In this document: in pieces, positions 1 through 64,000 of the stretch
How the letters are laid out: the number at the start of each line of letters is the position of its first letter
How positions within the stretch are numbered: the first letter of the stretch is position 1
NCBI RefSeq assembly: GCF_001579845.1
Contig: NZ_CP007440.1
Span: 3,742,029-3,806,028 of the forward strand
DNA: 64,000 bases
Source of the DNA: Rhodoplanes sp. Z2-YC6860
GTDB lineage: Bacteria; Pseudomonadota; Alphaproteobacteria; Rhizobiales; Xanthobacteraceae
Direction of reading: 5' to 3'
Program-made: the position numbers and the translations under genes
Notes under the pieces: model-generated
What the model was told of the DNA's origin: nothing
Database searches by the model: none
What the model saw: the letters and a program-made list of their open reading frames with translations, nothing else

Positions 1-1
1 G

Positions 2-388
2 TTCGACTGCCATGTGAACCGCAGCCCGATCGCGGGCCGGATCGACCGGATGGTCTATCGCGCCGGCAAGTTCCTCAACGCAGACCTCGACAAGGCGAGC
101 GAGGACAACGAGCGCAATGCCTTCGTCATCACTGGCACCCGCTCGCGCATCGGAGTGGTGCAGATCGCGGGGCTGATTGCCCGCCGCATCGTGCCGTTCG
201 TGCAGGAAGGGCAGTCCATCGCGGCGGGAGACCGGATCGGCATGATCCGTTTCGGCTCGCGGGTCGATGTCTATCTGCCGGAGGGCGGCCGGGCGCTGGT
301 TGCCGAGGGCCAGCTCTCCTATGCCGGTGAAACCGTGCTGGCCGATCTCGCGGTGGCGGATCCGGGCCGCACCTATCGGGTTGGTTAA
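2..388 (+). CDS. psd: Phosphatidylserine decarboxylase, C-terminal part (5' end outside window)
   Basis: Decarboxylates phosphatidylserine to phosphatidylethanolamine at the inner membrane. The reading frame is open from base 2, so the true start lies upstream; 128 residues remain. The visible part matches the short alphaproteobacterial form: an FDCHVNRSP block, an IAGLIARRI segment, and an RFGSR motif in which the Gly-Ser bond (codons at 254 and 257) is the expected self-cleavage site that makes the pyruvoyl group. The phosphatidylserine synthase gene follows 52 bases later on the same strand, the usual psd-pssA pairing, so the same operon makes and then decarboxylates the lipid. The family call is secure; only the missing N-terminus is unknown. 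Confidence 0.95.
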
Positions 389-440
389 CGCTGCCGTCGC
401 CGGCGTGGCGACGCGGCGTGTAACGGGTTATATTGCGACC

Positions 441-1316
441 ATGTTCACACCCTTCGAACGCGAGCGAATGGAAGCCCGGCGCCAGCGGTTCCGCCGTATT
501 CCGGTGCGCCTGCTGCTGCCGAACATGATCACGCTGCTCGCGCTCTGCGCGGGCCTGACCGCCATCCGGCTGGCCTTTGAGCAGAAGCTCGAATGGGCGC
601 TCGCCGCGATCGTGTTCGCGGCGGCGCTGGACGGCATCGACGGCCGCGTCGCGCGCATGGTCAAAGGCCAGTCGAAGTTCGGTGCCGAACTCGACAGCCT
701 CGCCGATTTCGTCAATTTCGGCTGCGCGCCGGGTCTGATCCTGTACCTCTGGGGCCTGCACGATCTCGGCAATGTCGGCTGGATCGTCGCGATGGTGTTC
801 GCGATCTGCGGTGCTCTGCGCCTCGCGCGCTTCAACGTGATGATCGATGATCCGAACAAGCCGCTCTGGGCCGGCAACTTCTTCACCGGCATCCCGGCGC
901 CGGCCGGCGCACTGGTGGTGATGCTGCCGATCTACGTCGATCTCGTCGGCGGCCCCAAGGTGGGGTCGACGCCGGCGCTGGTCTATACGCTCGCGATCGG
1001 CCTGCTGATGGTGTCGAAGCTTCCGGTGCTCTCCGGCAAGCGCGTCGGCAAGCGGGTCGATCCGGATGTCGTGCTGCCGGTGTTCGTCGCGGTGGTGCTG
1101 TTCTTCGCGCTGCTGATCGCCTATCCGTGGTGGGTGTTGAGCATCGGTACGGTGGTTTATTTGGCGAGCCTGCCGTTCGGCTGGCACACCTACCGCGAAT
1201 ATCAGCGCCACGATGCGGAGGCCGCAGCCGCGCAAGTGGCACACGTCGATGCGTCCGCCGCGCCGCCGCTCCAGCCACCCGACGAACACGGCGAGCGTCC
1301 GGCGCGGCTCAATTGA
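441..1316 (+). CDS. pssA: CDP-diacylglycerol-serine O-phosphatidyltransferase
   Basis: Transfers the phosphatidyl group from CDP-diacylglycerol to serine, giving the substrate of the preceding psd gene. The 291-residue protein carries the CDP-alcohol phosphotransferase signature DGIDGRVAR followed by G and the DSLAD pair (D-x2-D-G-x2-A-R-x8-G-x3-D-x3-D) near residues 65-95, then several hydrophobic membrane segments. The C-terminus is a short Ala/Pro-rich tail. The ATG at 441 was chosen because conserved family sequence begins just after it; the frame stays open further upstream, overlapping psd, but that part has no family character. No strong ribosome binding site is visible. Confidence 0.95.
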   Translation: MFTPFERERMEARRQRFRRIPVRLLLPNMITLLALCAGLTAIRLAFEQKLEWALAAIVFAAALDGIDGRVARMVKGQSKFGAELDSLADFVNFGCAPGLILYLWGLHDLGNVGWIVAMVFAICGALRLARFNVMIDDPNKPLWAGNFFTGIPAPAGALVVMLPIYVDLVGGPKVGSTPALVYTLAIGLLMVSKLPVLSGKRVGKRVDPDVVLPVFVAVVLFFALLIAYPWWVLSIGTVVYLASLPFGWHTYREYQRHDAEAAAAQVAHVDASAAPPLQPPDEHGERPARLN

Positions 1317-1359
1317 GCCGCCTTGCGCCCGTTTTCCGCTTATCCAAACAGGACCTCTC

Positions 1360-1959
1360 ATGCCCCGCGCCACCCGCGTCGTCACCGCAGCCGAGCGCAA
1401 GGACGCGCCTGTCCTCGACACGCTGATCCTGCCGCACGCCCAGCGCCAGGCGCAAAAGGGCTTTCTGTTCGGCGCCAAAGGCACCTGCGTCGAACTCGAT
1501 TTCGCCGAGCCGGTGCGGCTTCGCACCGATGACGCGCTGGTGCTCGACAACGGCGGTCTGGTCGAAGTGGTGGCCGAGCCCGAGCCGCTGGTCGAGGTGC
1601 GTGCCGCCGATCTGCCTTCGCTGGCGCGGCTGGCCTGGCATCTCGGCGACCGGCACGTGCCGGTTCAGATCTTCGAGCGCAAGCTCAGGCTGAAGCGCGA
1701 TCCGGCCATCGAAGAGCTGCTCGCGGCCCTCGGCGCCAAGGCGATGGCGATCGAAGCGCCGTTCGAGCCGGAGGGCGGCGCCTACGAGGCTGCTGCCGGC
1801 GGGCATCACCACGACCACGATCATGGTCACGATCACCACCATCATGACCACGCGCACGGCCATGGGCATCATGACCACGGTCATGTCCACGACGAACACT
1901 GTCAGCATCACGATCACGACCATCATCACGGCCATTCGCACGATCACAAGCACGGCTGA
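1360..1959 (+). CDS. ureE: Urease accessory protein UreE-like nickel carrier with His-rich tail
   Basis: UreE delivers Ni2+ during urease maturation in the cytoplasm. The 199-residue protein has the two-domain UreE layout: an N-terminal peptide-binding domain with DDALVLDNG, then the metal-binding domain with LAWHLGDRHVPVQ (the conserved His of the dimer nickel site) and RLKRDPAIEELL. From about residue 147 the tail is almost entirely His, Asp and Gly with one Cys, a metal-binding extension like that of Klebsiella UreE. AGGA at 1351-1354 precedes the ATG. No urease structural or other accessory gene is in the window, so it is an orphan here. It lies 9 bases upstream of the SDR gene. Confidence 0.85.
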   Translation: MPRATRVVTAAERKDAPVLDTLILPHAQRQAQKGFLFGAKGTCVELDFAEPVRLRTDDALVLDNGGLVEVVAEPEPLVEVRAADLPSLARLAWHLGDRHVPVQIFERKLRLKRDPAIEELLAALGAKAMAIEAPFEPEGGAYEAAAGGHHHDHDHGHDHHHHDHAHGHGHHDHGHVHDEHCQHHDHDHHHGHSHDHKHG

Positions 1960-1968
1960 GGCGGGCGG

Positions 1969-2691
1969 ATGGCGCGGCTCAAGGACAAGATCGTCCTGAT
2001 CACCGGTGCGTCCGGTGCGATCGGCAACGCGGTCGCGGAAGCCGTCAAGGCCGCCGGCGGTGTTGCGGTCACCAGCGATCTGGCCGGGCAAGGCGCAGCT
2101 CACGCGCTCGACGTCGCATCCGAGATGGACTGGCTGCAGCTGATCGCCAATCTCGGCCGCGCCTACGGACGGCTCGACGGCCTCGTCAACGCGGCGGGCA
2201 TCGCCGCATTGGGCAACATCGAGGAGACCGACTTCGCGACGTGGCGCAAGATCATGTCGGTCAATCTCGACGGCACCTTTCTCGGCTGCAAGCACGGCCT
2301 GTCGCTGTTGAAGGTGCAGGGCGGCGCGATCGTCAATCTCTCATCGATCGCGGGCCTGATCGGCGGACACAACTTCGCGGCCTACAACGCTTCCAAAGGC
2401 GGCGTGCGGCTGCTCACCAAGTCGGTGGCGCTGCATGGCGCGCGGCTCAATCCGCAGGTGCGCTGCAATTCGGTCCACCCGGCGTTCCTGGAAGGGCCGA
2501 TGGTCGACGCCATGCTGGAGAGCACGAATTATCCCGATGCGGCGCGCGCCCGCATCACCCGTGACATCCCGCTCGGCCGCCTCGGCACGCCCGCGGAGGT
2601 CGCGGACATGTGCGTTTATCTGCTCTCCGACGAAGCGCGCTTCGTCACCGGCGCCGAGTTCGTCATCGACGGCGGCATGACGGCGCGGTGA
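1969..2691 (+). CDS. SDR family NAD(P)-dependent oxidoreductase
   Basis: A classical short-chain dehydrogenase/reductase of 240 residues, the usual length. Visible landmarks are the nucleotide-binding TGASGAIG near residues 13-20, the NAAG motif, LSSIAG with the catalytic Ser, YNASKGG with the catalytic Tyr and Lys, and the C-terminal VTGAEFVIDGG typical of FabG-like members. The substrate cannot be read from the sequence. It follows ureE by 9 bases with a GGCGGGCGG stretch before the ATG, so the two are probably co-transcribed. It converges on the minus-strand GST gene with 4 bases between stops. Confidence 0.9.
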   Translation: MARLKDKIVLITGASGAIGNAVAEAVKAAGGVAVTSDLAGQGAAHALDVASEMDWLQLIANLGRAYGRLDGLVNAAGIAALGNIEETDFATWRKIMSVNLDGTFLGCKHGLSLLKVQGGAIVNLSSIAGLIGGHNFAAYNASKGGVRLLTKSVALHGARLNPQVRCNSVHPAFLEGPMVDAMLESTNYPDAARARITRDIPLGRLGTPAEVADMCVYLLSDEARFVTGAEFVIDGGMTAR

Positions 2692-2695
2692 GCCC

Positions 2696-3343
2696 CTATG
2701 CGAGCTGCGGCGGATAGCCCGGCATGAGCTCGTAGGGATGCTTCCAGCCGGGCAACGCCTTGATGCGCTCAAGCCAGGCGCCGATGTTCTTGTGCGTGCC
2801 GGAAATGTCGAAGCCGAATTCGTCGGCCGGATAGTAGAGATAGGCGCAGAGCGACAGGTCGGCGATGGTCGGACGCTCGCCCAGGACGAAGCTTCGCCCA
2901 GCGAGCCGCTTGTCGAGGATCGCGAGGTTGCCGTCGATGCGGGCCTTCAGAAACGCCATCACGGCGGGATCGCCCGCCGGCCGCGCAAAGTTCTTCAGAA
3001 AGCGGTAGGGACCGAGGAAGCCGTTGAGCTTCTGGTTGTCGAAGATGATCCAGCGCAGCGCTTCGAGGCGCTCGTCTTCGGTGTTCGGCTTGAACTTGCC
3101 GGTGAGGTCGGAGAGATAAGTCAGGATCACGCCGGACTGGGTGAGCTTCCTGTCGCCGTGGCAAAGCACCGGCACTTCGCCCATTTCGTTGACTTCGCTG
3201 CGGTACTTCGGCGTGCGCGTCTCGCCGCCCTTGAAGAAGTCGACATAGACCGGCTTCCAGTCAGCGCCGATCAGGTTGAGCATCAGCGCGGCGCGATAGG
3301 CGTTGCCGGATTGGGCGAAACAATAAAGCTGGTATTCAGGCAT
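2696..3343 (-). CDS. Glutathione S-transferase family protein
   Basis: Cytosolic glutathione transferase of 215 residues. The N-terminal thioredoxin-like domain has FAQSGNAYR, with Ser (and nearby Asn) at the usual glutathione-activating place, then MGEVPVL containing the cis-Pro and LTQSGVIL containing the glutathione gamma-glutamyl-binding Ser. The helical C-terminal domain carries RSFVLGERPTIADLSLCAY, the conserved N-capping/hydrophobic-staple region. It is the last of three minus-strand genes after mmsA and the AprI/Inh-like gene. The substrate is unknown. Confidence 0.9.
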   Translation of the reverse strand: MPEYQLYCFAQSGNAYRAALMLNLIGADWKPVYVDFFKGGETRTPKYRSEVNEMGEVPVLCHGDRKLTQSGVILTYLSDLTGKFKPNTEDERLEALRWIIFDNQKLNGFLGPYRFLKNFARPAGDPAVMAFLKARIDGNLAILDKRLAGRSFVLGERPTIADLSLCAYLYYPADEFGFDISGTHKNIGAWLERIKALPGWKHPYELMPGYPPQLA

Positions 3344-3430
3344 GGTCGTTCCCCGTGGCGAGCCGTCAGCAGACCACGGCTGTGGCGGCCGGCAAAATAG
3401 ATTTTAGGAATGGATTGGCGCTCGCACCGA

Positions 3431-3844
3431 TCAGTGCGACAGCGCCACCGACTCGCCGGAGGCGGCCTTGCCGTCGAACCGGCCGCCTTCGCCCGCGAGC
3501 AGCGCAAGGGTCTGTCCGTTGTGATCGCGCATGGTGAGGCCGTTCTGGTCGTAGGTCCATTTCCGGCTCATGTAGAACTTGCCGGGGCAGCCGCCTTCCG
3601 GCGCGATCGTGCCCTCGGCAGCAGAGGCGTTGGCCGCGCCGAACGTCATGTTACACTGGCCGCGGCCGGGCGAACTGAACAGCCAGCGTCCCGCGATCGG
3701 CACGGGCGGGGCCGAAGGCTGGGAGAACGAGTTCGAGCTTGTTCCGGAATTCCCGCCAGCACCGAGACCATCGGTGTTGCAGGCGGCGAGCGACAGCGCC
3801 GCCAGCAGGATCGATGCACGGAATGCGAAGCGGAGGTGCTGCAT
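3431..3844 (-). CDS. AprI/Inh family metalloprotease-inhibitor-like lipoprotein
   Basis: A 137-residue exported protein. Residues 1-22 form a lipoprotein signal with the lipobox LAAC, then a Gly/Ser/Pro-rich linker, then a single beta-barrel inhibitor domain: GRWLF, a Cys in RGQCNM, EGTIAPEGGCPGKF and SRKW, the pattern of the AprI/Inh family with its two conserved Cys. In pseudomonads these proteins block secreted serralysin-type proteases in the periplasm; in Rhizobiales homologues are common without a linked protease, and none is seen here. The gene starts 9 bases after the mmsA stop, so it probably shares that transcript. Confidence 0.85.
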   Translation of the reverse strand: MQHLRFAFRASILLAALSLAACNTDGLGAGGNSGTSSNSFSQPSAPPVPIAGRWLFSSPGRGQCNMTFGAANASAAEGTIAPEGGCPGKFYMSRKWTYDQNGLTMRDHNGQTLALLAGEGGRFDGKAASGESVALSH

Positions 3845-3853
3845 GCGTTTTTC

Positions 3854-5350
3854 TTACTTCATCGTTGGGATGACGAACTCGGCGCCTTCCTTGGTGCCCG
3901 AAGGCCAGCGTGCCGTCACCGTCTTGGTCTTGGTGTAGAAGCGGATCGAGTCCGGCCCGTGCTGATTGAGGTCGCCGAAGCCCGAGCGCTTCCAGCCACC
4001 GAAGGTGTAGTACGACAGCGGCACCGGAATGGCGAAGTTGACGCCGACCATGCCGACCTGCACGCGGCTCGCAAAGTCACGCGCGGTGTCGCCGTCGCGG
4101 GTGAAGATCGCGACGCCGTTGCCGTATTCGCTTTCGGACGGCAGCCGGACCGCCTCCTCATAGTCGTGGGCGCGCACCACGGAGAGCACCGGGCCGAAGA
4201 TCTCTTCCTTGTAGATGCGCATGTTCGGCTTCACGTCGTCGAACAGGCAGCCGCCCATGAAGTTGCCGTTCTCGTAACCCTGGAGCTTGAAGTTCCGGCC
4301 GTCGACCAGAAGCTTGGCGCCTTCCTTGACGCCGATGTCGACGTACTCCTTCACCTTGTTGAGGTGCGCCTTGGTGACGAGCGGGCCATAGTCGGCATTG
4401 GGATCGGTCGATGGCCCGACCTTGAGGCTCTCGACGCGCGGCACGAGCTTCTTCAGGAGCGCGTCGGCGGTCTTCTGTCCGACCGGAACCGCGACCGAGA
4501 CGGCCATGCAGCGTTCGCCGGCCGAGCCGTAGCCTGCGCCGATCAGCGCGTCGACCGCCTGATCCATGTCGGCGTCCGGCATCACGATCATGTGGTTCTT
4601 GGCGCCGCCGAAGCACTGCACGCGCTTTCCATGAGCGCAACCGGTGGCATAGATGTATTCAGCGATTGACGACGAACCGACGAAGCCGATCGCCTGGATG
4701 TGCGGATCGGTGAGCAGCGCGTCGACCGCCTCCTTGTCGCCGTTGACGACATTGAGGATGCCCGGCGGAAGACCTGCCTTGAGAAACAGCTCGGCAATCC
4801 GCATCGGCACGGACGGATCGCGCTCCGACGGCTTGAGGATGAATGCGTTGCCGCAGGCGATCGCCGGCGCACACTTCCAGAGCGGGATCATGGCCGGAAA
4901 GTTGAACGGCGTGATGCCGGCGACGACGCCGAGCGGCTGGCGCATCGAATAGAGATCGATGCCCGGTCCGGCGTTGTCGGAGAACTCGCCCTTCATCAGG
5001 TTGGGAATGCCGCAGGCGAATTCCACCACCTCGAGGCCGCGCTGGATGTCGCCCTTGGCGTCGACGAAGGTCTTGCCGTGCTCGGAAGAGAGCAGGCGGG
5101 CTAGGTCGTCATACTCGGCCTGGACCAGCTCCAGAAACTTGAACATCACCCGCGCCCGCCGCTGCGGATTGGTGGCGGCCCAGCCCGGCTGGGCGGCGGC
5201 GGCATTGGCGATGGCCTGCTGAACCTCGGATTTGCTTGCGAATGCGACCTTGGCCTGGACCTCGCCGGTGTTCGGGTTGAACACGTCGCCGGTCCGGCCC
5301 GATCCGCCCTTAACCTCTTTGCCGCCGATGAAGTGGCCGATATCGCGCAT
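3854..5350 (-). CDS. mmsA: Methylmalonate-semialdehyde dehydrogenase (CoA-acylating)
   Basis: Oxidises methylmalonate semialdehyde or malonate semialdehyde to propionyl-CoA or acetyl-CoA with NAD+ and CoA, in valine, inositol or beta-alanine breakdown. The 498-residue aldehyde dehydrogenase has the catalytic Asn in TPFNFPAMIP (N150) and the nucleophile in GSAGERCMA (C281). The FGGAKNH stretch lacks the general-base Glu of ordinary aldehyde dehydrogenases, a known mark of the CoA-acylating members. A strong AGGAGGA lies 5 bases before the ATG. No mmsB or iol genes are adjacent, so the pathway it serves here is open. Confidence 0.95.
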   Translation of the reverse strand: MRDIGHFIGGKEVKGGSGRTGDVFNPNTGEVQAKVAFASKSEVQQAIANAAAAQPGWAATNPQRRARVMFKFLELVQAEYDDLARLLSSEHGKTFVDAKGDIQRGLEVVEFACGIPNLMKGEFSDNAGPGIDLYSMRQPLGVVAGITPFNFPAMIPLWKCAPAIACGNAFILKPSERDPSVPMRIAELFLKAGLPPGILNVVNGDKEAVDALLTDPHIQAIGFVGSSSIAEYIYATGCAHGKRVQCFGGAKNHMIVMPDADMDQAVDALIGAGYGSAGERCMAVSVAVPVGQKTADALLKKLVPRVESLKVGPSTDPNADYGPLVTKAHLNKVKEYVDIGVKEGAKLLVDGRNFKLQGYENGNFMGGCLFDDVKPNMRIYKEEIFGPVLSVVRAHDYEEAVRLPSESEYGNGVAIFTRDGDTARDFASRVQVGMVGVNFAIPVPLSYYTFGGWKRSGFGDLNQHGPDSIRFYTKTKTVTARWPSGTKEGAEFVIPTMK

Positions 5351-5602
5351 TGGTCTTCCTCCTGTCCCTTGATCCGGGACGTCCGTTGGCCCGGTTCTTG
5401 ACGCCGCCGGGCGGTAAATCTCCGTTAACCCGTGGAATAGCGCATGCCCCCGCGTCCGGGAAGCCTGATGGCTGGCAAGGCTGCCTTGGCGGTGCGGCGC
5501 AGTGGTGACGGTCTATTAGCCTTTACAGGTCTTTAAGAGCGCCCGGCGTAAGGTCGCACCGCGCGGTGCCGCCGCTTTCTGCCCGCGCATTTGGAGTGCT
5601 TC

Positions 5603-6394
5603 ATGGATCTGTCCACCGGCCTCGGGCTTGGATTCGGCGCCACCGTTCTCGTCACGCTGATTCTGATGGGCGGCGAACTCGGCATGTTCGTCGACCTGCA
5701 CGCCTTCATCGTCATCTTCGGCGGCTCGACCGCGGCGACTTTGATCCGTTTCCCGCTGAACTCGCTGTTCCACGGCATTCCGTACGGCATGAAGTTCGCG
5801 TTCACGATGCGCCGTTGGACCGCCCACGAGCTGGTCGACGAGATCGCCAACCTCGCCGACGTGGCCCGTAAGCAAGGGCCGATCGGCCTGGAAAAGGTCG
5901 AGATCGAGGACACCTTCCTGGCCAAGGGGATGCGCTATATCGCGGACGGCTACGACGCCACCTTCATCCGCGACAATCTCGAGCGCGACATGGACAACTT
6001 CTGCGCTCATCTCGATGAGGGTCAGAAAATCTACCGCGCGATCGGCGATTGCGCCCCGGCCTTCGGCATGGTCGGCACACTGATCGGCATGGTGCAGATG
6101 TTCGCCAACATGACCGATCCGTCGAAGCTCGGTCCGTATATGGCGGTGGCGCTGCTCGCAACATTCTACGGCGCTGCGCTCGCCAACCTGTTCTGTCTGC
6201 CGATCGCCGACAAGCTGCAGCTCAAGCTGCACGATGAGCAGATGAACCGCTCGCTGATCATCGACGGTGTGCTGATGATCCGCGACAACAAGAGCCCCAC
6301 GCTGGTCCGTGAGATGCTCCTGGCCTACCTCCCGGAGAAGCACCGTCATCTTGGCGAAGAAGAGGAAGCCGAGGCGGCTGCGGCGGCGGCCTGA
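5603..6394 (+). CDS. motA: MotA/TolQ/ExbB-type proton-channel protein (flagellar stator MotA/PomA-like)
   Basis: A 263-residue inner-membrane protein built like the stator subunit MotA: two N-terminal membrane segments (residues 1-45), a large cytoplasmic loop of about 110 residues, then segment 3 with DCAPAFGMVGTLIGMV and segment 4 with LFCLPIADKL, which contain the two conserved Pro residues. The start is set by GGAG at 5593-5596, six bases before ATG 5603; an in-frame TTG at 5591 would overlap that site. The partner MotB-like gene follows after 35 bases. No other flagellar gene is present. Whether it conducts H+ or Na+ cannot be decided. Confidence 0.88.
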   Translation: MDLSTGLGLGFGATVLVTLILMGGELGMFVDLHAFIVIFGGSTAATLIRFPLNSLFHGIPYGMKFAFTMRRWTAHELVDEIANLADVARKQGPIGLEKVEIEDTFLAKGMRYIADGYDATFIRDNLERDMDNFCAHLDEGQKIYRAIGDCAPAFGMVGTLIGMVQMFANMTDPSKLGPYMAVALLATFYGAALANLFCLPIADKLQLKLHDEQMNRSLIIDGVLMIRDNKSPTLVREMLLAYLPEKHRHLGEEEEAEAAAAAA

Positions 6395-6429
6395 TCCGGG
6401 CACTCGGTCGGAGTTGCGTGGCGTAAGTC

Positions 6430-7266
6430 ATGGCCAGAAAGAAAAAGGGCGGTGGCGGACACGGCGGCGGCGGTCACGGCTGGTTCGTGACCTTCGCCGA
6501 TCTGATGGGCCTGCTCGTGGCGTTCTTCGTCATGCTGGTCGCGTTCTCCAACACCGACCAGAAGAAGCTGCAGATCGTCGCGGGTTCGATGCGCGAGGCC
6601 TTCGGCACGCAGAGTGCGATTCGCTATACGGGCATCGTCGAGCTCGACGGCCTTCCGACTCGCGCCAGGTTGAAAAACGTCGACAACATCAAGCCCGAGG
6701 ACTCGTCGGCGACGCCAAGCCCGGATGAGAAGAGCCGCAACAAAAAGTTCGGCGCAAGGCTCGATAACGAAGGCAACTTCGCGCTCGCCTCGGCGTCGTT
6801 GCGTCAGGCCATGCAGGACTTGCCGGAGGTCGCCGAGGTCTCCAAGCACATCATGATCGAGGAGACCAAGCAGGGTCTCAACATCGAGATCGTCGATCAG
6901 AACGGCGCCTCGATGTTCCCCGAGGGTTCCAAGGAGCCGTTCGAGCGCACGCGGCGTGTGGTGCAGCGGCTCGCGGTCGGCCTGAAGGCGTTGCCCTATC
7001 GGTTGTCGATCGCCGGCCACACCGCGGCAACGCGCTTGCCGGGCCGCCCGGGCTACGGGCCGTGGGAGTTGTCGGCCGACCGCGCCAACGCGATTCGCAA
7101 GATTCTGGAGGAGGAGGGGGTGCCGACCGCGAACTTCTACATGGTCGCCGGCCGCGCCGACACCCAGCCGTTATTCCCGGACGATCCGTTCGTTGCCGCC
7201 AATCGACGGGTGACGATTACCCTGATGCAAGAGGCTCCGCCCTTGCCAACCTCCCTTAATCCTTGA
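6430..7266 (+). CDS. motB: OmpA/MotB domain stator protein, partner of the MotA-like protein
   Basis: A 278-residue stator partner. A basic Gly/His-rich N-terminus leads into one membrane segment, WFVTFADLMGLLVAFFVMLV, with the ion-carrying Asp at residue 24, followed by a plug-like DQKKLQ segment. The periplasmic part ends in an OmpA-type peptidoglycan-binding domain (about residues 190-272) with AGHT, LSADRANAIR and NRRVTI. The motif reads AGHTAAT, without the Asp usually following GHT. The peptidoglycan-anchor role follows from the family. Transcribed with the upstream motA-like gene. Confidence 0.87.
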   Translation: MARKKKGGGGHGGGGHGWFVTFADLMGLLVAFFVMLVAFSNTDQKKLQIVAGSMREAFGTQSAIRYTGIVELDGLPTRARLKNVDNIKPEDSSATPSPDEKSRNKKFGARLDNEGNFALASASLRQAMQDLPEVAEVSKHIMIEETKQGLNIEIVDQNGASMFPEGSKEPFERTRRVVQRLAVGLKALPYRLSIAGHTAATRLPGRPGYGPWELSADRANAIRKILEEEGVPTANFYMVAGRADTQPLFPDDPFVAANRRVTITLMQEAPPLPTSLNP

Positions 7267-7329
7267 TTTGGTTGAATTAATTTTATCTGCAGCAACCAGT
7301 CGGCCCCGGTGTTGTTTTCTTATGGGGGG

Positions 7330-7369
7330 TGTATAAACCGCCGCCTCAATTGACGTTGCGATGCAACCC
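7330..7369 (+). promoter_or_regulatory. Candidate kup promoter/leader shared with the second kup gene
   Basis: TGTATAAAC at 7330-7338 is followed by CCGCCTC (7341-7347) and a TTGACG...GCGATGC block ending about 20 bases before the kup ATG. The second kup gene has the same order of elements at 10321-10354. The TATAAA could be a -10 box, but no good -35 sits at the right distance, so promoter function is inference. Confidence 0.35.
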
Positions 7370-7386
7370 GTGCCTCTCCCGGTTCC

Positions 7387-9297
7387 ATGACGGATCTCGC
7401 CGCCGAAGCCAGCCGCCCTGCGCAGGAGCCGGCCGCCCATTCAGCCGGCAGCTTCTGGGCGCTCACGCTCGGCAGCGTCGGCGTCGTCTATGGCGATATC
7501 GGCACGAGCCCGCTCTATGCGTTTCGCGTCGCGGTCGGCCATGCCGCCGCCTCCGGCCCTGTGACTCGCGAGACGGTGCTCGGCGTTCTGTCGATGATCT
7601 TGTGGGCGCTGGTGGTCGTCGTCACGGTCAAATACGTCCTGGTGCTGTTGCGCTCCGATAACAACGGCGAGGGCGGCACCTTGTCGTTGACAGCGCTCGC
7701 CACCCGCGGCTTCGGGCATCGCACCATGGTGGTGATGCTGCTTGGCATTGTCGGCGCGGCAATGTTCCTCGGCGACTCGGTGATTACGCCGGCGATTTCG
7801 GTGCTCTCCGCTGTCGAAGGCCTGTCGCTCGCGACGCCAGCCTTCCAGCACTATGTGCAGCCGGTCACCGTCGTGATCCTGATCGCCTTGTTCGCGGTGC
7901 AACGGCGCGGCACCGCGCGGGTCGCGGCATTCTTCGGGCCGATCATGGCGATCTGGTTCGTCTGTATCGCCGTCGCCGGCGCCACGCATATCCTCGACGA
8001 CCCTCACGTCTTTGCCGCGATCAACCCGCTCTACGCCATCAGCTTTCTGTCGATGCACGGCCATATCGGGCTGATCACGCTTGGCGCCGTGTTCCTGGCC
8101 GTCACCGGCGGCGAGGCGTTGTACGCAGATCTCGGCCACTTCGGGCGCAAGCCCATCCAGGTCGCCTGGCTCGGTTTCGTGCTGCCGGCGCTGTTGATCA
8201 ACTATTTCGGCCAGGGCGCGCTCTTGCTGGCGCATCCCGAGGCCATCGAAAATCCGTTCTACCGGCTGGTGCCGGATTCGCTGCTGCTGCCGTTCGTGGT
8301 GCTCGCAACGGCCGCGACCGTCATCGCGAGCCAGGCCGTCATCACCGGCGCCTATTCGCTGGTGCGGCAGGCGATCCAGCTCGGCCTGTTGCCGCGACTC
8401 GCCATCGTGCACACGTCGGCGGAATATTCCGGCCAGATTTATCTGCCGCGCGTGAACACCGCGCTGCTGGCCGGCGTGCTGCTTCTGGTTGGGCTGTTCC
8501 GCACCTCCGATGCGCTGGCTTCGGCCTATGGCATCGCGGTCGCCACCACCATGGTGGTCGACGGCGTGCTCGGTTTTCTGGTGATCTGGCGGTTGTGGCA
8601 TTGGCCGGCCTGGCAGGCGGCATTGCTGATGGTGCCGCTGGTCATCGTCGACGCGACGTTCTTCTCAGCCAATCTCTTGAAGCTTCTGGAAGGCGCCTGG
8701 GTGCCGCTGCTGTTCGGCATCGGCATGGTGATGACGATTCTGACCTGGCGCCGCGGCACGCGCATCCTTCAGCAGAAAACCCGTAAGACCGAAGTGCCGC
8801 TCGACGCGCTGCTGTCGTCGCTGGAAAGAAAGCCGCCGCACATCGTGCCGGGCACCGCGGTGTTCCTCACCAGCGACCCGGATTTCGCGCCGACGGCGCT
8901 CCTGCACAATCTCAAGCACAACAAGGTGCTGCACGAGCACAACGTGATCCTCACCATCGTCACCGCGGATACGCCGCGAGCGGCTGAGGAGGAGCGGGTG
9001 ACGATCACGCCGGTGGCGAAGAACTTCAGCCGAGTCGCGCTGAAATTCGGCTACATGGAGACGCCGAACGTGCCCAAGGCGCTGGCCATCGCCAGGAAGC
9101 AAGGCTGGCAATTCGACATCATGTCGACCTCGTTCTTCCTGTCGCGCCGCGCGCTCAAGCCGTCGGCCCATTCCGGCATGCCGACCTGGCAGGACCGGCT
9201 GTTCATCGGGCTGGCTAAAAGCGCATCAGACGCCACTGACTTCTTTCAAATTCCGACCGGGCGCGTGGTTGAAGTGGGAACTCAGGTCACAGTCTAG
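7387..9297 (+). CDS. kup: Kup system low-affinity potassium uptake protein (first copy)
   Basis: A 636-residue K+/H+ symporter of the inner membrane. The Kup/HAK signature [10 protein letters not shown] lies near residues 37-46, followed by about twelve hydrophobic segments to roughly residue 455 and a cytoplasmic C-terminal domain with [21 protein letters not shown] and the closing RVVEVGTQV. Full length for the family. It closely resembles the second kup product along its whole length. An Omp25-type gene separates the two copies. Duplicated kup genes are common in Bradyrhizobium relatives; differing affinity or pH range is possible but not visible. Confidence 0.96.
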
Positions 9298-9464
9298 GTA
9301 TCGGGGTAAGTGCGCGGGACCTGACTTAACCCCATGATCTTGCTGTAAATGTTGTGCGAAAAGCACACCCGCCGCGGTATTTCTCCGGGCATGTATTCTG
9401 ACGTAGCCCCTAAATCCTAGTTGCCGTAGACAGATTACAACTTAGGCACCCAGGAGAGGGCACA

Positions 9465-10163
9465 ATGAAGTTCACGTACAAGCTGGCGGCTGCTGCGGCG
9501 TTTCTCGGTATGGCAGCGTTGCCGGCAGGCGCGGCCGATCTACCGCAGCGTCCGGTCTACAAGGCGCCGGTCGTGGCGCCGCAGTTCAATTGGACCGGGT
9601 TCTATCTCGGCGTGTACGGCGGCTATGCGTTCGGCACCGGCGACACCGATGGCTTCGATGGCGGAATGGCCGGTGGCACCATCGGCTACAACTGGCAGGC
9701 GCTCGGCTCCCCGTGGGTGTTCGGCCTCGAGGCTGACGGCGGCTGGACCAACTACGGCGACTCCATCTCGGTGATCTCCGGTGGAGCGGTTGCAACCCTG
9801 TCGTCCGAAGCCAAGGCAATGGCTACGTTCCGTGCACGCGTTGGTTACGCGTGGGATCGCACGATGCTCTACGCGACGGGCGGCGGCGCCTGGATGCGCA
9901 ATGAGCTGTCGGCATCGGTTGCGGCACCGGGCATCGCAGTGGGCATTTCCGACACCCAGGACCACTTTGGCTACGCGGTCGGCGCGGGCATCGAGCATTC
10001 CTTCCTGCCGAACTGGTCTGCCAAGGTTGAATATCTGTATCTCGGCCTGGGCTCTGAGAATTACTTCGGCGGACTCGTTCGGTCCGGCGACCTCAATGCG
10101 CACACGATCAAGTTCGGCCTGAACTACCGCTTCGGTGGCGGTTACGTCGGCGGCCCGTACTAA
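9465..10163 (+). CDS. Outer-membrane beta-barrel protein, Omp25/31 (RopB-like) family
   Basis: A 232-residue exported porin-like protein. Residues 1-23 are a clear Sec signal ending in AGAADLP, followed by the Pro-rich VYKAPVVAP linker and NWTGFYLGVYGGYAFG, the hallmark first strand of the Rhizobiales/Brucella Omp25-Omp31 group. Eight amphipathic strands follow and the protein ends in a Tyr/Gly-rich segment. GGAGAGG lies shortly before the ATG. It sits alone between the kup genes with its own terminator 24 bases downstream, suggesting separate transcription. In the family it is an abundant surface protein linked to membrane integrity. Confidence 0.92.
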   Translation: MKFTYKLAAAAAFLGMAALPAGAADLPQRPVYKAPVVAPQFNWTGFYLGVYGGYAFGTGDTDGFDGGMAGGTIGYNWQALGSPWVFGLEADGGWTNYGDSISVISGGAVATLSSEAKAMATFRARVGYAWDRTMLYATGGGAWMRNELSASVAAPGIAVGISDTQDHFGYAVGAGIEHSFLPNWSAKVEYLYLGLGSENYFGGLVRSGDLNAHTIKFGLNYRFGGGYVGGPY

Positions 10164-10186
10164 TCGTCTGAATATAAGCGAATGCG

Positions 10187-10214
10187 AAGCCCCGCTCTTG
10201 AGCGGGGCTTTTGC
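10187..10214 (+). terminator. Rho-independent terminator after the Omp25-like gene
   Basis: A perfect 10-bp GC-rich stem (AAGCCCCGCT pairing with AGCGGGGCTT), a CTTG loop and a T-rich tail, 23 bases after the stop codon of the outer-membrane protein gene. Confidence 0.88.
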
Positions 10215-10320
10215 TTTTGCGACAGGTGTGACGTCGGCTCGCTACGACACGCGAACTCTGCCGCACGGCGGGATTAAGTCGCGTCGGTTCCCACCCGCTG
10301 GGCAGACGGGGTAGCAAGCC

Positions 10321-10360
10321 TGTATAAACGTGCATTCCGCCTCGTTGTGACGCGGCAATG
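10321..10360 (+). promoter_or_regulatory. Candidate kup promoter/leader, second copy
   Basis: TGTATAAAC (10321-10329), then CCGCCTC (10337-10343) and a TTGTGACG...GCAATGC block repeat the element order found before the first kup gene, at a similar distance from the ATG at 10387. Conservation outside the coding regions suggests shared control or recent duplication of the promoter. The function is inferred. Confidence 0.35.
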
Positions 10361-10386
10361 CTTTCCAGTTTGTCGGGCGACTGTCC

Positions 10387-12300
10387 ATGACCTCCGCTGA
10401 CGGGCCGCTTGCAGGCGATGCTCACAATGTCGACGGCAAGAGCCCCAACAGCTTCTGGCTGCTGACGGTCGGCAGCATCGGGGTCGTTTACGGCGATATC
10501 GGCACGAGCCCGCTCTATGCGTTGCGCGAGGCCGTGGTGGCTGCGGTTGGCTCAGAAGGCCTTGCCGGACGCGAATCGGTGCTCGGCGTGGTGTCGCTGA
10601 TCCTTTGGGCGCTGATCGTCACGGTCACGCTCAAATATGTCGTGATCCTGCTGCGCGCCGACAACAAGGGCGAGGGCGGGACCTTGGCGCTCATGGCGCT
10701 GGCGCAGCATGCCCTGGGCAAGAGGACCGCGGCGCTCATCCTGCTCGGGATCATCAGCGGAGCGCTGTTCTACGGCGATGCCGTCATCACGCCGGCGCTC
10801 TCGGTGCTGTCCGCGGTCGAAGGTCTCAAGATCGCGATGCCGCACTTCGATCCCTACATCGTGCCGGCCACGGTCGTCATTCTGATCGTGCTGTTCTCGG
10901 TGCAGTCGCGCGGCACAGCCAGCGTCGCGGCTTTCTTCGGCCCGGTCATGATGATCTGGTTTGCGGCGATAGCCGTGGGCGGGCTGTGGCATGTGATTCA
11001 GGACCCCGGCGTGCTGGCGGCGTTCAACCCGGCCTATGGCATCCGCTTCGTCGCAAACCACGGCGTTATCGGCCTCTTTACGCTCGGCGCGGTGTTCCTC
11101 GCCGTGACCGGCGCCGAGGCGCTCTATGCGGACCTCGGCCATTTCGGCCGCCCGCCCATTCAGTTCGCCTGGGCAGCGATCGTGTTGCCATCGCTCGCGC
11201 TCAATTATCTGGGACAGGGCGCGCTGGTGCTGTCGAACCCAAAGGCGATCGAGAACCCGTTCTTCCTGCTCTATCCCGAGTGGCTGCTGCTGCCGATGGT
11301 GGGCTTGGCCACGGCCGCCACCGTCATCGCGAGCCAGGCTGTGATCACCGGCGCCTATTCGCTGAGCCAGCAGGCCATCCAGCTCGGCCTTTTGCCCCGT
11401 CTCGAGGTGCGCCACACATCGGAAACCCAGGTCGGCCAGATTTACATGCCGCGGGTCAATGCGCTGCTGCTGGTCGGCGTGCTGCTGCTGGTGGCGCTGT
11501 TCCGCTCGTCGAGCGCGCTGGCATCGGCCTACGGCATCGCCGTCACCGGCACCATGGTGGTGACCGGGCTGATGGCCATGGTGGTGATCTTCAAGGACTG
11601 GCGCTGGCCGCTCTGGGCCGCGGTCGCGCTGATGGCCCCGTTCCTCTTGATCGACCTGACGTTCCTGGGCGCGAACCTGCTCAAGGTCGCCGAAGGCGGC
11701 TGGATGCCGCTCGTGCTCGGCGGCCTGGTGATGACCGTGATGTACACCTGGCGGCGCGGCAGCCGTCTTCTGTTCGAGAAGACGCGCAAGAGCGAGGTGC
11801 CGCTCGATCCGCTGGTCGCGAGCCTGGAGCGCAAGCCGCCGACGCGCGTGCCGGGCACGGCGGTGTTCTTCACCAGCGATCCGACCTGTGCGCCGACCGC
11901 GCTGATGCACAGCCTCAAGCACTACAAGGTGCTGCACGAGAAGAACGTCATCCTCACCATCGAGACCGCGCCGGTGCCGCGCATCGACCCTTCCGATCGG
12001 GTCCATATCGAGCCGATTGGCGAGACCTTCCAGCGGGTCAAGCTTCGCTTCGGCTTCATGGAGCAGCCGAACGTGCCGAAGGCGCTCGGCATCGCGAGAA
12101 AGCTCGGCTGGCAGTTCGACATCATGTCCACCTCGTTTTTCCTGTCGCGGCGGTCGCTCCGGATGGCGGCGAAATCGGGCATGCCGCGCTGGCAGGACCG
12201 CCTGTTTATCGGACTCGCCCGCAGCGCCAACGACGCCACCAACTATTTTCAGATTCCGACCGAGCGCGTGGTCGAGGTCGGCACGCAGGTCGCGATCTAG
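10387..12300 (+). CDS. kup: Kup system low-affinity potassium uptake protein (second copy)
   Basis: A 637-residue paralogue of the upstream Kup, with [10 protein letters not shown] at the N-terminus, about twelve membrane segments and the same cytoplasmic C-terminal domain ending [11 protein letters not shown]. The substitutions relative to the first copy are spread along the protein (for example [13 protein letters not shown] versus [13 protein letters not shown]-like segments), so this is a real paralogue pair and not an assembly duplication. It is probably expressed from its own promoter because a terminator lies between it and the preceding outer-membrane protein gene. A rhodanese gene follows after about 90 bases. 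Confidence 0.96.
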
Positions 12301-12393
12301 GCCGCAACTTGACGGCTGTTTATGGGGCGAGCACGCCCGTATAAGATCGCCGTCATGTCGCTGAAGCCTTTGTGCCGAATGGGAGATTGAGTG

Positions 12394-12726
12394 ATGTCCG
12401 AGTTGAGGGATCCGCCGGTTCACGACCTGACGCCCGAGGATGTGGCCAAAGGCTTGGCCGAAGGCACGATGCTGCTGGTCGATGTCCGCGAGTTGAACGA
12501 GACGGCGGTGGAGCGCTATCCGGGCGCGGCGATCGTGCCATTGTCGAGCTTCGACCCGTCGCAGATCCCGGATCCGCAGGGCAAAAAGGTCGTGTTTGCC
12601 TGCCGCTCCGGCCGCCGTTCGGTCACCGCTTCGCAGGCCGCGCAGGCTGGTGGCCTGCCGTATGACAGCCATCTCGCCGGCGGGATTCTTGCTTGGAAGG
12701 CGGCAGGATTGCCGACCGAAAGCTGA
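12394..12726 (+). CDS. Single-domain rhodanese-like protein
   Basis: A 110-residue single rhodanese domain. LLVDVRELNE marks the start of the fold and ACRSGRRS contains the active-site Cys (residue 70) in a C-R-S-G-R-x-S loop typical of thiosulfate/polysulfide sulfurtransferases of the GlpE/PspE type; HLAGGILAWKAAGLP ends the domain. No signal peptide is seen, so it is cytoplasmic. ATG 12394 was preferred over the overlapping GTG 12391 because GGGAG at 12381-12385 lies eight bases from it. Sulfur donor and acceptor are unknown. Confidence 0.9.
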   Translation: MSELRDPPVHDLTPEDVAKGLAEGTMLLVDVRELNETAVERYPGAAIVPLSSFDPSQIPDPQGKKVVFACRSGRRSVTASQAAQAGGLPYDSHLAGGILAWKAAGLPTES

Positions 12727-12755
12727 CACCCTCATTGATGCTTGGGAGATTGCCG

Positions 12756-13865
12756 ATGCTGCGCGCCTTCGCGGTGCCGTTCCTGTCGCTGCTGGCGGCG
12801 GGGTTTGCCTCCTCGTCGTTGGCGCAAGAGCGCACCGTGAACGTCTACAACTGGTCGGACTACGTGGAGCCGACCGTGGTGGAGAGTTTCACCAAGGAGA
12901 CCGGCATCAAGGTCAAGTACGACACCTTCGACGCCAACGAGACGCTGGAGACGAAGCTTCTCGCCGGCAAGTCCGGGTATGACGTGGTGGTGCCGACCGG
13001 CTACTTCCTGGAGCGGCAGATCAAGGCCGGCGTGTTCCAAAAGCTCGACAAGAGCAAGCTCACCAACATCGGCAATGTCTGGCCGGACATCGCCAGGCGG
13101 CTCGCCACCTACGATCCCGGCAACCAGTACGCCGTCAATTACATGTGGGGCACGGTCGGCATCGGCTACAACATCAAGAAGGCGAAGGAGGTGCTCGGCA
13201 TCTCCGGACCGATTGGTGATGCGATGGCGAATTGGGACATCGTGTTCAAGCCCGAGCAGCTTGCGAAATTCAAGGGCTGCGGCGTGCACATGCTCGACTC
13301 TGCCGACGATGTGTTGCCCGCCGCGCTGCACTATCTTGGCCTCGATCCCAACACCAAGCAGCAGGCCGATCTCGAGAAGGCCGCCGAATTGGTGATGAAG
13401 GTCCGGCCAGCGGTCGCCAAATTCCACTCGTCGGAATATCTGAACGCGCTCGCCTCGGGCGAGATCTGCCTGGTGCTCGGCTGGTCGGGCGACGTCAAGC
13501 AGGCGCAGAAGCGCGCCGCCGAAGCCAAGGGCGGCACCGAAGTCGGCTATGCGATCCCCAAGGGTGGCGCGCAGATGTTCTTCGACAATTTCGCGATCCC
13601 GAAGGATGCGCCTCATACCGCCGAGGCCCATGCCTTCATCGATTACATGCTGCGCGCGGATGTGGCGGCGAAGAATTCAAACTTCCTTGGCTACGCCAAC
13701 GGCAATCTCGCGAGCCAGAAGCTGATGGACAAGGCGGTGCTCGACGACAAGACCGTCTATCCGGACGAGGCGACGCTTGCGAGCCTCTACGTCGTCACCG
13801 CGCGCGACCAGCGCACCACGCGGCTGACCAACCGGCTTTGGACCAAGATCAAGACGGGGCAGTAG
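12756..13865 (+). CDS. potF: Polyamine ABC transporter substrate-binding protein (PotF-like)
   Basis: A 369-residue periplasmic binding protein. The signal peptide ends near SSLAQ, and the mature protein starts TVNVYNWSDYVEP, the PotD/PotF signature; GYDVVVPTGYFLERQI, ANWDIVFKP and NSNFLGYANGN are further family blocks. It probably binds putrescine or spermidine. GGGAG at 12744-12748 lies seven bases from ATG 12756; an earlier in-frame ATG at 12738 lies upstream of that site and is less likely. No permease or ATPase gene (potGHI) is linked, so it must work with components encoded elsewhere. Confidence 0.9.
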   Translation: MLRAFAVPFLSLLAAGFASSSLAQERTVNVYNWSDYVEPTVVESFTKETGIKVKYDTFDANETLETKLLAGKSGYDVVVPTGYFLERQIKAGVFQKLDKSKLTNIGNVWPDIARRLATYDPGNQYAVNYMWGTVGIGYNIKKAKEVLGISGPIGDAMANWDIVFKPEQLAKFKGCGVHMLDSADDVLPAALHYLGLDPNTKQQADLEKAAELVMKVRPAVAKFHSSEYLNALASGEICLVLGWSGDVKQAQKRAAEAKGGTEVGYAIPKGGAQMFFDNFAIPKDAPHTAEAHAFIDYMLRADVAAKNSNFLGYANGNLASQKLMDKAVLDDKTVYPDEATLASLYVVTARDQRTTRLTNRLWTKIKTGQ

Positions 13866-13910
13866 AGCTGCTCGTCCCGCTGTCATCGCTTGGCACGGTA
13901 TTCCTTCCCG

Positions 13911-14034
13911 GCCTCATGGTGAGGAGCATCGCGAAGCGATGCGTCTCGAACCATGGGGCCGCCTGGATGATGCAGTATCGGGGCCACCCCATCCTTCGAG
14001 ACGGCGCTTCGCGCCTCCTCAGGATGAGGTGGAG
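13911..14034. repeat. Intergenic palindromic repeat element, family A
   Basis: Outer inverted arms CCTCATGGTGAGGAGC (13912-13927) and CCTCCTCAGGATGAGG (about 14014-14029) enclose two small hairpins (ATCGCGAAGCGAT and GGCGCTTCGCGCC) and paired CGTCTCGAACCATGG / CCATCCTTCGAGACG segments. The layout matches the extragenic palindromes scattered through Bradyrhizobium and Rhodopseudomonas genomes. It fills the gap between two convergent genes and may also act as a bidirectional terminator-like structure. Confidence 0.8.
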
Positions 14035-14070
14035 AGGGAGCGGTCTCGCCGCGACAACGGTAAGCCAAAT

Positions 14071-15768
14071 TCAATGCGTATCGAACACCGCCTGATACGC
14101 CGCGACCGCCTTGCGGATGGCGTCGAGCTCGGCCTTGGTCGGATTGTCCGGGTCTTTTGCCGGCGGCAGGCTGCCGAACTTGAGCAGGCAGGCCATCAGC
14201 AGGAAGCGCGCCTTGTTGGCGGTGAGGTTGGCAGCTGCGATGTGGAAGTCGGTCGGATCGGCAAAGCCCATCGGCGCGCCGCGGCCGGTCATCGCCACCG
14301 GAATGCCGCTGAACACGGCTTTCGTGAGCAGCCTGCTGCGCGTGTGTGACGGCGAGCGGCCGTAGGGCACGAGCCCTTGGATCACGAAGCCGGTCAGCAG
14401 TCCGAGACTGAGTTTGTGGTCGATCGAGGCGATCAGATCGATCTCCGGCGCGGTGTCGTGGCCGGGGCCCATGGCGGTGTAGCTGCCGTCGTTCGAGATG
14501 GTGACCACCGGGATGGCGTCAGGCAGAAGCTTGCCGTCGCCGTCCTTCACGGCGATGTCGACCAGCTCAAGGCCGCTCGCGCCTTTCTTCACCGCCTTCA
14601 CGCTTTTCGGCAGCGTGGTGATCTTCAGGTCGGATTTGTAGGTGTGCTTGAACAGCGGCAGGTACGTGAGCGCGATGCGCCCGGTGTGGCTGATGTTGCC
14701 GACGATGCCGCCATGGCCGCCGGCCGCCACATAGCCGCCGGGGCGAGCGTCGGCCTTGGTGACCTCGCGCGAGGCAAAAACCTGCTGCTCCTGGATGACC
14801 ACGACGCCGCAGCGGTTCTTGCCGTTCTCGTCGGCCCAGACGCGCGAGCGGATATAGCGTGCCGAGTCCACGATGTTGGCTGGCCCGTCGGCGCTGATCT
14901 GGCCTTGCGGCCGCTGCGCGGCGTTGCAGCAGATCGGTTTGTCGGTGTCGATCAGGAGATTGAACCAGTAGGAGCTCTCCTCGACCTGCGGACTACCTTG
15001 GGTCCAGATCACGCCTTCGTAGTCGTTGCTTGCGGTCAGCGCCTGCATGTCGTTGGTGGCCTTCGCCAGCGACTGCCGGGGCGGGCCCACGCCAAGGTGA
15101 TAGGGCTTGTAGCCGAAGTAGTGCGTGCCGCGGACCTCCGGCGGAATGTCGCCTTGGCCTTTGTCGGTGCGCCGCTGCGCCGGCAGGCCCTTGGTGTAGC
15201 CGCCCGGCGGCACACCCCGGTAGAAGTCGATGGTGGCGATCGACGACAGCAGGCTTGCGGCGCCCTCGGCACCGATCGCCATGCGGTCGATCTCCTCGAA
15301 GCTGCGCGAGCCGTCCGGGAAGAAGCCCTGGCGATGCTTCTGGCCGCCCGGAACGGTGCAGTCGTCGTCCCAGGCCGAGCCGTCGGCCTGCGTGGCCATG
15401 TAGGGCAGGGGATAGAGGCCGTCCTCGGGCTTCAGCTCGATCTCGTAAACCGCCTTGTCGCTCGGGCTCTGACGTTCTTTGCGAAACACACCATCCGCGC
15501 CCATGTAGCCATCCGGCGGGCCGTAAAGCTCGGCTGCATCAGACTCCAGCGGATGTGCGGAGAACTGCTCGACATAGACCTTGGCCGGCGCGGCAAGCCG
15601 CTGCGAGCGCAGCGCGTCGTGCTTGAGCGGCGCGCCGTCGACGTCCTTCAGCAACGGCAGGCCGTGCCTGGCGCGCGCCTTGTTGGAGGTAATCAGCGGC
15701 GGCGTGTTCTGGATGGTCGCCGTGGGTCCGGCGAGATGGGCAATGCGGGTCTTGTTGCTCTGGTTCAT
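14071..15768 (-). CDS. Asparaginase/glutaminase-fold protein with a long insertion, divergent catalytic site
   Basis: A 565-residue protein, far longer than the usual 320-350 of asparaginases. The N-terminus IAHLAGPTATI resembles the TGGTIA strand with its nucleophilic Thr (T16). About 240 residues later EGVIWTQGSPQVEE takes the place of the HGTDTMEE block, so the second catalytic Thr-Asp pair is Ser259-Pro260. CNAAQRP, SADGPANIVDSARY and FASREVTKAD (the Lys of the triad, K338) follow the family closely. The insertion between the two Thr strands has no recognised domain. No signal peptide is evident. ATG 15768 was chosen over an upstream GTG. Catalytic activity as an asparaginase is doubtful. 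Confidence 0.65.
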   Translation of the reverse strand: MNQSNKTRIAHLAGPTATIQNTPPLITSNKARARHGLPLLKDVDGAPLKHDALRSQRLAAPAKVYVEQFSAHPLESDAAELYGPPDGYMGADGVFRKERQSPSDKAVYEIELKPEDGLYPLPYMATQADGSAWDDDCTVPGGQKHRQGFFPDGSRSFEEIDRMAIGAEGAASLLSSIATIDFYRGVPPGGYTKGLPAQRRTDKGQGDIPPEVRGTHYFGYKPYHLGVGPPRQSLAKATNDMQALTASNDYEGVIWTQGSPQVEESSYWFNLLIDTDKPICCNAAQRPQGQISADGPANIVDSARYIRSRVWADENGKNRCGVVVIQEQQVFASREVTKADARPGGYVAAGGHGGIVGNISHTGRIALTYLPLFKHTYKSDLKITTLPKSVKAVKKGASGLELVDIAVKDGDGKLLPDAIPVVTISNDGSYTAMGPGHDTAPEIDLIASIDHKLSLGLLTGFVIQGLVPYGRSPSHTRSRLLTKAVFSGIPVAMTGRGAPMGFADPTDFHIAAANLTANKARFLLMACLLKFGSLPPAKDPDNPTKAELDAIRKAVAAYQAVFDTH

Positions 15769-15962
15769 CGCGCGGCTTCGCTTCGTTGCGGGCGCGCGAT
15801 GATAGCCCACAACCGGCGTCGTCCTTCAATCGCCGTGGCTGCGCGTTGCCCCGACGCGGATGCATGCCTCATCAGTGCTGCGCGAGCCCTCACGGCTCCG
15901 AAGCCCCTCCGCACCGATATTCGGAACCGCTACCATGCTCTGTGCTGGCTGAAGGTGCAGTC

Positions 15963-17297
15963 ATGTCCCGGTCGATCCACTTTGGCGTCTTTCTGCTCGG
16001 AACCGGCAATCATACCGCAGGCTGGCGCTATCCCGGCGCGGATCAGACCTTTCTCGACATCAAGGTGCTCCGGCGTGTCGCGGCCATCGCCGAGCGGGGG
16101 CTGTTCGACTTCCTGTTCATGGGCGACGGTCTCGCCGCCAATCTGCGCAACCATCCGCCCTACACCTGCCGCCTGGAGCCGATGACCATGCTCTCGGCGC
16201 TGTCGATGACGACGACGCATGTTGGTCTCGCCGCGACGATGTCGACGACCTACAGCGACCCCTACACCGTGGCGCGTGTTTTCGCGTCGCTGGATCACAT
16301 CAGCGGCGGCCGGGCGGCCTGGAACGCCGTCACCACCGCGGCGTCCGCTTCCGGCGGCAACTTCGGCCGCGTGCATCCGGATCATGAGCAGCGTTACGAG
16401 ATCGCGGAAGAATTCATCAACGTGGTGCGCGGCCTGTGGGACTGCTGGAGCGATCAGGCCATCATTGCCGATCGTGCGACCGGCCGGTTCTTCGACGAGA
16501 GCGAGGTCAAGCCGCTCAACCATCAGGGTCCGCGCTTTTCCGTGAAGGGTCCGATCAACATGGGCCGCTGTCCGCAGGGCCAGCCTCTGGTGCTCCAGGC
16601 CGGCGGCTCCGAGCGAGGCTTGAATCTCGCGGCCCGCACCGCCGATGTGGTGTTCTCGGTGGTGCAGGATTTCGAGGAGGCACGCACCGCTTATGCGGGC
16701 CTCAAGGAGCGCGTTCGCCGCTTCGGCCGCGATCCGGACAGCGTGACGATCCTGCCGGGGGTCATGCCGATCATCGGCAAGACCGACTCCGCGGCGCGCG
16801 ACGCGCTCAACACACTGCAAGGCTATGTCGACTCGAAAGAGGGATTGGCGATGCTGTCATCGCGGTTGGGCACGGACATCTCCAAATACCCTCTCGACGG
16901 GCCGATCCCGGATCTTCCGGCTCCGGACACATCACACGGGTTCGCCCGCGCGCTGCTCGCCAAGGGCAAGCGCGATAACCTGTCGCTCCGCGACCTCTAC
17001 AACCTCACCGCCGCGGCGCGCGGACATTGGGTGCTTTGCGGCTCGGTCCAGACCATCGCGGACACGCTGGAGAAGTGGTTCCTGGAAGGCGCGGCGGACG
17101 GGTTCAATGTCATGCCGGCCTATTTCCCGGGTGCGTTCGACGACTTTGTCGATCTGGTCGTTCCGGAGCTGCAACGGCGGGGCCTGCACCGCAAAGCCTA
17201 CACGGGCACGACGCTGCGCGATCACCTCGGGCTGTCGCGTCCCGCGATTGGCGAGTACTCGAGGCTGATGCAACAATCGAAAGCCGCCGCCTCATGA
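15963..17297 (+). CDS. LLM-class flavin-dependent monooxygenase, NtaA/SnaA/DszA family
   Basis: A 444-residue bacterial-luciferase-like monooxygenase that uses reduced FMN from a separate reductase. Family blocks visible are HTAGWRYPGA near the start, FDFLFMGDG, GLAATMSTTYSDPYTVARVFASLDHISGGRAAWN (residues roughly 85-120) and the C-terminal GFNVMPAYFPG. Length and motifs fit the nitrilotriacetate / pristinamycin / dibenzothiophene-sulfone monooxygenase group, which attacks xenobiotic or natural C-N and C-S compounds; the substrate is unknown. GAAGGTG precedes ATG 15963. Its stop overlaps the start of a TTT receptor gene (ATGA), suggesting uptake and oxidation of the same compound. Confidence 0.9.
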   Translation: MSRSIHFGVFLLGTGNHTAGWRYPGADQTFLDIKVLRRVAAIAERGLFDFLFMGDGLAANLRNHPPYTCRLEPMTMLSALSMTTTHVGLAATMSTTYSDPYTVARVFASLDHISGGRAAWNAVTTAASASGGNFGRVHPDHEQRYEIAEEFINVVRGLWDCWSDQAIIADRATGRFFDESEVKPLNHQGPRFSVKGPINMGRCPQGQPLVLQAGGSERGLNLAARTADVVFSVVQDFEEARTAYAGLKERVRRFGRDPDSVTILPGVMPIIGKTDSAARDALNTLQGYVDSKEGLAMLSSRLGTDISKYPLDGPIPDLPAPDTSHGFARALLAKGKRDNLSLRDLYNLTAAARGHWVLCGSVQTIADTLEKWFLEGAADGFNVMPAYFPGAFDDFVDLVVPELQRRGLHRKAYTGTTLRDHLGLSRPAIGEYSRLMQQSKAAAS

Positions 17298-18271
17298 CCG
17301 CGATGTCCAGCATTGTTCTGCGCCTCACCACCGCGGTGGTCTTGGCTTGCGCAATCGCGCAATCGTCCTTGGCGCTCGATTATCCGACAAAACCGGTTCG
17401 CCTGATCGTTGGCGTCGCGGCCGGAGGGGCCAACGACACCGTCGCCCGCATGGTGGCGCAGGCGCTGACCGATCGACTCGGCCAGCCCGTCGTTGTCGAG
17501 AATCGACCGGGAGCCGGCGGCAACATCGGCCTCGAGGCCGTCGCCAATGCGGTGCCGGATGGCCACACGCTGCTCTTTGTCACGTCGGCGAACGCGCTCA
17601 GTGCCGCGTTCTATAGTACGGCGAACGTCAATTTCGCCCGCGACATTGCGCCGGTGGCGAGCCTCGTTCGCGGTGCGCTCATCATGGAGGTCAACCCGTC
17701 GTTCCCGGCCAAGACTATCCCTGAATTCATTGCCTATGCCAAAGCCAATCCTGGCAAGATCAACATGGCGTCGGCGGGCATCGGCAATACGACCCATGTG
17801 TCCGGCGAACTTTTCATGATGTTGACCGGCACCAAGTTCACCCATGTGCCCTATCGCGGCGGAGCGCCTGCGGTGGCCGATCTGATCGGCGGACAGGTGC
17901 AGCTCTACTTCGACGGAATATCGGCTTCCCTCGAGCATGTCCGGTCGGGAAAACTGCACGCATTGGGCGTGACGACCGCGCAGCGTTCGGATGTGCTGCC
18001 GGACGTCCCGGCCATCGCCGAGTTCGTACCGGGCTACGAGGCGGCCGGCTGGTACGGGATTGGTGTCCCCAAAAATGTATCCGCCGAGATCGTCGACAAG
18101 CTCAACAAAGAAATCAACGCGAGCCTCGCCGATCCAAAATTGAAGACGCGATTGGCCGACCTCGGCTACGCGACGTCCGGTGGCTCACCTGCCGAGTTCC
18201 AAAACATGATCGCGCAGGAAATCGATAAATGGGCGAAGGTGATCAAGTTTGCCGGCATCAGACCTGATTGA
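17294..18271 (+). CDS. Tripartite tricarboxylate transporter substrate-binding protein (Bug family)
   Basis: A 325-residue periplasmic receptor. A Sec signal ends near SLALDYP; the mature protein opens YPTKPVRLIVGVAAGGANDTVAR, then VVVENRPGAGGNIG and THVPYRGGAPAVADL, all Bug/TctC signatures lining the carboxylate-binding cleft. It overlaps the monooxygenase stop by four bases (ATGA), a sign of translational coupling. The TctA and TctB membrane subunits are not in the window. The ligand is probably an organic acid and could be the monooxygenase substrate. Confidence 0.93.
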   Translation: MTAMSSIVLRLTTAVVLACAIAQSSLALDYPTKPVRLIVGVAAGGANDTVARMVAQALTDRLGQPVVVENRPGAGGNIGLEAVANAVPDGHTLLFVTSANALSAAFYSTANVNFARDIAPVASLVRGALIMEVNPSFPAKTIPEFIAYAKANPGKINMASAGIGNTTHVSGELFMMLTGTKFTHVPYRGGAPAVADLIGGQVQLYFDGISASLEHVRSGKLHALGVTTAQRSDVLPDVPAIAEFVPGYEAAGWYGIGVPKNVSAEIVDKLNKEINASLADPKLKTRLADLGYATSGGSPAEFQNMIAQEIDKWAKVIKFAGIRPD

Positions 18272-18299
18272 GGCGGAGCCCTCCGTCTCGCTGTAGCTT

Positions 18300-19265
18300 T
18301 CAATTGTCGATCTTGATGGAGGCAGCCTTGGCCACGCTCCGCCACTGTTCGAGGTCTTTGACGACAAAATCCCGGTAGGCGTCGCCGATCAGCGGGTCGA
18401 GCTCGAAGCCGAGCTCCCTGAATCGGTCGGTGAAGGCTTTGTCCTTCATCACCTCGTCCAGCGCGTTGCGGAGCCGCGCGACGATGGCTGGCGGCGTGCG
18501 CGCTGGCGCCAACAACCCGTAGGCCACGATCGCCGAAACCTTCAGCCCGCTCTCCTCCAGCGTCGGCACGTCCGGCATCACACGCGAGCGCTGCTTGCTG
18601 GTGACGGCGAGCACCCGCAGCGCTTTGCTTTCGACAAGTGGCTTGACCTGCACCGGTGTGATCGGCCCGACATCGACGGTGCCGGCGATCAACGCGTTGG
18701 CCATAGGGCCGAGGCCCACATACGGCACGTGCTGCATCTTGATGCCGGCCGCTTTCTCGATCAGCGCCATGACGAGGTGAGGCAGGCTGCCGACGCCGGC
18801 GCTGCCGTAATTCAACTTGCCCGGATTGGCCTTGGCGTAGGCCACGAACTCGGCCATCGAGGCAAACGGCCCTTTGGGGTGGACAGCGACCGTATAGGGC
18901 TGATGCGCGATGCTGCCGATGAAGGCGAAGTCGTCGGGGATGGCGTAGGGAGCGGCTTTGACCGCAGGCAGCACCGAGAGACCGTCGGTGACACACCAGA
19001 GCAGCGTGTAGCCGTCGGGCTCAGCCTTCGCGACGAGGTCGGTGCCGAGCAGCGCCGCGGCCCCGGGCTTGTTTTCGATGTAGAGTTGCTGGCCGAGCCG
19101 TTTGTTCAATTCCTGCGCGACAAGGCGCCCGGTCAGATCAGTGCCGGCTCCGGCGGCAAAGGGAATGACCACCCGAACGGGTTTGGCCGGATAGTCCTGC
19201 GCCTCCACAGGTCCCGCACCGAGCAGCAATCCCGCCAGCGCCGCGGCCGCGATCTGCCTCCGCAT
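18300..19265 (-). CDS. Tripartite tricarboxylate transporter substrate-binding protein (Bug family)
   Basis: A 321-residue periplasmic receptor on the opposite strand, convergent with the preceding receptor gene. The signal peptide ends near VEAQDYP; YPAKPVRVVIPFAAGAGTDLTG, LYIENKPGAAALLG and MQHVPYVGLGPM mark the Bug fold. It starts 24 bases after the stop of the LigB-type dioxygenase gene, so the pair probably forms an operon in which the receptor gathers an aromatic or ring-derived acid. The ligand is not readable. It is clearly divergent from its convergent neighbour, so the pair is not a recent tandem duplication. Confidence 0.93.
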   Translation of the reverse strand: MRRQIAAAALAGLLLGAGPVEAQDYPAKPVRVVIPFAAGAGTDLTGRLVAQELNKRLGQQLYIENKPGAAALLGTDLVAKAEPDGYTLLWCVTDGLSVLPAVKAAPYAIPDDFAFIGSIAHQPYTVAVHPKGPFASMAEFVAYAKANPGKLNYGSAGVGSLPHLVMALIEKAAGIKMQHVPYVGLGPMANALIAGTVDVGPITPVQVKPLVESKALRVLAVTSKQRSRVMPDVPTLEESGLKVSAIVAYGLLAPARTPPAIVARLRNALDEVMKDKAFTDRFRELGFELDPLIGDAYRDFVVKDLEQWRSVAKAASIKIDN

Positions 19266-19289
19266 CGAAGCCTCCCCGATTCAGCCCAT

Positions 19290-20276
19290 TCAATGCCAGT
19301 GCGCAAAGCACAGCCCGACGCCGGTCAGCGCGCGCGAGCGATACCCGGGCACATACGAGATCCAATCGAGCTCGAGGTCCTGCACTGCAGCGGCAACCGC
19401 GATCCAGTTGCGGATTTCGGAGGAGCCGCTGAGCAGTTTCTTCGGTGGCAGTGCTTTCAAGGTGGCATGGTCCTTCCGCCGCAACGCTTCGATCACCTCG
19501 CGATCGAGCGCCTCGTTGACCAGGAAGTGGCTGAGCCCGCCGGACGCCATGATGCCGACCCGCAGATCATCCGGAAAACCGTCGATCAATTTGCGGATCG
19601 CGGTGCCGAGATCGAAGCAGCGCGTGGGACTCGGCTGATTGGGCGGATAATAGGTGTTGAGGATGATCGGCACGATCGGGATCGGCCCGTTCGGCATGAA
19701 ACGCCGGTGGATGAACGAATAGGCGTGGCCTTCGAACTGCTCGCCTTTCAGCGATTTCATCGCCGTGATGTCGAAGCCCCGGTCGCTCAGCCCGGCGGCA
19801 ATGTGGGTGCCGAGGCCGGCATGGCAGGGGTAGAAGCGCTCGTGCTTGTCCTCCATGCGCTTGCGCTGATCCTGGAGGTACCAGCTGTCGGTGGGCTCGG
19901 CGGGCGCCGGTGCATTGCGGATGCTGTCGCCGTAGTAAACCGCGATCGCAGGCCTGCACTCGTCGCCGAAAATCTCGCGCTGATCGTCGCCGACGATGAC
20001 CAGCACATCGAGCTTCGCCGTTGCAATGGCGGTCTGCAGGCGGTCCATGGCGTCCATGGTCTGCCGATGGCGTTCCGCTTGCGCCGCGGCGCTGATCTTC
20101 TCCGCTGCACTGGCTGGCGTGGACTTCAGCAACTCTTCGAACGAGCGCGGCTTGCCTTCGAAGTCATAAATGGGCGCGCGGCAATCGACGTGATCGAACA
20201 TGCCCTGCCAGTTCTCGCGTGAAGAGACCAGCATGGTGCTGTGCGATGTACCGAATGCGGCGACGACCCGAGCCAT
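19290..20276 (-). CDS. Class III (LigB-type) extradiol ring-cleavage dioxygenase family protein
   Basis: A 328-residue member of the LigB superfamily, whose enzymes cleave catechol-type rings next to the hydroxyls with a non-haem iron. FGTSHS holds the first expected metal-ligand His (H12). The second conserved spot, usually N-D-H, reads VGDDQREIF, so Gln99 stands where His is expected. ASGGLSHFLVNE near residue 245 is the conserved C-terminal block. ATG 20276 was chosen because GGGAGG lies four bases before it; the earlier ATG at 20288 overlaps that site. It is followed by a TTT receptor gene. Substrate and even dioxygenase chemistry are uncertain. Confidence 0.8.
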   Translation of the reverse strand: MARVVAAFGTSHSTMLVSSRENWQGMFDHVDCRAPIYDFEGKPRSFEELLKSTPASAAEKISAAAQAERHRQTMDAMDRLQTAIATAKLDVLVIVGDDQREIFGDECRPAIAVYYGDSIRNAPAPAEPTDSWYLQDQRKRMEDKHERFYPCHAGLGTHIAAGLSDRGFDITAMKSLKGEQFEGHAYSFIHRRFMPNGPIPIVPIILNTYYPPNQPSPTRCFDLGTAIRKLIDGFPDDLRVGIMASGGLSHFLVNEALDREVIEALRRKDHATLKALPPKKLLSGSSEIRNWIAVAAAVQDLELDWISYVPGYRSRALTGVGLCFAHWH

Positions 20277-20359
20277 ACGACCTCCCATAAGCCGCGCTGT
20301 TGGACCGCGCGTGCATGTCGGGATCGTAGGGGCCTGACCGAATCAGTCAATCCGCGGCG

Positions 20360-21289
20360 TCAGACTTCGCGCCAGCGGCGGTGCAGCCACAACCACTGCT
20401 CGGGGTGCTCGCGCACCCAGCCCTCGATCACGCTGGTGATGACCTGCATGGTGCCGTCGACATCGATCCGGCCTTCGGCATCGCGCTTGGGCTCGATCGC
20501 TTCGGTGACGAGCACTTGCAGTCGTCCGTCGGGGTGGCGCACCGAGCGGATGCCATGGATCGGGCATTCGAAGTGGCGGGCGAGCCGCGCGATGGTCTGG
20601 TTGGCGAGGGTCTTTCGGCCAAAGAACATCACCGGCACACCGGGCCCGTACCACTGGTCGACCAGCATCGCGACATGCGAGCCGCGCTTGAGCGCATCGG
20701 CAAGCTTCACCGGCGCGTCCATGGTGGTCGGCAGCAGCGTGCCCATGCAGCTCGCGCGCATTTCGACGACTTCGTCGGCAACGGCTTTCACATTGGGCCG
20801 GCGATAAAGCACCGTGGTGTCGAGGCCGTACATCCGCGCAGCGATCGCGGGCAGCTCCCAGTTGCCGACATGGGCGGCAAACACCAGCGCAGGCTTGCCG
20901 TCGTCGCGCAGCCGGATTGCGATTTTCTCGCTGTCGTCGGAGCGCATGATGCGGCCCGCGCCTTGCAGCCGGTCGTAGTCCCAAAGCTGATCGATGTGGG
21001 CGAATTCGGCGACGACACGGCCGAGATTATCCCAGGCGCCGCGCAAGATGCGTTCGATTTCGTCGGACGACTTTTCCGGGAAGGCTGCGGTCAATTGGGC
21101 GCGGCCGATGCGGTGCTCGCGAAGGAGAGGGCCCAAGGTGCGCAACAGCGCGCCCGAGGCTCTCGACATCACACTGAGCGGAAGGAGGTGCGCCGCGCGC
21201 AGCACGTGCACACCGAGGAAGCCGATCAGCGCGTTGTTGAAACGCCGCCAGCGGATCGCAAGCTTGAGCTTGGTTGCGCGGAGATCCAC
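20360..21289 (-). CDS. lpxXL: Lipid A very-long-chain acyltransferase, LpxL/HtrB family (LpxXL-type)
   Basis: A 309-residue inner-membrane acyltransferase of the LpxL/LpxM family. Near the N-terminus is a hydrophobic anchor (LIGFLGVHVL); the catalytic HVGNWE (H140-E145, the HX4E motif) and LYRRPNVKAV follow, then VAMLVDQWYGPG. As the last gene of the acpXL operon, it is the expected enzyme that moves the 27-hydroxyoctacosanoyl-type chain from AcpXL to lipid A. It starts 8 bases after the dehydrogenase stop. The family is certain; the specific chain length comes from the operon context. Confidence 0.9.
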   Translation of the reverse strand: MDLRATKLKLAIRWRRFNNALIGFLGVHVLRAAHLLPLSVMSRASGALLRTLGPLLREHRIGRAQLTAAFPEKSSDEIERILRGAWDNLGRVVAEFAHIDQLWDYDRLQGAGRIMRSDDSEKIAIRLRDDGKPALVFAAHVGNWELPAIAARMYGLDTTVLYRRPNVKAVADEVVEMRASCMGTLLPTTMDAPVKLADALKRGSHVAMLVDQWYGPGVPVMFFGRKTLANQTIARLARHFECPIHGIRSVRHPDGRLQVLVTEAIEPKRDAEGRIDVDGTMQVITSVIEGWVREHPEQWLWLHRRWREV

Positions 21290-21297
21290 GCCGATGC

Positions 21298-22332
21298 CTA
21301 GAAGGTCACGACGATCTTGCCGAACACCTGGCGGCTTTCCAGCCGTGCGATGCCGCGCTCCAGATCGGCGAGCCCGATTTCGGTGTCGATCACCGGCAGC
21401 ATGCCGCCCGCCATCTTGTCGAGGCTCTCGCGGATGTTCTTCATCGAGGCGCCGAACGAACCGAAAATCTTGTACTGCTGCTGGAAGAGCTGCATCAGAT
21501 TGAAGGTGATGCTCGGCCCCGCAGTCGAGCCGCAGGTGACGAGGCGGCCGCCGCGCTTGAGCACGAGCAGCGACTCGTTGAAGCCTTCGCCGCCGACATG
21601 CTCGAACACCACGTCGACGCCCTTTTTGTTGGTGAGCTTGCGCGTGATCGTTGCAAAGCGCTCGGTGCGATAGTTGATGACGTGATCGGCGCCCAGCGCC
21701 TTGGCCTTGGCGGCCTTCTCGTCGTCGCCCACAGTGGTGATCACGGTGCAGCCGATGGCCTTGGCCATCTTGATCGCGACAGTACCGATGCCCGAGCCGC
21801 CAGCCTGCACTAGAATGGTTTCGCCGGGCTCGAGCTTGGCGTTGTCGAACAGCATGTGCTGCACGGTCGAGAACGCGATCGGCGCGCAGGACGCGTCGCG
21901 GAGCGACACGCCCTTGGGCACCGGCATGACGAGGCGCGCCGGCATGTTCAGCCGGTCGCGCGCGAAGCCGTCGACATGGAAGCCCATGATGCCGCCGACG
22001 TTTTCGCAGAGGTTGTCGCGGCCCTCGCGGCAGGCCTTGCAGGTGCCGCAGGTGAGCGCGCCGTACATCACCACCGGATCGCCGGCCTTGAAGCCGCTGA
22101 CGCCGGCACCCACGGCCGTGATCTCGCCCGACGCCTCGACACCCACGACCTGCGGCATCTTCCGCTTGGCGAAGGCCATGCCGCGGAAGCCCCAGAGATC
22201 GAGGTGATTGAGCGCGACCGCTTTGGTGGCGATCTGCACTTCGCCCGCGGCCGGCGGCGGCGGGGCAGGGATCGCGGTCAGTTCGAGCTTGCGGTCTCCA
22301 AGAAGCTGGAGCGCGCGGACGGTCTCGGTCAC
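21298..22332 (-). CDS. Zinc-binding medium-chain dehydrogenase of the acpXL cluster
   Basis: A 344-residue medium-chain dehydrogenase/reductase. It has the structural-zinc Cys ladder CGTCKACREGRDNLC, a Rossmann VQAGGSGIGTVAIKMA nucleotide-binding loop, and GVDVVFEHVGGEGF. It overlaps the fabF1XL stop by four bases (ATGA), so translation is coupled. In the Rhizobium very-long-chain fatty acid cluster the gene at this place is called adh2XL and is thought to act in chain synthesis; its precise reaction is not established. Alternative readings are quinone oxidoreductase or enoyl reductase activity. Confidence 0.88.
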   Translation of the reverse strand: MTETVRALQLLGDRKLELTAIPAPPPPAAGEVQIATKAVALNHLDLWGFRGMAFAKRKMPQVVGVEASGEITAVGAGVSGFKAGDPVVMYGALTCGTCKACREGRDNLCENVGGIMGFHVDGFARDRLNMPARLVMPVPKGVSLRDASCAPIAFSTVQHMLFDNAKLEPGETILVQAGGSGIGTVAIKMAKAIGCTVITTVGDDEKAAKAKALGADHVINYRTERFATITRKLTNKKGVDVVFEHVGGEGFNESLLVLKRGGRLVTCGSTAGPSITFNLMQLFQQQYKIFGSFGASMKNIRESLDKMAGGMLPVIDTEIGLADLERGIARLESRQVFGKIVVTF

Positions 22333-23609
22333 GCGGGCTCCAGTCCCATCACCAGCGAGACATTCTGCCCGCCGAAGCCGAACGAGCTCGAGATCACGTG
22401 CCGCACCTTGCCGGCGCGGGCCTGGTTCGGCACGACGTCGAGCGGGATGCTGGGATCGGGCACTTGATAGTTGATGGTCGGCGGCAACATCTGGTGCTGC
22501 AGGGTCAGCAGCGAGAACACCGCCTCGACCGCGCCCGCGGCCGACAGCGTGTGGCCGATCATCGATTTGTTGGACGACATCGGGATCGACTTGGCGCGTT
22601 CGCCAAACACGGCCATCACGCCGATCGCTTCCATCTTGTCGTTTTCGGGCGTGCCGGTGCCGTGCGGGTTGATGTAGTCGATGTCGTCAGGCGACAGTCC
22701 CGCGTCTGCGAGCGCGTTGCGGATGCAGCCGATGATCGGCTTGCCGTCCGGGCTCGAGCGGGTGCGGTGGAAGCTGTCGGCCATCTCGCCGCAGCCTTCC
22801 ATCACGCCAAGGATCGTCGCGCCGCGGGCGCGCGCCGACTCGAGGCTCTCCAGCACCACCGCGCCGGCGCCTTCGGCCATCACGAAGCCGTCGCGATTCT
22901 TCGAGAAGGGTTTCGCTGCCTGCTCGGGCGGGTCCATCGAGGTGGACAGCGCTGAGAGCAGCGAGAAGCGGATGAGCGATTCCTGATTGATGGAGCCGTC
23001 GGAGCCGATGCAGAGCGCCGAGCTCGCTTCGCCGCGACGGATCGCCTCGACGCCAAGCTGGATCGCGGTCGCACCGGATGCGCAGGCGGTCGACAGCGAG
23101 ATCGGCGAGCCCTTGGTGCCGTACTTGTCGGCCAGGTTGTTGGCGACCGAGCCGAACATGAAACGCTGGTGATGCGCCGGGAAGGCGCCGCTCGCCGCGG
23201 TGCGGATCAGGTCGCCATAGCTGACATTGGCGTTGGCGCCCGACTTGGCCGCGACCTCACGGCGCTGCGTCCATTCGATCTCGATCGGCGGCACCGCGAT
23301 GAACAGCGGGCCGGGGAAATCGCCGAGCGTGCCCACGCCCGATTGCGCCACCGCTTCCTCGGCCGCCATGTCGGCCATCCGTTCGGACAGTTCGGGCGCC
23401 GATAGCGGATTGGCCGGCACGAAGTCGACGCAGCCTGCGAACTTGGTCTTCAAGCCGTCGGTGGCAAAGCGGCTGATGCTCTTGATGCCGGACCTGCCGG
23501 CGGTGAGGCTCTTCCAGTTGTCGACCAAGCCCGCGCCGAGCGAGGTCACGACGCCCATGCCCGTGACGACCACGATCGGACGGCCGGCGCTGTCATGGTT
23601 GGACGGCAT
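22329..23609 (-). CDS. fabF1XL: Beta-ketoacyl-ACP synthase (FabF1XL-type), catalytically complete
   Basis: A 426-residue condensing enzyme of the FabF/KAS II type. The full Cys-His-His triad is present: STACASGA (C176), NPHGTGT (H316) and SMIGHTLSAAG (H353). It elongates the acyl chain on AcpXL with malonyl units on the way to the very-long-chain acid. It lies between its degenerate partner fabF2XL (13 bases upstream) and the dehydrogenase gene (overlapping), in the same order as the Rhizobium/Sinorhizobium clusters. The family assignment is firm. Confidence 0.93.
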   Translation of the reverse strand: MPSNHDSAGRPIVVVTGMGVVTSLGAGLVDNWKSLTAGRSGIKSISRFATDGLKTKFAGCVDFVPANPLSAPELSERMADMAAEEAVAQSGVGTLGDFPGPLFIAVPPIEIEWTQRREVAAKSGANANVSYGDLIRTAASGAFPAHHQRFMFGSVANNLADKYGTKGSPISLSTACASGATAIQLGVEAIRRGEASSALCIGSDGSINQESLIRFSLLSALSTSMDPPEQAAKPFSKNRDGFVMAEGAGAVVLESLESARARGATILGVMEGCGEMADSFHRTRSSPDGKPIIGCIRNALADAGLSPDDIDYINPHGTGTPENDKMEAIGVMAVFGERAKSIPMSSNKSMIGHTLSAAGAVEAVFSLLTLQHQMLPPTINYQVPDPSIPLDVVPNQARAGKVRHVISSSFGFGGQNVSLVMGLEPA

Positions 23610-23622
23610 ACCCGTTCTCCCC

Positions 23623-24819
23623 TCAGGGCGCCTCGACTAGCGCCAGACCCTCACCACGCCAGTGACCGATGGATGTCACCACCGCCTGTGTCAGCGGCGC
23701 TTCCATCGCGCGTTCGACGCCTGAATCGTCGCCCGGCGGATAGAGGCTACCACGGCTGACCGCAATTGCGGCGAGCGCCACGTTCATCGGGAACTGCGGC
23801 TCGAAAGCATGTCCGAGATAGGTACCGGTGGCGCGGACGGCAATGTCCTTGTGCTCCGCGAGGAAAGCACGTTCCTCGGCTGTGGCGGCGGCGACACCGG
23901 ATGCTCCCGAAATCACCGCAGCCTTGCCGGGCGTAAGCTTGCCGCTGATCTTGCCCCACAGCTTGCCAAGCGACGCGCCGATGTCGCCGGGCTGGCGGCG
24001 GGTCCGGTCGGACAGCACGGCGCTGAGCTTGGCGATGCGCCTGGCGCCGCGTGCATCGGCGTGGGCGCGGGATTCGATCACCAGGAACGCGCCGAGCGAA
24101 GCCAGCGCCAGACCCTTGTGGGCCTCGCGCTTCCAGACCGGCGCGAACTGATCTTTCAGGGCAAAGCCGCCGAACTCGTAGAGCATCAGCAGATCCGGGC
24201 GCTCGGCATTGTGGCTGCCGCCGACCAGCGCGATGTCGCTCTGGCCTGCGACAATGCGCGAATGCGCGATGCGCACCGCGTCGACGCCCGCCGACTCTTC
24301 GCCCATGAAGGTGCGCGACGAGCCGATCACGCCGTGCACGATCGAGATGTTGCCGGCGAGCAGGTTCGAGAGCTGCGCCAGGAACAGAGTGGGGCGCAGG
24401 TCGCTCATCAGCCGTTCGTTGAGGAAGGCCTCCGGCTTCTCGGCAGTCGGCAGGCCCGACAGGATCGCGGTGTCGGCGTTGATGTCGCGCTCGCCGCCGC
24501 CGGCGGCGACGATCATGTCGGTGCGCGAGAGAATCTCGGTGTTGCCCTTGATGCCGGCGGAGTCGAGCGCGAGGCCGGCCGCATAGGTGCCGATGCGCTG
24601 CCAGGGCTCCATCTGGCGTTGGTCGCCCTTCTTCGGGATCTGCTTGTCGAAGTCGAGCGCGCCGATCTTGTGAATAATGTAGGGTGGGTAGGTGGTGGAG
24701 TCTGCCGCGGGCTTGCCGGAGCTGAGCCCCTGCCAATGCGCATCCGGTCCCTCGCCGAGGCAAGAGACGATACCGATGCCGGTGATCCAGGCCTCGCGCG
24801 CCGTGCTGTTGTCAGCCAT
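23623..24819 (-). CDS. fabF2XL: Beta-ketoacyl synthase-fold protein (FabF2XL-type) lacking the catalytic Cys
   Basis: A 398-residue thiolase-fold protein that aligns with ketosynthases at both ends (WITGIGIVSCLGEGPDAHW at the start, GTYLGHAFEP near the end) but lacks key residues. Where FabF1XL has TACASGA, this protein reads GEESAG, putting Glu175 at the nucleophile position; the NxHGTGT block is replaced by VISGASGVAAAT. The last His (GHAFEP) remains. This resembles chain-length-factor subunits of type II polyketide systems, suggesting a heterodimer with FabF1XL. Its ATG overlaps the fabZXL stop by eight bases. The role is inferred. Confidence 0.87.
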   Translation of the reverse strand: MADNSTAREAWITGIGIVSCLGEGPDAHWQGLSSGKPAADSTTYPPYIIHKIGALDFDKQIPKKGDQRQMEPWQRIGTYAAGLALDSAGIKGNTEILSRTDMIVAAGGGERDINADTAILSGLPTAEKPEAFLNERLMSDLRPTLFLAQLSNLLAGNISIVHGVIGSSRTFMGEESAGVDAVRIAHSRIVAGQSDIALVGGSHNAERPDLLMLYEFGGFALKDQFAPVWKREAHKGLALASLGAFLVIESRAHADARGARRIAKLSAVLSDRTRRQPGDIGASLGKLWGKISGKLTPGKAAVISGASGVAAATAEERAFLAEHKDIAVRATGTYLGHAFEPQFPMNVALAAIAVSRGSLYPPGDDSGVERAMEAPLTQAVVTSIGHWRGEGLALVEAP

Positions 24820-25285
24820 TCGCCGGAACCTCCAGTTGGAATCCGATGCGCTTGGCGACAGCGTGCATGTTCTCCAGGAATTCGCCCTTCGGGAAATCCA
24901 CGATGCGGAAGGTGATGTCCGCGTTGCACACGGTCTTGCCGTCGACCGCGACCTCGGCTTCGGTCATCGCGAAGCCTGAGCCTTCATGCATGATCTTGGC
25001 CGACACCGTGAGCGCTTGGCCGGGCGTCACGAAGGTGCGAAGCTTGGCTTCCTTGACGGCGGCGAGGAACGGCATCTTGTCAAAGCGGTTGCGCGCGATC
25101 AGCAGCCAGCCCGATGCTTGCGCCATGGATTCGATCAGCAGTACGCCCGGCATCAGCGGCCGTCCCGGAAAATGACCTTCGAAGATCGTGCTCTCGGTCG
25201 GGACGTTGGCTTCGACGCGGATCGTCAGGTCGGTCAGATTGAGGTCGATGATCCGATCGATGAGCTGAAAATACTCGAGCCGCAT
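24812..25285 (-). CDS. fabZXL: 3-hydroxyacyl-ACP dehydratase, FabZ-type (acpXL cluster)
   Basis: A 157-residue hot-dog-fold dehydratase. IFEGHFPGRPLMPGVLLIE contains the catalytic His (H38) and, in LLIESMAQ, the catalytic Glu (E52), the FabZ pattern. It removes water from 3-hydroxyacyl-AcpXL during chain elongation. It sits 33 bases after acpXL and overlaps fabF2XL by eight bases. Standard length for the family. Its dedication to AcpXL, as distinct from general fatty acid synthesis, is taken from the operon context. Confidence 0.92.
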   Translation of the reverse strand: MRLEYFQLIDRIIDLNLTDLTIRVEANVPTESTIFEGHFPGRPLMPGVLLIESMAQASGWLLIARNRFDKMPFLAAVKEAKLRTFVTPGQALTVSAKIMHEGSGFAMTEAEVAVDGKTVCNADITFRIVDFPKGEFLENMHAVAKRIGFQLEVPANG

Positions 25286-25318
25286 TGGTCCAAAATCACC
25301 TGCAAGTCGCTTGAGTGC

Positions 25319-25600
25319 TTACTTGGCCTTGGCGGCGACCAACTCGTCGATGCGGGAGCAGAGGTTATTCAGCACGAAGTACTGCTCGGTGGAAGCCTTG
25401 CCCTCGTTGACCTCCTGCGTCCACTGCTCGAGCGGCAGCTTGATGCCGAAGGCCTTGTCGATGGCGAAGGCGATATCGAGAAAGTCCAAGCTGTCGATGC
25501 CGAGATCGTCGATGGCGTGGCTCTCCGGTTTGATGGTGTCCCGCGGGATATCGCACGTCTCGGCAATGATATTGGCCACGGTCTCGAACGTCGAAGGCAT
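25319..25600 (-). CDS. acpXL: Specialised acyl carrier protein AcpXL
   Basis: A 93-residue acyl carrier protein. The phosphopantetheine-bearing Ser is S37 in the GIDSLDF motif, set in the expected helix start. The residues [20 protein letters not shown] after helix III and a Lys/Ala tail make it longer than the 78-residue housekeeping ACP, as in Rhizobium AcpXL, which carries 27-hydroxyoctacosanoate. It is the first gene of the six-gene operon, so the operon promoter should lie in the 350 bases to its right. Confidence 0.93.
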
Positions 25601-25954
25601 CGGTAAGTCCCTGAATGGTCACAAGTTATTATCGTCGCGTCGGATTTGACGCGGCGCCGGGACCAAAGGTCCTTCCGCCCCGGATTTCCCCACGGATGAG
25701 CCGAGTGCCCGTATAGCGAACGAAGCCTTTGAGTTCAATGGCGACGGCCCGTCCCGCGGATTGCGCACAGGCCTGTTTTTTCGGGTGATTTTTTCTCAGG
25801 CGCAGTGCGGAACCGGTTTCAGGGCCAGGACGTTGGGGACGCGGCGATCCGGATCGCCAGCCTTGTTGACTCCACCACCAATGGTTGCCGTCATTTTCTC
25901 GCCACACTATCCATGTGGAAGGCGCCATCCCCAACATCGCTGGAGTTGTTTTGA
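25601..25954. other. Intergenic region between divergent acpXL operon and rlpA-like gene
   Basis: The 354 bases between two divergent genes should hold the promoters of both. I found no repeat, terminator hairpin or convincing coding sequence in it. Short open frames on both strands (25629-25937 minus, 25761-25964 plus) lack family features and ribosome binding sites. I could not pick a confident -35/-10 pair. Confidence 0.5.
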
Positions 25955-26302
25955 ATGGTCGTAAGATCGTTGGTCGCCACTTGCTTTTTGTGCCTCACGC
26001 TTGCCGGACCCGCCGCGACGGATGCCTTCGCGGAAACCGGCATCGCTTCGATCTATGGCTATAACGGCGGCAAGACCGCGAGCGGTGAGCGGGCCAATCC
26101 CCGTCGATTGACGGCCGCCCACAAGAGCCTGCCCTTCGGCACGATGGTGAAGGTGACCAACAAGAAGAACGGCCGAACCGTCATGGTTCGGATCAACGAC
26201 CGCGGGCCGTTTATCCGGGGACGTGTCATCGATCTGACGCCGGCGGCGGCAAGCCAGCTCGGCTTTTCGGGCCTCGCACCGGTGACGGTCAGCGCCCGGT
26301 GA
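25955..26302 (+). CDS. RlpA-like double-psi beta-barrel septal/cell-wall protein
   Basis: A 115-residue exported protein. A Sec signal (residues 1-27, ending DAFAETG) precedes one RlpA-type domain: [31 protein letters not shown]-like [22 protein letters not shown], with the catalytic-type Asp in NDRGPF. RlpA proteins cut glycan strands lacking stem peptides, or bind the septum. This one has no lipobox and no SPOR domain, so it is a minimal periplasmic form. TGGAG lies about nine bases before the ATG. Confidence 0.9.
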
Positions 26303-26346
26303 TGCAGGGAGGCGAGCGCGGTCAAAGCGCGCCGCGCCACCTCTGC

Positions 26347-26658
26347 TCAACGCTCGATCTGGATCGGAATCGGTGCGCAGTTCTTGCGCCCTGACAGGAC
26401 GCAATCCTGGTCTCTCTGGATGTGCGCCATCACTTCGGCGATCCAGATGCCGCCGACAACCAACAAAACCGTCACGGCAAATCCGAGACCGTTCATCAGC
26501 ATGCGATGCCGGAAGTCGTCTGCGTCGTCCCGTGGCTGCTCGAATTTGCTGAGGTCAGGCACCAATGGCGGCCGCGGCAGCTTGCGCGTAGATAACGCGC
26601 CGCGCGGGCGGAATTGCAGGATCTCTGCTTGGTGCTCGATGGGGTCGGTCCCGGCCAC
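26347..26658 (-). CDS. Conserved-looking small single-pass membrane protein, function unknown
   Basis: A 103-residue protein with a hydrophilic, Pro/Arg-rich N-terminal half (PRPPLVPDLSKFEQP, DDFRHRM), one membrane segment GLGFAVTVLLVVGGIWIAEV and a short tail with two Cys (DQDCVLSGRKNCAPI). Topology suggests the Cys pair lies outside the cytoplasm. GTG 26658 was chosen because AAGGG lies eight bases before it; the frame extends to an ATG at 26736, giving 129 residues, but that extra part is Cys- and Pro-rich and less protein-like. I do not recognise a function. Confidence 0.65.
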   Translation of the reverse strand: MAGTDPIEHQAEILQFRPRGALSTRKLPRPPLVPDLSKFEQPRDDADDFRHRMLMNGLGFAVTVLLVVGGIWIAEVMAHIQRDQDCVLSGRKNCAPIPIQIER

Positions 26659-26866
26659 GGCATTGCCCTTCGCCTGACGTGGACATAATACCACAAGAGT
26701 CTCAAGGCAACTTGGCGGCAGCCGATCCGCTCGCATGGCGGGCTTTCCTGACAGAGCGTGCTGATAACTGCTGTCCAGCAGATTACAGCCACATTACGGA
26801 TGCGCTTCTGGGTTGCGTCTGACGCGTTGTATGGACGGCGCCCGCAGCCGAGCCTATAGATTGCGC

Positions 26867-27226
26867 ATGGAGTGGGGCCGGATTCTAAGAATCGCGATCG
26901 CGCTCTCGGCGGCCTACGCCGTGGCGCTGCAAGCGCTGTTTTTGTCCTTCATTCCGGTACCGGCCGCGGCGCTGACAGATTCGAGTCTGGTGCTATGCGC
27001 CTATCAAGACGCCGACGGCACCGGACATCCGGAGCAGCATCAGGTCCCTTGCGTCGCGATCTGTGCCGCTATGGGGCATGGGATCAGTGGCGCTGTCCCG
27101 CCGCTGGTGACCGAGTTTCTCGTCCCGAACCTGATTGCGACGGCCGTCGAACCGTTCGCGTATTGGGTGGTGCCGGTGCTTGTCGAAGGGCGCCCGCAGA
27201 ACTCGCGCGGCCCTCCGCTCATCTGA
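26867..27226 (+). CDS. Small membrane protein next to a copper chaperone, function unknown
   Basis: A 119-residue protein with an N-terminal membrane segment (LRIAIALSAAYAVALQALFLSF), a loop containing LCAYQDADG and HQVPCVAICAAMGHG with three Cys and two His, and a second hydrophobic stretch near the end. It is followed 63 bases later by the PCu(A)C copper chaperone gene. The Cys/His loop and the neighbour suggest metal handling, possibly the DUF2946-type group, but this is a guess. ATG 26867 was chosen because the upstream extension of the frame is Arg-rich and lacks family character. Confidence 0.6.
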   Translation: MEWGRILRIAIALSAAYAVALQALFLSFIPVPAAALTDSSLVLCAYQDADGTGHPEQHQVPCVAICAAMGHGISGAVPPLVTEFLVPNLIATAVEPFAYWVVPVLVEGRPQNSRGPPLI

Positions 27227-27289
27227 ATTTCAACCGCAATCGCTAGTCCGCGCGCACGGGCGCGCATCATCCTATTGGAGTAAAGCCTC

Positions 27290-27793
27290 ATGAAATCCGC
27301 ACTGTCGGCCGTCACGCTGGCCATCTCTCTGGCCCTCGCCGCATCGGCGGCCTCTGCCCACGAATACAAAGCCGGTTCGATCGAGATCAAACATCCCTGG
27401 TCGCGCGCCACGCCCAAGGGCGCGACGGTGGCCGGCGGCTACATGAAGCTCACCAACACCGGCGCGACACCGGACCGCCTGATCGGCGGTTCGACTGAGA
27501 TTGCCGGCAAATTCGAAATCCACGAGATGTCGATGGACAATGGCGTGATGAAGATGCGGCCGCTGGTCGACGGCGTCGAGATCAAGCCGGGCGAAACCGT
27601 CGAGTTCAAGCCCGGCGGCTACCACCTGATGTTCGTCGGGATCACGCAGCCCGTCGCGCAGGGCAAGCGCGTCAAGGGCACGCTCGAATTCGAGAAGGCC
27701 GGCAAGGTCGATGTCGAATACGCGATCGAGCCGATCGGCGGCACACCCAAGGGCGAAGACGCCGGCCATGGCGGCATGCACATGAACCACTGA
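27290..27793 (+). CDS. Periplasmic copper chaperone PCu(A)C
   Basis: A 167-residue periplasmic protein. The signal peptide ends ASAASAHEYK; the mature cupredoxin-like fold shows HPWSRATPKGATVAGGYM, then HEMSMDNGVMKMRP and GGYHLMF, the H(M)x10Mx21HxM copper(I) site that supplies copper to cytochrome oxidase CuA centres. A C-terminal HGGMHMNH tail adds further Met/His ligands. TTGGAGT precedes the ATG by about ten bases. It is probably co-transcribed with the small membrane protein upstream. Senc/ScoI partners are absent from the window. Confidence 0.92.
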   Translation: MKSALSAVTLAISLALAASAASAHEYKAGSIEIKHPWSRATPKGATVAGGYMKLTNTGATPDRLIGGSTEIAGKFEIHEMSMDNGVMKMRPLVDGVEIKPGETVEFKPGGYHLMFVGITQPVAQGKRVKGTLEFEKAGKVDVEYAIEPIGGTPKGEDAGHGGMHMNH

Positions 27794-29209
27794 CTACGAC
27801 GACGAACCGCGGTAGCCCGGGATGAAGTCGGCCATGTTGATCGACTGATATCCGGGCACCGCGATCTCGTCCGGGTAGTTGGCCTTTCGGGTGGCATCGA
27901 TCCCCATCTTGGTGACGAGGTTCGAGCCGCCGGCCGGATCGTACGAGGCCGGATCGAGCGGCGAGCCCTTGGCGTAGGGCACCATGAAGGTGTCGGTATC
28001 GGCGCGCACGCGCGTCGCGATCGCGTGCCACACATCTGTATCGCTGTTGATGTCGACGTCGTGGTCGACCACCACGACGAACTTCAGGAACGGATCGGCG
28101 ACGAAGGCCGCCATGGCGGCGAGCTTGGCTTCGCCCTCCTGCATCTTCTCGAGAGCAATGTAGCAGATGAAGCGGAAGCGCCCGGAACGGGGCACGTTTA
28201 CGCCGCGTACGGTGGGGCAGGCAATTTTCACCGTGTCCTCGATGAAGCTCGTGCGGATCAGGCCGGACAGCAGAAGATTGTCGGCGTGGCCGACGAAGGC
28301 GTTCTGATAGAGCGGGTTCTTGCGCCGCGTGATCGCCTTGATCTCCAGCACCGGATTCATGCGCTGCGGCCCGTAGGTGCCGGGATATTCGCCGAACGGC
28401 GCTTCCAGCCGGCGCTCGACGGGACGGATCTCGCATTCCAGCACCATTTCGGCATTGGCCGGCACGTCGAGCGGAATGGTCTTGCAGCGCACGAGCGGCA
28501 CCGCCTGCTGCAACATGCCGCCCGCGATCTTGATCTCGTCGGAGTCGAGCGTCGAGAAGCAGAGACTGCCGATGAAGAACGCCGGATGGTGCCCGATCAC
28601 GATCGCGACAGGACAAGGCAACCCGCGCTTCTCGTATTTCTTCCAGATGATGTTGCCGTCGGCGGTTTCGGAAAGCTGTACGCCGAGCAGGTTCTTGTCG
28701 TGCACCATATGGCGGTAGATGCCGACGTTGTTGATGCCGGTTTCCGGATCGCGCATCACCGCGAGTCCCGCGGTGATGTACTTGCCGGCATCCTTCTCGT
28801 GATAGGTGCAGATCGGCATGTCCTCGACGTTGACGTCCTTGCCGAGGAAGACCTCCTCATGCACCGGCGCTTCCGTGACCATCACGGGATCGACCGGATT
28901 GGCCTGGCGTGCCGCGCATTCCTTGACGAACGCCTTGACGTCGCCGCTCTCCATGCCGAGCGCCAGGCGCAGCCGCTCGAAGCTCGCATGCATGTTCGCG
29001 ACGAGCGGCATGGTCGAGCCTTTGACGTTCTCGAAGATCACCAGCGGAAATTTGCCGTCACGCTCCAGCCGCTCGATGATGCCGGAGACGCCGAATTTCG
29101 GATCGACTTCCTTTGTGATCCGCACCACCTGCTCGGGATGCTCCTTTTCGAGAAACTCGATGAAGCCGCGCAGGTCGGGCGTGTAGGGGGAGTTCGACGG
29201 AAAGCTCAT
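27794..29209 (-). CDS. UbiD family decarboxylase (prenylated-FMN dependent)
   Basis: A 471-residue UbiD-like enzyme for reversible decarboxylation of aromatic or unsaturated acids with prenyl-FMN made by a UbiX-type protein. MVLECEI and RLEAPFGEYPG contain the catalytic Glu residues, and NNVGIYRHMV, FFIGSLCFS and LVRCKTIPLDVP follow the family. ATG 29209 was chosen since DLRGFIEFLE, the normal N-terminal helix, follows directly; the frame runs 27 codons further upstream without family character. No ubiX is adjacent. Residues do not tell whether the substrate is a hydroxybenzoate, gallate-like or other acid. Confidence 0.88.
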   Translation of the reverse strand: MSFPSNSPYTPDLRGFIEFLEKEHPEQVVRITKEVDPKFGVSGIIERLERDGKFPLVIFENVKGSTMPLVANMHASFERLRLALGMESGDVKAFVKECAARQANPVDPVMVTEAPVHEEVFLGKDVNVEDMPICTYHEKDAGKYITAGLAVMRDPETGINNVGIYRHMVHDKNLLGVQLSETADGNIIWKKYEKRGLPCPVAIVIGHHPAFFIGSLCFSTLDSDEIKIAGGMLQQAVPLVRCKTIPLDVPANAEMVLECEIRPVERRLEAPFGEYPGTYGPQRMNPVLEIKAITRRKNPLYQNAFVGHADNLLLSGLIRTSFIEDTVKIACPTVRGVNVPRSGRFRFICYIALEKMQEGEAKLAAMAAFVADPFLKFVVVVDHDVDINSDTDVWHAIATRVRADTDTFMVPYAKGSPLDPASYDPAGGSNLVTKMGIDATRKANYPDEIAVPGYQSINMADFIPGYRGSSS

Positions 29210-29323
29210 CAGTTGGTCTCGGTTTACGTTTCTTCGGTGCCGGGCAGGCGCGCAAACATAGCCTCCCGGGATGTGCTTGGCTGCATCCAAAGACGGGCAG
29301 GGCTGCGCACGGATTGCAGAGCG

Positions 29324-29956
29324 CTACGGCAGGCTCGTGAAGATCAGCCGGAAGACGCCCTGGCGCAGCGGCACAACGGTGTCGCGCGGGAGACCGAGGC
29401 ATTCGTCGGCTTGCAGGCCTGCGACATTCTGCTCGGATGTGGCTTCGACCAGCAGCACGAAAGGCAGCGCCAGATCGTCCGGCCGGGTCGGCTTGGCGCT
29501 GGTCTTGGCCGCGGCATCGAGCCTCAGAAGGTGCGCGGCCACGATGCCGTCGCGCTGGACCAGCCGAGCGATGGCCTCTCCGCTCGTTGACATGTGCGGC
29601 GCGTCGAAACCGATCGCCGCGAGCACCGCGCCTTCGCCATAATCCGCGCGCGCGACGACCGACAGGATTGTCTTCGAGGCATTGCCGAACTGCGGCACGA
29701 AATGCCTGCTCTCGGAATCGAGATTGTCCAGCAGTGCGCGGTACGGCAGCGTCGTGAGCGCTGCCGCCGATGCGAGATCATACAGCGCGATGAACTTCGG
29801 TCCGCCGCTGAGCGCCGCAAACCGCCGCGCCCGGAGGAAGCCGGGCAGGCCCGGCACCCGCTCCGGGATGTGGCGGCGGTTGTACCATTCGTGAAAGGCA
29901 GCCTCGTCGCTGCCGCGATAGTCGTTCCAGAGCAGCAGCGCGCTTTCGCCGCGCAT
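29324..29956 (-). CDS. DUF4286-like protein (EthD/dabB-type ferredoxin fold), function unknown
   Basis: A 210-residue protein with two short alpha-beta barrel-like repeats. The first holds DEAAFHEWYNRRHIPERVPGLPGFLRARRF, the Trp-Tyr...His...PGF..ARR pattern of the dimeric ferredoxin-like DUF4286/EthD group, found beside aromatic and terpenoid breakdown genes. The second half (LLRLDAAAKT, LPFVLLVEATSEQN) looks like a degenerate repeat. ATG 29956 was chosen; upstream codons are Arg/Cys-rich noise. It starts 7 bases after the AhpD-type gene, so the two form an operon that leads toward ubiD. The biochemical role is unknown. Confidence 0.7.
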   Translation of the reverse strand: MRGESALLLWNDYRGSDEAAFHEWYNRRHIPERVPGLPGFLRARRFAALSGGPKFIALYDLASAAALTTLPYRALLDNLDSESRHFVPQFGNASKTILSVVARADYGEGAVLAAIGFDAPHMSTSGEAIARLVQRDGIVAAHLLRLDAAAKTSAKPTRPDDLALPFVLLVEATSEQNVAGLQADECLGLPRDTVVPLRQGVFRLIFTSLP

Positions 29957-29963
29957 TCGCGCC

Positions 29964-30578
29964 TTACGGCTCCTTGAACGGCAGCGGCATCTCGGCCGGA
30001 ATCTCGGCACGGAACACGTTGAGCGTCATCGAGATCAGCGCGTAGTAGCCGCAGATGCCGACGAGCTCGACCATGCCGGCGTCGCCGAACAGGCCGTGCA
30101 GCTTCTTGTAGGTTTTGTCGCTGACGCGGCGGGTCTTGTAGAGCTCTTTCACGAAATCGAGGATGGCGAGCTCATCCTTCTTCGCGGACTTCGGCGTGCG
30201 GCCGGCTTGGATCGCCTTGATGGTCTCGGGGCTGACGCCGGCCTTCTCGGCTTGCGGCGCATGCGCCACCCACTCGTAATGCGCCTTCCACAAGTGCGCG
30301 GTGGCAAGGATCGCGGTCTCCGATTGCCGCGGCGACAGCGAGGTCTTATAGCGCACGTGAGCGCCGACCGCTTGGGCGAGCATGCCGAGGTCGGGCGCAT
30401 TCAGCCAAATCTGGAACGGACCGGTGAGCTTCTTGCGGATGCCGCGGGGGCCCGAATAGATCGCGTCGCGCAGCGATTTCTGCACGGCGCTCATCTGCTC
30501 GTCGCCGATTTCCGTGAGCCGGTAGCTCGGGCGCTTGGCAGCCTTGGTTGCCTTCTTGGCAGCACGCTTCTTGGCCAT
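29964..30578 (-). CDS. Carboxymuconolactone decarboxylase (AhpD-like) family protein
   Basis: A 204-residue all-helical protein. After a Lys/Ala-rich start come WLNAPDLGMLAQAVGAHVRY, SPRQSETAILATAHLWKAHYEWVAH and ELVGICGYYALISMTLNVF, the CMD-fold pattern of proteins near 4-carboxymuconolactone decarboxylase. It lacks the CxxC of AhpD. With DUF4286-like and UbiD-type genes downstream on the same strand, a part in aromatic acid metabolism is likely. ATG 30578 was chosen because the upstream extension overlaps the divergent flavoprotein gene and has no family character. Confidence 0.85.
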   Translation of the reverse strand: MAKKRAAKKATKAAKRPSYRLTEIGDEQMSAVQKSLRDAIYSGPRGIRKKLTGPFQIWLNAPDLGMLAQAVGAHVRYKTSLSPRQSETAILATAHLWKAHYEWVAHAPQAEKAGVSPETIKAIQAGRTPKSAKKDELAILDFVKELYKTRRVSDKTYKKLHGLFGDAGMVELVGICGYYALISMTLNVFRAEIPAEMPLPFKEP

Positions 30579-30707
30579 AGTTCGAGTCTCTTGGGGTTTC
30601 CAGAAATTGAATTCGTTGGCTGCCGGGGAGGGCAGCGGCAGGGAGCGGCCTTTGTAACACGACGGTGACGGCTTGCTCCAGGACCGTTCGCGTTGGACAG
30701 TGTCCAG

Positions 30708-31907
30708 ATGACAAGCGGTGTTCTTATTCTCGGGGCGGGGCAGGCTGCGGCGCAGCTTGCCATCAGCCTGCGTCAGGACGGCTATGGCGCGCCGATCCGC
30801 ATGGTCGGCGACGAGCCGTACGCGCCCTACCAGCGGCCGCCATTGTCCAAGGCCTATCTGAAGGAGAAAGCGTCGATCGAGACGCTGCACCTGCGGGCCG
30901 AGCATTATTGGGCCGACCATCAGGTGGCGCTGGAGCTTGGCGTGCCGGTCAAGGCGGTCGAACTCGCCGGCAAGCAGGCCACGCTCGGCGATGGTCGGAG
31001 CTTCTCCTACGACACGCTGGTGTTTGCGACCGGTACGCGGGCACGGGATCTGCCGCTGCCGGGCATCAAGCTCGATGGCGTGTTCTCGCTGCGCAAGATC
31101 GACGATGTGCGGCGGCTGCGCCCGGCGCTCGATAACGCGCGGCGCATCGTCATCATCGGGGCGGGCTATATCGGGCTCGAGGTTGCAGCCGTGCTGCGCC
31201 AGGAGGGGCGTGAGGCGACCGTGGTCGAGGCCGAGGCGCGGGTGATGAAGCGCGTCGCTGGCGAGGAGGTCTCGGCCTATTTCGACAAGCTGCACCGCTC
31301 GCGTGGCGTCGAGATCCGGCTGGGCGCAAGGCTTGCGGCGATCGAAGGCGAGGGCCGCGCCAGCGGCGTGGCGCTCACGTCGGGTGAGAAAATCCCCGCC
31401 GATCTGGTGCTGGTTGCGACCGGCGCGCGCGCCAATGACGATCTCGCCGTCGCTGCCGGACTTCCCTGCGAAGACGGTATTCTGGTCGATGACTTTGCCC
31501 GGGTGGCGCCCGACGTCTATGCGATCGGCGATTGCGCGCGTTTCGTCTCGCACCGCTATGGACGCAAGATCCGCCTGGAATGCGTACAGAACGCCGTCGA
31601 CCAGGCCAAAGCAGCAGCGGCTTCGATCATCGGCAAGCCCGTGCCTTACGATCCGGTGCCGTGGTTCTGGTCGGATCAGTACGAAACCAAGCTCCAGATC
31701 ACCGGCTTGCTCGATGGCTACGACGCGAGCGAGACGGTAGGCAATCCGACCGAGAACAAATTCTCGGTCGAGTACAAGAAGGCCGGCAAGCTGATCGCGG
31801 TCGACGCCATCAACGATGGCCGCGCCCACATGCTCGGCCGTCGTCGGATCGCGGCGGATCTGCCGGAACGAAGCGGCCTGCTTCAAAGCGGAAGCGCGCG
31901 GGAGTAG
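30708..31907 (+). CDS. FAD-dependent ferredoxin/rhodocoxin reductase-like flavoprotein
   Basis: A 399-residue pyridine-nucleotide-disulphide-type oxidoreductase of the putidaredoxin/rhodocoxin/BphA4 group, which passes electrons from NAD(P)H to a ferredoxin for P450s or ring-hydroxylating dioxygenases. Visible are the FAD loop VLILGAGQAAAQLA, PYQRPPLSKAYL, the NAD loop IVIIGAGYIGLEVA and VYAIGDCARF, then the C-terminal domain with PWFWSDQYETKLQI. ATG 30708 was preferred to a TTG at 30693. No ferredoxin or oxygenase lies beside it; the window's Rieske dioxygenase 30 kb away lacks its own reductase. Confidence 0.92.
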   Translation: MTSGVLILGAGQAAAQLAISLRQDGYGAPIRMVGDEPYAPYQRPPLSKAYLKEKASIETLHLRAEHYWADHQVALELGVPVKAVELAGKQATLGDGRSFSYDTLVFATGTRARDLPLPGIKLDGVFSLRKIDDVRRLRPALDNARRIVIIGAGYIGLEVAAVLRQEGREATVVEAEARVMKRVAGEEVSAYFDKLHRSRGVEIRLGARLAAIEGEGRASGVALTSGEKIPADLVLVATGARANDDLAVAAGLPCEDGILVDDFARVAPDVYAIGDCARFVSHRYGRKIRLECVQNAVDQAKAAAASIIGKPVPYDPVPWFWSDQYETKLQITGLLDGYDASETVGNPTENKFSVEYKKAGKLIAVDAINDGRAHMLGRRRIAADLPERSGLLQSGSARE

Positions 31908-31937
31908 GGTTGTCGATCGATCAGGGAGTGGCACTCC

Positions 31938-33080
31938 GTGAAAGCGCAGTTTCTTAAAGCGCAGGTCTTTGCAATCATGATGTCACTCGACGTCAGCTCA
32001 TCCGTCACCGCAGGCACGTTCGTCTACGTTTCCAATGCCGACGATGGCGACATCGGGATTTACGCGGCCCAGGCGGATGGATCATTGAAGCCGGGACAGC
32101 GTTTCAAGGCGGCGAAGCTGGTCATGCCGATGGCCGTCAGTCCGGACAAGCGTTTCCTGATCGCCGCGGCCCGCTCGAAGCCGTACCAGGCCCACAGCTT
32201 TAGCATCGACAAGGCCTCCGGGGCGCTCAACCCCGTCGGCGCTGGACCTTTGGCGGAAAGCTATCCGTACATCACGTTCGATCGAACCGGACGGTTTCTG
32301 CTTGGTGCGTCCTATGGCGCCCATCAGGTCGGTGTGAATCCGGTTGGCGCGGACGGCAAGGTCGGCGAGCCCATCCAGGTGATCCCGACGGCGCGAAATG
32401 CGCACTCGATCCGCATCGACAACACCAACCGCTTCGTGTTCGTGCCGCATCTTGGCACCGATCAGGTGTTCCAGTTCGTCTTCGACGAGACGACCGGACG
32501 GTTGACGGCCAACACCCCGCCGGTCCTTCAGCTCAAGCAGGGCACCGGGCCGCGCCACATCGTCGTTTCCGCGGATAACCGCTTCGCCTACCTGCTCAGC
32601 GAGATGGTCGGCACGGTGACGACGCTGGCGCTTGACGCCAGCACCGGCGCGCTCAAGGAGATCGATTCCGTGTCGGTCTTGCCGGCGGACACCAAGCTTG
32701 GCCCCGGCTTGCCGCGCGGCGCCGTCGGTGCGCCCGGCGCGCCGCAACGGAACACCGACAACGACATCTGGGCGTCCGATCTGCATCTGACGCCGAACGG
32801 CCGCTTTCTCTACGCCGCGGAGCGTACGTCGAGCACGATTGCGGCCTTCCGCGTCGATCAAGCGAGCGGCAAGCTCACCTATCTGGGCAGCACGCCGACC
32901 GAGAAGCAGCCCCGCGGATTCAACATCGATCCCGCCGGCCGCTTTGTCGTCGTGTCCGGTGAACTGTCGGACATGATCGCATCCTACGCGATCGACGCCG
33001 ACACGGGTGTGCTGAAGCCTGTTGGACGCTATCCGACGGGCAAGGGCTCGAACTGGGTCGAAATCGTCGCGTTCGAATGA
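31938..33080 (+). CDS. Lactonase family beta-propeller protein (6-phosphogluconolactonase-like)
   Basis: A 380-residue exported seven-bladed propeller of the YbhE/Pgl lactonase family. An N-terminal signal-like segment ends SVTAGTFVYV; repeated blades show FVYVSNADDG, PDKRFLIAAA, RFVFVPHLGTDQVFQF, GTGPRHIVVSADNRFAYLLSE and GRFLYAAERTSSTIAAF. Start GTG 31938 has GGGAG nine bases upstream. Cytosolic members hydrolyse 6-phosphogluconolactone; secreted ones may act on other lactones such as muconolactone-type compounds. The actual substrate is not readable. Confidence 0.87.
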   Translation: MKAQFLKAQVFAIMMSLDVSSSVTAGTFVYVSNADDGDIGIYAAQADGSLKPGQRFKAAKLVMPMAVSPDKRFLIAAARSKPYQAHSFSIDKASGALNPVGAGPLAESYPYITFDRTGRFLLGASYGAHQVGVNPVGADGKVGEPIQVIPTARNAHSIRIDNTNRFVFVPHLGTDQVFQFVFDETTGRLTANTPPVLQLKQGTGPRHIVVSADNRFAYLLSEMVGTVTTLALDASTGALKEIDSVSVLPADTKLGPGLPRGAVGAPGAPQRNTDNDIWASDLHLTPNGRFLYAAERTSSTIAAFRVDQASGKLTYLGSTPTEKQPRGFNIDPAGRFVVVSGELSDMIASYAIDADTGVLKPVGRYPTGKGSNWVEIVAFE

Positions 33081-33098
33081 GTTTCCTTCGACGTCGGA

Positions 33099-33905
33099 TC
33101 AGGTCCCGACCGCCAGCGGCGCGTGCATCTTGCGCAGCATCGCGAGCACCGACAGCGCGACATTCTTGCCGGTCTTGGGATTTTCCGACGGGATGTTCTC
33201 GATCGACAGCGTGAAGCGCGCGCTGTCGGAGTCGACCTCGATGGTATGGCAGTTCCGCGTCATCGCCGGATCGGCATAGATGTCGATCATGGTGCGGTCC
33301 GGGCCGATGCCGGCCAGCGACAGCGCCGCCGCAACGTTTACGTTGGCCGGGAAGCCCGCCGCGGCCTCGCGCGCGGTGCCACTGAACACCAGCTTCGCGG
33401 TGTTCAGCCCCTCGACCGAGATGTTGTTCTTGACGAGATGGGGCGCACCGACGAGCCCGATCGGCGGCTTGCGGGTCGTCATCTTCACCGAGTGGATGGT
33501 GCCCTCAGCCGCGGCCGCGACCGCATCGAGCCCGAGCAATGCGCCGGTCGGCACGATGATGCGGCCGCCCTTGGCCTTGGCCAGATCGATCAGGTCCTGC
33601 CGTGGCAAAAGCGCGCCGCAGGACAGCACCATGACCTGCTTGCCGACTTCGAGCATGGGCCGGCAGATGCGCTCGATCAGCGCGGCTGGCGCACATTCGA
33701 CCGCGAGGTCAGCATGCTTGGGGAACTCTTCGAGCTCGACCACGGGGCAGTCGATCTTCTGTTCGTTGAGCCAGGTTCTCGCCTTGTCGGCGTTTCCGGT
33801 GGCGATGCAGGCGAGTGACAGGCCGGGGAGGCCGTCGGTGAGGCGACGCGCCACAGCGCGTCCGATGGCGCCAAGGCCGGCGATGGCGATACGGGTCTGA
33901 TTCAT
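33099..33905 (-). CDS. nadX: L-aspartate dehydrogenase
   Basis: A 268-residue NAD(P)-dependent enzyme converting aspartate to iminoaspartate, which can feed NAD synthesis. It has the Rossmann loop IAIAGLGAIGRAVARRL, ECAPAALIE, VLSCGALLPRQDL, PTGALLGLDAV, the PANVNVAAALSLAGIGPDRT block and NCHTIEVDSDSARF with the catalytic-type His. ATG 33905 was chosen because the Rossmann strand starts four residues later; the frame extends 24 codons upstream without conserved character. nadA and nadC are not adjacent. Its stop converges on the lactonase gene with 18 bases between. Confidence 0.9.
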   Translation of the reverse strand: MNQTRIAIAGLGAIGRAVARRLTDGLPGLSLACIATGNADKARTWLNEQKIDCPVVELEEFPKHADLAVECAPAALIERICRPMLEVGKQVMVLSCGALLPRQDLIDLAKAKGGRIIVPTGALLGLDAVAAAAEGTIHSVKMTTRKPPIGLVGAPHLVKNNISVEGLNTAKLVFSGTAREAAAGFPANVNVAAALSLAGIGPDRTMIDIYADPAMTRNCHTIEVDSDSARFTLSIENIPSENPKTGKNVALSVLAMLRKMHAPLAVGT

Positions 33906-34032
33906 GGGGGTACTTATGCCGAAGGCCGCGCCGTGCGGCAACGTTAGCCATTCCGCCAGCTTGACCGAGAGTTGCATCTAGACCATGTCTCGGCCAGGAC
34001 CCTCTACCAAAAACGTCAGATGGGAGACGCTC

Positions 34033-35010
34033 ATGGCACTGAAACTGATGGGCTTGGCTGTGGCCGGCCTAGTCGCGCTGACCGGCAGCGCATCCGCACA
34101 AAACTATCCGACCCGCCCGGTCACCATGGTTATCCCGTTCGCGGCCGGCGGCCCGACCGACGTGCTCGGCCGGGTGATGGCGGCGAAAATGAGCGATCCG
34201 CTGGGCCAGCAGGTGGTCGTTGAGAACGTCACCGGCGCGGGCGGTCAGACCGGCTCCAAGCGCGTCACCGATGCGCAGCCCGACGGCTACAACATCCTGA
34301 TCGGTACGGTCGGCACCCACGCCCAATCGCAGACGCTCTACAAGAAGCCGCTGTACAACGCGTCGACCGATTTCGCGCCGGTCGGCCTGATCGCGCAGGT
34401 GCCGATCATGCTGGTCGCGCGCAAGGATCTGCCGGTCAAGGACTTCAAGGAGTTCGTCGCCTACGCCAAGGCGAACCAGTCGAAGATGCAGTTCGGCTCC
34501 GCCGGCGCAGGCTCGGCGACGCATCTCGGTTGCGTGCTGCTCAACTACATCATCGGCGTCGACATCACCCACGTGCCGTATCGGGGCACCGGACCGGCGC
34601 TGCAGGATCTCGCCGGCGGACGTATCGACTATGTCTGCGAGATCGTCACCACGGCCAAACCGCAGGTCGACGGCGGCACGATCAAGGGGCTGGCGATGTT
34701 GGACACCAAACGCTCCAAGGCGCTGCCGGACATCCCGACCGCGGCAGAGCAAGGCACCAAGGATCTTGTCGCCTACACCTGGAACGCGATCTTCATGCCG
34801 AAGAACACGCCGGACGCCATCGTGAAGAAGGTCAACAGCGCGATGGTCGAGGCGATGCATTCCGAGGTCGTGAAGGACAAGCTCGGCGCCCTCGGGGCAG
34901 AGATCGTGCCGGACAATCAGACCTCGCCGGAGTATCTGGCCAAGCTCGTCAAGGACGAGACCGAGAAGTGGGCGAAGCCGATCAAGGCCAGCGGCGTTTC
35001 GGTCGATTGA
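34033..35010 (+). CDS. Tripartite tricarboxylate transporter substrate-binding protein (Bug family)
   Basis: A 325-residue periplasmic receptor. The signal ends GSASAQNYP; YPTRPVTMVIPFAAGGPTD, VVVENVTGAGGQTG and THVPYRGTGPALQDL mark the family, and the C-terminus closes with EKWAKPIKASGV. GGGAGA at 34022-34027 lies five bases before the ATG. It is a single-gene unit: a strong terminator begins 26 bases after its stop and the divergent aspartate dehydrogenase gene lies upstream. The closing motif is shared with other window receptors, but the ligand is unknown. Confidence 0.94.
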   Translation: MALKLMGLAVAGLVALTGSASAQNYPTRPVTMVIPFAAGGPTDVLGRVMAAKMSDPLGQQVVVENVTGAGGQTGSKRVTDAQPDGYNILIGTVGTHAQSQTLYKKPLYNASTDFAPVGLIAQVPIMLVARKDLPVKDFKEFVAYAKANQSKMQFGSAGAGSATHLGCVLLNYIIGVDITHVPYRGTGPALQDLAGGRIDYVCEIVTTAKPQVDGGTIKGLAMLDTKRSKALPDIPTAAEQGTKDLVAYTWNAIFMPKNTPDAIVKKVNSAMVEAMHSEVVKDKLGALGAEIVPDNQTSPEYLAKLVKDETEKWAKPIKASGVSVD

Positions 35011-35035
35011 GGCCGGCAAAATTGTTGGGTTGCAC

Positions 35036-35070
35036 GGGCGGGCGCTGCGGCGCCCGCCCAAATTTTTTGT
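35036..35070 (+). terminator. Rho-independent terminator after a TTT receptor gene
   Basis: A perfect 10-bp G/C stem (GGGCGGGCGC with GCGCCCGCCC), a TGCG loop and a run of six T, 25 bases after the receptor stop codon. It is one of the strongest terminators in the window. Confidence 0.93.
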
Positions 35071-35081
35071 AAGATGGTCCG

Positions 35082-35779
35082 ATGTCAGCACCCGCAGCGA
35101 AGCGCGCCACAATCGATGCCGGCAAGGCCGGCAAGGTCAGCGCGTTGTTGAACGCGCCAGGTAACGCCAGCGCCTGCTATGTTTTCGCCCACGGCGCAGG
35201 CGCCGGCATGTCGCACAAGTTCATGGAGGCCGCAGCCGCGGGTCTCGCCGAGCGCGGCATCGCGACGCTTCGCTACCAGTTCGCCTACATGGAGAAGGGC
35301 GGAAAGCGCCCCGATCCGCCGGCGCTCGCTCATGCGGTGGTCCGCGCCGCGGTCGCTTACGCAGCGGAACGCCTGCCTGGCCTTCCGCTGATTGCGGGTG
35401 GCAAGTCCTTCGGTGGCCGGATGACGTCGCAGGCCCAGGCGGCGGAGCCGCTGCCCGGTGTCCGCGGCTTGGCGTTTTCGGCTTTCCGCTGCACGCCGCA
35501 GGCAAACCCTCGGCAGACCGGGGCGAGCATCTAAAGCAGATCGATATCCCGATGCTGTTCCTGCAAGGCGACAAGGACAAACTCGCCGAGCTTTCGCTGC
35601 TGAAGCCTGTGGTGAAAAGCCTCGGCAAGCGCGCCACGCTGTGCCTCTTGCCGGACGCTGACCACTCGTTTCATGTCCCGGCGCGTTCGGGCCGCAACGA
35701 TGCCGATACCTTGGCAACGGCGCTCGACGCGTTCGCGGCGTGGTGCAAGCCGATCAGTTCTTCCCGAACACGCGCTTGA
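35082..35779 (+). pseudogene. Alpha/beta hydrolase (dienelactone-hydrolase/KANL3-Tex30 type), frameshifted
   Basis: The first frame (35082-35534) encodes VFAHGAGAGMSHKFME and the nucleophile elbow GGKSFGGRM, then reads GLAFSAFRC and soon stops. Switching frame by one base at the TTTT run (35474-35477) restores GFPLHAAGKPSADRGEHL, IPMLFLQGDKDKL with the acid, and DADHSFHVP with the catalytic His, to a stop at 35779. A single missing base therefore splits an otherwise complete hydrolase of about 230 residues. Either the gene is dead or the homopolymer was misread. The end overlaps the convergent purB stop. Confidence 0.85.
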
Positions 35780-37061
35780 AGATCGTATCGACGTGCTTGA
35801 GGTGATAGCCGAGGTCGAAGCTGGCCTCGAGCTCTTTGGCGCTCAGCGCCTTGCGCACCGCGGGATCGCTCTTGAGCAGCGTCAGGAAATCGCCTTTGCC
35901 CTGCCAGACCTGCATCGCGTGCGTCTGCACGGTCTTGTAGGCGTCCTCGCGCGACATGCCGGCCTTGGTCAGCGCGATAAGTACGCGCTGTGAGTGAACG
36001 AGACCACCGAGCCGGTCGAGGTTCTTCTGCATGTTGGCGGGATAGACCATGAGCTTGTCGATCAGGCCGGTGAGGCGCCCCAGCGCGAAGTCGAGCGTCA
36101 CCGTCGCGTCGGGTCCGATCATCCGTTCGACCGAGGAGTGCGAGATGTCGCGTTCGTGCCAGAGCGCGACATTCTCCATCGCCGGGTTGACGTAAGCGCG
36201 CACCATGCGGGCGAGACCGGTGAGGTTCTCCGACAGCACCGGATTGCGCTTGTGCGGCATCGCCGAAGAGCCCTTCTGGCCTTCGGAGAAGAACTCCTCG
36301 GCTTCGAGTACTTCGGTGCGCTGCAGATGGCGGACCTCTATGGCGAGACGTTCGATGGATGAGGCGACGACGCCGAGCGTGGCAAAGAACATCGCGTGAC
36401 GGTCGCGCGGGATCACCTGGGTCGAGATCGGCTCGACTTTGAGGCCCATCGCCTTGGCGACATGAGCTTCGACCCGCGGGTCGACCTGGGCGAAGGTGCC
36501 AACCGCGCCCGAGATGGCGCAGGTCGCGACCTCCTTGCGGGCCGCGACCAGGCGTTCGCGGGCGCGCGTGAACTCCGCGTAAGCGACCGCGAGCTTGACG
36601 CCGAAGGTGGTCGGCTCGGCATGGATGCCGTGCGAGCGGCCGACGGTCGGCGTCTTCTTGTGCTCGAAGGCGCGGCGCTTTAGCGCCGCCAGAAGCTTGT
36701 CGACGTCGTCGATCAGGATGTCGGCGGCGCGCGTGAGTTGCACGTTGAGGCAGGTGTCGAGCACGTCCGACGACGTCATCCCGGAGTGCACGAAGCGCGC
36801 CTCGGGGCCGACGATCTCGGCCAGGTGTGTCAGGAAGGCGATGACGTCGTGCTTGGTGACGCGCTCGATCTCATCAATGCGCTCGACGTTGAACTTGGCA
36901 TTCTTGCCCTTGGCCCAGATCTTCTTGGCCGCAGCCTTTGGCACCATGCCGAGCTTGGCCATGGCGTCGGCCGCATGCGCTTCGATCTCGAACCAGATGC
37001 GAAACCGCGTCTCCGGCGACCAGATCGCAACCATGTCGGGACGGGAATAGCGCGGGATCAT
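35754..37061 (-). CDS. purB: Adenylosuccinate lyase
   Basis: A 435-residue enzyme acting twice in purine synthesis, releasing fumarate from SAICAR and from adenylosuccinate. It begins MIPRYSRPDMVAIWS, a standard start, and carries the superfamily signature GSSAMPHKRNP with the flexible catalytic loop Ser, plus TSSDVLDTCLN and VGRSHGIHAEPTTFG with the catalytic His. Usual length for the family. It appears to be transcribed alone; a palindromic repeat lies behind its start. No other purine gene is close. Confidence 0.96.
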   Translation of the reverse strand: MIPRYSRPDMVAIWSPETRFRIWFEIEAHAADAMAKLGMVPKAAAKKIWAKGKNAKFNVERIDEIERVTKHDVIAFLTHLAEIVGPEARFVHSGMTSSDVLDTCLNVQLTRAADILIDDVDKLLAALKRRAFEHKKTPTVGRSHGIHAEPTTFGVKLAVAYAEFTRARERLVAARKEVATCAISGAVGTFAQVDPRVEAHVAKAMGLKVEPISTQVIPRDRHAMFFATLGVVASSIERLAIEVRHLQRTEVLEAEEFFSEGQKGSSAMPHKRNPVLSENLTGLARMVRAYVNPAMENVALWHERDISHSSVERMIGPDATVTLDFALGRLTGLIDKLMVYPANMQKNLDRLGGLVHSQRVLIALTKAGMSREDAYKTVQTHAMQVWQGKGDFLTLLKSDPAVRKALSAKELEASFDLGYHLKHVDTIFKRVFGKN

Positions 37062-37163
37062 CGAGGCCTCAGGGCGGTGGGGATACGTGTCTGTATCAGA
37101 CCCTGAGACCGCAATTGCAAGCCGGAATGGTGGAAAACTAGTGCTGCCGAGCGAGCGGCAATC

Positions 37164-37306
37164 ACCCTCTCCCCCCTCGCATTCGCTCGGGACCCTCTCC
37201 CGCTTCGCGGGCGAGGGGACCTGTCCGCCAAGCCGGCTCGTGCGGCTCTTGTCCCCTCTCCCGCTTGCGGGAGAGGATGGCGAGCGAATGCGAGCCGGGA
37301 GAGGGC
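37164..37306. repeat. Intergenic palindromic repeat element, family B
   Basis: Outer arms around CGCATTCGCTCGG (37178-37190) and CGAGCGAATGCGAG (37281-37294) enclose two compact hairpins, CCCTCTCCCGCTTCGCGGGCG (from 37193) and CCCCTCTCCCGCTTGCGGG (from 37252), each followed by a GAGAGG-type arm. It occupies most of the gap between the divergent starts and ends of purB and the GST-type gene. Its sequence differs from the element at 13911, so it is a second family. This CCCTCTCCCGC type is frequent between genes in Rhizobiales. Confidence 0.8.
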
Positions 37307-37316
37307 GTGCTTTGCG

Positions 37317-38291
37317 TTACGCCGCCAACCTTGCCCGATCATGCGGCTGGCCGAGATCGACCGGTGTGCCCTTCGGGATGATCAGCGTCGGGTTCACCTT
37401 GGGGATCGAGTAGTAGTTGATCACGTAGTAGCGCGGCGTCACGGTCCCGGCCACGCCCGGCACCTGATAGAGCTCGCGCATGTAGTTCGACAGGTTCGGA
37501 TAGTCGGCGATGCGCTGGCGGTTGCACTTAAAGATCGAGAAATAGGCGACGTCGAAGCGCACCAGCGTGGGGAACAGCCGCCAGTCGGCCTCAGTGATCT
37601 GCGAGCCGACGAGATAGCGGTGTTTCGACAGCCGCTCTTCGAGCCAATCGAGCGTCGAGAACAGCCCGTCATAGGCCTCCTCGTAAGCCGCCTGAGACTT
37701 GGCGAAGCCTGCGCGGTACACGCCGTTGTTGACGTTGTGATAGACGCGTTCGTTCACTGCATCGATCTCGGCGCGGAGCTTCTCCGGGTAGTAGTCCGCG
37801 CGGTCGCCAGTGATGGCGTTGAACTCGGTGTTGAGCATCCGGATGATCTCGGACGACTCGTTGTTGACGATAGTCTTGGTCTTCTTGTCCCACAGCGTCG
37901 GCACCGTGACCTTGCCGGTGTAGTCCGGCTTCGCGGCCGTATAGGCCTGGTGCAGATATTCGAAGCCGTTGACCTTGTCGGGGATACAGTCGGGATAGCG
38001 CGGGTCGTCGCCGAATTGCCAGCCCTGCTGCTTGAGGCCCGGGATCGAGTAGGCGACCGAGATCAGGCCGTCGAGCTTCTTCAGCGCCCGGTAGATCAGC
38101 GTGCGGTGTGCCCAGGGGCAGCCGTGCGCCACGTAAAGATGATAGCGACCGGGCTCGGCCTTGAAGCCCGACGAGCCGTCAGCCGTGATGCGGTCGCGGA
38201 AGGAGCTGTCGGCGCGCTTGAACTGTCCTGTGGCGCTGGTCTCCTGCGGCAGTTCGCCGTCGGACCATTTGCCGTCGATCAACACGCCCAT
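37317..38291 (-). CDS. Glutathionyl-hydroquinone reductase (Xi-class GST, YqjG/ECM4-like)
   Basis: A 324-residue Xi-class glutathione transferase that reduces glutathionylated (chloro)hydroquinones back to hydroquinones. The thioredoxin domain has AHGCPWAHRTLIYRALK with the catalytic Cys (C58 in CPWAHR), VTVPTLWDKK and VNNESSEIIRML; the helical domain has NNGVYRAGFAKSQ, LVGSQITEADWRLFPTL and ARYYVINYYSIP-like PRYYVINYYSIPKVNP, all hallmarks of the class. In an organism full of aromatic catabolism genes it probably rescues quinones that have reacted with glutathione. The family call is firm. Confidence 0.92.
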   Translation of the reverse strand: MGVLIDGKWSDGELPQETSATGQFKRADSSFRDRITADGSSGFKAEPGRYHLYVAHGCPWAHRTLIYRALKKLDGLISVAYSIPGLKQQGWQFGDDPRYPDCIPDKVNGFEYLHQAYTAAKPDYTGKVTVPTLWDKKTKTIVNNESSEIIRMLNTEFNAITGDRADYYPEKLRAEIDAVNERVYHNVNNGVYRAGFAKSQAAYEEAYDGLFSTLDWLEERLSKHRYLVGSQITEADWRLFPTLVRFDVAYFSIFKCNRQRIADYPNLSNYMRELYQVPGVAGTVTPRYYVINYYSIPKVNPTLIIPKGTPVDLGQPHDRARLAA

Positions 38292-38337
38292 GACCTATCC
38301 CTCACATTCCTGCGGAAGTGGGGGATAATATGCGCGA

Positions 38338-39021
38338 TCAGGCGGCCTCGCCACGGGCCAAGGCGGCAGCATGGCGAATGGCATCGATGTTGGCGCGGTA
38401 GGACTGCGGCCCGCCTTTGAACACCGCGGAACCCGCAACCAGCGCATTGGCGCCGGCCCGCGTCACCAGCGCGGCGTTCTCCGGCGTCACACCGCCGTCG
38501 ACCTCGATGTCGATCGGGCGGCCGGCCACGAGTGCCTTGACCCGGCGGATTTTCTCTTCCGCCACCGGAATGAACTTCTGACCGCCCCAGCCGGGATTGA
38601 CCGACATCACCAGCACCAGATCGACCAGGTCGATGACGTGCTCGATCGACTCCACCGGCGTGCCGGGGTTCATCGTGACACCGGCCTTCTTGCCGAGCGC
38701 CTTGATGGCCTGCAGCGAGCGGTGCAGGTGCGGGCCCGCCTCGACATGGATGGTGATGATGTCGGCGCCCGCCTTGGCAAAGGCCTCGAGATGCGGATCG
38801 ACCGGTGCGATCATCAGATGCACGTCGAAAACCTTCTGGGTGACCGGCCGGATCGCCTTCACCACCTCGGGCCCAAACGTGATCACCGGGACGAAGTGCC
38901 CGTCCATCACGTCGAGGTGGATCCAGTCGGCGCCCGCGGCTTCCACGGCGCGGACCTCCTCGGCGAGCTTGGAGAAGTCGGACGAAAGGATCGACGGGGC
39001 GATGCGAAGGGGACGCGTCAT
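38338..39021 (-). CDS. rpe: Ribulose-phosphate 3-epimerase
   Basis: A 227-residue TIM-barrel enzyme interconverting ribulose 5-phosphate and xylulose 5-phosphate. [48 protein letters not shown] and [14 protein letters not shown] contain the metal-binding His/Asp residues and the phosphate-binding loops. ATG 39021 was chosen because IAPSILS follows six residues later; the frame continues 18 codons upstream with Lys/Pro-rich sequence. It serves the pentose phosphate pathway, or the Calvin cycle in relatives that have one; no other pathway gene is adjacent. Confidence 0.96.
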
Positions 39022-39264
39022 TTCGGTTTGCCTTGGGGTTTCCTTGGGGCTTCCCGGTTGCTTGTCGGGTAACACGCGCGGGGCAGGCGGGCAACGCGAC
39101 CGGTGGATGGTTTGAGCCCGGTCAAATTTGCCGGGTTAGGCGCGCAGGCGGAAGTTTTTGCGCGGTGAACCCGAGCCGCCTTTCAGGTTTTTTGCGGGTT
39201 TTGCGTTGGCGCGCCGTTTGCTCGTGCCTGGCGGGGTGACTGCGTTTCTCAGTCGAGGATATCC

Positions 39265-40083
39265 ATGTCGGTTTCATCCGTTGGTTCATCCAACGCATAT
39301 GTGCAGTGGCCGTTCCAGACAGGCAGCGCCGGCGGCAGCAGCGACACAAGTCCGACGGACGCACTCCAGTCGCTGTATCAGGCCCTCACCGGGGGCAATT
39401 CCAGCGATCCGCTGATTGCGGCGCTCGGCCAGGACGGTGGTTCCGGCGATTCCGGGAGCTCCAGCAACTCCGCGGGCATGCCGCAGTTCAGCGCCGACAC
39501 GATGTCTGCGCTGCTGTCGATGCAGAGCGGGCAGGGCGGTCCGGCCGGAGATATCGCCAAGGATGTGATCGCGAAGTTCGATACCAATGGCGACGGCCAG
39601 ATCTCGCAATCGGAGTTCGAGCAGGCGATCGGCTCCGGTGCCGACCAGTCCGGCGTCGATGCGCTGTTCAACAAGCTCGACAGCAATGGCGACGGCTCGG
39701 TCAGCCAGGACGAGTTGCAGACCGCGATGCAAAAGGCCCACGGCGGCGGTCACGGCCACCACCATCATCATGCCGAGGCTTCGGGCGATAGCAGCCAGCA
39801 GCAGGGCGGCGGCGATCCGCTGCAGGCGCTGCTCTCCGGTGCGACGGCCGACGGCACCACCAGCCAGACCAGTTCGAACCCGGACGGCTCGTCGACCACC
39901 ACCATCACCTATGCCGACGGCACCAAGCTCGAAATGACGACGCCAGCCGCGTCGAGCGACAGCGGCAACAGCAGCGGCTCGGGTTCCGGCAATCCGAACT
40001 CGTTCAATCTCGGTAGTCTGTTGAAGATGATGGTCAACCTGCAGGCCCAGCTTGCACCGTCGACCACGAACATGAGCGTGTGA
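39265..40083 (+). CDS. EF-hand calcium-binding protein with low-complexity and His-rich segments
   Basis: A 272-residue protein rich in Ser, Gly, Asp and Gln. Two canonical EF-hand loops are present, DTNGDGQISQSE (106-117) and DSNGDGSVSQDE (139-150), with all metal-coordinating positions including the final Glu. A GGGHGHHHHH run (about 160-169) could bind other metals. No Sec signal is seen; the Ser-rich start and absent Cys are typical of proteins exported by non-Sec routes or staying cytoplasmic. GAGG precedes the ATG. The binding of Ca2+ is well supported; the function is unknown. Confidence 0.85.
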   Translation: MSVSSVGSSNAYVQWPFQTGSAGGSSDTSPTDALQSLYQALTGGNSSDPLIAALGQDGGSGDSGSSSNSAGMPQFSADTMSALLSMQSGQGGPAGDIAKDVIAKFDTNGDGQISQSEFEQAIGSGADQSGVDALFNKLDSNGDGSVSQDELQTAMQKAHGGGHGHHHHHAEASGDSSQQQGGGDPLQALLSGATADGTTSQTSSNPDGSSTTTITYADGTKLEMTTPAASSDSGNSSGSGSGNPNSFNLGSLLKMMVNLQAQLAPSTTNMSV

Positions 40084-40093
40084 CGCGAATGGG

Positions 40094-41083
40094 TCACGCA
40101 GCCGGCTGCTGCGTAAAGCGGCGCAGCAGCGGCTTGATGACCAGCGGCAGCGCGTAGATCGGAATTTGCAGCAGCGCCATATAGAGCCAGACCAGTTCGG
40201 GCACGGCGCCGGCCGCGGCTGCGAGCATCAGGCCGGTGTTGCGCGACGCCGCCGCATGCGCGAGCGGCACCGCGGTGTGGAAGTCGACGCGAATGAGCAG
40301 CAGCGCGGTCAGCACGTAGAGGCCGAAGGTCACGAGGCAGCCCAGGGCCAGCAGGCCCAGCACGTATAAGGGCTGCGATATGGTGTTGCTCAGCACGTCG
40401 CCCATCAGCGCGACCGCGAAAAGAAACAGCACGATCACGTTGAGGCCGTCGATGCGCTCGGCCTGACGCTCGACCCACGGCTTGCCGGCAACGGCGCGAA
40501 CGGCCACGCCGGTGAGTGCCGCGCCAGCCAGCATCAGCACGAGCCGCAGCCCAAGCGACAGCGGCGAGAAGGTCACCGCCGAGCCCGCGAACATCGCGAC
40601 GAGCGCAGGTGCGAGAAACGGCGTGACCGCGATGCAGACGAGCAGCAACGCGAGCGTGATCGCGGCATTGAGGCCCATCAGCGCCGCAAGCGCCGGCGAA
40701 GCGAAAATCGGCGGCGCGACGAAATTGATCACCAGCGCCAGCAGGAGCGCTGGCGAAGTGGCCTTCAGATCGATGGCGCTCAATGCCAAGCCCGCCACGA
40801 GGGGCACAATCAGCATGGTCCAGATCGCGGCGGCGACGAGCAGCCTGGGTTTTGCGAGTTGTTCGCGCAACGCGCCGGGGTCCACGCGCAGGAAGGCGAG
40901 CACGAGCAGCGCGAACACGGTTTCAGGAAAATACGGGCGAATGATCGCGCCGAGCGGCGGCAGGAAAATGCCGAGCACGATCGAGATGGCAACCGCCCGG
41001 GTGCCTTGGCGGCCGAGCCAAGCCAGGATCGACGTCAGGGCCGCGACGGCGCGTTCGAGCAATCCCGAGCCTTCAGAGTGCAT
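40094..41083 (-). CDS. Bile acid:sodium symporter (BASS)-like membrane transporter
   Basis: A 329-residue membrane protein with about nine or ten hydrophobic segments, among them AVAISIVLGIFLPPLGAII, LLLALVINFVAPPIFASPAL and LNVIVLFLFAVALMGDVL. The FVAPPIF Pro-containing break in a mid-membrane helix and the late NTGLML segment resemble the BASS/arsenite-exporter fold. Substrate and coupling ion cannot be read; members move bile acids, organic acids or arsenite. ATG 41083 was chosen; the frame goes on upstream for 56 codons without membrane character. It converges on the EF-hand gene with 10 bases between stops. Confidence 0.75.
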   Translation of the reverse strand: MHSEGSGLLERAVAALTSILAWLGRQGTRAVAISIVLGIFLPPLGAIIRPYFPETVFALLVLAFLRVDPGALREQLAKPRLLVAAAIWTMLIVPLVAGLALSAIDLKATSPALLLALVINFVAPPIFASPALAALMGLNAAITLALLLVCIAVTPFLAPALVAMFAGSAVTFSPLSLGLRLVLMLAGAALTGVAVRAVAGKPWVERQAERIDGLNVIVLFLFAVALMGDVLSNTISQPLYVLGLLALGCLVTFGLYVLTALLLIRVDFHTAVPLAHAAASRNTGLMLAAAAGAVPELVWLYMALLQIPIYALPLVIKPLLRRFTQQPAA

Positions 41084-41180
41084 GGCTGCGGCATAACAGC
41101 CGCGCTGGCGGGCGTCGATAGTGCGGCTTAGATATTGCAGCTTATCCCGCTGCGCTGCCCCAGCTGACAGGAGAACCACC

Positions 41181-42428
41181 ATGGCCCGGACCGATGCGAT
41201 CGTGTTGGGGGCTGGCATCGTGGGAATTTCTGCGGCGCTGCATCTCGTCAAGCGCGGGCTTGCGGTGGCGCTGGTCGACCGGCGTGGCCCCGCCGAGGAG
41301 ACGTCCTACGGCAACACCGGCATCATCGAGGGCAATACGCTGTTCGCCCACGCCTTTCCAAAGGGCTTCGGTGCGCTGCTTCGCATCGCGCTGAAGCAGG
41401 CGCCGGAGGCGAACTATCATCTGGCCGCGTTGCCGGGGCTTGTGCCGTGGCTGCTCGCCTATCGCTCCAACACCCGCGGCGCGCGCGCGCTGGAGTTCGC
41501 CAAAGCGATGCGGCCGCTCTATGCCCGCGCGGTGGCCGAGCACGAGACGCTGATGAGCGAGGCCAATGCGACGCGTTATCTGCGCAAGAATGGCTGGCTG
41601 AAGCTTTATCGCCGCGATGAATCCTTCCGGGGAACTGCGCGCGAACGCGCCTATGCGACGGAGCTTGGCCTGACTCAGCGCGTCATGGCGCCGGAGGAGG
41701 CGCGCGTGTTGGAGCCGTCGCTGGCGCCGGTGTTCAGCCATGCAGTGCACTGGCCGGAGGCTGCGAGCGTCTCCAACCCGGGCGCGGTGGGGCGGGCTTA
41801 CGCGGAGCGCTTCACCAAGCTCGGCGGCGTTATCCTCAAGGGTGACGCGACGACGCTGCACCGCTCCGGCCAGAACTGGCGCGTCGACACCGAGGAGGGG
41901 CCGGTCGACGCCAAGGAGGCGGTGGTGGCGCTCGGGCCGTGGGCGCCCGATTTGCTGGGTCCGCTCGGCATCAAGCTGCCGCTCGCCTTCAAGCGTGGCT
42001 ATCACCGGCACTATCGCTCGCAGGGCAATGCCGGGCTGACGCGGCCGATTGTCGACGCGGACTATGGCTACTGCCTCGCGCCGATGGAGCAGGGCATCCG
42101 CCTGACAACCGGCGCCGAATTCGCCGACTGTGCCGCGCCGCCGACACCGGTGCAGATCGACCGGGTGCTGCCGGCGGCCAAGGCGCTTTTTCCGCTCGGC
42201 GACGGCATCGAAGCGGAGCCCTGGATGGGTTCGCGGCCGTGCTTCGCCGATTCAAGGCCTGTGATCGGGCGCGCGCCAGGCCAGCCGGGGCTGTGGCTCG
42301 ATTATGGTCACGCTCATTGGGGGCTGACGCTTGGGCCGGTGTCGGGTCGCTTGCTCGCCGAGATGATGACCGGTGCCACGCCGTTCTGCGATCCGGCGCC
42401 ATATGCGGCAGAGCGGTTCGCCAACTAA
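41181..42428 (+). CDS. FAD-dependent D-amino-acid dehydrogenase-like oxidoreductase (DadA type)
   Basis: A 415-residue DAO-fold flavoprotein. AIVLGAGIVGISAALHLVKRGL is the FAD-binding loop, ETSYGNTGIIEGN is the DadA-like second block, and GPWAPDLLGPLGIKLPL and SRPCFADSRPVIGRAPGQPGLWLDYGHAHWGLTLGP end the FAD domain. Enzymes of this type oxidise D-amino acids or amines, handing electrons to the quinone pool. AGGAGA lies about seven bases before ATG 41181. Substrate and membrane association are not evident. It lies divergent from the BASS-like gene. Confidence 0.88.
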   Translation: MARTDAIVLGAGIVGISAALHLVKRGLAVALVDRRGPAEETSYGNTGIIEGNTLFAHAFPKGFGALLRIALKQAPEANYHLAALPGLVPWLLAYRSNTRGARALEFAKAMRPLYARAVAEHETLMSEANATRYLRKNGWLKLYRRDESFRGTARERAYATELGLTQRVMAPEEARVLEPSLAPVFSHAVHWPEAASVSNPGAVGRAYAERFTKLGGVILKGDATTLHRSGQNWRVDTEEGPVDAKEAVVALGPWAPDLLGPLGIKLPLAFKRGYHRHYRSQGNAGLTRPIVDADYGYCLAPMEQGIRLTTGAEFADCAAPPTPVQIDRVLPAAKALFPLGDGIEAEPWMGSRPCFADSRPVIGRAPGQPGLWLDYGHAHWGLTLGPVSGRLLAEMMTGATPFCDPAPYAAERFAN

Positions 42429-42441
42429 GCACCCGGGTCCG

Positions 42442-43431
42442 TTAGCCGAACCGGTCGCGCCAACTCGGCTGGGCGCCGGCAAAGGATAGCGCTTTCGCCT
42501 CGTAAACGCCGCGCGCAATGGCGCGCGCCACGGTGTCGGCTGCGAGCGATCCAAGCTCGGCCAGCGCGTGCACCGGATCGCGCAACGGCCGCTCGCAGGT
42601 CGCCGCGGCGAACACGATGTCGCCATCGAGCGGTGTGTGGATCGGCCGCAGTGCGCGGGCCATGCCGTCCTGCGCCATGATGGCGAGCCGCCGGGTCTGC
42701 GCCTTGGTGAGCGTCGCGTCGGTCGCAACCACCACCAGCGTGGTGTTCTCGCCGGGCTGACCCTTGGTGCGGAAGTTGAGCGCTTGCAGCGGCACGTGCT
42801 CAGGCTGGCCGCGCCCGCCGAACTCCTTGTCGCGCTCGAACGGCGCGGCCCAGAAATGCGGCCCGCCGCCGATTACCGCCGAGCCCGCCGCATTGGCCAA
42901 GGCGATCGCGCCGACCGTAATGCCGTCCGGCGTGGTGGCGGACGCCGAGCCGGTGCCGCCCTTGAGGTCGACCGTGCTGGCGCCATGCCCGCCGCCGACG
43001 CTGCCGAGCGCGAAGTCGGGCGCGGCTTTTGCCGCCGCCTGATAGCCGAGCTCGCGATAGGGCGGATAACGGCCCCAGTCCTTGTCGCCGCCGTTGAGCA
43101 GATCGAACAGAATCGCACCGGGCACGATCGGCACCTTCATGCCGCGCACGTCGAAGCCGCGGCCCTGCTCGCGCAGCCAGGCCTGCAGTCCAGAAGCGGC
43201 GTCGAGCCCGAAGGCCGAGCCGCCGGAGAGCGCGATCGCATCGATCCGCTCAACCGTCATGGCGGGATCGAGCAGCGCACTTTCGCGTGTGCCGGGCCCG
43301 CCGCCGCGAAGGTCGGCGGCCGCGACCGCGGGGTTGTCGAACAACACCACGGTGGCGCCCGAGCCGAGCTTGGCGTCGTCGGCGTGGCCTATTCGAATGC
43401 CTGCGACGTCGGTGATCAGATTGCGCGGCAC
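42442..43431 (-). CDS. P1 (S58, DmpA-like) family peptidase
   Basis: A 329-residue N-terminal-nucleophile peptidase precursor. TDVAGIRIGHADDAKLGSGATVVLF, GGGPGTRESALLDP, ALSGGSAFGLDAASGLQAWLRE and GSVGGGHGASTVDLKGGTGSAS mark the P1/S58 family, which self-cleaves into two chains and acts as L-aminopeptidase/D-amidase or beta-peptidase. The neighbouring DadA-like gene, with its stop 13 bases away on the other strand, may deal with D-amino acids released by such an activity, but this is inference. No signal peptide, so cytoplasmic. Confidence 0.9.
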   Translation of the reverse strand: MPRNLITDVAGIRIGHADDAKLGSGATVVLFDNPAVAAADLRGGGPGTRESALLDPAMTVERIDAIALSGGSAFGLDAASGLQAWLREQGRGFDVRGMKVPIVPGAILFDLLNGGDKDWGRYPPYRELGYQAAAKAAPDFALGSVGGGHGASTVDLKGGTGSASATTPDGITVGAIALANAAGSAVIGGGPHFWAAPFERDKEFGGRGQPEHVPLQALNFRTKGQPGENTTLVVVATDATLTKAQTRRLAIMAQDGMARALRPIHTPLDGDIVFAAATCERPLRDPVHALAELGSLAADTVARAIARGVYEAKALSFAGAQPSWRDRFG

Positions 43432-43547
43432 GATGGACTCCGGACGTATCGGGATAGGACCATAGCAAGATCAACTGGCGATCACATCAGCGCCAGCTGC
43501 CGCCGTTAAGCTTGCGTGCGGCGGCGGCCCCATGCATCTAGGCGAAC

Positions 43548-44282
43548 ATGACCCCGAACGTCACCCTGCTTGCGGCCCTGATCGCGGGTATCGTCAGTTT
43601 CCTGTCGCCCTGCGTGCTGCCGCTGGTGCCGCCGTATCTCGTCTATCTCGCCGGCAGTTCCCTGGAGCGGCTGAGCGACGGCAATCCCGCGACCGGCAAG
43701 ATGCGCGATACGCTGCTGGCCGCGGTGCTGTTCGTTCTGGGCTTCTCGACTGTTTTCGTGGCGCTCGGCGCCAGCGCCAGCGTCGTTGGCGGGCTCATTC
43801 GGCTCTACTCGGCGGAGCTGTCGATCGCAGCCGGCATCGCCATCATCATCATGGGGCTGCATTTCCTCGGCGTGTTTCGCATCGGCTGGCTTCTTCAGGA
43901 AAAGCGCATGGAGATGGCGAAGCCGGTCGGCCTCTGGGGCGCGTACGTGATGGGGCTCGCCTTCGCGTTCGGCTGGACGCCCTGCATCGGCCCGATCCTG
44001 GCGGCGATCCTTGCGGTCGCGGCCTCCGAGCAGACCGTGGCCAAGGGCGCGCTTCTGCTTGCGGTCTATTCGCTCGGGCTGGGCATTCCGTTCCTGATTG
44101 CCGCCGCGGCGGTGAAACCGTTCGCGGCGTTTCTCACACGCTTTCGCAAGCATCTCGGACAGATGGAGCGGGTGATGGGCGGGCTGCTGGTGCTGACCGG
44201 CGTGGCCTTCCTCACCGGTTCGGTGTCGCGGGTGAGCTTCTGGCTCTTGGAGGCGTTTCCGGTGCTGGGCCAGATCGGCTGA
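43548..44282 (+). CDS. ccdA: Cytochrome c biogenesis / thiol-reductant transporter CcdA
   Basis: A 244-residue inner-membrane protein with six segments. The paired redox Cys sit in SPCVLPLVPPYL (C22) and FGWTPCIGPI (C146), the CcdA/DsbD-beta signature. It moves reducing equivalents from cytoplasmic thioredoxin to periplasmic thiol proteins for cytochrome c assembly or disulfide control. The N-terminal ATG at 43548 has no strong ribosome binding site. No CcmG/ResA partner is adjacent. The gene stands alone, divergent from the P1 peptidase gene and convergent with a Liv-type binding protein gene. Confidence 0.93.
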   Translation: MTPNVTLLAALIAGIVSFLSPCVLPLVPPYLVYLAGSSLERLSDGNPATGKMRDTLLAAVLFVLGFSTVFVALGASASVVGGLIRLYSAELSIAAGIAIIIMGLHFLGVFRIGWLLQEKRMEMAKPVGLWGAYVMGLAFAFGWTPCIGPILAAILAVAASEQTVAKGALLLAVYSLGLGIPFLIAAAAVKPFAAFLTRFRKHLGQMERVMGGLLVLTGVAFLTGSVSRVSFWLLEAFPVLGQIG

Positions 44283-44294
44283 CAGCGGCTGCCG

Positions 44295-45461
44295 TCATTC
44301 CAGCTCGGTGTAAGTGATCTTGCCATCCGCATTCTTCTTCCAGACATACACCACATAGTCCGGACGGGTGACGTCGCCTTTCAGGTCGAACGTGATGTCG
44401 CCGATCACCGTGCTGAAGGTTTTGCCTGAACGCATCAGCATCGCGATCTTGCGCGGATCGAGTGTCTTCGCCTCTTCGGCGGCCTGCCGGATGATCTCGA
44501 CCGCCGCATAAGCGTAAAGCGTGTAGGCGTGGGGCTCGAAATTCCTCTCGCGGAATTTTGCGACCACCATCGCGGCCCGCGGCCGCTTTCGCGGATCGGG
44601 CGCGTAGGTCATCAGCGTGCCTTCGGCGGCGGGCCCCGCGACGGCTGCGAAGTCGTCGTCGGTGATCCCGTCCGCGGCCATCAGCGTTGCGTTGACGCCC
44701 TGGTCGCGCATCTGGCGAAGCAGCAGCGCCGCCTCCACGTGGGTGCCGCCGTAGTAGACGAGCTCGGCGCCCGACGCCTTGATCTTGGTGACCAGCGCGC
44801 CGAAGTCCTTGGTGCCGACATTGATGCCCTCGTAGAGCACGTCGAGCAGGCCGCCGGCCTGCATCGCGTTGCGGGTTTCTTCGGCGAGACCCTGGCCGTA
44901 GGTGGTCTTGTCGTGGACGATCGCGACCTTGCGGCCCTTGAAGTTCTTGCTGATGTAGTCGCCCGCGACGATGCCCTGCTGGTCGTCGCGGCCGCAAGTG
45001 CGGAACACGTTCCACAGACCGCGGTCGGTGAGCTTGGGACTGGTCGAGGCCGGCGACACCATCAGCATCGCATTCTCGGCATAGACGGCGGAGGCCGGGA
45101 TCGTCACGCCCGAGTTGAAATGGCCGATGACGAACTTCACCCCGGTGCTGGCGAACTTGTTGGCGACCGAGACGCCCTGGCGCGCGTCGGAGGCGTCGTC
45201 GCCGAGCGACACTCCGATCTTCTGCTTGAGGATGCCGCCCGCCGCATTGACGTCGGCGATCGCAAGCTCGGCGCCGTTTTTGAGTTGCGCCCCGAACGAG
45301 GCGTTCTGGCCGGTGAAGGGACCGGCGAGGCCGAATTTGATTGGCGCCTGAGTGGAAGCGGGCCGTGGCGGCGGGTTCTGCGGCTGGGCCTGAGCGGCGG
45401 CGCCAAGCGCGAGCGCCAGGGCGAAACTCAATCCGACCTGTCGTGTCATCGCTATCGCCAT
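44295..45461 (-). CDS. livJ: Branched-chain amino acid-type ABC transporter substrate-binding protein
   Basis: A 388-residue periplasmic binding protein of the Leu/Ile/Val (Peripla_BP_6) family. A signal peptide (ALALALGAAAQAQ) and a Pro-rich linker precede IKFGLAGPFTGQNASFGAQLKNGAELAIADVNAAGGI, then PASTSPKLTDRGLWNVFRTCGRDDQQG and TYGQGLAEETRNAM. AAGGTGG lies shortly before ATG 45461. It closely resembles the next gene upstream, LivK-like, with weaker matches in the C-terminal lobe, so the two may differ in ligand. Its transport complex may be the livHMGF set 5 kb away. Confidence 0.9.
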   Translation of the reverse strand: MAIAMTRQVGLSFALALALGAAAQAQPQNPPPRPASTQAPIKFGLAGPFTGQNASFGAQLKNGAELAIADVNAAGGILKQKIGVSLGDDASDARQGVSVANKFASTGVKFVIGHFNSGVTIPASAVYAENAMLMVSPASTSPKLTDRGLWNVFRTCGRDDQQGIVAGDYISKNFKGRKVAIVHDKTTYGQGLAEETRNAMQAGGLLDVLYEGINVGTKDFGALVTKIKASGAELVYYGGTHVEAALLLRQMRDQGVNATLMAADGITDDDFAAVAGPAAEGTLMTYAPDPRKRPRAAMVVAKFRERNFEPHAYTLYAYAAVEIIRQAAEEAKTLDPRKIAMLMRSGKTFSTVIGDITFDLKGDVTRPDYVVYVWKKNADGKITYTELE

Positions 45462-45517
45462 GCGCCACCTTCCGCAGAATGGATCATGTTGGGTTCGAGT
45501 ATACCGCCAAAACAATC

Positions 45518-45551
45518 AGCCCGCCCCGGAGGCCGGGGCGGGCTTTGTCAC
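45518..45551 (-). terminator. Rho-independent terminator after the LivK-like gene
   Basis: A perfect 12-bp stem (AGCCCGCCCCGG with CCGGGGCGGGCT) around a 3-base loop begins 20 bases beyond the stop codon of the minus-strand LivK-like gene. Reading the minus strand, the stem is followed by GATTGTTTT, a moderate U-tract. The stem could also work on the plus strand, where it is followed by three T. Confidence 0.8.
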
Positions 45552-45570
45552 GCGAACGATGTGGCTCGGC

Positions 45571-46695
45571 TTATGAGCCTTTGCCCATCGGGATCTCGTC
45601 GTACTTGCCGTCCTTGTTCCACTTGTAGAACACGTAGTCGAGCGTGGTGATGTCGCCTTTCTTGTCGTAGCTGATTGGGCCGAGCACGGTGTCCCATTTG
45701 CCGGCGCGAATGACCTCGGCGACCTTCTTGGCGTCGGTGGTGTTGGCCTTCTTCACCGCCTGCACCCAGATCTGCATCGCCGCGTAGGTGTAGAGCGTGT
45801 AGCCCTCCGGATCGACACCCTTGGCCTTGAACTTCTTCACCACCTCGGCCGCGGCCGGGCGTTTGCGCGGATCGGCGCCGAACGTGAACATCATGCCGTC
45901 GCCGGCGTCGCCGGTGATCGACCAGAACTCGTTGGTGGCAATGGCATCGCCTGCGACCATCGCCTGGGTCTTCATGCCCTGGTTGCGCATTTGACGCAGG
46001 ATCAGGCCGGCTTCGGTGTGATAGCCGCCGACATAGACCAGGTCGATGTTGTTGGCCTTCATCTTGGAGACCAGCGCGTTGAAGTCCTTGTCGCCCTGCG
46101 TATAGGCCTCGTACATCTTCTCCTTCGTGCCGGCCTTGTTCAGCGCCTTCTTCATTTCGTCGGCCAGGCCTTTGCCGTAGGTCGACTTGTCTTGAAGGAT
46201 GGCGATGTTCTTGCCCTTGTAATTCTTGGCAATGTATTCGCCCGCGACCGTGCCCTGCTGATCGTCACGGCCGCAGACGCGGAACGTGTTCCAGAGCTTG
46301 CGCTCGGTGAACGTCGGATTGGTCGAGGCCGGCGTGATCTGCAGCACGCCGCCTTCGGCATAGGCTTCCGAAGCCGGGATCGAAGACGACGAGCAGTAGT
46401 GCCCGGCGACGAATGGAATCTTCGCGTTGGCGATTTTCTCCGCAATGGCGCGGGCCTGCTTCGGATCGCAGGCATCGTCGTTGACGGTAAGCTTGAGTTG
46501 CTTGCCGAGCACGCCGCCCGCGGCGTTGATGTCGGCGACCGCTGCTTCGGCACCGTTCCTGAGCTGGGTGCCAAACGAGGCGTACTGGCCGGTCATGGGA
46601 CCGGCGACGGCGACGGTGATGCCCTGGGCGGCCGCGGTGCCGGAAAGCGCCAGTCCCACGCCGAGTGCTACGCCTGCAAGCCACATCCTGTTCAT
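45571..46695 (-). CDS. livK: Branched-chain amino acid ABC transporter substrate-binding protein
   Basis: A 374-residue periplasmic Leu/Ile/Val-type receptor. The signal ends SGTAAAQGITVAV; GPMTGQYASFGTQLRNGAE, NDDACDPKQARAIAEK, FVAGHYCSSSSIPASEAYAEGG and FRVCGRDDQQGTVAGEYIAKNY follow the Rhizobiales LivK pattern, with four Cys likely paired. GAGGAGA lies five to six bases before the ATG. DUF6867 follows upstream on the same strand, a gene usually kept next to liv genes. This is the most canonical of the two Liv receptors. Confidence 0.94.
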   Translation of the reverse strand: MNRMWLAGVALGVGLALSGTAAAQGITVAVAGPMTGQYASFGTQLRNGAEAAVADINAAGGVLGKQLKLTVNDDACDPKQARAIAEKIANAKIPFVAGHYCSSSSIPASEAYAEGGVLQITPASTNPTFTERKLWNTFRVCGRDDQQGTVAGEYIAKNYKGKNIAILQDKSTYGKGLADEMKKALNKAGTKEKMYEAYTQGDKDFNALVSKMKANNIDLVYVGGYHTEAGLILRQMRNQGMKTQAMVAGDAIATNEFWSITGDAGDGMMFTFGADPRKRPAAAEVVKKFKAKGVDPEGYTLYTYAAMQIWVQAVKKANTTDAKKVAEVIRAGKWDTVLGPISYDKKGDITTLDYVFYKWNKDGKYDEIPMGKGS

Positions 46696-46800
46696 TGAAG
46701 TCTCCTCAATTGGCGGACTCTGAATTCATCGTCGCCCCGTCCGCACGATCCGGATAGACGACATCTTGTCCGGTTTTTGCCTGCCGGTCACCCCTGCAGG

Positions 46801-47187
46801 TCATCTGGTCGCGGGTTGGTTCCTGACCGGAATTTGTTCGCCCGGCGCGCGTTCCCGCCACGTCAGAGGGCCGGTTCGCTCGTAGAGCCAGTAATATTGC
46901 GCCGCCATCTGGCCGGCGCGCGTCAGGCGCCAGGCCAGCGCGCCGACTACGATCAGATAAGCGGTGTCGGCCACGTAGGATGGCGGCGACAACAGCGTTG
47001 CTTCGAACAGCGCGAAATGTACAAAGCGCACGGCGGCGCCCAGCATCGCCATATAGACCAGAACGCTCCAGAATGGCCGCCATGTCTGGGCAATGGCTCT
47101 CCCGGCGAGGAAGGCTGCACCGCCGCCAATGACGCCGGTCACCAGGATGATTTGCAGAAGCGTCTCGGAGCCGTACAGTTCATCCAT
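46801..47187 (-). CDS. DUF6867-type small membrane protein linked to liv genes
   Basis: A 128-residue integral membrane protein with three or four hydrophobic segments (LLQIILVTGVIGGGAAFLAGRAIA, FWSVLVYMAMLGAAVRFVHFALFE, YVADTAYLIVVGALAWRL). The TWRPFW and FVHFALFE blocks and the closing QYYWLYERTGPLTWRER are what I recognise as the DUF6867 pattern, kept near branched-chain amino-acid transport genes in Rhizobiales. Function is unknown. ATG 47187 was chosen; the frame continues upstream but would overlap the divergent sulfatase start. It lies 105 bases upstream of livK on the same strand. Confidence 0.72.
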   Translation of the reverse strand: MDELYGSETLLQIILVTGVIGGGAAFLAGRAIAQTWRPFWSVLVYMAMLGAAVRFVHFALFEATLLSPPSYVADTAYLIVVGALAWRLTRAGQMAAQYYWLYERTGPLTWRERAPGEQIPVRNQPATR

Positions 47188-47261
47188 AAAGCGTGTGGCC
47201 TTCGGGGCGCGAATGATTCCGCTTCGATAGTACCACAGCGCTTTGGAGGCTGGGGTCACAT

Positions 47262-48854
47262 ATGCCGAAATCGTCGCGTCCAAATTTTCTCCTGTTCATT
47301 ACCGATCAGCACCGGGCCGATTTCCTGGGTTGCTACGGCCATCCGGTGCTGCGGACCCCGCATATCGATTCCATTGCGGCGCGCGGAACCGCGTTCGATC
47401 GCTTCTATGTTGCGAGTCCGGTCTGCATGCCGAACCGCTCCAGCCTGATGACCGGGCGGATGCCGTCGGTCCATGGCGTACGCTCGAACGGCATTCCGCT
47501 CTCGATGAACGCTGTGACCTTCGTCGATCTGTTGCGCGACGCGGGCTACGACACGGCGCTGATCGGGAAAAGCCATCTGCAGAACTTCACGTCCTGGGCA
47601 CCGATCATCAAACGGCCGCCGCCGCGCGAGGGCTTCCACGAGCCGTCGCGAGGGCTGACGCAGGCGCTGCGTCACGATCTCGCCGATGCCAAATACGAGC
47701 AGGAGACGCCGGAATACTGGAACGCCAAGGATGCGCGCGTGCGCACGCCGTTCTATGGCTTTGACCATGTCACCTTGGTGCGCGCCCATGGCGACGAGCC
47801 GGGCGGCGATTACGACCGCTGGCTGGAAGAGCGCGATCCCAAGGCCAAGAACCTGCTCGGGCCGAACAACAGTCTGCCGCACAGCTATACGGTGCCGCAG
47901 GCCTATCGCACCGCCATCCCTGAAGAACTGTACGCCACGGCGTTTCTCGGCGACCGCGCCAGCCATTGGCTCGACGAGGAGGCCGGCGACGAGCCGTTCT
48001 TCCTGATGGTGTCGTTTCCCGATCCGCACCATCCGTTCAACCCGCCGGGCAAATACTGGGATATGTACAAGCCCGAGCAGTTCCCGGCGCCCGAGGCGTT
48101 TTCGCGCAACGACTGGACGCCGCCCGCGCTGGTCGCGAACATCATCAAGGAGCGCGAGACCGGCAAGGCCAATCTCACCGGCATGAACACCATCGGCGTC
48201 TCGGCACGTGAGTCGCAGGAGGCGAGGGCGCTCACCTGCGGCATGATCGCCTGTGTCGACGACGCGATCGGCAGGGTGCTGGCGGCCCTCGATCGAAGCG
48301 GCAAGCGCGGCGACACCGTGGTGATCTTCACCAGCGATCACGGCGATCATCTTGGCGACCACCGCCTGATGCTGAAGGGCGCAGAGCAATATCAGAGCAT
48401 CGTGCGGGTGCCGTTCATCTGGGCCGATCCGCAGGCCGGCCAGAAGCCCAAGCGCACCGAGGCGCTCGCTTCGACTATGGATATCGGCGCGACCGTGCTG
48501 GAGCGGGCGAAGATCGAGCCTTCAAGCGGCATGCAGGCCAAGAGCTTCATGTCTGCGCTCGACGGCAAGGCTGCGCGCGACAGTGTGTTCATCCAGTACG
48601 ACCACCAGCATGCGAGCCCGGGCACCGATGTGCCGCCGCGCGTGCACTCGCTGATCGACGAGCGATACCGGCTGAGCGTGTTTCAGGGCACCGGCTGGGG
48701 TGAGCTCTACGATCTGAAAAACGATCCTGGCGAGTTCGATAACCTCTGGAACGATTCGGCGCACGCTGCGGCGCGCGCGCGGATGACCGAGAAGCTGCTA
48801 CTCACCGAGTTGGAGCACATCGACCGCGTGCCGCTGCCGACGCGGCGGGCTTGA
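47262..48854 (+). CDS. Sulfatase-like hydrolase (arylsulfatase/phosphonate monoester hydrolase family)
   Basis: A 530-residue enzyme of the alkaline-phosphatase/sulfatase superfamily. FLLFITDQHRADFLGCYGHP supplies metal-binding Asp residues, and SPVCMPNRSSLMTGRMPS is the C-x-P-x-R active-site sequence (C55, P57, R59) whose Cys becomes formylglycine. VVIFTSDHGDHLGDHRLMLKG gives the second metal-binding block. No signal peptide, so cytoplasmic as in phosphonate monoester hydrolases and choline sulfatase. GGAGG lies 12 bases before the ATG, rather far. Whether it cleaves sulfate esters or phosphonate/phosphate esters is undecided. Confidence 0.9.
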   Translation: MPKSSRPNFLLFITDQHRADFLGCYGHPVLRTPHIDSIAARGTAFDRFYVASPVCMPNRSSLMTGRMPSVHGVRSNGIPLSMNAVTFVDLLRDAGYDTALIGKSHLQNFTSWAPIIKRPPPREGFHEPSRGLTQALRHDLADAKYEQETPEYWNAKDARVRTPFYGFDHVTLVRAHGDEPGGDYDRWLEERDPKAKNLLGPNNSLPHSYTVPQAYRTAIPEELYATAFLGDRASHWLDEEAGDEPFFLMVSFPDPHHPFNPPGKYWDMYKPEQFPAPEAFSRNDWTPPALVANIIKERETGKANLTGMNTIGVSARESQEARALTCGMIACVDDAIGRVLAALDRSGKRGDTVVIFTSDHGDHLGDHRLMLKGAEQYQSIVRVPFIWADPQAGQKPKRTEALASTMDIGATVLERAKIEPSSGMQAKSFMSALDGKAARDSVFIQYDHQHASPGTDVPPRVHSLIDERYRLSVFQGTGWGELYDLKNDPGEFDNLWNDSAHAAARARMTEKLLLTELEHIDRVPLPTRRA

Positions 48855-48957
48855 GGCATATCCCCAGGCGAAACGGGTTTTTTTGAAGTGTGACCTAGCG
48901 CACTTTAGTTTTGCGCAGATCGGCGGAATATCCCCACCAGCCAAAGGGGAATTGCCT

Positions 48958-49140
48958 ATGTCTGCCCATTTCAATTTAGGTGGTTCGTTTCTCCGCGAGG
49001 CCCCTGCTTTTAACTCGGCCACTGCAGGCCGGGGGACTTTGGTCGCATGGGGTCTCGCTCTTGCCTGTCTGTGCTTCGCGGCCATGACGGCGGCGGCCGT
49101 CGCCGCTACGAGCTGGGACGGCGTCGCCGGGCTTTACTGA
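48958..49140 (+). CDS. Small putative membrane protein, function unknown
   Basis: A 60-residue open frame with one hydrophobic segment (TLVAWGLALACLCFAAMTAAAVAA, shown in part) and a short polar N-terminal half. AAGGGGA lies eight bases before the ATG. The short gap after the sulfatase and the end 6 bases before the convergent receptor stop leave little other use for this stretch. The Ala-rich composition fits both a real small membrane protein and chance in GC-rich DNA. Confidence 0.4.
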   Translation: MSAHFNLGGSFLREAPAFNSATAGRGTLVAWGLALACLCFAAMTAAAVAATSWDGVAGLY

Positions 49141-49146
49141 TGCCCG

Positions 49147-50130
49147 CTACCGCGTGCTGCCGCGGTCCTCGGCGCTGAAGCCCGACGCTTTGACGAGCTT
49201 CCCCCAGCGCACGATCTGCTCCTTGATATTCGGAAGAAGCTGCGGGCCGGTTTCGGCGACGACGTCGAAGCCCTGGGCCTGCAGTTTTTCGCGCACGCCC
49301 GGATCGGCATGCGCGACCTTGGCGGCTTCGGTGTAGCGGCTGATGATGTCGGCCGGCGTGCCTTTCTTGACCAGGAGCCCGAACCACACTTTGGCGGTGA
49401 ACTCGGGATAGCCGAGTTCTTCGAAGGTCGGCACATCCGGAATGAGCTTGTCGCGGGTCCTCCCCGTCACGGCAAGAATCCGGAGCTTGCCGGTTGCCTG
49501 GTGCGGCGCCGTCGAGTTGAGCTGGGCGAAGCCAAACTGCGAATGGCCGGCGAGCAGTGCGGTGGCTTGCAGGCCCGAGCCGCGATACGGCACGTGGGTC
49601 AGGTCGAGGTCGAATTTCTCATTGAGTTGATAGCCGAGGAAGTGCGATGGCGTGCCCGGCTGGTAGGACGAATAGCTGAGCTTGCCCTTGTTCTGTTTTG
49701 CCCAGGTCAGAAACTCGGCAAAGGTCTTGGCCGGCACGTCCGGATGCACCGCGAACACCAGCGGCGCCTCCACGCCACGGATGAAGGGAACGAAGTCGTC
49801 GATCGACCAGCGCTGGTTGGTGAAGGCGCTGGGGTTGATCTCGGTAAAGGCCTGGGTGCCGACCCAGACATGCTGTCCGTCGGCCGGCTGATCGACGATG
49901 AACTGCGCCGAGCTGTTGCCGTTGGCGCCAGGCTTGTACTCGACAATGATCGATTGGTTGAGCGCCTTGGCCATCGGATCGGCGACGATACGGGCATAGG
50001 GATCGATCGCGCCGCCCGGCGCCGTGCCGATGATGAAGCGGATGGTGTTTTGCTGGGCCAGCGCCATGTCCGACGCCGTGACCAGAATCGAACCAAGCAA
50101 AGCGAGCCGCGTCAGCCACCCCAGTTTCAT
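49147..50130 (-). CDS. Tripartite tricarboxylate transporter substrate-binding protein (Bug family)
   Basis: A 327-residue periplasmic receptor. The signal ends MALAQQNTIRF; IRFIIGTAPGGAIDPYARI and IIVEYKPGANGNSSAQFI, then DLTHVPYRGSGLQATALLAG, show the Bug fold, although the opening lacks the usual YPxKPVR. It lies downstream of livF on the same strand with 75 bases between and may be read through from the liv operon. More divergent at the N-terminus than the other four window receptors, so its ligand may be different. Confidence 0.92.
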   Translation of the reverse strand: MKLGWLTRLALLGSILVTASDMALAQQNTIRFIIGTAPGGAIDPYARIVADPMAKALNQSIIVEYKPGANGNSSAQFIVDQPADGQHVWVGTQAFTEINPSAFTNQRWSIDDFVPFIRGVEAPLVFAVHPDVPAKTFAEFLTWAKQNKGKLSYSSYQPGTPSHFLGYQLNEKFDLDLTHVPYRGSGLQATALLAGHSQFGFAQLNSTAPHQATGKLRILAVTGRTRDKLIPDVPTFEELGYPEFTAKVWFGLLVKKGTPADIISRYTEAAKVAHADPGVREKLQAQGFDVVAETGPQLLPNIKEQIVRWGKLVKASGFSAEDRGSTR

Positions 50131-50205
50131 GGACCCCTCCCGGTGATTGGGAGGAGCGTAGCGGCGGCTGTCCGGAATGTCTAAGCGACCAGGTTGCGCG
50201 GCTTG

Positions 50206-50942
<737 letters not shown>

Positions 50943-50946
<4 letters not shown>

Positions 50947-51782
50947 AGCCCGACCTCCACGCCGACCTTGTCGACCTCTTCATCCTCGACGCCGAGATAG
51001 GCGGCGATCACCTTGGGGTCGTTGCGGATCTCCTCCGGCGTGCCGTCGGCGATCTTCACGCCATAGTCCAGCACGACGATGTGGTCAGAGATCTGCATCA
51101 CCACCGACATGTCGTGCTCGATCAGCAGGATCGAGGTCGCGTGCTCGCCACGGATGAAGGTCAGGAGTTCATTCAGCTCATGGCTCTCGCGCGCGTTCAG
51201 TCCGGCGGCCGGCTCATCGAGGCAGAGCAGCACCGGATCGGTGCACATGGCGCGGGCGATCTCGAGCCGCCGCTGCTCGCCATAGGCCAGCGAGCCCGCG
51301 GCATCATCGGCGCGAGCCAGAAGTTTGGTGCGGTCGAGCCAGTAGCGCGCCTTGTCGAGCGCGGCGCGCTCGGCATCGCGATAGGATTTCAGCCCGATCA
51401 ATCCCGCGAAGGTGAAGCCTGACGCCTTCATCAGCGGGTTGTGCTGCGCCACCACCAGGTTCTCCAGCACAGTCATGCCGGAGAACAGCCGGATGTTCTG
51501 GAAGGTGCGGGCGACGCGCGCGACCTTGGAGATGCGGAAGTTGAGCAGCCGTTCGAGATAGAAGACGCCGCCGCCGGGGTGGGCCAAGCGCAGAAGCCCC
51601 GTGGTCGGCTTGTAGAAGCCGGTGATGCAGTTGAACACGGTGGTCTTGCCGGCGCCGTTCGGTCCGATCAGCGCCGTGATGTGGCCGCGGTTCGCGACAA
51701 AGGACAGGTCGTCGACGGCGACGAGGCCACCGAAGCGCATGCTCAGATGGTCGACGATCAGGATCGGCGCGTCGTCGCTCAT
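50943..51782 (-). CDS. livG: Branched-chain amino acid ABC transporter ATP-binding protein LivG
   Basis: A 279-residue ABC ATPase. Walker A is GPNGAGKTT, the signature LAYGEQRRLEI, Walker B LLCLDEPAAGLN, and the C-terminal ILLIEHDMSVVMQISDHIVVLDYGVKI is characteristic of LivG. The extra linker after Walker A (HPGGGVFYLERLL) is the LivG-type insertion. It lies 7 bases after livM and overlaps livF by four bases. Confidence 0.95.
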
Positions 51783-51789
51783 CCGCCGT

Positions 51790-53117
51790 CTATCCTTGCC
51801 CCTGTTTGACCATCGTCGCTGCGATCGATTTCTTCTCGGAGCCGAGATGCAGCGATGGCTCGCGTGTCGAGACGAGCCCGCGCGGCCGCCAGATCATGAT
51901 CAGCACCATGGCGAAGCCGAACACCAGCATGCGATACAACTGGAATTCGCGGAACAACTCGAAACCGCCGATCATGATGAGGGCCGCGACGGCGACGCCG
52001 ACCTGCGAGCCCATGCCGCCCAGCACCACGATGGCAAGCACCAGGGCCGACTCGCTGAAGGAAAACGACTCCGGACTGATGAAACCCTGCCGCGTCGCAA
52101 AGAACGAACCGGCGAAGCCGCCGAACATCGCGCCGATGGCAAAGGCGGTCAGCTTGGTCGTGGTGGTGTTGATGCCGAGCGAGCGGCAGGCAATCTCGTC
52201 TTCGCGCAACGCCTCCCAAGCGCGGCCGATCGGCAGCCGCCGCAGGCGCATGGTCACCCAGTTGGTGATCAACGCGAGCACGAGGATCAGATAGAACAGG
52301 AACACCACGCGATGGGTCGGCGAGAATTCGAGGCCAAAAAAATGGGCGAAGCCGGTCTCGTCGTCGACAAACGGCAGTCCGAAGAAACTTGGCCGCGGAA
52401 TGCTGGCAATGCCGTTCGGCCCGCCGGTGACGTTCGACCAGTTGAGCAACACCAGCCGGATGATCTCGCCGAACGCGAGCGTGACGATGGCGAGATAGTC
52501 GCCACGCAGCCGCAGCACTGGGAAGCCGAGCAGCACGCCCCAGAAGGCCGCGAGGATGCCGGCGAGCGGCAGGCAAATCCAGAACGACAACTCGAATTGC
52601 GTCGATAGCAGCGCGTAGGAATAAGCGCCGACCGCGTAGAAAGCGACATAGCCGAGGTCGAGCAGCCCCGCGAGGCCGACCACGATGTTCAGTCCCCAGC
52701 CGAGCATCACATAGGTCAGCACCAGGATGCCAAGATCGAGGATGTAGCGGTTGTGATAGAACAGCACCGGCACGAGCAGCGCGAAGATCAAGAGCGCTGG
52801 TCCGCCGTAGCGGGCGGCCGCCGCGAAGGCGCGCGTCACGCCTTGCGGGATTGCGCGATCAATTCCGATCGGGCCGCGGCCAAAGATCAGCGCGCGCAGG
52901 AATGCGCCAACGAACACCGCGCCGACGATCATCGCGAGGTCGGCAAAGCGAGTGGTGATCTGCAGCGCGCCGCTGGAGCTCTGGTCGGAGCGCAGCCCGA
53001 TCAGGAAAAAGAACAACCCAAGCGCCACCAGCGCGGCCAGCACCGCGTCCTTCAGCGCATCGGCGATGGGGGGCGATCGGGTGTTCGAAGCTTTCTCTGG
53101 CACCGTCGCGTCCCGTC

Positions 53118-53121
<4 letters not shown>
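51790..53121 (-). CDS. livM: Branched-chain amino acid ABC transporter permease LivM
   Basis: A 443-residue permease subunit. After a polar 20-residue start come two extra membrane segments (AALVALGLFFFLIGL, LAMIVGAVFVGAFL), as in long LivM proteins, then the core with YVMLGWGLNIVVGLAGLLDLGYVAFYAVGAY, LRGDYLAIVTLAFGEIIRLV and GRAWEALREDEIACRSLGI, the EAA-like contact loop. GTG 53121 overlaps the livH stop (GTGA), which fixes the start. Works with LivH, LivG and LivF. Confidence 0.94.
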
Positions 53122-54032
<911 letters not shown>

Positions 54033-54247
54033 GCGTCCGCCCTGCTGCCGCCGCGCGCGAGAGCCCAGCGAGTCCCAATTTCCCCTGCCGCCGAATCCCC
54101 TGCGGCAGCCGCAGTTGGCGTGCTTAGCAGGGGGCCGGGCAGGGGGCAACGAGATCGCATGCCGCAATTGGCGGCTGTGAGTTCAGCGGGCGGATGAAGT
54201 CTGCGCCGCTTAGGCGACGCATTTGGCGGCGAGTGGAACCGGACCGG

Positions 54248-54502
54248 TCAGCGCTTGGTGTTGCTGGTCTCGTTGGAGGAGCGCACGCCGGCCCACGGGT
54301 CGCTTTTCGCTGTGGGTTTTTCCGCTTTCATGCGTCTCATCTGGTCGTTGTAGGCCTTCTCGTTTTCCTTTTGATCACGTTCCTGCCGCTCGTATTGCTG
54401 TTGGAGCGGAGTCTTCTGGCCCTCCTGGGCGCCGCTGAACTGTGCGAAGGCCGGCGCTGCAAGCGCTGCCATCCACGCCGCCGCTGCGATAATTCGTTTC
54501 AT
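54248..54502 (-). CDS. Small periplasmic hypothetical protein
   Basis: An 84-residue protein with a clear Sec signal (residues 1-20, ending APAFAQ) and a short, highly charged, Gln/Glu/Lys-rich mature part (QQQYERQERDQKENEKAYNDQMRR) predicted to form a single helix, ending near SDPWAGVR. The hydrophilic helix and signal are typical of Bradyrhizobium-type small periplasmic proteins of unknown function. It does not overlap a better candidate on the other strand. Confidence 0.7.
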   Translation of the reverse strand: MKRIIAAAAWMAALAAPAFAQFSGAQEGQKTPLQQQYERQERDQKENEKAYNDQMRRMKAEKPTAKSDPWAGVRSSNETSNTKR

Positions 54503-54595
54503 GATCGATACCCGGTCACGCTGAAAGCCGTTGATGCGACTTGAAACACTCTACCATGGCGGCTTATTGGCGCGGAAGGGTCGGCAGGAGCAACA

Positions 54596-56143
54596 ATGGA
54601 ACGGCAGAAGCCCGAAGACGTGATCGGCGCAGCGCGGCCCTTTACCGGCCGCGAGTATCTCGAAAGCCTGAGAGACGGCCGCGAGGTCTACATCTACGGC
54701 GAACGGGTGAAGGACGTCACCGCCCACCCGGCGTTCCGCAATGCGGCGCGCAGCATCGCACGGCTCTACGACGCCCTGCACGACGAAAAGCAGAAAGCGG
54801 TGCTCACGTGTCCGACCGACACCGGCTCGGGCTCGTTTACCCACAAGTTCTTTCGCGTCGCGCGCTCGCGCGAGGAACTGGTCGGTCAGCGTGACGCCAT
54901 CGCGCATTGGGCGCGGCTGTCCTACGGCTGGATGGGTCGTTCGCCGGACTACAAGGCGTCGCTCATGAACGCGCTCGGCGCCAATGCGGTGTTCTACGAC
55001 CGTTTCGCGGACAATGCCCGGAACTGGTACGCGCGCTGCCAGAACCATGTGCTGTTCATGAACCACGCCATCGTCAACCCGCCGATCGACCGCATGAAGG
55101 CGGCTGACGAGGTCAAGGACGTGTTCATCACCATCCAGAAGGAGACCGACGCCGGCATCGTCGTCTCGGGTGCCAAGGTGGTGGCGACGTCGGCCGCCAT
55201 CACGCACTACAATTTCATGGGCCAGAACGCCGCGATGCCGATCGCCGACACCGACCTTGCCGTGATGTTCATTGCGCCGCTCAATCTGCCGGGCATCAAG
55301 ATCATCTGCCGCAACTCGTATGAGATGACCGCGAGCGTGATGGGGACGCCGTTCGACTATCCGCTGTCGTCGCGCTTCGACGAGAACGACGCGATCTTCC
55401 TGTTCGACAACGTGCTGATCCCCTGGGAGAACGTGCTGGTTCACCGCGATATCGAGAAGATCAAGGTGTTCTATCCGCGCTCCGGGTTTCTCGCAGGCTA
55501 TCAGTTCCAGGGCTGCACCAGGCTTGCCGTGAAGTTTGATTTTCTCGTCGGCATGATCGCCAAGGCGTTGCGCGCCGCGGGCTCCGATGAATTCCGCGGC
55601 AATCAGGCGCTGCTCGGCGAGGTGATCGCCTGGCGCAATCTGTTCTGGGGCCTGTCCGACGCCATGGCGCTCAATCCTCAACCCTGGGTCGGCGACGCGG
55701 TGCTGCCGAATGTGCAATCGGGCACAGCCTACCGGGTGTTCGCGGGCGATGCCTTCGCTCGCGTGAAGGAGATCGTCGAGAAGATCGTGGCCTCTTCGCT
55801 GATCTATCTGCCGTCTTCGGTGAAGGACATGCAGAACCCGGCGACCGAGGATTATCTGAAGCGCTTCGTGCGCGGCTCCCACGGCATCGACTTCAGGGAG
55901 CGCATCAAGATCATGAAGCTCCTGTGGGATGCGATCGGCACCGAGTTCGGCGGTCGGCACGAGCTCTACGAATACAACTATGCCGGCAACCACGAAGACA
56001 TACGTCTCCACGCGATGTTGAACGCGAAAGGCTCGGGCGCCTACGACCGCATGATCGCGCTCGCCGAGCGCTGCATGGCCGACTACGACGAGAACGGCTG
56101 GACGAGCGACACCTGGGTGAGTGAGCCTGCAGGTAAATCCTGA
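54596..56143 (+). CDS. hpaB: Flavin-dependent aromatic monooxygenase, 4-hydroxyphenylacetate 3-monooxygenase (HpaB) family
   Basis: A 515-residue oxygenase component using reduced flavin from a separate reductase to add an ortho hydroxyl to a phenol. It begins FTGREYLESLRDGREVYIYGERVKDVT, the HpaB/PvcC opening; NHAIVNPPIDRM, ITHYNFMGQNAAMP, DENDAIFLFDNVLIPWENV and YQFQGCTRLAVKFDFLVG are core family blocks around the flavin site. AGGAG lies a few bases before ATG 54596. The flavin reductase gene follows 100 bases later, giving a two-component system. The phenolic substrate may differ from 4-hydroxyphenylacetate. Confidence 0.92.
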   Translation: MERQKPEDVIGAARPFTGREYLESLRDGREVYIYGERVKDVTAHPAFRNAARSIARLYDALHDEKQKAVLTCPTDTGSGSFTHKFFRVARSREELVGQRDAIAHWARLSYGWMGRSPDYKASLMNALGANAVFYDRFADNARNWYARCQNHVLFMNHAIVNPPIDRMKAADEVKDVFITIQKETDAGIVVSGAKVVATSAAITHYNFMGQNAAMPIADTDLAVMFIAPLNLPGIKIICRNSYEMTASVMGTPFDYPLSSRFDENDAIFLFDNVLIPWENVLVHRDIEKIKVFYPRSGFLAGYQFQGCTRLAVKFDFLVGMIAKALRAAGSDEFRGNQALLGEVIAWRNLFWGLSDAMALNPQPWVGDAVLPNVQSGTAYRVFAGDAFARVKEIVEKIVASSLIYLPSSVKDMQNPATEDYLKRFVRGSHGIDFRERIKIMKLLWDAIGTEFGGRHELYEYNYAGNHEDIRLHAMLNAKGSGAYDRMIALAERCMADYDENGWTSDTWVSEPAGKS

Positions 56144-56243
56144 CAGCGGAACACCCGGATCATCGGCGAGCTCTGCGCAGCGCGCGGAGCGCTGCGAAAG
56201 CCGTGGGATGGCTCCCAACGGTGGAATCCACTACATTGAAGGC

Positions 56244-56789
56244 ATGAGCTGGACTGACCAACATCCTGACATGGCGGGCGCTTTCGCCGCCGTTGCCGAA
56301 GCCAAGTTCGTCGAACAGAAGGCGTTCCGCGACGCCATGAGCCGCCTCGGCGCGGCCGTCCACGTGATCACGACCGATGGTCCCAGCGGCAAGACCGGCT
56401 TCACGGCGACTGCGGTCTGCTCCGTGTCGGATTCGCCGCCAACGCTGCTGATTTGTCTCAATCGCGGCGCCACCAGCATGCCGATCCTGCGTGGCAATGG
56501 CGTGTTCTGCGTCAATACGCTGCGCGCCGGGGATGAGGTCGTGGCCGACACCTTCGCGGGGCGCACCAAGGTCGCACGCGAAGCGCGTTTCGACACCGGG
56601 CATCAGTGGGTGACGTTGGCAACCGGTTCGCCGGTCTTGGACAGCGCGGTGGTGGCCTGCGATTGCCGCGTGATCGAGACCAAGACGGTCGCCTCCCATG
56701 ACATTTACTTTGGCATGGTCGAGGCCATCCATCAGGGTGGGCCAGGGCCGGCGCTGGTGTATCACGACCGGCTGTACAAGCAGGTCTGA
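56244..56789 (+). CDS. hpaC: Flavin reductase (HpaC-like)
   Basis: A 181-residue FMN/FAD-binding split-barrel reductase giving free reduced flavin to the HpaB-like partner. FRDAMSRLGAAVHVITTDGPSGKTGFTATAVCSVSDSPPTLLICLNR and GVFCVNTLRAGDEVVADTFAG, then the VIETKTVASHDIYFG-type block, are typical. The start is uncertain: ATG 56244 was chosen, with GAAGG only one base upstream; ATG 56208 and a GTG at 56121 are in the same frame. It follows the monooxygenase gene directly and is probably co-transcribed. Confidence 0.88.
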   Translation: MSWTDQHPDMAGAFAAVAEAKFVEQKAFRDAMSRLGAAVHVITTDGPSGKTGFTATAVCSVSDSPPTLLICLNRGATSMPILRGNGVFCVNTLRAGDEVVADTFAGRTKVAREARFDTGHQWVTLATGSPVLDSAVVACDCRVIETKTVASHDIYFGMVEAIHQGGPGPALVYHDRLYKQV

Positions 56790-56962
56790 GCGAAGACCGT
56801 TTGCTGCCTGAAAATTCGGTTATTTTAACGCGATTTCGCTGCGGTTCCGTCGCCGCGATTTGGCGTCAATTCGGCCTGCAAACGACCCTGCGCGGTCCAG
56901 AGCCCGGACGCAATCGCGACCTTACATGTCGGGTAAGGGGAGGTCATCCAAGGAGCATGACG

Positions 56963-57139
56963 ATGAGTCAGCAGAACCCCAATCAGAACCAGAATCCGAC
57001 CCGCGACCAGCAGCAGCAGAGCAATCCGAAGCCCGGTCAGCAGCAGGGCGGCGGACAGCAGAAGCCGGGCCAGCAAGGTCAGCAGGGCGGCCAGCAGGGC
57101 CAACAGGGCGGTCAGCGCCAAGACGAGCATAACCGCTAA
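56963..57139 (+). CDS. Small Gln/Gly-rich disordered protein, function unknown
   Basis: A 58-residue protein of almost only Gln, Gly, Pro, Asn and charged residues, with repeated GQQGQQGG units and no hydrophobic segment or Cys. AAGGAG at 56950-56955 lies seven bases before ATG 56963; another in-frame ATG at 56957 is only one base from that site. A strong terminator follows 22 bases after the stop, so the gene forms its own transcript end. It is expected to be fully disordered; no function recognised. Confidence 0.65.
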   Translation: MSQQNPNQNQNPTRDQQQQSNPKPGQQQGGGQQKPGQQGQQGGQQGQQGGQRQDEHNR

Positions 57140-57161
57140 GCGCCCGGTCACGGTGAATTCG

Positions 57162-57195
57162 AAGCCCCGCCTCACGGCGGGGCTTTCCGTTTTTC
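57162..57195 (+). terminator. Rho-independent terminator after the Gln-rich gene
   Basis: A perfect 10-bp stem (AAGCCCCGCC with GGCGGGGCTT), TCAC loop and a tail with TTTCCGTTTTT, 22 bases after the stop of the 58-codon gene. It ends transcription before the AraC-type regulator gene. Confidence 0.9.
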
Positions 57196-57260
57196 CACAT
57201 TGCCGCGCCGGCAGACCGGACAGCGTTCCCCTTGGCGGACCGAGCGCGTATGCTCCAGCC

Positions 57261-58154
57261 ATGGCCACGGTGACGGCTCTTCCGCTGTTTCATCTTTACG
57301 GCGACCCGCCGGATGATCAGGCGTTCGATTTCATTCACGTCGAGACGATCGCATCTCGTTCGTCGGCGAACGACTGGCTGATCCGTGCGCATCGCCATCG
57401 CAACCTGTTCCAGGTGCTCCTGATCGAGCGTGGCGGCGGTGACATGACCTTCGAGGCAAGCTCGCTGCCGTTTGCGGCACCGGCCGCGATCCTGGTGCCG
57501 CCGACCACGGCGCATGGCTTTCGCTTTCATCCCGACGTGACCGACGGCTGGGTGGTGAGCTTCACCGAGGATGTGGCGTCTGCGCTCGGCGAACGCTCGG
57601 GCGAGTCGCTGAAGCGGCTGAAAGCGCTGGCTGCCGATCCGGTGATCCCCCTCGGCGATGCCGTCGAGATTACGCGGCTTGCGGCGCTGTGCCGCGATCT
57701 GCACGAGGAAAGCTTCCTCGCGCGGGAGGGCTTTCGGCTGGCGATGCGCGGGCTGCTCGCGCTGATCGCAATCGAGGTGGCGCGGCTTGCGGCGAGCCGC
57801 GCCCGCACCGGAGCCGTGACGCTCGCACCTGCGGATTCAACAGTCGAGGCGCTGCGTCATCTCGTCGAAGAACATTTTCGCAAGGAGCGACTGATCAGCT
57901 TCTACGCCGAGAAGCTCGCGATCACGCCGGACCGGCTCAACGATCACGTCAAGCGCGCGAGCGGAGTCACGGCTGGCCACCTCATTCGCCAGCGCGTGCT
58001 GACCGAGGCCAAGCGCGCGCTCGTTTTCACCGGCCAGCCGATTCACGAAATCTCGTACGATCTCGGCTTCGCCGATCCGTCCCACTTCGCGCGGTTTTTC
58101 AGAAAGCAGACCGGCACCACGCCGCAGGCGTTCCGCGAGGGGCGGGGCGGCTAA
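57261..58154 (+). CDS. AraC family transcriptional regulator (PobR-like)
   Basis: A 297-residue regulator with an N-terminal cupin ligand domain (HRHRNLFQVLLIERGGGDMTFE, PTTAHGFRFHPD) and a C-terminal pair of helix-turn-helix motifs of the AraC type (LISFYAEKLAITPDRLNDHVKRASG and PIHEISYDLGFADPSHFARFFRKQTGTTPQAFR). The organisation resembles PobR/PobC regulators of 4-hydroxybenzoate hydroxylase. ATG 57261 was chosen; the cupin starts soon after. It is convergent with pcaC and could control the HpaB/HpaC-like genes upstream or pcaDC. The inducer is unknown. Confidence 0.9.
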   Translation: MATVTALPLFHLYGDPPDDQAFDFIHVETIASRSSANDWLIRAHRHRNLFQVLLIERGGGDMTFEASSLPFAAPAAILVPPTTAHGFRFHPDVTDGWVVSFTEDVASALGERSGESLKRLKALAADPVIPLGDAVEITRLAALCRDLHEESFLAREGFRLAMRGLLALIAIEVARLAASRARTGAVTLAPADSTVEALRHLVEEHFRKERLISFYAEKLAITPDRLNDHVKRASGVTAGHLIRQRVLTEAKRALVFTGQPIHEISYDLGFADPSHFARFFRKQTGTTPQAFREGRGG

Positions 58155-58191
58155 CGAACCGGATTTCCGGACAAGATCATGCGCCGACGAG

Positions 58192-58581
58192 CTAAGGCAT
58201 TTTGCCCGTGTCGCGCAGCACGGCTTCTGCTTCGCGGAACGCGTGGTTGCCGGCCGGCACGCCGCAGTAGTTCGCCTGCTGCAGGATGATCTCCTTGATG
58301 TCGTCGGCTGAAAATCCGCCGACCGTCACGGCGGAGCGCACATGCATGCGGAATTCTTCCCAGCGGCCAAGGCTGAGCATGGTGCCGATCACGAGAATGC
58401 GCCGGGTGCGGTCATCGAAATGCGGTCGCGTCCAGACGTCGTTCCAGGCGCTGCGCGTGATGTGGTCGACCCATTCGCCATTGAAGGCGTTGCGGCTCTT
58501 CATCGAGCGGTCGACCCACTCGTCGCCGAGCACGCGGCGGCGCGCGGCCTCGCCGCGCTTGAAGCGTTCGGCGTCGTCCAT
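58192..58581 (-). CDS. pcaC: 4-carboxymuconolactone decarboxylase
   Basis: A 129-residue CMD protein that removes CO2 from 4-carboxymuconolactone in the protocatechuate branch of the beta-ketoadipate pathway. It shows RRRVLGDEWVDRSMKSRNAFN, HITRSAWNDVWTRPHFDDRTRRI and a closing VPAGNHAFREAEAVL, the PcaC pattern. GGGAGG lies six bases before the ATG. It follows pcaD by 68 bases, in the order pcaD-pcaC. The genes for protocatechuate 3,4-dioxygenase (pcaHG) and pcaB are not in the window. Confidence 0.92.
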   Translation of the reverse strand: MDDAERFKRGEAARRRVLGDEWVDRSMKSRNAFNGEWVDHITRSAWNDVWTRPHFDDRTRRILVIGTMLSLGRWEEFRMHVRSAVTVGGFSADDIKEIILQQANYCGVPAGNHAFREAEAVLRDTGKMP

Positions 58582-58649
58582 GAGGGCCTCCCTGGCTGGT
58601 CGCATTTGTCCGGCGAAGCGCTTCACACTTCGCCGGACATGCTCTTTCG

Positions 58650-59432
58650 TTAGCCTTTCAAGAAGTTCAGCACCGTTTCGGTGTAGGCCTTGGGCTGCTC
58701 GATGTTTGAAAGGTGCGCCGCATCCAGCGAGGTGACCTTCGCGCCCTTGATCATCTTGGCGATTTCCTGGCCGTACTCCGGCAGCGTCGCCGGATCCTTG
58801 CTGCCGACGATGACCATCGTGGGTGCCGTGATCGTCGGCGTCGACTTGCTGAAGTCCATGTCGCGCACCGCCTCGCTGCAGCCAACAAAGCCTTCGAGCT
58901 TTGTGCCGTTGAACATCTTCACCACCTTGGCGACCGCGTCCTTCGAGCGCTCGCGGAATTCCTTGGTGAACCAGCGCTCCATCATCGGACCCGACATCTT
59001 TTCGAGACCGTTGTCGCGGGCGAATTTGACGCGGTCGTTCCACGGCTGCTTGTCGGCGTAGTGGTAGTGCGTGTTCGACAGAACGAGCTTGCCGACGCGG
59101 TCGCGGGCGTTCGCGCCCATCCACTGGCCGACCATGCCGCCCATCGACAGGCCGCACCAGTTGAAGGTCTTGGCGCCGGCAGCGTCCGCCACTGCGAGCG
59201 CATCGGTGCCCAGCATATCCATGGTGTACGGGCCCTTCGGCCCGCCGGACTGGCCGTGGCCGCGGCGGTCATAGCGCACCAGGCGGAAATGCTTCGCCCA
59301 TTCGGCAGCCTGGTCGTCCCACATGTGCAGATCGGTGCCGAGCGAATTGCAGAGCATCAGCACCGGCGCGCCGGCCGGGCCCTCCACCTGGTAGTTGATC
59401 GGGCAACCGTCCTTGGCATTCACGGTAGGCAT
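58650..59432 (-). CDS. pcaD: 3-oxoadipate enol-lactonase
   Basis: A 260-residue alpha/beta hydrolase that opens 3-oxoadipate enol-lactone. NSLGTDLHMWDDQ and RYDRRGHGQSGGPKGPYTMD are PcaD hallmarks; the nucleophile is S96 in WCGLSMGGMVGQWMG, the acid lies in VGSKDPAT and the His in LDAAHLSNIEQP. Upstream of pcaC on the same strand, it forms a small operon for the end of the ortho pathway. It lies just downstream of the GntR gene on the same strand, 64 bases away, and may be part of its transcript. Confidence 0.94.
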   Translation of the reverse strand: MPTVNAKDGCPINYQVEGPAGAPVLMLCNSLGTDLHMWDDQAAEWAKHFRLVRYDRRGHGQSGGPKGPYTMDMLGTDALAVADAAGAKTFNWCGLSMGGMVGQWMGANARDRVGKLVLSNTHYHYADKQPWNDRVKFARDNGLEKMSGPMMERWFTKEFRERSKDAVAKVVKMFNGTKLEGFVGCSEAVRDMDFSKSTPTITAPTMVIVGSKDPATLPEYGQEIAKMIKGAKVTSLDAAHLSNIEQPKAYTETVLNFLKG

Positions 59433-59496
59433 AACGTGTCCTCTTTTCAGTTCTCGTTGCAGTCAGTGGGAATGGCGAGCGGCGTTGAGATTAGCA

Positions 59497-60276
59497 TCAT
59501 TCCTTTTTGGTCTTCGATTGCCGGTTGGCGTTTCTGGAAATTTCTTTCTTCGCCGCAGGTTTCAGGGGCACTCCGCGTGGTTTGGTCATGACTCCCAACA
59601 TCAGACCCAAACTCTCGAAATGCTCCTGCACTGCGGAGCGAGCCGCTTCCGCGTCACGGTCATGCAGGGCGCGGAGCAGGGCCCGGTGGTGCTCGAGATG
59701 GACCGTGTCAGCGTAGCTTTGCTGGGCGGCCGACGACACGTTTGCCAGTCTTGCGAGTTGCGCCTGATTGAACATGGCAACCAGGAGCGGATTGCGCCCG
59801 CCTGCAAGCAGCAGTCCGTGAAAAGAATCGTGGGCGCTTTGTGCGGCAGCTGCATCATGTTTGAGGATGGCGCGCTCAAGCGTCTGAAAGGCGTCGTCCA
59901 GTTGCCGCAACTCTTCATTCGTCAATCGCTCTGCGGCGAGTTCGGCGCACTTTTGTGCGATCTGTGAGCGCACCATGTTTGCAAGCGGCGCGGCTTCGAC
60001 GATGACGCTTTCGTCGAAAATACCTCTGCCCCCCTTTGTCGCGGCCGTGACCACAACTCTCCTGCCGGCAGGTTTGTCGATCATGCCGAGGCCGTGGACC
60101 ACCCGAAGCGCCTCGCGGATCGAGTTCCGGCTTACCCCGAACAGCCGGGAAAAATGTGTCTCCGTGGGCAAAGTCTCGCCCGGCTTGAGCTTTTCATCGG
60201 CGATGTAGCGGCAGATTTCCTGGGCCGCCCGGGTGATGACGCTCTCGCGCTTGATGGGTGCAGGGCGGTAGCTCAT
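59497..60276 (-). CDS. GntR/FadR family transcriptional regulator
   Basis: A 259-residue regulator with an N-terminal winged helix (AAQEICRYIADEKLKPGETLPTE and SRLFGVSRNSIREALRVV, GLGMIDKPAGRRVVV) and an all-helical FCD ligand-binding domain (AERLTNEELRQLDDAFQTLERAILKHDAAAAQSAHDSFH region), which usually binds a small carboxylate through a metal. The C-terminal tail is Lys-rich. It is divergent from the Rieske dioxygenase genes. A perfect inverted repeat overlaps the bases just before its ATG (60277-60295), a natural self-regulating operator. The inducer is unknown. Confidence 0.93.
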   Translation of the reverse strand: MSYRPAPIKRESVITRAAQEICRYIADEKLKPGETLPTETHFSRLFGVSRNSIREALRVVHGLGMIDKPAGRRVVVTAATKGGRGIFDESVIVEAAPLANMVRSQIAQKCAELAAERLTNEELRQLDDAFQTLERAILKHDAAAAQSAHDSFHGLLLAGGRNPLLVAMFNQAQLARLANVSSAAQQSYADTVHLEHHRALLRALHDRDAEAARSAVQEHFESLGLMLGVMTKPRGVPLKPAAKKEISRNANRQSKTKKE

Positions 60277-60295
60277 TTGTAGGACAATCCTACAA
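60277..60295. promoter_or_regulatory. Candidate GntR/FadR operator (perfect inverted repeat)
   Basis: TTGTAGGA-CAA-TCCTACAA is a perfect 8-bp inverted repeat with a 3-base spacer, directly before the regulator's start codon and upstream of the divergent Rieske genes. Its TTGT-n3-ACAA core (60277-60287) fits the TnGTnnnACnA pattern of FadR-type GntR operators. Binding by the adjacent regulator is inferred. Confidence 0.6.
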
Positions 60296-60301
60296 TTTCG
60301 T

Positions 60302-60330
60302 TTGACCCGGAGGGGACCCGCAAATAACAA
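60302..60330 (+). promoter_or_regulatory. Candidate promoter of the Rieske dioxygenase genes
   Basis: TTGACC (60302-60307) lies 17 bases before TAACAA (60325-60330). The -35 matches five of six consensus positions and the -10 three of six. It starts seven bases after the candidate GntR operator, close enough for repression. The weak -10 keeps confidence low. Confidence 0.35.
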
Positions 60331-60340
60331 TCATGAAAAG

Positions 60341-60358
60341 GTGCATCGTGGTGCATCG
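60341..60358 (+). repeat. Short direct repeat in the dioxygenase leader
   Basis: GTGCATCG occurs twice, two bases apart, about 30 bases before the dioxygenase ATG. It could be a second regulator site or chance. Confidence 0.4.
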
Positions 60359-60386
60359 GCAGGCTCGGTTAGAGGAGCAGACAACG

Positions 60387-61691
60387 ATGTTTTCACACCA
60401 AACGTCTGATGTTGCAAAGCTAATTGAGCCCGGGCGGGTCCATCGCCGGGTCTACACCGATCCCGAGATATTCGAACTCGAAATGGAGCGGCTGTTCGGC
60501 CGGGCCTGGCTGTTTGTGGGCCACACCAGCCAGGTCCCTAATCCTGGCGACTACTTCACGACCGAACTCGGACGCGAGCCGGTCGTCATGACGCGGCACC
60601 GCGATGGCACGGTGCGTGTCCTCTACAACCGCTGTACGCATCGGGGTCCGAAGGTCGTCAACGAGCGATGCGGGCACGCGGCGCGCCTGACGTGCCTCTA
60701 TCACGGCTGGACCTTCGACACCGACGGCACTCTGATCGGCGTGCCGATGGCCGAAGGCTGCGCCGAAGGCTTCCGCAAGAGCGATTTCAATCTGCCGAGC
60801 CTGCCGCGCGTGCAGGAGTATCGCGGTTTCGTGTTTGCGAGCTTGTCGCCGACAGGGCTGAGCTTCGAAGACCAACTCGGTCCGATCAAGGACAACATCG
60901 ACGATCTGGTGGATCGGGCCCCCGACGGCGCGCTCGCATGCGACCTTGGAATGCACCGTTACGCCTATAACGGAAACTGGAAGCTTCAAGTCGAGAACGT
61001 GCTCGACAGCTACCATGTGCCGTTCGGGCATGCTTCGACGGTCAACAAGAAGGGTGTGCAGTTTGCCCGTCGCGAGGGCGACAAGGCCGGCGCGGAGGTG
61101 GTCGAAGCGAAAGACGAAAGCAAGACGGCGACGTCGTGGCGCGATCGCAAAGGTTATGTCAGCGGCAACGGGCACGGCTGGACGAGCAATACAATTCTCG
61201 ACGAGGGCAAGCGATCAAGTCCGGTCTTCGACGAATACAAGCGCGTGCTGATCGAAAAGGTCGGCCAGGAGCGGGCCGACTACATCCTCACTCCGAGGCT
61301 GCACAACACGCTGATCTATCCCAACGTTTCCATCATGGGTTTGAACATCCACATTCGGGTCATCAAGCCTATTTCCGTCGATCGCACGGAAGTGAACGTC
61401 TATCCGGTGCGCCTCCTGGGCGCCCCGGATGCGATGAACTTCGCCAACATGCGTCTGTTGAACGTGACGCATTCGGCGGCGTCCTTCGTGCAGACGGACG
61501 ACGTGGAATCGTTCGTTCGGGCGCAGAAGGGGCTGCAAAGCCGGGCGACCGAATGGGTCGACATTTCGCGAGGGCTTGGAACCGAAGAGCAGGATCGCGA
61601 GCGCAACGCCTTGCGCGGCGCGGCGGTACAAGAACTGGCGGTGCGGGCGCAGTACAAGGCCTGGCTCGGCTACATGGCGGAGGCCGCCTGA
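60387..61691 (+). CDS. Rieske aromatic ring-hydroxylating dioxygenase, large (alpha) subunit
   Basis: A 434-residue oxygenase subunit. The N-terminal Rieske domain binds [2Fe-2S] through NRCTHRG (C83, H85) and CLYHGWTFD (C103, H106); the catalytic domain has ENVLDSYHVPFGH with the bridging Asp (D207) and two iron-binding His (H210, H215). Such enzymes place two hydroxyls on an aromatic ring. AGAGGAG lies nine bases before ATG 60387. The small subunit follows with a one-base overlap. No ferredoxin or reductase gene is nearby, so electron donors are encoded elsewhere. The substrate, probably an aromatic acid, is unknown. Confidence 0.95.
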   Translation: MFSHQTSDVAKLIEPGRVHRRVYTDPEIFELEMERLFGRAWLFVGHTSQVPNPGDYFTTELGREPVVMTRHRDGTVRVLYNRCTHRGPKVVNERCGHAARLTCLYHGWTFDTDGTLIGVPMAEGCAEGFRKSDFNLPSLPRVQEYRGFVFASLSPTGLSFEDQLGPIKDNIDDLVDRAPDGALACDLGMHRYAYNGNWKLQVENVLDSYHVPFGHASTVNKKGVQFARREGDKAGAEVVEAKDESKTATSWRDRKGYVSGNGHGWTSNTILDEGKRSSPVFDEYKRVLIEKVGQERADYILTPRLHNTLIYPNVSIMGLNIHIRVIKPISVDRTEVNVYPVRLLGAPDAMNFANMRLLNVTHSAASFVQTDDVESFVRAQKGLQSRATEWVDISRGLGTEEQDRERNALRGAAVQELAVRAQYKAWLGYMAEAA

Positions 61692-62203
61692 TGGAATCCG
61701 CTCTTCGTGAAGTGAAGCCCGCGGTTGCCGCCAGGCGGGAAGAGTTCGAGCTTTTTCTGTTTCATGAAGCAAAGCTGCTCGATGAACGCCGCTTTCGCGA
61801 TTGGATGGGTTTGTTTTCTGAAGACGGCACCTATTGGGTGCCGTCGGTTCCGGACCAGGAAAGTCCGTTCAATCAAGCGTCATTGTTCTATGACGACAGC
61901 ACGCTCATGAAAACGCGGATCGACCGATTGGAGCATCCGCGCATTCACGTTCAAACGCCGCCGTCGCGAACGGCACACATCGTCGGCAACACTGCGATCG
62001 AGGAAGCGGACGAAACCAAAGGTGAATATCTCATCAGCTCCACGGTCATCATGGTGGAGTCCAGGGAAGATCACCAAAGGCTGTTCGCCGGTCGGCAATA
62101 CCATCGATTGAGACAGAACGGTGGGAGTTTCTTGATCGTTCAGAAGCGGGTGAATCTGGTCAACTGCGACTCTGCTTTTGACGCTATTGCGGTGCCGATC
62201 TGA
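61691..62203 (+). CDS. Ring-hydroxylating dioxygenase, small (beta) subunit
   Basis: A 170-residue SnoaL/cystatin-fold structural subunit of an alpha3beta3 dioxygenase. FLFHEAKLLDERRFRDWMGLFSEDGTYWVPSVPDQ is the typical beta-subunit start, with TRIDRLEHPRIHVQTPPSRTAHIVGN and RQYHRLRQNGGSFLIVQKRVNLVNCD following. The ATG overlaps the alpha stop by one base (TGATG), so translation is tightly coupled. It has no cofactor and completes the oxygenase. Confidence 0.94.
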   Translation: MESALREVKPAVAARREEFELFLFHEAKLLDERRFRDWMGLFSEDGTYWVPSVPDQESPFNQASLFYDDSTLMKTRIDRLEHPRIHVQTPPSRTAHIVGNTAIEEADETKGEYLISSTVIMVESREDHQRLFAGRQYHRLRQNGGSFLIVQKRVNLVNCDSAFDAIAVPI

Positions 62204-62227
62204 CAGGCATATCCGAGCACCTGCCGT

Positions 62228-62244
62228 TGGCATCGCGAATGCCA
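62228..62244. promoter_or_regulatory. Inverted repeat between dioxygenase and receptor genes
   Basis: TGGCAT-CGCGA-ATGCCA is a perfect 6-bp inverted repeat with a palindromic-looking spacer, 25 bases after the beta-subunit stop. There is no T-run, so it is not a standard terminator; it could be an operator or an mRNA-processing hairpin. Confidence 0.3.
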
Positions 62245-62330
62245 GCTCGGAGGGGATCGGGAGTCTGATGGCTTAGGATTTGCTTGCATCGGTGTCGGCC
62301 CGGGATAAGCCGCAACCAAGCGAGTGAAAA

Positions 62331-63299
62331 ATGCGCAACTGTCTACTCAAGCTAAGTCTCGTGCTGGCTGTCCTGACAGCAGCTCCGTCCCTGCATGCGC
62401 AAGAGTGGCCAACCCAGCCGGTCAAGATCATCACGCCTTTTTCGGCAGGGGGCACGGCCGACATTCTCTGCAGGACGATTGCTGATCATTTTTCTGCGGT
62501 GTTCGGCAAGCCGTTTTACGTGGAGGCTCATCCCGGCGCAGGCGGCATGATCGGCTCGCGAATGGCGGCCGTTGCGCCGCCGGATGGCTATACGCTGGTG
62601 ATGTCCGGCAACGCCTCGCACATCATTGCTCCGGCATTCAGCCGCGCGCCGCAATATGACGGGGTCAACGACTTCACCCACATCGCGTATCTGGGCGGCT
62701 CGCCGGTCGGACTCGTCATCAACCCCGGCTTGCCGGTCAATAGCCTGCCGGAGTTTCTGGCCTATCTGAAAGGACGCGACGAGACGACGGACTACACGTC
62801 CTCTGGTGTCGGGACCAACGGCTTTTTGTTTGGCGAAGAGTTCGCGGCAAAACAAGGGCTGCGGCTCAATCATATTCCGTACAAAGGCGGCGGTCCGGCG
62901 ATGATTGATCTGCTGGCGGGCCACGTGAAAATTGCAACCGTGACGTTCTCATCGGCGGCCAGTCAGGTTCGGGCAGACAAGCTGAAGGCGCTTGCGCTGT
63001 CCTCCGATCGAAGACTGCCTGGATTCCCGGAGATTCCCACCTTCAAGGAACTCGGATATCCGGACATGGTGTCTTGGTCGTGGTTCGGACTATCCGGTCC
63101 AAAAAATCTGCCGCGCAGCATCGTCGACGCGCTCAATCGTGAGGTCGACGTCGCCTTGAAGCAGCCTGACATCCAACAGCGAATGCAGAAAGATGGAATC
63201 GATCTGCGAAGAATGTCGCCCGAAGAGATCACCAAATACTTCGAAGATGAAACGGCGCGTTGGGCGCCTGTTGCGAAAACCTTTCGGAAAGACGAATAG
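62331..63299 (+). CDS. Tripartite tricarboxylate transporter substrate-binding protein (Bug family)
   Basis: A 322-residue periplasmic receptor. The signal ends PSLHAQEWP; WPTQPVKIITPFSAGGTADILCR, FYVEAHPGAGGMIGS and NHIPYKGGGPAMIDL carry the Bug signature. It sits 127 bases after the dioxygenase beta subunit and 89 bases before a LigB-type dioxygenase, so it very probably brings in the aromatic acid handled by those enzymes. TctAB subunits are not in the window. It has an unusual Cys (residue 48) in the first ligand-binding loop. Confidence 0.93.
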   Translation: MRNCLLKLSLVLAVLTAAPSLHAQEWPTQPVKIITPFSAGGTADILCRTIADHFSAVFGKPFYVEAHPGAGGMIGSRMAAVAPPDGYTLVMSGNASHIIAPAFSRAPQYDGVNDFTHIAYLGGSPVGLVINPGLPVNSLPEFLAYLKGRDETTDYTSSGVGTNGFLFGEEFAAKQGLRLNHIPYKGGGPAMIDLLAGHVKIATVTFSSAASQVRADKLKALALSSDRRLPGFPEIPTFKELGYPDMVSWSWFGLSGPKNLPRSIVDALNREVDVALKQPDIQQRMQKDGIDLRRMSPEEITKYFEDETARWAPVAKTFRKDE

Positions 63300-63328
63300 G
63301 GAATTCGGGCACGTGTAGACTGGATGAC

Positions 63329-63376
63329 GCTTGGATCGTGTGGGACTTGGACCGTGCGGAACTTGGACTGTGTGAC
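63329..63376 (+). repeat. Three 16-base imperfect tandem repeats
   Basis: The units GCTTGGATCGTGTGGG, ACTTGGACCGTGCGGA and ACTTGGACTGTGTGAC run without gaps from 63329 to 63376, ending just before the ribosome binding site of the dioxygenase gene. They share the core CTTGGAYYGTGYG. Possible roles are a regulator-binding array or a slippage product; neither is shown. Confidence 0.75.
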
Positions 63377-63388
63377 AGGAGAAGATCG

Positions 63389-64000
63389 ATGATGACGTCA
63401 ACCGTCGTTGGCGGGGCCATGTTGCCCCACGCACCCCAGTTCTTCACGCAGCCGGATACCGAAGACAAGTCGGTTATTGCCGAGGTTCAGAAGGTCGCGA
63501 AAGATATTGGCGACAGGCTGAAGGCTCTCAAGCCGGACCTTTGGATCATCTTCTCCAACGATCACGCCGAGCAATTTTTCCACAACGCCGCTCCGCCTTT
63601 CACCATCCATGTCGGCGGCGAGGCCAGCGGTGAATTCGCCGGACGGAAGTTTCACTGGAACATTCCAAGTGAGATCGGCTTTGCTCTGGTCCGCGAACTT
63701 TACCGGCAGAACTTCGACCCGGCGTTCTCGTCCACCGCCAAGATCGACTACGCGATCGGTATCCCGCTCACGCACATCGGGCTGACCGATCCCGTGCTGC
63801 CGATCTACGTCAACGCCTATCTGCCGCCACAGCCGACGATGGAGCGATGCTACTCGTTCGGTCAGGCTGTCGCGCGCGGCGTTACCGCGATGGGGCTCAA
63901 GACCGTCATCCTGTCCAGCGGCGGCATGTCGCACTTTCCCGGCACCGATCGGTATTCAAACCCCGAGCTTGCCTGGGACAAGAAGGTCCTGGAGAAGCTG
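63389..64000 (+). CDS. Class III (LigB-type) extradiol ring-cleavage dioxygenase, N-terminal part
   Basis: The frame is open to the right edge, giving 204 residues. The protein has GGAMLPHAPQFF with the first iron-ligand His (H14) and IIFSNDHAEQFF with the second (H59), then SSGGMSHFPGTDR, the conserved C-terminal LigB block. AGGAG lies seven bases before ATG 63389, and a second ATG follows at once (63392). It is related to, but distinct from, the LigB-type protein at 19290-20276, which lacks the second His. Position after a Rieske dioxygenase suggests it opens the dihydroxylated ring. The missing C-terminus leaves the total length unknown. Confidence 0.85.
   Translation, partial: MMTSTVVGGAMLPHAPQFFTQPDTEDKSVIAEVQKVAKDIGDRLKALKPDLWIIFSNDHAEQFFHNAAPPFTIHVGGEASGEFAGRKFHWNIPSEIGFALVRELYRQNFDPAFSSTAKIDYAIGIPLTHIGLTDPVLPIYVNAYLPPQPTMERCYSFGQAVARGVTAMGLKTVILSSGGMSHFPGTDRYSNPELAWDKKVLEKL

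What the first reader, a model, noticed from the sequence alone, without database searches (positions are those of the whole stretch)
23623..24819. A ketosynthase-fold partner without catalytic Cys: a chain-length-factor-like subunit in lipid A synthesis
Aligned by eye to FabF1XL next door (C176, H316, H353 all present), FabF2XL has Glu175 at the Cys position, no NxHGTGT block and only the last His. Type II polyketide systems use exactly such a catalytic/degenerate pair, where the degenerate subunit sets chain length. A KS/CLF-like heterodimer would explain how the cell makes a C28-type chain on AcpXL. The alignment is seen; the heterodimer is inference.
Basis: partly seen in the sequence, partly recalled or inferred. 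Interest (0 to 1): 0.72.

Follow-up and report, generated by a model that had tools for sequence, protein, structure and literature searches.

The report
Cysteine-less ketosynthase partner in lipid A
Next to a normal chain-building enzyme for an unusually long lipid A fatty acid sits a relative that has lost its catalytic machinery but keeps one invariant glutamate in its place, and it probably works as a fixed, non-catalytic partner of that enzyme rather than as a second enzyme, which is how databases name it.

Summary
FabF2XL (23623-24819, minus strand) has Glu175 where FabF1XL has Cys176; the first-His loop is deleted and the Lys is gone. The Glu is in 152 of 152 distinct homologues (sampled pairs down to 36% identity), while the leftover last His is in 133 of 152. 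FabF1XL keeps Cys, His, Lys and His wherever the columns are filled. The genes go together: of 247 genomes of the order, 66 have FabF2XL and the same 66 FabF1XL; 145 of 152 distinct FabF2XL are followed directly by FabF1XL. AlphaFold gives a ketosynthase fold; a single chain through both genes folds with pTM 0.87 and best matches the PfaC ketosynthase/chain-length-factor didomain (6riw) over both halves. A published fabF2XL mutant loses the very long chain (polarity possible). Best reading: an obligate KS/CLF-like pair with FabF2XL non-catalytic. Heterodimer: probable, not shown. Chain-length setting: possible, untested. It is not a textbook CLF (Glu not Gln, no Lys, first-His loop deleted; ancestry unresolved). 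NCBIfam and two of three papers looked into call it a ketoacyl-ACP synthase; nine searches of the open library found no paper treating it as a partner subunit. New variant of a known kind.

The parts
23623..24819 (-). fabF2XL: Cys-less ketosynthase-fold subunit (NCBIfam NF005084), Glu175 at the nucleophile position
22329..23609 (-). fabF1XL: catalytic ketosynthase (NF005076) with C176, H316, K348, H353; proposed partner
24812..25285 (-). fabZXL: 3-hydroxyacyl-ACP dehydratase (FabA/FabZ family)
25319..25600 (-). acpXL: dedicated acyl carrier protein (NF005079, 178.9 bits, cut-off 83)
21298..22332 (-). zinc-binding dehydrogenase of the cluster (adh2XL/adhlA2XL in the literature)
20360..21289 (-). 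lpxXL: lipid A acyltransferase (NF005120, 390.7 bits, cut-off 273)
24295..24297 (-). codon of Glu175, at the column of the catalytic Cys of FabF1XL
   Evidence: residue numbering, alignment; position by arithmetic (24819 minus 3 x 174 = 24297)

Best explanation
FabF2XL is the non-catalytic half of an obligate ketosynthase pair with FabF1XL, built like the KS/chain-length-factor pairs of type II polyketide and PUFA synthases. FabF1XL does every condensation on AcpXL; FabF2XL supplies the other side of the dimer interface, where the acyl tunnel ends. Its emptied, Glu-filled active site (E174-E175, perhaps held by an invariant Arg such as R169; pairing inferred) shapes that tunnel so that the chain can grow to C26-C30 before LpxXL takes it. 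Shown: loss of the catalytic residues, invariance of the Glu, genetic coupling of the two genes, the predicted fold. From the literature: fabF2XL is needed for the long chain. Inferred: the heterodimer, the buried Glu contacts, chain-length control.
For: Glu in 152 of 152 while the leftover His drifts. FabF1XL catalytically intact. The same 66 of 247 order genomes carry both proteins, all over the families' cut-offs. In 289 class genomes 15 have FabF2XL over its cut-off and 14 FabF1XL at E <= 1e-120 (8 over its cut-off), the 14 within the 15; the odd one, G191, has FabF2XL cut at a contig end. FabF1XL lies directly downstream in 165 of 172 copies, 145 of 152 distinct ones; five of the seven exceptions were searched genome-wide and all five carry it. 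Cluster order acpXL-fabZ-F2-F1-MDR-lpxXL in 57 of 61 loci with enough flank, out of 80. Four of 247 genomes have two of each gene. Near-invariant positions, gaps excluded: FabF2XL 47 of 243 in the N-half, 11 of 147 in the C-half; FabF1XL 62 of 246 and 56 of 166. AF2: FabF2XL pTM 0.89; single chain F2-F1 pTM 0.87; top PDB hit PfaC KS-CLF 6riw, TMq 0.71 over 964 columns, against 0.41-0.43 for the 49 single chains listed. An A. fabrum fabF2XL mutant loses VLCFA and fabF2XL alone partly restores it (PMC11901934).
Against: No binding or activity data. In the 6riw match the order is swapped (FabF2XL half on the KS, FabF1XL half on the CLF; inferred from sequential alignment and 6riw's name), so it supports the pseudo-two-fold layout, not the roles; the match is at 15% identity and rmsd 7.8 A, and the pair model has weak stretches inside the FabF1XL half (629-650 below pLDDT 50). 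The A. fabrum insertion lies upstream of fabF1XL in one operon, so polarity may contribute. Invariant charged residues E110, R111, D112, D116 are odd for a greasy tunnel if they lie there. In two assemblies a FabF2XL is not beside FabF1XL (G764/L027, G327) and in a third (G191) FabF1XL was not found. Nothing tests chain length.
Confidence: 0.62

Rival explanations
1. FabF2XL is a structural or carrier-docking partner of FabF1XL only: a heterodimer forms, but chain length is set elsewhere (FabF1XL's own unusual pocket, AcpXL, or LpxXL).
For: FabF1XL has its own conserved, non-FabF-like motif near the expected acyl pocket (P108 145, E110 144, W113 146 of 146). In the ishigamide KS-CLF the ACP contacts the CLF mainly at helix II (PMC8358021, passages). 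FabF2XL variation was not linked here to any product length.
Against: An invariant Glu at the old nucleophile site (152 of 152) suggests that the emptied pocket itself matters. LpxXL transfers C16-C18 acids when no VLCFA is made, so it is a weak ruler (PMC11901934 discussion).
Confidence: 0.25
2. FabF2XL acts alone with a different chemistry at Glu175, for example decarboxylating malonyl-AcpXL to prime the chain, as KSQ-type domains do.
For: A fixed polar residue replaces the Cys, as Gln does in four CLFs read here. The (omega-1)-hydroxyl of these acids could come from a special starter (inference, no data here).
Against: The first-His loop is deleted in 152 of 152, no Lys occurs in the 149 with a residue there, and the last His is another residue in 16 of 149: the groups that would hold and activate malonate are gone. 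The fixed residue is Glu, not Gln.
Confidence: 0.07
3. FabF2XL is a degenerating duplicate with little function, carried along in the operon.
For: The C-half is weakly conserved (11 near-invariant positions of 147) and is shortened in second copies of one family.
Against: 59 invariant columns in a 56-sequence alignment; the same 66 of 247 genomes keep both genes; an A. fabrum mutant loses VLCFA and no ORS278 mutant could be obtained.
Confidence: 0.03

Closest known systems
PfaC KS-CLF didomain of PUFA synthase (PDB 6riw)
   Same: Catalytic ketosynthase plus a ketosynthase-like partner in the making of a long fatty acid; best PDB match of the modelled pair, over both halves.
   Different: One polypeptide of a megasynthase, KS first (recalled, and as the PDB title has it); here two separate proteins with the degenerate one first. 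Identity over the match 15%. Its sequence was not read here.
Actinorhodin-type KS/CLF (PDB 1tqy) of aromatic type II polyketide synthases
   Same: Adjacent genes; intact KS and Cys-less partner of similar length and fold (1tqy_B is rank 6 for FabF2XL, TM 0.78); motif around the lost Cys similar ([E/D]-Q-A-G-G-L-D-A in the four CLFs, E-E-S-A-G-V-D-A in the window).
   Different: The four CLFs have Gln, Asp, Lys, Arg at the four catalytic columns; FabF2XL has Glu, a deletion, non-Lys, mostly His. Degenerate gene first here, KS first in the four plasmid loci.
ApeO-ApeC of aryl polyene synthesis
   Same: Gram-negative, fatty-acid-like cluster with reducing cycles and a heterodimeric KS/degenerate partner whose second thiolase half is mostly lost (PMC8358021, passages).
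   Different: FabF2XL keeps both halves in the usual copies; different product and cluster. No ApeC sequence was compared.
FabF (KAS II)
   Same: Same fold (TMq 0.78-0.82 to the FabFs listed); the literature and databases name FabF2XL after it.
   Different: FabF has Cys-His-Lys-His; FabF2XL has none of Cys, first His or Lys; Pfam's C-terminal ketosynthase domain is not detected.

Membership tests
NCBIfam NF005084 (PRK06519, 'beta-ketoacyl-ACP synthase') | score above the curated cut-off (320 bits) | tested here: met
   590.4 bits over 5-397
Chain length factor (type II PKS) | ketosynthase fold | tested here: met
   AF2 pTM 0.89; 1tqy_B TM 0.78
Chain length factor (type II PKS) | catalytic Cys missing | tested here: met
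   Glu in 152 of 152
Chain length factor (type II PKS) | Gln in place of Cys, as in annotated CLFs | tested here: not met
   Gln in 4 of 4 reference CLFs, Glu in 152 of 152 FabF2XL
Chain length factor (type II PKS) | gene next to an intact KS gene | tested here: met
   145 of 152 distinct copies; FabF1XL catalytic residues intact
Chain length factor (type II PKS) | obligate heterodimer with that KS | tested here: inconclusive
   single-chain model pTM 0.87 and match to PfaC KS-CLF; no control, no biochemistry
Chain length factor (type II PKS) | groups with CLFs in a tree | tested here: inconclusive
   FabF2XL+CLF support 45/53; FabF2XL+FabF1XL not rejected, p-AU 0.502
Chain length factor (type II PKS) | lines the tunnel and sets product length | not testable with these tools
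   no coordinates or products available
FabF / catalytic ketoacyl-ACP synthase | Cys-His-His plus Lys | tested here: not met
KSQ-type malonyl-ACP decarboxylase (definition recalled) | Gln for Cys with both His retained | tested here: not met
   Glu; first-His loop deleted in 152 of 152
ApeC-type half-size CLF | only the first thiolase half | tested here: not met
   398 aa, both halves modelled; a second copy in L154 has an open frame of only 329 codons

The most novel reading that the evidence does not exclude
Lipid A very-long-chain synthesis is run by a KS/CLF-like heterodimer whose Cys-less subunit, fixed by a Glu instead of the CLF's Gln, is a dedicated ruler for C26-C30 chains, perhaps arisen independently of polyketide CLFs.
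Probability: 0.38. Interest if true: 0.72.

Novelty: new variant of a known kind. Interest (0 to 1): 0.58.

Why it matters
How these bacteria make C26-C30 acids on a dedicated carrier is left open in the passages seen, which list two ketoacyl synthases or elongation proteins. If only one is a synthase and the other its fixed partner, the name of NF005084 misleads, the need for both genes is explained, and chain-length control in lipid A becomes testable with two purified proteins and a few point changes. It would also extend KS/CLF logic from polyketides and PUFA to an outer-membrane lipid made by symbionts and intracellular bacteria.

Tried and rejected
Misalignment by eye: rejected, the joint alignment puts Glu at the Cys column in 152 of 152. 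True gene fusion of the pair, which would have been direct evidence: none in 172 copies; a long open frame over fabF1XL in G152 (856 codons) runs across the neighbouring fabF2XL in another frame and is not a fusion. FabF2XL without FabF1XL downstream, 7 of 172: L020, L025, L039, L049 and L102 have 27-669 bases left; L027 has an inverted, unrelated open frame downstream, but its genome carries FabF1XL on another contig with MDR and lpxXL matches; L159 (G327) is on a 7997-base contig without FabF1XL, a second FabF1XL being on another contig. In the genome-wide search of L020, L025, L027, L039 and L049, four best matches are over the cut-off and the fifth (L020's genome, 625.8 bits) starts at a contig end. 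In G191 (L102) no FabF1XL was found at E <= 1e-120. Phylogeny to decide between CLF origin and duplication of FabF1XL: unresolved. Second structural aligner: library not available. Tunnel geometry: model coordinates are not given to the script box. Two older papers on the C28 transferase and on S. meliloti VLCFA mutants (identifiers recalled) are not held, so prior mention there cannot be excluded.

Full report
What is there. On the minus strand lie, in order, acpXL (25319-25600), fabZXL (24812-25285), fabF2XL (23623-24819), fabF1XL (22329-23609), a zinc-binding dehydrogenase (21298-22332) and lpxXL (20360-21289). This is the gene order of the published acpXL-lpxXL cluster for the very-long-chain acyl group of lipid A (PMC11901934). 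FabF2XL scores 590.4 bits against NCBIfam NF005084, named a beta-ketoacyl-ACP synthase; FabF1XL 734.4 bits against NF005076. Pfam finds only the N-terminal ketosynthase domain in FabF2XL but both domains in FabF1XL.

The observation. FabF1XL has C176, H316, K348, H353. In the same alignment FabF2XL has E175, a deletion, Gly and His. I extracted 172 FabF2XL copies from the window and 167 of 188 loci, 152 distinct. Glu stands at the Cys column in 152 of 152, as do the preceding E174 and, six residues before, R169 in theirs. The first-His loop is missing in 152; no Lys occurs among 149 with a residue; the last His is kept in 133, another residue in 16, a gap in 3. Among 3000 sampled pairs identity falls to 36%, median 52%. 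So the catalytic apparatus is lost in the whole set and the Glu is under strong constraint.

Genetic coupling. Of 247 genomes of the order, 66 have FabF2XL (E <= 1e-60) and 66 FabF1XL (E <= 1e-150); I compared the two handle lists and they are the same. In 289 genomes of the class 15 have FabF2XL over the family's cut-off (282 have some match at E <= 0.001, the rest of them weak, generic ketosynthase matches) and 14 have FabF1XL at E <= 1e-120, 8 of them over its cut-off; the 14 lie within the 15, and the exception, G191, has FabF2XL cut at a contig end. In 299 genomes of the phylum 31 have FabF2XL at E <= 1e-40, all in the class. FabF1XL follows FabF2XL directly on the same strand in 165 of 172 copies, 145 of 152 distinct ones. 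Five of the seven exceptions were searched genome-wide (L020, L025, L027, L039, L049) and all five genomes carry FabF1XL; in G327 it is on another contig, in G191 it was not found. In 61 of the first 80 loci, those with enough flank, 57 show acpXL-fabZ-F2-F1-MDR-lpxXL, 3 lack matches to the last two, 1 (L027) stops after F2. Four of the 247 genomes (G297, G327, G367, G525) list two of each gene and G337 two FabF2XL and one FabF1XL. In family code f152 the second FabF2XL copy is shortened at the C-half (L154: open frame of 329 codons, matching FabF2XL over its residues 7-255 only) yet keeps R142, R169, E174, E175, and the FabF1XL next to it keeps all four catalytic residues.

Where the constraint lies. 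With gaps left out, FabF2XL has 47 near-invariant positions of 243 in the N-half and 11 of 147 in the C-half; FabF1XL 62 of 246 and 56 of 166. The most conserved stretch, about 136-180, runs through the segment that in FabF leads along the dimer interface to the nucleophile (placement recalled from FabF and KS-CLF structures, not measured here).

Structure. AlphaFold2 on 56 sequences (the window protein and 55 of 78 usable from the first 80 loci, thinned for redundancy) gives pLDDT 88.8 and pTM 0.89. Foldseek ranks many FabFs and, sixth, the actinorhodin CLF (1tqy_B, TM 0.78). For the pair, I used loci where the two genes are in frame, reading stops as Gly, so that 23 natural pairs (of 25 in frame) form a matched alignment; the L013 chain (835 aa) folds with pLDDT 82.0 and pTM 0.87; below 50 are the linker (396-412) and some stretches in both halves, the longest 629-650. 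A pTM that high for two similar-sized domains means that their mutual placement is predicted with confidence (general property of the score, not a test here). Its best PDB match is 6riw, the PfaC KS-CLF didomain, TMq 0.71 over 964 columns, whereas the other 49 rows shown, single ketosynthase chains, reach 0.41-0.43. The order is swapped relative to PfaC, so what matches is the pseudo-symmetric dimer. Because a generic ketosynthase homodimer has the same layout and no control fold could be run, this supports but does not prove a heterodimer.

Comparison with CLFs. Four CLFs annotated as such on Streptomyces plasmids have Gln, Asp, Lys, Arg at the four columns. FabF2XL resembles them in losing the nucleophile and in the local motif, but differs in detail. 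In a 60-row tree (22 of 45 FabF2XL and 16 of 50 FabF1XL drawn at random, 14 other ketosynthases, 4 KS, 4 CLF) FabF2XL is one group (100/100) on a long stem; union with CLFs has support 45/53 and union with FabF1XL is not rejected (p-AU 0.502). I therefore say that it works like a CLF partner, not that it is a member of the CLF family.

Literature. Papers holding both acpXL and fabF2XL: four. Seen: passages and the discussion section of PMC11901934, passages of PMC5613085 and PMC7663294; PMC5539429 only in listings. The protein is there a 3-oxoacyl-ACP synthase II, a fatty acid elongation protein and a beta-ketoacyl-ACP synthase, respectively. In PMC11901934 a fabF2XL insertion in A. fabrum removes VLCFA and a plasmid with fabF2XL partly restores it; in PMC5613085 no fabF1XL or fabF2XL mutant of ORS278 could be obtained. 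'Ketosynthase' and 'dimer' do not occur in the main text of those two. Nine library searches were answered; fabF2XL with 'chain length factor' found 0 papers, and no title or abstract start listed describes this protein as a partner subunit. The library holds open-licence papers only. CLF biology (obligate heterodimer, partner lacking catalytic residues, channel at the interface) is from passages of PMC12664062 and PMC7949117.

Verdict. Observation confirmed; interpretation partly supported. FabF2XL is probably a non-catalytic, obligate partner of FabF1XL; that it sets chain length is a reasonable but untested step. I could not read the A. fabrum protein itself here, so the link from its mutant to this sequence rests on the shared gene name and cluster.

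Noticed in passing
L153:1159-3619 and 10782-13322; L154:1302-3574 and 9646-12186; L152: Genomes of one family (code f152) have a second FabF2XL/FabF1XL pair; the second FabF2XL is shortened or weak in its C-terminal half but keeps the Glu pair. A short-chain-reductase-like frame (recalled resemblance) lies next to the second pair in L153. In L152 the second pair looks interrupted.
   Followed up: partly
window 22329-23609: FabF1XL is itself unusual: nearly invariant P108, E110, W113 where FabF has its Gly-rich gate region, and a segment before the nucleophile that is four residues shorter than in the genome's FabF.
   Followed up: no
L027:4995-6179 and L203: In one metagenome-assembled genome the cluster is split: fabF2XL is followed by an inverted, transporter-like open frame (recalled resemblance), while fabF1XL, MDR and lpxXL matches are on another contig.
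   Followed up: partly
window 27794-29290: A minus-strand open frame that by its sequence looks like a UbiD-type decarboxylase (recalled, no family search made).
   Followed up: no
window 25955-26302: A small RlpA-like open frame upstream of acpXL on the other strand (recalled resemblance only).
   Followed up: no
PDB entries 9s5h/9s5i: A solved structure named 3-oxoacyl-(acyl-carrier-protein) synthase matches both proteins by sequence; its system could not be identified from the listing.
   Followed up: no
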